Below are positions 1-22,713 of a stretch of DNA of 22,713 bases, in pieces (within the stretch, counting starts at the first letter, position 1; every line of letters begins with the position of its first letter). Source of the stretch: a virus; the IMG/VR virus record IMGVR_UViG_3300025030_000431, positions 1-22,713 of that record; one strand, given 5' to 3'. The position numbers and the translations under genes are program-made. The notes beneath the pieces are model-generated. The model worked only from the letters and a program-made list of their open reading frames with translations, searched no databases and had not been told where the DNA came from.

Positions 1-460
1 CGCGGGCCGCTCCGCTGGAAAGTATTTGCGCCTCGGCGGTGCGGGCGTCGGTTATTCCCCGGTCCCGGCCGCGCTGCCATATCGCATCCTCTACTGCGGC
101 CGGGATGCCTGTGCCGCCATTCTGGATTACATCCTTGAGCCAAGCTATGGCCTCGTCAAAGGCGTCGTTTTCGAGCGGGTAATATGTTGCGAAATACTCG
201 GCGAGCTTGTCAGACAGGAGAGCGATCATCGCGTCCCGCTGCGAGTCAAACAGAATCAGCGCATCGTCAACTTCCGGAACCGCGGGCTCAACAGCATCCA
301 CCCCTGGCGTGCTGCCAGGGTGCCAGGTATGGTAATAACTCCCATCTACCACGTCCTCGATATTACCGGCCGAAGTTGCGGTAGCCGTGGTGTAGGTGTT
401 GGCGAGGGTGATCGCGTTATTGATGATCGCGTCGATAAAATCCTGGGGATCTACTGGCAT
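1..460 (-). CDS. Hypothetical phage structural-module protein, partial (runs off the left edge)
   Basis: Reading the minus strand from the ATG at 460 gives 153 codons without a stop to the window edge, so the C-terminus is missing. The start shares one base with the upstream stop (TAATG at 462-458), and GAGGAAAA lies just upstream, so translation is probably coupled. The protein starts MPVDPQDFIDAI. Residues about 1-20 are helical, followed by a loop with HTWHPG, then a long helical region around DALILFDSQRDAMIALLSDK, and an IWQRGRDRG segment near residue 133. It is soluble and acidic, with no membrane segment. I do not recognise the family with certainty. Similar helical proteins with an IWxRxRxR segment occur at the tail end of phage structural operons, so a virion-associated role is inferred. 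The longer plus-strand frame over this region is a shadow. Confidence 0.8.
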   Translation of the reverse strand, partial: MPVDPQDFIDAIINNAITLANTYTTATATSAGNIEDVVDGSYYHTWHPGSTPGVDAVEPAVPEVDDALILFDSQRDAMIALLSDKLAEYFATYYPLENDAFDEAIAWLKDVIQNGGTGIPAAVEDAIWQRGRDRGITDARTAEAQILSSGAAR

Positions 461-2469
461 TATATTTTCCTCGTCATTGGTATGATGTCGAACTCAATCC
501 CTTCCATGTCGAAATCGTCGCCGTTCTGGTTGACAAGGACAGGGTGCCAATAATTTCCGATCAGGCCGCGGCCAAGGTCAATGCGATGGTTTTTCATATC
601 GGCCGAACTGCTTCGCATCTCATAGGTATATTCAGTTCCGCCATCGACAACCACCTTGAGAAGAAGTTTACCGGACGATGCAATTCCCACATATAGATTC
701 TCTATCATTTTTTGATGAGGAATTCCATAGTTGGACTTGCTAAAATCGATAATAGTTGAAATATCTCCCCCGTCGTTCGTGGTTCCGGTCAGCTTGTAAA
801 TTCCATCGTCGGCGATACCGTAAGTGTACCCGTCCCGTTTGAAGAACCCGGTGAACCCGAATTGTTCGTATTGCCCGGACGCGCCGACTGGTTGACCGTC
901 AGAATCAACATTGAGGTTGACGCACCAGACCCGGAGACCGGTCTCCCCTTCCTCAGCGCCGCTTCTGGTCCCGACAAGTGCCCGGCCCCTGGTTAATGCT
1001 GATGCCGTGGAGAGGGAAGTGACGTTGAAGTCGCCGGTGACGGTGAACGCCCCGGACGCGGTCCCTTCCGATATTATCTCCTGCAGCATCTCAACCGTAC
1101 CGGTCAACACGCTTGAGATTGTTCCGGAACTGGTGAACTCTATGAGCAGGGCGCCTATTCCATAAATATCGTCGTAGACGACTATCGGCTCGATCATCAG
1201 CAGGTAAGGAGATGCGGCATCTGTGGCGATATTGGTCAGCGGCTGGATTTGCTGATCACGCGCTTCTCCATAGAGGAAATCGCCGCCGAGGGAAACAACA
1301 GCCCCAATGTCCGCAGAACCGGTCATCATGTGCGTCGTCACCATGTGTGCCGCGCTGACCACGGCGTTCATGATCACATAGCCGATGACCGGATCGGCCG
1401 GGACGAACATCCCGCCGTAGGCCGAAGAGTACAGTGGTTCCATATAGGACAAGGAGGCCCCGTAGCCCGGGATCTTCTCGCCTCCCTTTCCGTCGAGCGC
1501 CCCTATGTTCGCGCTTCCAGAACATATCGGCTTCGCGTAGAAGTACCCATCGCTCGTCCCCTCCATTCGGGAAGCGCCTGGCATATTCGGGACGGATAAT
1601 GTCCCGGTGCCGAGCATGGAAATTCCCCAGGTAACGAGGGATCCTGTGCCCTCCATTGTTACTGTCTGTCCTGCGTAACCGGACATGGAGGATGTCCCAT
1701 CCATCCTGGATGCTCCGTCTACGATCTCCCCGGAAACGATGTCCATGGTAAGAACCTTGTCGCCTCCGGTGTAAAGCCAGGCATAGGCGTAAAGCCGTCC
1801 ATATTTCCAGGTGATGGGGGCCGCGCTTCGCACAATCACGTCATCGCCGTCAGCCTGGATGACGTGATAGATTATCTCGAACCAATCTCGCCGATATATC
1901 CTGACCTCTGAAAGGGAACTCTGCACAGCTTCAAGGGTCTGTTTGAGAACGCCATTTTCATAGACCTTGATCCCGGAAACATCGACCGCTATGCCGTGCG
2001 AGAACTGCGAAGGCATCTCTGAATCACGATGATCTTTCCCGAGAACGACAAGCGCCCCGGTCGTCCCTGTCCCGAAGGTGAGGACGATATAATTTTCGGT
2101 CTCGATATCTTCAATAGACCTGGAATGCGAGTTCCATCCTATGTTGAGGTTCCTGATTCTAATTTCAGGGGTTGGAGGGGTAGGAGGGATTGAAGGAACC
2201 TCCGGCTGTTCTGGGTAGCAGACGACACTGCTTTCTTCCCAACACTCCCACTGGAAAAAACCACCTGAGGGATGGCCGCCATACCCTCCGCCCATATCTG
2301 GGATAACCAGACCACTCCCGTCATCTCCAGCATACCAAACCATACCGCATACCGTGCCTGTTACTTCCGCACAGTAGGCCGGGATATAGGGACTACCAGG
2401 GGATCCAGGATCACCGGGACTTGCTGGAGCGTAATATATCTCTTCAATCGTTTTCGTTAATGTCGTCAT
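460..2469 (-). CDS. Large tail/fibre-like structural protein with collagen-like N-terminus
   Basis: 669 residues. The start overlaps the stop of the upstream gene by four bases (ATGA at 2469-2466), showing translational coupling. The N-terminus carries a Gly/Pro collagen-like stretch (GDPGSPGSP, about residues 19-27), then four to five cysteines (33, 41, 76, 84), then a Pro-rich linker (PPTPPTPE, 95-102). Residues about 250-330 are rich in short Gly/Met/Ser repeats (ASRMDGTS at 253 and ASRMEGTS at 299, with TMEGTGSL and SMLGTGTL between), suggesting a beta-solenoid or fibre shaft. The last 50 residues contain GRGLIGNYWHPVL, resembling a C-terminal beta module I know from tail proteins of several phages. 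Together with its place at the distal end of the structural operon this suggests a tail tip, fibre or receptor-contact protein. The exact family is not recognised. Confidence 0.75.
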   Translation of the reverse strand: MTTLTKTIEEIYYAPASPGDPGSPGSPYIPAYCAEVTGTVCGMVWYAGDDGSGLVIPDMGGGYGGHPSGGFFQWECWEESSVVCYPEQPEVPSIPPTPPTPEIRIRNLNIGWNSHSRSIEDIETENYIVLTFGTGTTGALVVLGKDHRDSEMPSQFSHGIAVDVSGIKVYENGVLKQTLEAVQSSLSEVRIYRRDWFEIIYHVIQADGDDVIVRSAAPITWKYGRLYAYAWLYTGGDKVLTMDIVSGEIVDGASRMDGTSSMSGYAGQTVTMEGTGSLVTWGISMLGTGTLSVPNMPGASRMEGTSDGYFYAKPICSGSANIGALDGKGGEKIPGYGASLSYMEPLYSSAYGGMFVPADPVIGYVIMNAVVSAAHMVTTHMMTGSADIGAVVSLGGDFLYGEARDQQIQPLTNIATDAASPYLLMIEPIVVYDDIYGIGALLIEFTSSGTISSVLTGTVEMLQEIISEGTASGAFTVTGDFNVTSLSTASALTRGRALVGTRSGAEEGETGLRVWCVNLNVDSDGQPVGASGQYEQFGFTGFFKRDGYTYGIADDGIYKLTGTTNDGGDISTIIDFSKSNYGIPHQKMIENLYVGIASSGKLLLKVVVDGGTEYTYEMRSSSADMKNHRIDLGRGLIGNYWHPVLVNQNGDDFDMEGIEFDIIPMTRKI

Positions 2470-4322
2470 GGCTGATCATAGTCCGCGTAGAGGTCTGGTC
2501 CTGCGGGCATCTGTGGCAGAACTGGGGGCGGGTGCAGAAATTCCTGCAGGGCGTTGACAAGCGTGCCTTCCCCGAAGAATCCGGCCGACCAGGTATAATA
2601 ATCGCCCGCAGTAACGGGGAGCCGCCCGAGGCTTTCCCACTCCCCGACGCCCGCCACATAATCAAGAAATGCAAAATTATACCCTGGTGTTATTTCGTCC
2701 TCAAGCACCCCGATCATTATGACCTCAAGCGCGGCCGCTCCATTCAGCCCAACCTTTACCGGCCTGGCATAGACAAGGTGCGTGTCGGCCGGGGGCGCCG
2801 GAAGTTCTGTCCAGCCAGCGCCTCCGGGGAGAGGTGACCCGTAATGCGCGGAGACAACCCGGGCCGGGGCCTGAATGTTTTCGCTGATGCAGACGAACAT
2901 TTGTGATCCGGAAACAATCCCGCAATAGGAAATTGTTGGGCGGACGAATTCCGTTCCAGCAGCAGCGGCCGGGATATTTAGCGCGACCGAACTCATGCCG
3001 GTGGTCGCGAACTTGACTGCTCCGTAAGTCCTTGTCCATGTGTAGACATTCCCGTCGCCATCGTGGAACATGACCGAATCGACCGGGGCGAAATAGTTAT
3101 GGTTTGGGTAGGGGAAGAACTGATACATCATAAGCCTTGCCAGGTCCCAGTCAATAACTCCGACCCCGTCAATTATATCCCCGCCCTGCAGAGTGTCCAG
3201 GAGGGTGATGAAGTTGCTGGCATTTACGGTAAAGACATTTGCCGCCCCCGTTTCTGGCCATGTGTTGAAAATGTAGAAGAGCCGCCAGTTCTCGTCGCCG
3301 CCGCCGAAATAAACCTCTTCGTCAAACCCGCCGTCATGCCATGGGAAGGTGTTGGTCAGATCCACGCAATGAAGAATCGTTGGATGATTATCCTTGGCCA
3401 GGGCGAACGAATACGATCCGATCGGCTTCACCGAGGTATTGGCGCCGTTGATATCGACTTGTAGGTCCGCCGGAATATCCACATCCATATCCTCAAGGAG
3501 CCAGTTCCGCCAGCCGCCGAGTGGAGGGTTCAAGGTGGTCTCCGTCCCGATCTGGTAATAATCGGCGATCTTCCTTTTCCCCCCTGACGTGAAGTAGTTG
3601 AGGAACTTCTGGAAGGAGACGAACGAGACCCCGCTGGCCGGTATCATCTGGAAGCAGTGCATTGACGCATCCGACCAGTTGACCGCCTGGAAAAGCGAGA
3701 CCCTGCCGCCGAGTTGCGCCCCGTTGCCGGCGTAATAGTTGAGGACCGCCTCGAACTTGTGGTTCGTTTCTGAATTGTCCGGATAATCGTCAAGATTGAC
3801 ATCGTTCCAGAACATACCACAGTGGCAGGCCCAGTATGCCTCTCCGCCCTTGAACGGCATGACGACGGGGAACGGCATGGTCTCCCGGTAGGTATCGACC
3901 AGAACGGTCGGCGGATAATAGTCGGCGATGGTATAAAATTCCGCGGGGACTATTGAAACGCCGGCGTCGATCATGTCTTGGTCAGTCCAATCCTTGAAGA
4001 ATACGGTTGCGACGCCGGCTGATTGGTACTCTGCAACATTGAGATACCCATTCAGGATAAACGCCCCTTCCCAGTTATCGGCGGTCATCAACCTTGTTTT
4101 CTGATCGAAAAGACCATCAACAGACCCGGTGCATAAAATAACGGCGCCCATCGGCGCCCGAACCCTTCCCCCGTCGATTCCGTCAAGGTCTTTCACGGAA
4201 ATGGTGAACCCATTGTATTTTATGGACTTCGACTGAAGACCGATCTCGCGACACTGCGCAAGTTTTTTCCGCGCCAGCCAGAGCCATTTCTTGCTTCGGT
4301 CTCCATCAGGAGTAATTCCCAT
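2466..4322 (-). CDS. Large tail-module protein of unknown function
   Basis: 618 residues from the ATG at 4322; an in-frame TTG at 4334 would add four residues, and neither has a strong ribosome binding site. The ATG lies one base after the upstream gene's TGA (TGACATG), so re-initiation is likely. The start of the protein is basic and aromatic (KKWLWLARKKLAQC), followed by predicted beta-rich sequence with many aromatic residues (WACHCGMFW, YYPPTVLVD, NWRLFYIFNTWPE). The C-terminus is Pro-rich (HPPPVLPQMPAGP). There is no signal peptide or clear membrane segment. I do not recognise the family. Its size, beta-rich character and position between a coiled-coil protein and the collagen-like tail protein suggest a tail or receptor-binding component. 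That is inference from context only. Confidence 0.7.
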   Translation of the reverse strand: MGITPDGDRSKKWLWLARKKLAQCREIGLQSKSIKYNGFTISVKDLDGIDGGRVRAPMGAVILCTGSVDGLFDQKTRLMTADNWEGAFILNGYLNVAEYQSAGVATVFFKDWTDQDMIDAGVSIVPAEFYTIADYYPPTVLVDTYRETMPFPVVMPFKGGEAYWACHCGMFWNDVNLDDYPDNSETNHKFEAVLNYYAGNGAQLGGRVSLFQAVNWSDASMHCFQMIPASGVSFVSFQKFLNYFTSGGKRKIADYYQIGTETTLNPPLGGWRNWLLEDMDVDIPADLQVDINGANTSVKPIGSYSFALAKDNHPTILHCVDLTNTFPWHDGGFDEEVYFGGGDENWRLFYIFNTWPETGAANVFTVNASNFITLLDTLQGGDIIDGVGVIDWDLARLMMYQFFPYPNHNYFAPVDSVMFHDGDGNVYTWTRTYGAVKFATTGMSSVALNIPAAAAGTEFVRPTISYCGIVSGSQMFVCISENIQAPARVVSAHYGSPLPGGAGWTELPAPPADTHLVYARPVKVGLNGAAALEVIMIGVLEDEITPGYNFAFLDYVAGVGEWESLGRLPVTAGDYYTWSAGFFGEGTLVNALQEFLHPPPVLPQMPAGPDLYADYDQP

Positions 4323-4323
4323 G

Positions 4324-4881
4324 TCATGGCTCAATCAGCTTGATCTTGGTGAACTCCAGCATCTTGGCGAACTCCCCGTTGTGCGCAGTGATCAGGTCAA
4401 GAGAGTCAGCGGCCCCGGTCAACCCCTGCACCTGCCGCTTGAGCCGGATCTCAAAGTGCTGCTGTTCGGCGGACTCGAACTGCTCGCGGGTGAACTCCGG
4501 AAACTTCTGCGCCTCGGTCCACAAGGTGTCCACCTCCACCAGGGCGTCGTTGACCATCTTGGCGGTGTAGTTGGCGTTGGACTGCTTCTCGGCAAGATCG
4601 ATCTCCAGTCGACGGCGCTCGAACTTATCGAGCACATGATCAGCAAGTTTCTCCTGCAGTTCCTCAATGTCCACTTCTCGGCGCTGAAGACTGAACCTGG
4701 CCTCGTTAAGGGCTTGCAGCCTGTCGGCCAGCCGGAGTCCAAGGGCGCGATACGCCCGCTCCGGAGTGTACTGCGCTTCCATGACGAACTTGCGGTTCTG
4801 AAAATCAGAGTTGCCGAAGGGGATGGCGAAGAACCGCCTGTCAAACTCAGAGAGAATTTCTGTTGCTTTTACATTACTCAT
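4324..4881 (-). CDS. Coiled-coil protein of the tail module, unknown function
   Basis: 185 residues. It starts three bases after the upstream stop (TAG, then GCT, then ATG). No good Shine-Dalgarno site is visible, so it probably depends on coupling. The first 35 residues contain aromatic sequence (FDRRFFAIPFGN). Residues about 38-125 are almost entirely charged helix with heptad-like spacing (ADRLQALNEARFSLQRREVD, then EELQEKLADHVLDKFERRRL). A second helical segment covers about 145-175. It has no cysteines, membrane segment or signal peptide. Tail-module coiled-coil proteins of this size can be fibre trimerisation parts, chaperones or ejection proteins. Nothing in the sequence chooses between these, so the function is unknown. 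Confidence 0.75.
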   Translation of the reverse strand: MSNVKATEILSEFDRRFFAIPFGNSDFQNRKFVMEAQYTPERAYRALGLRLADRLQALNEARFSLQRREVDIEELQEKLADHVLDKFERRRLEIDLAEKQSNANYTAKMVNDALVEVDTLWTEAQKFPEFTREQFESAEQQHFEIRLKRQVQGLTGAADSLDLITAHNGEFAKMLEFTKIKLIEP

Positions 4882-4884
4882 AGC

Positions 4885-5814
4885 CTATGACGTAAAACAC
4901 GCCGCTCCACGAGAGGTAGCACTCAGCACAGCAGACGGATTGATGGATGTTCCGGTAACGAAATCAATTCCGTCAATCTCGCTTTTCAGCGCCCCATCGT
5001 AACCCCCTATGCTGTACCCTTTCAGTTTAGAGGACAGCGTCGAGTCGTAAACTCCCCGCGTGTCATTGAGCGTCGCTGCACTTGTCGCCACCGCTTCCGA
5101 AGAGAATGAGTAAGTCTCTACGGTTGAAATATATACCGAGGTCTGCCCGCCCATTATATAGCCTGAAGGGCCAGACTCTGTTCCTCCAGCGTATGCTTTC
5201 GCAATACTTAACGTACTCGCAGACGTACTCGCTACTTCTGTAGAATGCGATAATTTCTGGATCACATCAATATTACCAGAAGCAGCCCCGCCAGCAAAAA
5301 CTCCGTCTGCTGCCGAGTTCATTGATGCAAAGCTATTTGCTGCAGTATCAGCAACAGCGGCTACAGCAGAATTTGTTTCCGTAGCAAATATGATCGCCTC
5401 TATTACATCGTCGGCACCAGTACGAGATCCGCAAAATGCGTAGCCCTTCGTTGAAGATTCAGACCCACCAGCAGATTGCACACTCGCTGAAGTAGTTATT
5501 GCCGTTGTAAATACAGTGGACGTAACAAAACTCCACCCGTCAATAGAGTTAAGATATACTGGAGCATATATATCATACCCGCCAAGGCTGTACCCTTTCT
5601 GCTCTTCCCGAGCATTCACCGCAGTATGCAGTGTTCTCGGATTAGGAACTGACTGTGCAATAGTTGCTCGTACTTCCGTAGAAAATGTAAACTGATTTAC
5701 ATCGTCACCGACCGAGCTAACTCCATACACAATCCCTATAGAATACGGATCTGCTTCAAATATGCACGCACTTTCATCCTGCAGCACGTGATTATTCCAG
5801 AAACAGTAAGGCAT
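4885..5814 (-). CDS. Kelch-like beta-propeller tail protein, candidate receptor binder
   Basis: 309 residues built of a repeating unit. Motifs of the form GYxxGG or close variants begin near residues 27 (GIVYGV), 74 (GYSLGG), 124 (GYAFCG), 171 (GVFAGG), 218 (GYIMGG) and 266 (GYSIGG), so the period is 47-50 residues over about six units. Each unit also carries an aromatic strand followed by Ser/Thr (QFTFSTEV, AIIFATET, TYSFSSEA, GIDFVTG). This is the pattern of a Kelch-like beta-propeller, a fold found in some phage tail proteins and usually used for binding. The DNA here looks noticeably richer in A and T than its neighbours, and the protein is very rich in Ser, Ala and Thr. Both fit an exchangeable receptor-binding gene. 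The start lies one base after the upstream stop; no strong ribosome binding site is visible. Confidence 0.8.
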   Translation of the reverse strand: MPYCFWNNHVLQDESACIFEADPYSIGIVYGVSSVGDDVNQFTFSTEVRATIAQSVPNPRTLHTAVNAREEQKGYSLGGYDIYAPVYLNSIDGWSFVTSTVFTTAITTSASVQSAGGSESSTKGYAFCGSRTGADDVIEAIIFATETNSAVAAVADTAANSFASMNSAADGVFAGGAASGNIDVIQKLSHSTEVASTSASTLSIAKAYAGGTESGPSGYIMGGQTSVYISTVETYSFSSEAVATSAATLNDTRGVYDSTLSSKLKGYSIGGYDGALKSEIDGIDFVTGTSINPSAVLSATSRGAACFTS

Positions 5815-5815
5815 C

Positions 5816-6265
5816 TTACGCTGCCGCCGGCAGGCCTACAGCATAGTAATCGATCCGCTGTTCTTCGGTGATGATCAGCGAGGCGTCAGCAACCAGAAGG
5901 TCGGCCAGGAGTATCCCGACCGAACCTTGCAGGCGGACATCAGTCGTGCTCTCTGCCCCGCCGTCAGTAGGCGAAACGAATCGATACCAGGATGCCGTCC
6001 CGCTGGCAATGTTGGTCCCGAGCCATGCCTCTGCTGCTGCTTTTGTCATGAGTCCCGACGCCGGAGCATCGAAGGTCAGACCAGTTACCCCGTCGCCAGA
6101 CTCGGTGATCTCGACCAGGGCAACGCTCGCGCCAGGGACTGCGGCGCTCGCACTCGCTGGCTCCGCAGCCGTGTCGTCGTAGATGGTGATCGTCCCCCCA
6201 TCCAGCGCAGTCTTGAGCGCGGCGAGCATCGCATTTCGTGAGCCGGTGCTTATTTTGAAAGCCAT
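5816..6265 (-). CDS. Small phage structural protein
   Basis: 149 residues from the ATG at 6265, chosen because AAGGAGGAAATC precedes it. A longer frame from 6310 would begin inside the upstream gene and has no such site. The upstream gene's TAA (6278-6276) directly adjoins this AGGAGG. The N-terminus (MAFKISTGSRNAMLAALKTAL) is a helix followed by a Gly/Ala-rich, predicted beta region (TITIYDDTAAEP, then VALVEITESGDGVTGLTFDAP). There are no cysteines and no signal peptide. It resembles small beta-rich virion proteins found between tail nozzle and fibre genes. The family is not certain, and a tail or decoration role is inferred from position. Confidence 0.75.
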   Translation of the reverse strand: MAFKISTGSRNAMLAALKTALDGGTITIYDDTAAEPASASAAVPGASVALVEITESGDGVTGLTFDAPASGLMTKAAAEAWLGTNIASGTASWYRFVSPTDGGAESTTDVRLQGSVGILLADLLVADASLIITEEQRIDYYAVGLPAAA

Positions 6266-6275
6266 GATTTCCTCC

Positions 6276-6662
6276 TTAATCGAGAGCGCAGACGATATCG
6301 CCAGCGGCAAATGTAAGCGGCTTCGCCTGGCTGAACTGACGGGGCACGGTCATCTCCCCACTGAACAGGCAGTTTCCGGCCGGAGTCCCGTCATCATCCC
6401 AGATCGTCACATAGTTGATCGTAATCTCCCCTACATCGGTTGTCGTGAACGCCTGGGAATCAGTGCTGATCGAAGCCCCGGAAGCAGCGGCGCCCATGGC
6501 GATTGCCTGACGGGCATAGGCGGTTGCGGCGATCTCGTTCGCTCCGGTCTCGCCCGGGTCACCGGTATGCAGGGCGAGAAACCAGGTTGTCGGCCTGGTC
6601 GCCGCCCCTGCGGTGAGAAGCCAGTCGAGAAGAAGGTTCTCTGAAAAGTTGGACAAGGACAT
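6276..6662 (-). CDS. Small phage tail/fibre-family structural protein
   Basis: 128 residues. It starts SNFSENLLLDWLL, then PTTWFLALHTGDPGETG, then AYARQAI, and later GEITINYVTIWDD and GNCLFSGEM. This order (a short helix, a WxLALHTxDP strand, a YARQ motif, then a strand about the value of a quantity or object) matches a widespread family of roughly 130-residue phage virion proteins usually annotated as tail fibre or structural proteins. I know the family pattern but not a firm functional assignment. It follows the 169-residue gene after nine bases, with only an AGGGGGT stretch as possible ribosome binding site, and is followed closely by the 149-residue gene. Confidence 0.75.
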   Translation of the reverse strand: MSLSNFSENLLLDWLLTAGAATRPTTWFLALHTGDPGETGANEIAATAYARQAIAMGAAASGASISTDSQAFTTTDVGEITINYVTIWDDDGTPAGNCLFSGEMTVPRQFSQAKPLTFAAGDIVCALD

Positions 6663-6671
6663 GATGACCCC

Positions 6672-7181
6672 CTATGCGGAAATAAGTTGGATCCCGGCAA
6701 TGACCCGGAGGACATCCGTAGTCACGACCGATCTCGGTGACGGGAACTGAACGGCCGATACCAGCAGGCCGGTGGTATTGTCCCAGACATTGCTTGAGGA
6801 GATAAACCCAACCTTGACCGATGCGGACGAGGTAAAGGTGAATTCCGCTGGCGTCCCGGCGTTTGACCAGAGGCCGCTCGCCACAGAGTCGGCAGTCAAT
6901 GCTTTCCTGGTGGTGCCGCTGTACTTCTTGCATTCCGGAGCGGCGGCAAGCAGGGTGGCCATATCATCGCCGGCAAGCGGGGCATAGGCAGTCTCTGAAA
7001 TGCCGATGTGCCATGCCGAATATCTGGTCGCGCCGGCCAGTGCCGCTTCAAGCAGATAGTCGAGCCCGATATCGGGAATGATGTTCCCGATCTTCTCCCG
7101 CCACTTCAACTTGCCGTTCTTGTCGAAACACTCGAAAAGATAGACAAAGCCGACCTTGTGCTTCTCGAAAATTTCCATCAT
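6672..7181 (-). CDS. Phage structural protein of the nozzle/fibre junction
   Basis: 169 residues. The start overlaps the stop of the nozzle gene (ATGA at 7181-7178) and is preceded by AGGAG; an immediately following second ATG is an alternative start. The protein has an N-terminal strand-rich part (GFVYLFECFDKNGKLKW), a NIIPDIGLDYLLEAAL helix, the segment WHIGISE, and a C-terminal beta part (VKVGFISSSNVWDNTTGLLVS). This layout resembles a family of small virion proteins of tailed phages that follow the tail tube or nozzle genes and have a conserved N-terminal helix followed by a beta-sandwich. The specific role is not known to me. It lacks cysteine-rich motifs and signal peptides. Confidence 0.75.
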   Translation of the reverse strand: MMEIFEKHKVGFVYLFECFDKNGKLKWREKIGNIIPDIGLDYLLEAALAGATRYSAWHIGISETAYAPLAGDDMATLLAAAPECKKYSGTTRKALTADSVASGLWSNAGTPAEFTFTSSASVKVGFISSSNVWDNTTGLLVSAVQFPSPRSVVTTDVLRVIAGIQLISA

Positions 7182-8404
7182 TCACCTCTCCTGATGACCT
7201 CTGCTTCCATAAAACTCCTGCATGCCAGTGTTGAAGTGGTCGAGTCCTTCAGGCTGGCAAGAAGTTGCCTGATTCCATTTTCTTCGCGCAGAACCATCGC
7301 GCCGCTCTGGCCGATGTCCGGTGCGACGCTTTTCTCCTGAATGTTCCTTGCGCCCCCGCCAGGCCCGGCGATGATCGCGCCCCTGGTCGAGAACCATGCC
7401 ACCTGATCGCTATTCTCGATCTTGTGCCCAGTACCAAGGACCCCGCCGTAATCAAACACGTCGTGGACAATGAACGCCTTCGGGTCGCGGCCGGCAAAGA
7501 ATTTCGTGGTATTGCCGTAGGCGAAATAGATTCCGTCGTCTACCGGCTCCATAACGTCAGCAGCTTCGGGAAGCTGGAGGTAATTGTCGGCATACCGGAC
7601 ATGATCGTAATCAAACTCTTCTGTCCAGATAACGAGCCCGGAGGCGAGGGCGATAAACTTCCGGCCGGCGAAGTGGCGGATGATCCTTCCGGCCGGCGGC
7701 CGGTCCATCATCTCCAATTCCAGATAGCGGGCGTCGTCGTACTGGCCAGAGAGGACACTGTAGGTCTCGGTCCCGAGCGCCACGGTCCCGATGAGAAACA
7801 GGGTGGAGCCGTTCGGCATGCTCAAATAGAGGTTCATGCCAACAGCCTGCGGGTCGTCCGAGGCGTTCGAGAAAATGAACTTGATTCCTGTCGAATCGTC
7901 AGGGGCCGTGAACGAAGACATTTCAGAAGCCCCGGACTCAACGCCGTTGGCATCGACATAGGTCATAGCCGCGGTGTACACTCCGCTGCCGAATGAACCG
8001 GCCACGCCAACAAGGGTAAATGCCGGCGGCGGATCCATGCCCCAGGTCACGACCGAATGATCGGCGAGAATCTTCTTGGCGATCGAACCGTCGGAGAAAT
8101 AGACGATCCCGTTCTCATACTCGAAGGTCATGGTATCGCCATAGACGCCGGAAAAAAGGACGGTCGCCGTATCGTCGGCGTTGAACCGCTTCAGTTGTGC
8201 GCCCTCGACAAAGAATATCCCGGACGGGCAATCAAACCCTCCGCGGCAGTTCATGCCAGAATACACCTTGTCGTAGCCGCCCCTGCTTCGTGGCCGTCCA
8301 GAGGGAGGGATATCCACGTTGACGAGATTTCTGGCGCATCCCTTCGGGAGGTCATGGTCTTCCGCCTTGTTATTCATCCCCCTCGGGAACGGGCCTATTT
8401 TCAT
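7178..8404 (-). CDS. Tail nozzle / stabilisation protein (P22 gp10 / T7 gp12-like)
   Basis: 408 residues from the ATG at 8404, which overlaps the upstream TGA by four bases (ATGA) and has AAGGAG about nine bases upstream. An in-frame TTG two codons earlier is less likely. The start MKIGPFPRGMNNKAEDHDLP, followed by ARNLVNVDIPPSGRPRSRGGYDKV, is typical of short-tailed-phage nozzle proteins: a loop naming the ordered mesh of values and then a beta-propeller. Later segments include SGVYTAAMTYVDANGVESGAS, a Fn3-like strand pair often seen in this family, and GRKFIALASGLVIWTEEF. These proteins sit below the adaptor ring and close the DNA channel until ejection. Position directly after the adaptor gene supports this. 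Subfamily assignment between P22 gp10 and T7 gp12 types is not settled. Confidence 0.75.
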   Translation of the reverse strand: MKIGPFPRGMNNKAEDHDLPKGCARNLVNVDIPPSGRPRSRGGYDKVYSGMNCRGGFDCPSGIFFVEGAQLKRFNADDTATVLFSGVYGDTMTFEYENGIVYFSDGSIAKKILADHSVVTWGMDPPPAFTLVGVAGSFGSGVYTAAMTYVDANGVESGASEMSSFTAPDDSTGIKFIFSNASDDPQAVGMNLYLSMPNGSTLFLIGTVALGTETYSVLSGQYDDARYLELEMMDRPPAGRIIRHFAGRKFIALASGLVIWTEEFDYDHVRYADNYLQLPEAADVMEPVDDGIYFAYGNTTKFFAGRDPKAFIVHDVFDYGGVLGTGHKIENSDQVAWFSTRGAIIAGPGGGARNIQEKSVAPDIGQSGAMVLREENGIRQLLASLKDSTTSTLACRSFMEAEVIRRGE

Positions 8405-9393
8405 CGCCAATGGCTCCTTACCTTGTGGGGTGCGCTCGCATTGGCTGACAATCTCCTGCCGGCGCCGGGACTATAGCCGAAGTATTTCTCGAAACTACGC
8501 AGATGTGATCCGGACCGCTTTTCGTCGTAGGTATCAGCATCCTTCTTGGCATACGCCTTGTGCAGCGCCCACTCGATAAGTTTCATGTGATGCCGCCTGT
8601 TGATCTCCGGCTCAGAGATGGGGGCGACAATGCTGCTCATGGGGTTGACCTGGGCGCGGACGACGGCAATGTTCATCGTGTACGCCTGATCTGGAGTCGG
8701 GACGACAAACCCATGGGTATCCTCGACGACAAGATACCTCGGCTGCGCCGCGTCGAGATCTTCCCACCCAGGGGAAAGCCGGTCAAGCTCTTCCCTGGTG
8801 GTGATGTACATATCGACCTTTGTCGTGCCGTCGGTGTTCGAGGCCTTTGTCACTTCGAGGATACATTCATGGAGATGGACATACGATTCGTCGGCAACGA
8901 GCGGGATATTCGTCAGGTCGTAAGTGGTATTCTCTGTCGGCTGGGAGCCGTCAGGAGTGCGAGCCCCGGTGTCGGTATAGGTAACGATGGGAACTGCTAC
9001 TTCTGCTATGAGTTCATCGTCCGTCCCAGACCGGCCATAAACTCGATATCCGGTCGCATAGGGAACAGCGTCCCATGACAGGACAACCCCGGCACTTGCG
9101 CCAACGGCAACGGTCACCGGGTCGCTCAGTTCTGTCTCCCCGGAAGCGTTGATCGCTGTGACCATGTAGGAGTAGGTGTCAGTCGCCAGCGACCCCGTCG
9201 TCTCCAGCAGTGCCAGATTGGATGGGGCGGCGATAGCCCGGGTGCGGGAGTCCCGAATGAGCCGCTTTCTGGCTATCGCCTCCTCTTCCGCTTCCGCGAA
9301 CCAGATAACCAGCTCCGCATCGCTCCAAAGATACGGAGCTACCGGGTCCCTGGCCAGAATCCGGAACTGGCTTATCAGTTCGACGAGGTTCAT
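8401..9393 (-). CDS. Head-tail adaptor protein with inserted fibronectin-III-like domain
   Basis: 330 residues, overlapping the upstream gene by four bases (ATGA at 9393-9390). The N-terminus (NLVELISQFRILARDP, then YLWSDAELVIWFAEAEEEA) matches the helical start of phage adaptor proteins that dock on the portal (the DUF6682-like group). In that family the beta region normally follows the RDSR-type helix end at once. Here residues about 56-145 form an extra module with SYMVTAINASGETELSD and VVLSWDAVPYATGYRVYGRSG, which is a clear fibronectin-III-like pattern. The adaptor sequence resumes near YDLTNIPLVADESYVHLHEC. The C-terminus is basic (KVRSHWR). Inference: the insertion projects from the neck and may bind host carbohydrate or another virion protein. 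It precedes the nozzle gene, as expected. Confidence 0.75.
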   Translation of the reverse strand: MNLVELISQFRILARDPVAPYLWSDAELVIWFAEAEEEAIARKRLIRDSRTRAIAAPSNLALLETTGSLATDTYSYMVTAINASGETELSDPVTVAVGASAGVVLSWDAVPYATGYRVYGRSGTDDELIAEVAVPIVTYTDTGARTPDGSQPTENTTYDLTNIPLVADESYVHLHECILEVTKASNTDGTTKVDMYITTREELDRLSPGWEDLDAAQPRYLVVEDTHGFVVPTPDQAYTMNIAVVRAQVNPMSSIVAPISEPEINRRHHMKLIEWALHKAYAKKDADTYDEKRSGSHLRSFEKYFGYSPGAGRRLSANASAPHKVRSHWR

Positions 9394-10133
9394 TTCGCAA
9401 CGCCGAATCGGTCAATGAGCCCGTAGACTTTCTCCCGGAGCTTTTCGATACCGATGTTCTGGTTGATCTTGACCCCGGCGAAGTTCGTTTCCGCGTATTG
9501 CAGCATGGCCGCTTTGCCCATTCTTGCGACTGAGTCCTTTGCGGCCTGAACACTCTCTTCAGTCTCATCCTCCTTCTCCTTCGGTTTTTCCGGAGCCTCC
9601 TTGGCCTGCTCTTCCTGGGCGGCGAGGATCCAGACATCGGCATGCTTGAGCATCTTCCTGGCGCTCGGCTCATCGACCAGAATCACCTCGCCCTGTTTCC
9701 AGATGATGCCGGTCCCATAGATTCCATCCCGGTACCGGGCACGGTGGCCGACATACTTGACCGGCAGTTTCGCGGCCTGGACCAGTTGCGGGGCAGGGGC
9801 GGCGATCTTGACCACCTTGATCTCCGGCTGGACCTTGGAACATTCCTTGACGATGGACAGGAACAGAACCCGCTCCATCTTCTCTTTGGCAGAAAGCGAA
9901 TCGAACTCCTCCCGGGTCTTGTCGGGAACCCCTACCGTTCGTTCCAGCCAATTTTTGTGGCCGTCGGCCGCAGTCGCTTCCGGATTGGCCAGATGAAAGT
10001 TGACGCCGGTCTCGTACCGGCCGCGGGTTTCCTCGGAGAGATCGTCCCACGCGATAATCGCCGGGTTCTCGTCATCCAATCTGGTCGCCTGGATCGCGAC
10101 ATTCACAATCTTTGCAATATCTGCTGATTTCAC
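9390..10133 (-). CDS. Multidomain head-module protein with RyR-like region
   Basis: 247 residues from the GTG at 10133, chosen because AAAGGAGG lies five bases upstream. A longer frame from 10262 would begin inside the preceding gene. Residues about 15-95 (IIAWDDLSEETRGRYETGV, then GHKNWLERT, then DSLSAKEKMERVLFL) resemble the RyR-like domain seen in phage and bacterial proteins, including the kd-like block and the final IVKE. Residues about 115-160 (VKYVGHRARYRDGIYGTGII, then VDEPSARKMLKHADVW) match a module common in phage head-associated proteins. A charged linker (QEEQAKEAPEKPKEKEDETE) leads to a C-terminal helical segment (MGKAAMLQYAETNFAGVK) similar to a short domain of Mu-like head proteins. 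It lies between decoration and adaptor genes, so a capsid or neck role is inferred. Confidence 0.7.
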   Translation of the reverse strand: MKSADIAKIVNVAIQATRLDDENPAIIAWDDLSEETRGRYETGVNFHLANPEATAADGHKNWLERTVGVPDKTREEFDSLSAKEKMERVLFLSIVKECSKVQPEIKVVKIAAPAPQLVQAAKLPVKYVGHRARYRDGIYGTGIIWKQGEVILVDEPSARKMLKHADVWILAAQEEQAKEAPEKPKEKEDETEESVQAAKDSVARMGKAAMLQYAETNFAGVKINQNIGIEKLREKVYGLIDRFGVAK

Positions 10134-10152
10134 TTTATCCTCCTTTGGGATA

Positions 10153-10175
10153 CCCGGCGCCGTAGTGGCGCCGGG
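10153..10175. other. Perfect 9-bp hairpin between decoration and RyR-like genes
   Basis: CCCGGCGCC (10153-10161), loop of five bases, GGCGCCGGG (10167-10175). No T-run follows on either strand, so a strong intrinsic terminator is not indicated. It sits between the stop at 10189 and the AAAGGAGG of the next gene, where it could stabilise the upstream mRNA end, act as a processing site, or reduce read-through from the highly expressed capsid genes. Confidence 0.6.
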
Positions 10176-10188
10176 GTTCTCGTTCAGT

Positions 10189-10671
10189 TTACGGCTGGCC
10201 GCCCATCTCGGCGAGAACGTAGATATCCTGGACACCAACGGCCGCACAGTCGGCTCCGGCAATGGTCAGGATCAGGTACGCATCCTTCGGGAGGGTGACA
10301 GGCTTGGTACTGGTCGTCTTGCGAGCGGTCACGGCGCTGTCCATCGCCAAAGCGGTGGCGAAGAAGTCATCGTCCTGTGGGACGGCGGTGCTATCAACGC
10401 CATCGACATAGGCAAAGCCGACCTTGACCGTCACCTGGGCGGTGAAGGCGTCGGAGATGTACGACAGGTAATCGTACAGTTTCATGCCGGCCTTCAGGAC
10501 GCCCAACCGAATGATATCGGTCTGGACGACCTGGGTGGCGTCGTTGCTGTCGGTGAAGACTCCGTTCGCATCGACGGTGAGGTTGAAGGGGCCAATCACG
10601 GACAGGTTGCCGTAAGGCACCCCGCCGAAGTTGAATTTGTTGTTCACATTGTCTGCGGTAATGTTCGCCAT
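10189..10671 (-). CDS. Probable capsid decoration protein
   Basis: 160 residues, preceded by GGAGGAATTGAG. It begins MANITADNVNNKFNFGG and is predicted beta-rich, with few charged clusters and no signal peptide. It directly follows the major capsid gene, separated by 82 bases, the usual position of decoration or cement proteins. Segments such as YGNLSVIGPFNLTVDANG and FTDSNDATQVVQTDIIRLG, followed by a GMKLYDYLSYISDAF helix, are consistent with a small outer capsid protein binding to the capsomers. I recognise the context and general shape rather than a definite family. A head-fibre or minor head protein role remains possible. Confidence 0.7.
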   Translation of the reverse strand: MANITADNVNNKFNFGGVPYGNLSVIGPFNLTVDANGVFTDSNDATQVVQTDIIRLGVLKAGMKLYDYLSYISDAFTAQVTVKVGFAYVDGVDSTAVPQDDDFFATALAMDSAVTARKTTSTKPVTLPKDAYLILTIAGADCAAVGVQDIYVLAEMGGQP

Positions 10672-10753
10672 CTCAATTCCTCCATGGAATTTTATTTGTT
10701 TGGTTCCCGGTCCCCTCCGGTCGCCTCGTGCTTTATTTCAAGAGAACAGCTAC

Positions 10754-12022
10754 TTAAACGCCAAGCTCAACGGCAGAGTCGATCGCCATAATACCGAAGT
10801 CGGTATATTCTTCCTGGGTACCGTGATTGATCAGGAACCGGGTCTTGGATTTCCCGCCGACCATGCCGATCAGGACTTCCAGCTTGTCGCCGTGATCCAA
10901 TTCTTTCTCGGACCAGAAGAACGGGTTTCCGGTCTGCCGAGCCTTGCCGTATGCTTCAGCCAGGGCCTGGCCGCCGAGCAGGATCGCCCGGTCAACGGCA
11001 TGGGTCGTGGAGAAAGCGGCCGGAACCGTACCGGACGACTCGGTGGTCGAGGTCGCGCTGGCACAGTACAGCATGGCGTTGGTCGAATAGAACCGGATCG
11101 GTTTCGGCATCTTCACGATCAGGATACCGTTCCACAAGCCTGCCTCACCCATGAACAGCGGGTTGTTCTTGGCCATGGAAGCGCGGGCCATGGCGTTCGC
11201 CTGCCAGGTCCGGAAGTTGGTGGACTTGACGATCGATGTGTACTGTTCGCTAGAAACTCCCAGTACACGCATCGGGGCGTCGGTGGCCATCTGGTCGTCC
11301 GGGAACCGAACGGGCGGAGGAGGAAGAGGCATGCCGTCCAGCTTTGTCCGCAGCGCGTCTACCAGGTCGATGTTCATGATATCAGTGGTGGCGAAATCAA
11401 CATCGCCGCCGTTCAGGTTGATGTGCTCCAGGCCGGACCCGGTGGACATGAAATGCCGGTTGTAGGTCGGGGCCTTGACCGTGTTCACGCAGATGCTCGC
11501 AAAATCGGCATCGGACGCCAGGGGCACGGCCCACTCGATATCATTGGCGAACCCGCGCGCGCCTGCCATGTGAACGATACAGAGCTGGTCCTGCAGGCGG
11601 TCCATGTAGTTCTTGCCAAGGGCGCGGGCCAGGGACCGGAGCTGGTGCGGAGTCCGCTGCTGGGTCATGGAACCGCCGGCGGAGATCGGGTACCGGCACT
11701 GATTGATCCGGAGCGAGTCCTGGCTGAAGGTCATCGCCTGGCCGCGGCCTTCGGCGACCGCCTCGCCCATGATTGGCTTACCGCCCAAGGGGTTGATCAG
11801 GTCGAAGGTAACTTCATCGCCGGCGTTCTTCATCAGGTCCATGCACCGAACGATGGGCATCTCGTTGGAACTCTGGAAACGAAGATTGCTCTCGGCGTCG
11901 GACTGCTGCGGCAGTTTACCGGTAAGCCGGTTGATGATGGTGGGGCGCTGCATATTCGCAGCAAACAGCCCAGCGGACTGGATCTGTACCGCCTGCGGGG
12001 AACCGTAAGGAATCGTGGTCAT
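10754..12022 (-). CDS. Major capsid protein (N4 gp56 / DUF4043-type HK97 fold)
   Basis: 422 residues with a GGAG site before the ATG (upstream TTTTGGAGAAGAGCT). The segments FQSSNEMPIVRCMDLMKNAG, GDEVTFDLINPLGGKP, MGEAVAEGRGQAMTFSQDSL, RYPISAGGSMTQQRTPHQL and MDRLQDQLCIVHMAGARG follow the conserved order of the N4 gp56 / DUF4043 capsid family, which has the HK97 fold. The C-terminal part contains NPFFWSEKELDHGDKLEVLIGM and a final EEYTDFGIMAIDSAVELGV. Length is typical for the family. It forms the icosahedral shell around the scaffold encoded next to it. A processing protease is not seen in the window, so maturation is presumably autonomous or through a distant gene. The long open frame on the opposite strand here is a shadow. 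Confidence 0.85.
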   Translation of the reverse strand: MTTIPYGSPQAVQIQSAGLFAANMQRPTIINRLTGKLPQQSDAESNLRFQSSNEMPIVRCMDLMKNAGDEVTFDLINPLGGKPIMGEAVAEGRGQAMTFSQDSLRINQCRYPISAGGSMTQQRTPHQLRSLARALGKNYMDRLQDQLCIVHMAGARGFANDIEWAVPLASDADFASICVNTVKAPTYNRHFMSTGSGLEHINLNGGDVDFATTDIMNIDLVDALRTKLDGMPLPPPPVRFPDDQMATDAPMRVLGVSSEQYTSIVKSTNFRTWQANAMARASMAKNNPLFMGEAGLWNGILIVKMPKPIRFYSTNAMLYCASATSTTESSGTVPAAFSTTHAVDRAILLGGQALAEAYGKARQTGNPFFWSEKELDHGDKLEVLIGMVGGKSKTRFLINHGTQEEYTDFGIMAIDSAVELGV

Positions 12023-12049
12023 AGCTCTTCTCCAAAAGAAATAGGTTGA

Positions 12050-13051
12050 TTAAACAGCTTTCCGGAGGATCTCTTCGATCTGGTCCGGAGTCTTGCCCAT
12101 GAACGCATCGATCTGCTTCAGGGGGTTCCCGGCACTCATAATCGCATCTACCGGATTATGAGGGACCTGGGACCCGCCAGGAATCTCAGAAAGACTCGTC
12201 GGCACAGGACGTTTCGGTGCGGGAATTCCCGCGGCTGTTTGCCCATCGGCCTGTTTCCCCTGGCCCGCGGTATCGCCCGCGGGTGGCTGGTATCCAGTGG
12301 CTGCCTTGAAGGTGTCCAGCATTTTTATAATAGCGACATCATTGCCGCCTTTAATATCTTCGACATACGCTTTCTGCACGGCCGGTGATTGCGATTCGAT
12401 CCATGTCCCAAGTTCCTCACCGGCAATGATTGCGTCTAAATCACTATGGACCTTCCTGATCGAGTCAAAGTGCTCTTTCTTGTCGGCCTCAACCGCCTTC
12501 TCTTTGACTGGGGCAATATCCGATTTCAGGGTATTGATCTCCTCGGCCTGGGCCGCGATCTGGGCGGTGTAGAAACCCCGCTCCTTCGTGAGCATCGTTT
12601 CAAACGCCGTGACCAGGTCGGGGAACTCTTTCCGGACCTCGTCGAGGATCTCGTTCGTCTCCTCCTGGGTGGCGGTCCCTTCTACCTGGGCGTTCTGGGC
12701 GGTGGCCATTTTATCCATCGCCGCCTGAAGTTCAGCGTTCTTGCTGATCTGCTCTTCGAGCGCGGTACGGGCTGAACTTGCCTCGACCCGTGCCTCGACC
12801 AGCTTCTCATACGGGATGGTATGCACCCCATCCTTGGCCATGATCACCGGCTCTTTTTCCGGAACGGCCGCCGGTTCTGCCGGGACGACTTCTTTCATCG
12901 GTTCCGGCTGCGCCTCTTCTTCGGGAACTGCCTCTTGTTCCGCCTCGACCGCCGGGAGCTCGCCGCCAAGCAGTAACCCGGCCATCTTCTCCGGGGGGAT
13001 CACGCCGTCAACTTGGTTCGCTTCAAAATATTCCAGATCAGTAGTTTCCAT
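12050..13051 (-). CDS. Capsid scaffolding protein
   Basis: 333 residues from the ATG at 13051, chosen because AGGAGGACAGG precedes it; a longer frame from 13069 lacks such a site. It has an acidic N-terminal tail (VEAEQEAVPEEEAQPEPM), a conserved DGVHTIPYEKLVEARVEAS motif (residues 74-92) typical of phage scaffolds, a long coiled coil (about 85-200), and a Pro/Gly-rich linker before a C-terminal helical capsid-binding end (QIDAFMGKTPDQIEEILRK). Scaffold proteins organise capsid subunits during assembly and leave before DNA packaging. The major capsid gene follows within 27 bases. No protease domain is fused to it. A promoter candidate lies about 60 bases upstream. Confidence 0.8.
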   Translation of the reverse strand: METTDLEYFEANQVDGVIPPEKMAGLLLGGELPAVEAEQEAVPEEEAQPEPMKEVVPAEPAAVPEKEPVIMAKDGVHTIPYEKLVEARVEASSARTALEEQISKNAELQAAMDKMATAQNAQVEGTATQEETNEILDEVRKEFPDLVTAFETMLTKERGFYTAQIAAQAEEINTLKSDIAPVKEKAVEADKKEHFDSIRKVHSDLDAIIAGEELGTWIESQSPAVQKAYVEDIKGGNDVAIIKMLDTFKAATGYQPPAGDTAGQGKQADGQTAAGIPAPKRPVPTSLSEIPGGSQVPHNPVDAIMSAGNPLKQIDAFMGKTPDQIEEILRKAV

Positions 13052-13108
13052 CCTGTCCTCCTGCCACATATCGCCGTGGCCGCTTTAAGAGAACTACGCT
13101 CTATCGGC

Positions 13109-13138
13109 ATTATATACGCTGAAGTTAATGTAGTCCAA
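13109..13138 (-). promoter_or_regulatory. Candidate sigma70 promoter before scaffold and capsid genes
   Basis: Read on the minus strand: TTGGAC (complement of GTCCAA, 13138-13133), an 18-base spacer, then a perfect TATAAT (complement of ATTATA, 13114-13109). It lies in the 121-base gap between the zinc-ribbon gene and the scaffold start. It would give the capsid genes extra transcription beyond the main late promoter at 20511. The -35 hexamer is imperfect, so this is a candidate only. Confidence 0.5.
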
Positions 13139-13172
13139 GAACTTTTTTATTTATCCTGCTGTTTTTTCGCTT

Positions 13173-13388
13173 TCAAAAGAACTTCTGGTATTTCCTGCCG
13201 CCAATGGCCGGGCGCATGTACCCGCCCTTGCTCCGACCCTGCGGGAAAGTGCTGGCGACCGTAGTCAGAATCACCGGCCAGGCCGTTCCCTTGCAGTCTG
13301 GGCACTCAATGCTCGTTGGTTTGTCGGCCAGCTTGCATTCATGCTCCATTACTTTCCTGCATCTGATGCACTCGTAGTCGTATTTCAT
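13173..13388 (-). CDS. FmdB-like zinc-ribbon protein
   Basis: 71 residues. The start overlaps the stop of the upstream gene (ATGA at 13388-13385), so translation is coupled. The sequence MKYDYECIRCRKVMEHECKL, then ECPDCKGTAWPVI, carries two CxxC pairs at residues 7 and 10 and again at 29 and 32, in the arrangement of FmdB-type zinc ribbons. These bind one zinc ion and are widespread in bacteria and phages, usually with unknown function. The basic Gly-rich C-terminus (GRSKGGYMRPAIGGRKYQ) could bind nucleic acid. It lies within the head assembly operon, between the signal-peptide fibre gene and the scaffold. Similar proteins commonly occur beside phage scaffold genes. Its function is not known to me. 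Confidence 0.75.
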   Translation of the reverse strand: MKYDYECIRCRKVMEHECKLADKPTSIECPDCKGTAWPVILTTVASTFPQGRSKGGYMRPAIGGRKYQKFF

Positions 13389-14113
13389 TCCTTGCCGTCT
13401 CCGTAGTGTTTTTTGAAGATAGCCGCTGAATCGAGAATTCCAGCCCGCAAGGCGTGTATCTCGCTGACCGTGGCCCCTGCCTCCCTGGCCAGTTCCTCAA
13501 CCTTGCCGATTTGCATCAGCATGGCATTGTGACACTCAAGAAACTTCGTGTAGGATTTTACCTTTTCGTTGGCGTCCCGCGCCCCAGAGCAGTATGCCTC
13601 TGTTTCTTCGGGGGTGTATCTCTTTGGGGATTTAGCCGTCTCTGAAGCCGCCTGCGCCGCAGCTTGTACGGATTGATGAAGCAAGTTTATTGTGGATGGA
13701 TCGGCGGTCCTGAAATATTCGCAGGACGAGCAGGCGCGGAATCCGCCAAATGGGTTCAAGCATTCTCCATTTTTTATGGTTCCGATGAATGCTCGGCATA
13801 CTGAGCAGGTCGGTCCCGTCTGATGGCTGGCCTTCGGCTCTGTTTTCGATGGCCCATTCTGGATATACTTCGCAACCCTATCGAGCCATTCCTCAACTAA
13901 TTGTGGGGGTGCGAAAGAAAACGGCGCTGGTCCCGGATGTGGCGCTTTGGAACACGACCCATCCGCCGATGCGCCTATCAGATCCTTACCGGAGAAGACC
14001 TCAAGGAGAATCTTCGCCGTTGCCTGATCAGCTTTACTGCAAGTCGTTCCGCTCTTGACTCGCTCAAGAACCAACTTGATTTCATCCATCAATCCGTTTG
14101 ATACCTGTATCAT
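13385..14113 (-). CDS. Cysteine-rich protein of unknown function in the head operon
   Basis: 242 residues, with AAGGAG about seven bases before the ATG. The N-terminal half is helical and has a Pro-rich linker (PHPGPAPFSFAPPQL). Residues 103-131 hold CSVCRAF, then NGECLNPF, then ACSSCEYF, with cysteines at 103, 106, 118, 128 and 131: a likely zinc-binding knuckle. The C-terminal half is helical and has a coiled-coil tendency (EKVKSYTKFLECHNAML, then GKVEELAREAGATVSEIHAL). It has no signal peptide. It is unrecognised. Inference: a regulator or non-structural assembly factor rather than a virion component, because of the reducing-environment metal site. It is coupled to the zinc-ribbon gene. 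Confidence 0.7.
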   Translation of the reverse strand: MIQVSNGLMDEIKLVLERVKSGTTCSKADQATAKILLEVFSGKDLIGASADGSCSKAPHPGPAPFSFAPPQLVEEWLDRVAKYIQNGPSKTEPKASHQTGPTCSVCRAFIGTIKNGECLNPFGGFRACSSCEYFRTADPSTINLLHQSVQAAAQAASETAKSPKRYTPEETEAYCSGARDANEKVKSYTKFLECHNAMLMQIGKVEELAREAGATVSEIHALRAGILDSAAIFKKHYGDGKE

Positions 14114-14134
14114 TGTTCTTCTCCTTTTGAAAAT

Positions 14135-14157
14135 GGGGGCCGTGGCGAGCGGCCCCC
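14135..14157 (-). terminator. Possible weak intrinsic terminator after the signal-peptide fibre gene
   Basis: An 8-bp GC stem (GGGGGCCG at 14135-14142 with CGGCCCCC at 14150-14157, seven-base loop) lies 10 bases after the stop of the fibre-like gene. On the minus strand it is followed by ATTTTC, a four-T run. This could cause partial termination and so lower expression of the next genes; the short T-run makes it weak. Confidence 0.45.
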
Positions 14158-14166
14158 GGTCATTGG

Positions 14167-15225
14167 TTACTGCATGAACTTCCAGTCGATCACAACCGTT
14201 CCGGCAATGTCACCGGTCAGATCAGCGCCGGCCGTGTTGCCCCATGTCGAGCAAATGTTCCAGTGGACCAAATGCGATCCGGCGGTAGCGAGGACAACGG
14301 GCGTCCCGGCCCCAACGGCAACGGTAAGAACGTCAGGAGTCCCGGCCATATCGGCGGTAGTGATCGGACCAAGCAGGTCTTCGAGTCCGGCGGCGTCAGC
14401 GCCACACGTAGCAGCGGCTGCAGAACCAAGCACGGTGCCGACGCAACCTTCAGCGGCAGCATTTGCCGAATCCTCTGCCAGCGTGGTGGCCATGGACACT
14501 GAGACGTTCTCAACAATGATCTCGCCGGCCGGGAAGGTGTAGAGCAGATACCCGTCGCACAGGGCGGCATTGTCGGCAACGGTAACGGCATCGGCCTGGC
14601 TTACGGTCAGCACGGTGTGGTGCTGGTAGCCATCGCCATACTCAACGGCTGTCACGCCGGTATTCACAGCGCCAATATTGCTGATGTTCCGGAGGTCGCC
14701 GCCTGAATCGAGGATCGCGGCTTTCCCAGCGGCCGGGACGGTGGCGCTTGACCCGTCCAAAAGGTTCAACTCGGCAGCTGTGGAGCCAAGCGTGGTTCCA
14801 ACCGGGTCCCTCAGCACGCCATAAGTCAAAATTCCGGTAGCCGGCCAGGTATAATCTTCACCCGTGTCAAGGACAACGGCCTTGCTCGCTGCGCCCGTAC
14901 CGAGAGCGGTGATATCCAGATAGCTTAACTCGGCGGCAGTAGCCGTCATCCCGTCTACCTTATTGATCTCCGCTCCGGTCGCCGTTACCTCGGTCACGGT
15001 GAACACGCCCGAATTGGTCTGATACCAGCCAATCACCTCTTCGCTCACGATCTTGGTGTCGCCGTTTGCCCAGTCAACATCCTGGCCCAGCCGAACCGGG
15101 CCACGCGCTCCATCGCCGGAATACGTCACCCAATAGTCAGCAAACGCCGGAACTGATCCGACAACCAGCAACACCAGGGCCGCGAAAAGGATTACCCATC
15201 GTCGGCCAAACACGTTCTTTTTCAT
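14167..15225 (-). CDS. Fibre-like structural protein with Sec-type signal peptide
   Basis: 352 residues with GGAG before the ATG. Residues 1-29 form a classic signal peptide: a basic start (KKNVFGRR), a hydrophobic core (WVILFAALVLLVVGSV) and an AFA cleavage site with probable cut before DYWVTYSGDG. The mature part has three TAAELNxLDG-type repeats (GAEINKVDG at about 84, TAAELSYLD at about 96, TAAELNLLDG at about 149). Such repeats are known in phage fibre and head-decoration proteins. The C-terminal 160 residues form a Gly/Ala-rich beta domain (TVLTVSQADAVTV, LLYTFPAGEIIVENVSVS, HWNICSTW) with four cysteines. Virion proteins normally assemble in the cytoplasm, so export is odd. It could be a secreted virus product, a decoration protein with an unusual anchor, or a surface protein altering the host. 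Confidence 0.75.
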   Translation of the reverse strand: MKKNVFGRRWVILFAALVLLVVGSVPAFADYWVTYSGDGARGPVRLGQDVDWANGDTKIVSEEVIGWYQTNSGVFTVTEVTATGAEINKVDGMTATAAELSYLDITALGTGAASKAVVLDTGEDYTWPATGILTYGVLRDPVGTTLGSTAAELNLLDGSSATVPAAGKAAILDSGGDLRNISNIGAVNTGVTAVEYGDGYQHHTVLTVSQADAVTVADNAALCDGYLLYTFPAGEIIVENVSVSMATTLAEDSANAAAEGCVGTVLGSAAAATCGADAAGLEDLLGPITTADMAGTPDVLTVAVGAGTPVVLATAGSHLVHWNICSTWGNTAGADLTGDIAGTVVIDWKFMQ

Positions 15226-15255
15226 TTTTCTTCTCCTGCTGTGTTTTATTGGCCG

Positions 15256-15384
15256 CTATTGGCCGTCCCGCTTGTCGGCGGATTTTCTGTATTTTTCAAC
15301 TCGCTTGAGGCCTCGTTTCACCTGGTCAATATCCAGGCCCAGTGCGAATATCGCCACCAGTAAAGTGCTGTATCTCTTAACCAT
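15256..15384 (-). CDS. 42-residue protein of unknown function
   Basis: The ATG at 15384 has a GGAGGGGG site a few bases upstream and overlaps the last eight bases of the portal gene in another frame. The protein (MVKRYSTLLVAIFALGLDID, then a basic helix with QVKRGLKRVEKYRKSADKR) has a short hydrophobic stretch of about 13 residues, too short for a sure membrane span, and a strongly basic amphipathic end. A longer frame from 15516 lies inside the portal gene and lacks a ribosome binding site. It is possibly a small membrane-associated or DNA-binding virion protein. No family is recognised. Confidence 0.55.
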   Translation of the reverse strand: MVKRYSTLLVAIFALGLDIDQVKRGLKRVEKYRKSADKRDGQ

Positions 15385-17590
15385 TCCCCCCCTCCACGCC
15401 GGCCAACAGACCGGAATCCGGTTCTGCCATCGCCTCGGCCGGGACCGGGGCGGGCGGGGCAAGTCCACCAGGTTCACCAGGGCGGGCCGGGAACATCGGG
15501 CTGGTATTTTCAGCAACAGGCGTGGCGGGCATGGTCGGGCCGGCGACGATGGGCGCCTGGTCCTGGTCGTTGAACCCGGCCGACTTCAAGACCTGGTCGG
15601 CGGCCGGAGCCACCCCGGGTGCAGCTACTATCTGGGTCCCGGCCTGGACTGCGGCGAAGATTGCCTCGATCCGCTTGTTGATGATATCGGTGATCATCTT
15701 CTCTTTCTGGGTATCCTTGTACCCTTCGTCCATCTCCAGCTTGCGGAGCTTCAGCTCGTACTGATCTTTGATCCTGGCCTGTTCGACCGCGGCGTCGACC
15801 AGCTGCTGAATCTCTTCCTCACTGGGGACGGTGGCCATCTTGCGCAGCCCTTCGACCAGTTCTTTCTTCACGTCATACGGAAGATTCATCAGGGAAACGA
15901 GATGCGGCATGGCGAGCGCCTGGAACTGGGGTGGCATCGACTTGAACGCCTCGGACATCGACACCAATTCCTGAGCCCTGAAGGACGGAGTAGATGGAAC
16001 ATCCGAGATGGTCACGTTCAGTTTGATCCGCTCTGTATCGTTGTTCAGGTACAATTCACCGGGTACTTTCTGGTTCAGGATAATTGTCCGGTCCTCTTTG
16101 ATCAGACCTCCATCGACGGTGACGGGCGTCTCTTCGTTGCCGATATCCTCGATGATCATGGAAAGAATAGCTTCGCCAACCCGTGACCGACCCTCGGAAA
16201 AGTTGTCGTTGATATCACCCAGGGCCTGAACGGTCTGCTCAACAAGCTGGCTGATCGCGGATCCGGACCGACCTTGGGCATCGTTGCCGCCAAACACTTC
16301 GGAAATCCGGCCGGCCCGGCGAATCGATTCCCTGGCTTCCCGGAGTCTGGCGGCCTGCTGCTCGTTCAGTTGGAAATCCTTCTCGATCTTGAATATCCCG
16401 TCATTGGCCATGGCCTCGGCGTTCAAAAGGATATCCGAATCCGGCCGAGATACCTCGTCACGGAAGGTATCGTCATCGTCAACAACTGCCCCTTCGGTCC
16501 TGATCACCCGGACGGAAGAGAGGCCCCACTGCATCTTGGCCACCCGAACATTGATTTCGTCCTGCAGGAACATCATTCCCCGGGCCAAGCCGTAAGGAAC
16601 CCGGGTCCGGTCTTCACGCTTGCCCCAGAACGGGAAATAAGGGAAATGGTTATGCTTATAGGGTGAAGGGATGTCATGCAAAAGGTGGGGCCCGGCGAAC
16701 CAGGCGAGGCGAACCTTGCCGACAACCGATTCGATCAGTTCCCCACCATTGGCCAGGGCCACGAGATGAAGGGCGTTCTGCTCATCGAACTCGACAACCC
16801 GACCGCCCCTGACTTTCAAAGCGGTGACAGCTTCAAACTTCCGGTACCAGAGTTCAAAAAGACAGATCCGCCCGTTCAGGGCATCTCGCCATTCCTGTTC
16901 TTCCCAGGTAAACGATCTCTCATCGGTCCAGTTCTTATAAAGCCCGGTCTGCTGGCCGCCCTCCATGTACTGAGTGGCGTCATAAGCGGACATCCCGTTG
17001 CCGGCCGCCTTGATCGTCTCTGCCTGGTCCGGGAACATGGCCGTGGCGATATCGATATCAGTCCATCGACGCCGAAGGAGCCAACGCGCATCCGAAATAT
17101 CATCTTTCCGGGAAAACCAATCGTGCCAAATTTCGTTGCGGTGAACATCTGTGCAGCGGATCGGGAACTGAAACGGATCCGAGGACCGGGAAACCTCCAC
17201 CCAACCCAAGCCAACCTTTACCTGCGAAGCATACGCCGCGGCGCAGGCCCGGTCAGCCTTCGATCTCCGCTCCGCCTGGTTCAACCGGTAGTTCAGGGCT
17301 TCCGCTACATCGTCACCCTCACCCACTTTGTCAGGCAAAACCCGGAAATCAGATCGGTTCTTCGCCTCCATCCCCAGGATTTCGTCAATCGTCGGCCCCA
17401 TGACCGGCTCAATCGCCGGCGGGATCCCGAGAAGCCGCTGCTTATAGAGTGCGTCGGAATCAAGCTGGTTCCCGTCGCAATAATCCATCTCCTTGTCAGC
17501 GTTCGCCCGCCAGATAGGTTGCTCATCAATCTCAAGAGCGATGGCGTTCAGCAAATTGTTCGGGGTGAAGTCGCCTTGCCGCAGATTCAT
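15377..17590 (-). CDS. Portal protein (P22-type)
   Basis: 737 residues, start overlapping the TerL stop (ATGA at 17590-17587) with GGAGG upstream. The N-terminus (ANADKEMDYCDGNQLDSDAL, then PAIEPVMGPTIDEILGMEAK, RSDFRVLPDK) follows the order of P22-like portals: a helical entry, a QLD segment, the linking INPTV-like region and an R-D-F-x-V-x-P motif. Further parts include GLGWVEVSRSSDPF and FPYFPFWGKREDRTRVPYGL, the wing/stem segment. A long helical region (about 590-660: EEEIQQLVDAAVEQARIKDQ and following) could form the extended barrel seen in P22, and the tail is Pro-rich (PGGLAPPAPVPAEAM). The dodecameric ring sits at one vertex, carries the terminase during packaging, and joins the adaptor. 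Size matches P22 (725). Confidence 0.8.
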   Translation of the reverse strand: MNLRQGDFTPNNLLNAIALEIDEQPIWRANADKEMDYCDGNQLDSDALYKQRLLGIPPAIEPVMGPTIDEILGMEAKNRSDFRVLPDKVGEGDDVAEALNYRLNQAERRSKADRACAAAYASQVKVGLGWVEVSRSSDPFQFPIRCTDVHRNEIWHDWFSRKDDISDARWLLRRRWTDIDIATAMFPDQAETIKAAGNGMSAYDATQYMEGGQQTGLYKNWTDERSFTWEEQEWRDALNGRICLFELWYRKFEAVTALKVRGGRVVEFDEQNALHLVALANGGELIESVVGKVRLAWFAGPHLLHDIPSPYKHNHFPYFPFWGKREDRTRVPYGLARGMMFLQDEINVRVAKMQWGLSSVRVIRTEGAVVDDDDTFRDEVSRPDSDILLNAEAMANDGIFKIEKDFQLNEQQAARLREARESIRRAGRISEVFGGNDAQGRSGSAISQLVEQTVQALGDINDNFSEGRSRVGEAILSMIIEDIGNEETPVTVDGGLIKEDRTIILNQKVPGELYLNNDTERIKLNVTISDVPSTPSFRAQELVSMSEAFKSMPPQFQALAMPHLVSLMNLPYDVKKELVEGLRKMATVPSEEEIQQLVDAAVEQARIKDQYELKLRKLEMDEGYKDTQKEKMITDIINKRIEAIFAAVQAGTQIVAAPGVAPAADQVLKSAGFNDQDQAPIVAGPTMPATPVAENTSPMFPARPGEPGGLAPPAPVPAEAMAEPDSGLLAGVEGGNG

Positions 17591-19323
17591 GCCGTCCTCC
17601 AGTCAGAAGCGCGCCGTCGTTTCGGTTTCGGATTTTCAGAACCGGACCTCATCTGCATTTCAGCCTCCATATTCAAGCGAACTCCAAACATCCCAAGGCC
17701 CCGGGTAAGGGTCTCGAACCCGTCATATCCATGCGAAGCGTCATCATGCCGCGGGGTCTCTTTCCAGCAGCCGAGCTTATCATCCCAATCAACCCGGAAA
17801 TTCTGCAAATGGTTGATCCCGACCGCGCATTTCTCTTTATCGATGAAAACGGAGGGTAGCCACACCTTCACTTCCTGGATCGCCGTCCCTTTCCGCAAAA
17901 CCCGGGGGACAACACAGATATTGCGCATCCCCGCCGCCGAAAGGATCTGCTTCAACGTCTTCGGCTTCGCGTCACCCTTCGTGGCGGTTCCAATTCGCTT
18001 CGAGCCCGCATCGTGCGGCAGGAAATGACGCCCGTAATTGTAGGGTAATTTCTGGATCCGCATCCAGTATTCCACCACATCGTCATCCGTTCCTTCCAGA
18101 TAATCGATAACCCGATCCTGGAAGCCAACACGCTGATGGAACCAGATCGTCATCTTATCGCTGATACCAAAATCCCAACCAGTATTCACCGGGTACCCAT
18201 GATCATGCGGGACGACAGTGATCCTTCGTTCCTTCCGTAAGACACGCATCTGTTTCGCCAGGATCGCACCTTCCATTGAGGCTTGAAACGCCTCATCCGG
18301 GGTCGATGGAAACTCCCGGTGCATATCATCCTTCTGCTGCTCGGCTTTTTTAACGTACCATGCCCGTTTCCGAGGTGAAAGCGTTACTTTAATTTCATCC
18401 TCTATTTCCTTAAAGTACCGCTCATACTCTTCAGTGATCCTTACACCATCTGGATCAAGCTCGTTCTCCGAACCCTCCCACCAGGGGAAGAAGTGGAACT
18501 TAAAATCCAGAGGCGTCATCTTCGCCCCTTCAAGAAGTTTGTTCTCCGCGGCCTTGCAATCATCGTGAAACTCGCCGGAAGTCCCCTCAGCGGTCGATTC
18601 CACAATGATAATATTGCCCTGCGCAATCGTGTTCAAGGCGCCGGTCCTGATCTCGCGGGCTCTTTCAGGGTTACGAGCTGCTATCTTTCCAAGTTCAGAA
18701 ACGTGAAGGATCTCCAAGGTGCCGCCACGATGCGAGGTGCCTATGTAAATCGTCGAACCGTTCTTGAACTTCACCGACTCCTTGGCCCGTTCCGTCATCG
18801 GATTCAAAGCCTGGATAACCGGATGCAAATGATCGTAGGCCAGCTTGATTTTATCTAATTTTTTTCTGGCGTCAGGCAGGGTAATATCAATGATACCCGC
18901 CTCTACGTGTCCGTTCCAAAAGCAATAATCGAAAATAAAGATAGCTATTAATGTCGAAAACCCCCTTTGCCGGTCCTTCAAGATAATGTTCAGGTACCAC
19001 ATCGCCTTCCAGAACTTTAACTGGGAATCATTCCTAACAAAGGGGATCAGTCTTCCGAATTTATCTTTTATCGTGTAAAGATTGTCGAGTCTCCATTCCC
19101 TATCGTCGAGCGAAGCCCACATCCTCCTGAGCGCACCCCCCCCTGGGTCTTCGGCGGCGAGCAAGGAATCCCTTTCCCGCTCCTTCATCTCTCGGGCCTG
19201 CTCGCGCTCCAGCCGCTTGTCTTCCTTCGCCTCGTCTTCGATCTGGCGCTGCTCGCGGTCCTGGGCCATGGTGAGCTTGACCTGGGCGAGGGTAGCTTTG
19301 CCCTCTTCGCTGTGTATGTTCAC
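17587..19323 (-). CDS. Terminase large subunit (TerL)
   Basis: 578 residues with a GTG start that overlaps the small upstream gene's stop (GTGA at 19323-19320). The protein packages DNA into the prohead using an ATPase and a nuclease. Residues about 10-56 form a highly charged coiled-coil extension. The ATPase Walker A is the divergent RQRGFST (about 118-124). A probable Walker B lies in ILHVSELGK (E210), and a motif III-like IIIVESTAEG follows at 238-247. The RNase H-like nuclease has W-D-F-G-I-S-D (D384), HDAGSKR (D438) and HDDASHGYDGFETL (D534), matching the expected acidic triad. The C-terminus is basic (KPKRRRASDWR). It is translationally coupled to the portal gene. Confidence 0.9.
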   Translation of the reverse strand: MNIHSEEGKATLAQVKLTMAQDREQRQIEDEAKEDKRLEREQAREMKERERDSLLAAEDPGGGALRRMWASLDDREWRLDNLYTIKDKFGRLIPFVRNDSQLKFWKAMWYLNIILKDRQRGFSTLIAIFIFDYCFWNGHVEAGIIDITLPDARKKLDKIKLAYDHLHPVIQALNPMTERAKESVKFKNGSTIYIGTSHRGGTLEILHVSELGKIAARNPERAREIRTGALNTIAQGNIIIVESTAEGTSGEFHDDCKAAENKLLEGAKMTPLDFKFHFFPWWEGSENELDPDGVRITEEYERYFKEIEDEIKVTLSPRKRAWYVKKAEQQKDDMHREFPSTPDEAFQASMEGAILAKQMRVLRKERRITVVPHDHGYPVNTGWDFGISDKMTIWFHQRVGFQDRVIDYLEGTDDDVVEYWMRIQKLPYNYGRHFLPHDAGSKRIGTATKGDAKPKTLKQILSAAGMRNICVVPRVLRKGTAIQEVKVWLPSVFIDKEKCAVGINHLQNFRVDWDDKLGCWKETPRHDDASHGYDGFETLTRGLGMFGVRLNMEAEMQMRSGSENPKPKRRRASDWRTA

Positions 19324-19514
19324 GGGGTCTCACCCTTCGGGCGGGAGATGGTCTCCTCTGTAGTGGGCGGGTGCTCGTCGTCTCGTGCTGCCAGCGTGGT
19401 TTGCGCTGATTTGGCCCTGGATAACCATGAGAAAAGTGGTGGAGCCTGGTCTTGCGCTGGTTTCCCGGCCTGATTTACAGCCACCAGTCCACTATATGTA
19501 GTGGTGTCGCTCAT
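19320..19514 (-). CDS. 64-residue hypothetical protein between terminase genes
   Basis: The ATG at 19514 has a weak CCGGGAACAATC upstream; the stop overlaps the TerL GTG (GTGA). The protein begins MSDTTTYSGLVAVNQAGKPA and is Ser/Thr/Gln-rich, without cysteine or membrane segment. It is out of frame with TerL, and both frames are open through the overlap. No family is recognised. It may simply provide coupling that lets ribosomes reach the TerL GTG start, or be a packaging factor. Its reality depends mainly on the overlap and the position. Confidence 0.55.
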   Translation of the reverse strand: MSDTTTYSGLVAVNQAGKPAQDQAPPLFSWLSRAKSAQTTLAARDDEHPPTTEETISRPKGETP

Positions 19515-19678
19515 GATTGTTCCCGGATATGGTATAAAGTATCGTGTTTTTGCATCGTGTTACGATTCCCGGCCTGGCCCTGGTAGCTGGAACCATGCCC
19601 GCAAACCGTGGATATATCATAATGTCGCATAAGATCTATTATGTAAAGAAGTCAGGGTTGCTGAATGATATCATACAG
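19515..19678. other. Non-coding gap between terminase small subunit and the 64-residue gene
   Basis: 164 bases, more A/T-rich than the genes on either side. I see no convincing gene in it; the short plus-strand frame that crosses it has no ribosome binding site. It holds a direct repeat ATCGTGTT at 19541-19548 and 19554-19561 (13-base spacing). It might be a packaging (pac/cos-like) recognition region, as such sites often lie in or near the terminase small subunit gene, but no specific motif shows this. Confidence 0.4.
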
Positions 19679-20458
19679 TTACTCCACCTTTTCAACGTCC
19701 AATTCGAGGGGAGGGGCCGGGGTGATCGGGCGGCCAGGTAATCCCCTGCTGCGCCCGCTGATCGCCTGATACACGTTCTGGAGGGTGATTTCCACGCTGT
19801 CTCCGTCATTTACCGTGCCAGGGGCGGGCTCGTCCAGGTCGAACGCCTGCCGCTCCAGGGCAATGAGGGTTTTGAGCGTGTCCGAAAGTTTTCTCAGTAT
19901 ATCCGCACGGTTGCCCAGGTCGCCCAGGCGCCGAAGGATTTGCTGTAGCTCCTTGACGGAGGCGGCGTCAGTCTTGCCTCCATCCACCACTTTCCGCACC
20001 AGTACGGCAATATCGCCCACAAAATCGCTGCCGGTTTCAAGCTCCCGCTGCATTTTGGTCAGGGATCGCCGGTGGGCCTTGATATCCTTGCGATGGCTCA
20101 GGATGATGGTGGCGCGGACCTTTGCGAGGGCGGTGATTCGGTCCTTGTCGGTCTTTTTCTTGAGGGGAAGACGGGCGCTGGAAACCTCCTCATGCCTCAC
20201 AATCCTAGAAAGTTCGTCGTCTGTCTGGGCTCTGACGCGTTTTCTCAAGTCCCGAGAAATTCCTTCCTTCTTAATCCAGTGACAAAGAGTTCCCTCATTT
20301 ATCCCATGATTCCGGGCAATTTCGCACAGGGGCGTAGAAGTTTCCCTGACCTGGTAAGTCACCTCTTCCCAATCAACGTCGCTGGCTTTAACCTTATTAC
20401 AAACTATTTTCTTTTTAGGTTTATTGGTTAATTCCGGCAACTTAGGCAACTTTTTCAA
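19679..20458 (-). CDS. Terminase small subunit (TerS), HTH type
   Basis: 259 residues, with a TTG start at 20458; no ATG lies between it and the upstream in-frame stop, and AGGTGA is suitably placed. Residues about 40-68 carry a helix-turn-helix (TSTPLCEIARNHGINEGTLC, then HWIKKEG), the DNA-recognition part of many small terminases. A basic first part (KPKKKIVCNKVK) precedes it. Residues 100-215 are helical with coiled-coil potential (ELQQILRRLGDLGNRADILR), likely the oligomerisation region, and the C-terminus (PITPAPPLELDVEKVE) could bind TerL. It lies first in the minus-strand operon. Small terminases are variable, so the call rests on the HTH, the size and the neighbouring TerL. A transcription regulator is a less likely alternative. 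Confidence 0.75.
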   Translation of the reverse strand: MKKLPKLPELTNKPKKKIVCNKVKASDVDWEEVTYQVRETSTPLCEIARNHGINEGTLCHWIKKEGISRDLRKRVRAQTDDELSRIVRHEEVSSARLPLKKKTDKDRITALAKVRATIILSHRKDIKAHRRSLTKMQRELETGSDFVGDIAVLVRKVVDGGKTDAASVKELQQILRRLGDLGNRADILRKLSDTLKTLIALERQAFDLDEPAPGTVNDGDSVEITLQNVYQAISGRSRGLPGRPITPAPPLELDVEKVE

Positions 20459-20510
20459 ACCTTCACCTATTTTCTCAGGGGTGCTTGCTTAAATGCTTAT
20501 ATCTGCGGTC

Positions 20511-20540
20511 ATTGTAGGCGATGGATTTACCGATTGTCAA
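20511..20540 (-). promoter_or_regulatory. Main promoter candidate for the head-tail operon
   Basis: On the minus strand: perfect TTGACA (complement of TGTCAA, 20540-20535), an 18-base spacer, then TACAAT (complement of ATTGTA, 20516-20511). This is near the sigma70 consensus. It would start transcription near 20504, about 45 bases before the TerS TTG, so transcription of the whole minus-strand module can begin here. Confidence 0.65.
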
Positions 20541-20574
20541 AGGAAATGTGAAAATACCTTATTTACTTTCCGCA

Positions 20575-20603
20575 TTGCAATAAGCGCGACGGTATGCTAT
20601 CGT
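20575..20603 (+). promoter_or_regulatory. Candidate promoter for the small plus-strand genes
   Basis: TTGCAA (20575-20580), a 17-base spacer, then TATCGT (20598-20603) preceded by TGC, which fits an extended -10. It lies upstream of the plus-strand cluster and back-to-back with the minus-strand promoter about 35 bases away, so a repressor could control both. Both hexamers deviate from consensus. Confidence 0.4.
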
Positions 20604-20635
20604 ATAGGTAAGGGGAGGGCAAAATCACCCTGGAG

Positions 20636-20673
20636 CGGGCCGGGGACCGGCCTGGAGGCTGCGCGGGGCGCAG
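20636..20673 (+). other. Two tandem GC hairpins in the 5' leader of the plus-strand cluster
   Basis: GGCCGG/CCGGCC (20638-20643 with 20647-20652) and CTGCGC/GCGCAG (20659-20664 with 20668-20673), each with a loop of three G/A bases. They lie between the promoter candidate and the GGAGG site of the first gene. No T-run follows, so they are not terminators; a role in mRNA stability or translation control is possible. Confidence 0.45.
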
Positions 20674-20699
20674 GAAACACAACACCACGGAGGAAAATC

Positions 20700-21146
20700 A
20701 TGGGACAGAGAGAAGAGGGTGCTGGAGTACCAGAGAGAGTGATAAAGGCTATACGGGGAGTGGATATGAACGATTTGATCGCGCCCTCGCCTGGGGGGTC
20801 TGTCGCGCCTTCATTTCGCGCCTTTGCCGAGCAAGCGTGGAAAGAGAACGAGCCACAGATCGCGGTGATCCAGGATGATCTTTGGTTATGCTCTGAGTGC
20901 CTGCAGGCTGCAGTGAATAATGATTATACCGGGCTGGATTATCATTATGGACCGGTAGAGGCTGAAAAGCGGATGGAAGAGATTCAGGCCGGGTTGTCGC
21001 GCCTTGGGTCCGGGCTGGTCATTGATTCCCGCGACCTGGCCGAGCACGATAGCGCGCACCGGGTTTTCACAACTGCCGCTTGCGATTGTTGCGGGTCGCG
21101 GCTGCATGGGGAACGGTTTCGTTTTGCAATCTTGGGGAGGGATTAA
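20700..21146 (+). CDS. Small cysteine-rich (putative zinc-binding) protein
   Basis: 148 residues from the ATG at 20700, chosen because ACGGAGGAAAATC precedes it. A longer frame from 20493 runs across the leader. An internal ATG (residue 23) also has a GGGGAG site and could be used. The central part (LWLCSECLQAAVNND) has a CxxC at residues 64 and 67, and the C-terminal part (ACDCCGSRLHGERFRF) has cysteines 128, 130 and 131, followed by the CGSRLHG motif that I know from small phage and plasmid proteins of unknown function. The two cysteine groups are probably brought together around a metal. It has no signal peptide. Function unknown; the context suggests an early or accessory gene. Confidence 0.75.
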   Translation: MGQREEGAGVPERVIKAIRGVDMNDLIAPSPGGSVAPSFRAFAEQAWKENEPQIAVIQDDLWLCSECLQAAVNNDYTGLDYHYGPVEAEKRMEEIQAGLSRLGSGLVIDSRDLAEHDSAHRVFTTAACDCCGSRLHGERFRFAILGRD

Positions 21147-21148
21147 TC

Positions 21149-21742
21149 ATGAAAAACAACACCGATATCCTGAATGATAGGATAAAATCGTTCAACAATC
21201 ATGTCGGGCCTCGCGTTGGGGATTACCTGTATATCCCACAAACTGACGAACGAATACCGCAATATACCAGGTTCACCCATCATTGGGGCGACCGCATCCA
21301 GACCGGCGGCACACAGAACCACGGCGGATATTACCTCGACCGTAACGGTTTTTTCAGTTACAGCGGCGGGCTGGACAGCGGGATTGCCACGGCAGATTTG
21401 ATTGACACCGGCGAGACCAGGCCGGGCAGTTTGTGGTTTTTCGATGGGAATGTTGCTGGGGCCGGTCGCGGTGTGCATTTTATGGCCGATATGCGGGTGT
21501 ACACAGTGCGCGAGGGAGCGGACCTTAACGGATTGTGGCATATCACCTGCCCATATCACCTCGTAGCCACAAAAGAGGAAGTAGGGTGCGGGTATTGGTT
21601 CACGGTCACGGAACGAGGAGTCTCGCACATCGCATTTAGAACAAAGGAAGAGCTTTTATCCTGGCTGAAAAGCAAACGCCTGGAGCTCGCCCAGGACGTA
21701 ACCAAGGGCGAATTTTGCTCGCAGCATCTTATGTACGCATAG
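21149..21742 (+). CDS. Hypothetical protein of accessory cluster
   Basis: 197 residues from the ATG at 21149, with GGGGAGG upstream and the previous stop two bases away; a longer upstream frame would overlap the preceding gene. It has a probable beta-rich domain with conserved-looking segments: GPRVGDYLYIP, RFTHHWGDRIQTGG, GGYYLDRNGFFSYSGGLDSG and PGSLWFFDGNVAGAGRGVHF. The C-terminus has a small helical segment (TKEELLSWLKSKRLELAQ) and ends CSQHLMYA. No transmembrane segment or known catalytic motif is visible. Proteins with the same opening (GD, then R.THxWGD, then Q, then YYL) occur in mobile elements, but I know no function. The gene is followed by another small gene eight bases later. Confidence 0.75.
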   Translation: MKNNTDILNDRIKSFNNHVGPRVGDYLYIPQTDERIPQYTRFTHHWGDRIQTGGTQNHGGYYLDRNGFFSYSGGLDSGIATADLIDTGETRPGSLWFFDGNVAGAGRGVHFMADMRVYTVREGADLNGLWHITCPYHLVATKEEVGCGYWFTVTERGVSHIAFRTKEELLSWLKSKRLELAQDVTKGEFCSQHLMYA

Positions 21743-21750
21743 AGGACACC

Positions 21751-21951
21751 ATGGAACAGAACCACTCACGGAATAAGCAGCAGGTCGCGCCCTCGGTTTC
21801 GGGACTTTGCCCGGATTGTCTATGGCTCAAGGCCGGAGGCGAGTGTACCGCGATCCAGATTGAAGAGGGTCCGGGCCGGTGGGTGGTCGCATCTCAACCG
21901 TGCCTTGCGCCGGGGCAGTGCCAATATTATCAATCAATTACGGAGGGTTAA
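21751..21951 (+). CDS. 66-residue cysteine-rich protein
   Basis: The ATG at 21751 has GAGGACACC just upstream. The protein has cysteines at 20, 23, 32, 51 and 57 (GLCPDCLWLKAGGECTAIQ, then QPCLAPGQCQYY). The CxxC-x8-C-then-C spacing resembles a small zinc-knuckle. It starts polar (EQNHSRNKQQ) with no signal peptide. It is not recognised. Its stop lies inside the ribosome binding context of the next gene (GGAGGGTTAAACC), so the two are probably co-translated. A similar cysteine pattern recurs in the next protein. Confidence 0.7.
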   Translation: MEQNHSRNKQQVAPSVSGLCPDCLWLKAGGECTAIQIEEGPGRWVVASQPCLAPGQCQYYQSITEG

Positions 21952-21954
21952 ACC

Positions 21955-22254
21955 ATGACTTACGAGGAAGAAAAACAGAATGAAGTGCGCGATCTTAACG
22001 ACAAAATTCATGAACTGGAGGAGCAGCAGGAGCAGATCTGCATCCATGTACACTACCTGGCAGGGCTAAGAGATGAGGCGCAGGCCGAACTGAACGCTGT
22101 TCGCGCCCTCCAGGACGGGCTTGTCCATTGTTTCAACTGCAAGTTTGTCGATGTCGAGCATGAGGGCAACGGGGCGTGTAACCTCCACAGTGCAAGGGAT
22201 TACGCACAGGTCTCCATCAACTGCGCGATGTACGAAAGAAGAGAGAATCTTTAA
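21955..22254 (+). CDS. Coiled-coil plus cysteine-module protein
   Basis: 99 residues, preceded by CGGAGGGTTAAACC. Residues about 3-54 form a charged coiled coil (EEEKQNEVRDLNDKIHELEE and following). The C-terminal part has C59, C62, C75 and C90 (HCFNCKFVDVEHEGNGACNL, then QVSINCAMYE), that is CxxCxF, GxxxC, then C before an aromatic. This is like the 66-residue protein but joined to a coiled coil, and may dimerise. No family is recognised with certainty. It lies within the accessory cluster and is followed by a 90-base gap. Confidence 0.75.
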   Translation: MTYEEEKQNEVRDLNDKIHELEEQQEQICIHVHYLAGLRDEAQAELNAVRALQDGLVHCFNCKFVDVEHEGNGACNLHSARDYAQVSINCAMYERRENL

Positions 22255-22270
22255 CGGTCTGATCGGGTCA

Positions 22271-22296
22271 GGGTGCGGCGGGTCATGGCCGCGCCC
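22271..22296 (+). other. Nine-bp hairpin in the gap before the next small gene
   Basis: GGGTGCGGC (22271-22279) pairs with GCCGCGCCC (22288-22296) with one G-T wobble, around an eight-base loop. There is no T-run, so it is not a normal intrinsic terminator. It sits in the 90 bases between the stop at 22254 and the ATG at 22345, the largest gap inside this otherwise tight cluster, and may set the boundary of mRNA segments. Confidence 0.5.
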
Positions 22297-22344
22297 GAAC
22301 CTGCACGGAGCGGGATAGGTAAACCAAAAACAGCGGAGGAAATA

Positions 22345-22542
22345 ATGGCAACTCACAATGAACTGTGCGTCGAAACTGGGTGGAAAATTATGGTAGCGGT
22401 GTCCGCCGAAGATCCACAAACCGGAACTATTGACGCTCTGACAGACCTTATGCACTTTTGCCGCGCCGAAGGGGTGGACTTTGACGCCTGCCTGAGTATG
22501 GCGACGGATCACTTTTCCGAAGAACTTGTTGACAACGCATGA
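22345..22542 (+). CDS. 65-residue hypothetical protein
   Basis: ATG at 22345 chosen for its GCGGAGGAAATA site; a longer frame from 22273 crosses the hairpin. The protein contains TIDALTDLMHFCRAEGVDFD and then ACLSMATDHFSEE. The DLMHFCRxxGxDFDxxLxxAxxHFxEE pattern is known to me from small proteins of mobile elements, but without a function. It is soluble, mainly helical, with no signal peptide. Its stop overlaps the next start (ATGA at 22539-22542). Confidence 0.75.
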   Translation: MATHNELCVETGWKIMVAVSAEDPQTGTIDALTDLMHFCRAEGVDFDACLSMATDHFSEELVDNA

Positions 22543-22713
22543 ACCCGCAAACCACAATCCTCATAACTCAATGCTGCTACTGCTGGGTGTTCTTCCTGGT
22601 ACAGGATGCTAAGGGAGCGCCCGGCGGGATCAGCCATGGGATATGTCAGGCCTGTTATGATCGGGTATCAAGGGAATGGGAAGGTAAAATTAAACACGGA
22701 GGGAATAATCATG
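22539..22713 (+). CDS. Small zinc-finger-like protein, partial (runs off the right edge)
   Basis: 58 codons are open from the ATG at 22539 (overlapping the preceding stop) to the window end; no stop is reached. The sequence MNPQTTILITQCCYCWVFFL is followed by SHGICQACYDRVSREWEG. Cysteines 12/13, 15, 36 and 39 with the SHGICxxC motif suggest a zinc finger made of two knuckles, known from many small uncharacterised bacterial and phage proteins. The window ends on an ATG (22711-22713) preceded by ACACGGAGGGAATAATC, so a further gene probably starts there in another frame. Confidence 0.65.
   Translation, partial: MNPQTTILITQCCYCWVFFLVQDAKGAPGGISHGICQACYDRVSREWEGKIKHGGNNH

Follow-up and report, generated by a model that had tools for sequence, protein, structure and literature searches.

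A predicted export signal on a fibre-like protein with a decoration-type domain, encoded in the head operon of an uncultured short-tailed-type phage

Assembly of tailed-phage head proteins is assumed to take place in the cytoplasm, and a head operon gene whose product opens with an apparent Sec signal peptide raises the question of what an exported protein would do there. Such a gene, coding for 352 amino acids, was analysed in a stretch of 22,713 nucleotides (IMG/VR record IMGVR_UViG_3300025030_000431, positions 1 to 22,713), hereafter called the window, which is a virus record and a fragment of a short-tailed-type phage. The operon runs from the terminase genes through a P22-type portal gene, the 352-aa gene, two small genes and a scaffold-position gene to a capsid gene of the PF13252 type, and continues past it with a phrog_8260 head structural protein, an SU10-type adaptor and an Hc3 head closure protein. 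The features of the locus are as follows.

15377..17590, minus strand, P22-type portal protein (profile match, E 4e-97)
15233..15237, minus strand, Shine-Dalgarno sequence AGGAG, 7 nt ahead of the ATG of the 352-aa gene
14167..15225, minus strand (15225→14167), coding sequence of the predicted exported, fibre-like protein, 352 aa, stop codon included
12050..13069, minus strand, scaffold-position protein (phrog_479)
10754..12022, minus strand, major capsid protein (PF13252, E 2e-137; homologous to the major capsid protein of PDB 8h89_A, E 2e-25)
10189..10671, minus strand, candidate head structural or cement protein without a signal peptide (phrog_8260), directly 3' of the capsid gene

The sequence of the phrog_8260 protein opens with MANITADNVNNKFNFGG, and its counterpart at the same position in the relative H66 is annotated as verified in virions by mass spectrometry. 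The earlier note had placed the 352-aa gene between portal and scaffold, which holds with the addition that two genes, coding for 242 and 71 amino acids, precede the scaffold gene. The 71-aa protein (13173-13388, minus strand) has two CxxC pairs and bears what we take to be a resemblance to FmdB-type zinc ribbons. A small hydrophobic ORF (MVKRYSTLLVAIFALGLDIDQVKRG..., 15256-15384, minus strand) overlaps the portal stop codon, and its start is conserved in the near relatives L003 and L004. Profile searches with the 352-aa protein found no match in Pfam or among PHROGs of known function, the sole match being phrog_30158, of unknown function (E 1e-4). The protein itself was divided into the following parts.

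15139..15225, minus strand, Sec/SPase I signal peptide, aa 1-29, MKKNVFGRRWVILFAALVLLVVGSVPAFA followed by DYW (rule-based prediction)
14986..15138, minus strand, conserved mature N-module, aa 30-80, which persists when the C-terminal body changes (dN/dS about 0.12-0.14)
14950..14985, minus strand, repeat 1, TATGAEINKVDG, aa 81-92
14911..14946, minus strand, repeat 2, TATAAELSYLDI, aa 94-105
14752..14781, minus strand, repeat 3, TAAELNLLDG, aa 149-158
14170..14688, minus strand, predicted C-terminal beta-sandwich domain of an undescribed head-operon family, aa 180-352, with cysteines 223, 261, 274 and 325

The signal peptide, described in the earlier note as residues 1-29 with an AFA cleavage site, bore out that description under the strict n-h-c rule by which signal peptides were called throughout. 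It has a positively charged n-region, an uncharged h-region (9-mer mean hydropathy 3.41) and small residues at -3 and -1, with the cleavage site AFA/D after residue 29; the 352-aa gene was the only one of the 23 ORFs of the window to pass the rule. A start further inside the gene was considered as well. The next internal methionine is residue 93, so an ATG start that skipped the signal would remove the whole conserved N-module, and the AGGAG site stands at the annotated start. A search for homologues lacking the hydrophobic start returned none among the true orthologues, the signal being kept in L003, L005 and L006. The L006 version has one extra residue in the h-region, with the n-h-c pattern and the AFA site unchanged, and comparison with the window gave dS 0.40, dN 0.13 and a dN/dS of about 0.33 over the signal peptide. 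The signal thus looks genuine, and a Sec signal peptide with predicted cleavage after AFA is supported. The h-region, by its length and strong hydrophobicity, could also be that of an uncleaved signal anchor, which would leave the protein fixed in the inner membrane and its body facing the periplasm, for instance as a membrane factor related to lysis or entry. This we regard as improbable, since the canonical AFA/D site is present in all orthologues despite the insertion in the h-region of L006, and the profile searches turned up neither a lysis nor an enzyme domain.

The mature protein has the build of a phage fibre. Three TAAELNxLDG-type repeats had been claimed for it; they are present as AELN-LDG units, albeit imperfect ones, and a second repeated unit (AASKAVVLDTGED/AAGKAAILDSGGD) occurs at residues 112 and 165. 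The whole protein is retained, with 98-100 % identity, in L002-L004, while L005 and L006 (455 and 460 aa) have the same signal peptide and N-module joined to a different C-terminal body. The capsid protein of L005 is 100 % identical to that of the window; L006 is more distant, with identities of 62 % for the capsid, 56 % for the portal and 37 % for the scaffold protein, compared with 82 % for the signal peptide and the next approximately 60 residues. The foreign bodies of L005 and L006 are nevertheless 96 % identical to each other over 291 residues, which indicates that recombination exchanged the body and left the exported N-terminus in place. A conserved N-terminus carrying an exchangeable C-terminal body, as in phage fibres, was thus found. 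No other relatives of the alternative body were found, nor was the N-module found in the bacterial genomes searched. Over the N-module, the comparison of the window with L006 gave dS 1.2 and dN 0.14, and judged by dN/dS both signal peptide and N-module look to be held by purifying selection. L003 and L004 also have a methyltransferase-like ORF (L003:3407-3889, L004:7201-7683), absent from the window, that separates the portal gene from the exported gene; in Klebsiella phage SopranoGao a DNA methyltransferase is annotated between the terminase and portal genes.

Residues 180-352 (173 aa) define an undescribed family. One scan of viral contigs yielded 80 loci that were kept, and clustering reduced these to 67 non-redundant proteins, all from uncultured phages; none was found in 50,697 isolate phage records. 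The genome collection contained a single match, on a 42-kb contig binned as Bacteroidetes, and so narrow a basis was not used to assign a host. The next gene upstream, scanned in 53 members, most commonly coded for a major head protein (phrog_283 by itself accounting for eight), a head maturation protease, a portal or a head-tail adaptor. The two closest relatives of the window domain (L088/L089 and L097) lie directly 3' of a capsid gene, confirmed by profile in L097 and assigned from position and length in L089, and have no signal peptide. The genes of the family are thus mostly found in head operons, often beside the capsid gene, the typical place for decoration and cement proteins; the window gene itself lies between portal and scaffold.

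The predicted structure of residues 180-352 is a beta-sandwich of mostly good confidence (pLDDT 63-97 in 10-residue blocks), and residues 59-169 are mostly of low confidence in the monomer model. No PDB match with E below 0.001 was found in the fold search; the match with the best probability was a weak one to a chain of the cyanophage Pam1 capsid (7eel_H; prob 1.00, TM 0.52 by target, E 8e-3, rmsd 5.2, 17 % identity), and the best match in BFVD was an uncharacterised protein of an uncultured phage. Searches of Pfam and PHROG and a profile search of PDB sequences found no known decoration protein with sequence homology. Given the weak fold match and the published descriptions of Ig-like cement proteins, the domain is called decoration-type here, which is short of a proven decoration protein.

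Signal peptides were found in eight of the 67 family members (the window group, L014, L049, L070, L072, L083, L085 and L086). The 59 members without one could suggest that the hydrophobic start of the window protein is a chance, non-functional feature of an ordinary cytoplasmic head protein. This reading, already disfavoured by the single pass among the window ORFs and by the conservation of the signal, is very unlikely, as export signals also recur elsewhere in the family with different sequences. The domain tree requires four changes in signal peptide state, at least three of them forced by supported branches, and the lineages have signal sequences that are unrelated to one another. Signal-like starts are more frequent in the family than among the other genes of the loci retrieved (Fisher p 0.001; the background count was approximate and relatedness was left uncorrected). 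A single capsid-type domain thus appears to have received different export signals in unrelated phages.

Some of the exported members stand close to the coat gene. In L070, L083, L085 and L086 a phrog_283 coat gene immediately precedes the exported gene, and in L072, L083, L085 and L086 the exported gene is followed by a second, signal-less copy of the domain. A related set of proteins, likewise encoded directly 3' of P22-type coat genes, combines a signal peptide with an N-domain containing two cysteines and a variable C-terminus. In L116, L118, L120 and L125 this P22-group N-domain, with its two cysteines invariant, is joined to other C-termini; signal peptides are present, and the genes are directly 3' of phrog_283 coat genes. 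All proteins matching the N-domain profile have a signal peptide except that of L119, which looks frameshifted. The signal region varies freely in the alignment of this set while the mature start QT-L is fixed, the pattern expected of a working signal peptide, and this lineage too argues against an uncleaved anchor. The N-domain gave weak matches to phage tail-protein profiles, and a fold search with the model of L085 gave loose beta-sandwich matches only.

Exported family members are richer in cysteine than the others (Mann-Whitney p 0.001-0.002), with the invariant pairs C114/C136 and C226/C300 in the P22 group and a single cysteine in each of L014 and L049. As proof of disulfides the enrichment was rejected, too few independent pairs differing on the tree for significance, and as a sign of disulfides it is suggestive only.

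Further signal peptides were observed around these genes. A second signal-peptide gene, of 221 aa, lies directly behind the exported N-domain gene in L118 (L118:6198-6863, equal to L134:4701-5366), and a contig that also carries the domain codes for an endolysin-like protein with a signal peptide (L080:4639-5178). Other domain-carrying uncultured phages (regions L040:6494-9472, L058:9184-11360 and L092:5294-12301) have signal peptides on further structural-type proteins, namely a 731-aa tail-like, a 606-aa tail-spike-like and an 822-aa tail-fibre-like protein, as well as on small exported proteins encoded beside them and on a LamG-lectin protein. Exported fibre-type proteins may extend beyond the C-terminal domain family.

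Isolate phages were examined for comparison. The gene behind the capsid gene and the genes examined in the portal-scaffold slot failed the signal-peptide rule in 15 isolates with either capsid type, and the C-terminal domain was not found in the same 15; no match to the window protein, the C-terminal domain, the exported P22-group protein or its N-domain was found in isolate phages. Isolates related to the window phage have unrelated accessory genes or none in the portal-scaffold slot: a membrane protein is encoded there in H66, and genes annotated as Thoeris anti-defence and endolysin in Vibrio phage 1F273_PE002 (L128:3216-4567). In the capsid lineage of the window the slot has the look of an accessory hotspot, and the virion-related role that had been proposed from position is therefore weakly argued by position alone. 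A stronger argument comes from the C-terminal domain, which many unrelated phages encode in their head operons, often just 3' of the capsid gene.

The same observations fit an accessory cargo gene (moron), the product of which, derived from a decoration domain, would be secreted or bound to the surface and act on the host or on other phages, for instance in receptor masking, superinfection exclusion, adhesion or as a decoy, and never join the virion. Cargo of this kind fits the slot of the window, with its membrane protein, anti-defence genes or empty gap in relatives and the extra methyltransferase-like gene inserted in L003 and L004; moreover, an export signal would take the protein away from assembly, and the head is already supplied with a cement candidate. 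Set against this, the relatives of the C-terminal domain are head-operon genes, often adjoining the capsid gene, and the exported gene of the P22-coat group lies directly 3' of the coat gene, outside the cargo slot. Secreted cargo is nearly as likely as the reading we favour, although it too falls below an even chance.

The favoured reading, held with a confidence somewhat short of even, is that the 352-aa protein is a fibre derived from head decoration, exported by Sec, folded outside the cytoplasm and joined to virions at lysis. The signal peptide is predicted, from sequence and comparison, to be cleaved after AFA; the mature protein, consisting of N-module, AELN-LDG repeats and C-terminal beta-sandwich, would fold outside the cytoplasm and first meet finished capsids upon cell lysis, where one end would bind the capsid and the exchangeable tip would be displayed. 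The same solution would have arisen separately in other uncultured phages, in some of them directly behind a P22-type coat gene. A Sec-type signal, selection on it, a modular body and membership of a head-operon family are supported by the sequence comparisons, and we infer from them export, extracytoplasmic folding and attachment at lysis. The ordinary cement candidate behind the capsid gene, the non-virion cargo in the slot of isolates and the many domain relatives that manage without export speak against the favoured reading. Of the alternatives offered in the earlier note (a secreted surface or decoy protein, an anchor of virions or receptors, or a decoration protein loaded outside the cytoplasm), the export signal and the fibre or decoration character are backed, and the interpretation as a whole is partly supported.

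More generally, it seems that in some phages a coat-type protein is exported from the cytoplasm, the site of coat building. It is a tentative and rather doubtful extension that several tailed-phage lineages make virions in two compartments, with capsids built in the cytoplasm and a Sec-exported, disulfide-bearing decoration or head fibre added at lysis, a trait absent from the isolates examined. Recurrent export of a head-operon domain would, if true, imply either the completion of virions outside the cytoplasm or the re-use of coat domains as secreted proteins, and would add to structural operons a class of exported proteins at present overlooked by annotation.

Decoration proteins and exported phage proteins are each known. 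The open-access papers searched contained no head-operon domain of decoration type with recurring export signals, nor any description of signal peptides on head decoration proteins of tailed phages. AELN-LDG repeats occur in many cyanophage structural proteins, and the window protein shares this repeat type, which assigns no role by itself. Lambda Lom and N15 Cor are exported morons with a signal peptide, encoded in structural operons, and are outer-membrane proteins or lipoproteins; the window protein differs in that it lacks a lipobox and contains a domain of decoration type. Phage L Dec, lambda gpD and T4 Hoc and Soc are accessory head proteins with folds different from that of the window domain, and we know of no export signal on any of them. 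To our knowledge none is present either on the Ig-like cement proteins of Pam1 and GP4 as reported. A word search of a review of decoration proteins (PMC7602432) found no mention of export, secretion or periplasm. Mature P22 virions take up purified Dec in vitro (PMC6449081), and this binding to finished virions makes late attachment physically reasonable. The cement proteins of Pam1 and of the Ralstonia phage GP4 (gp1) have been described as Ig-like trimers on the capsid (PMC9698820). There is no detectable sequence homology between these and the window protein, which starts with a signal peptide and a long N-terminal part bearing repeats, and the fold match is weak; the likeness to Pam1 (7eel_H) and GP4 gp1 lies in a predicted beta-sandwich of similar size and in the location of the window family's genes in head operons, often beside the capsid gene.
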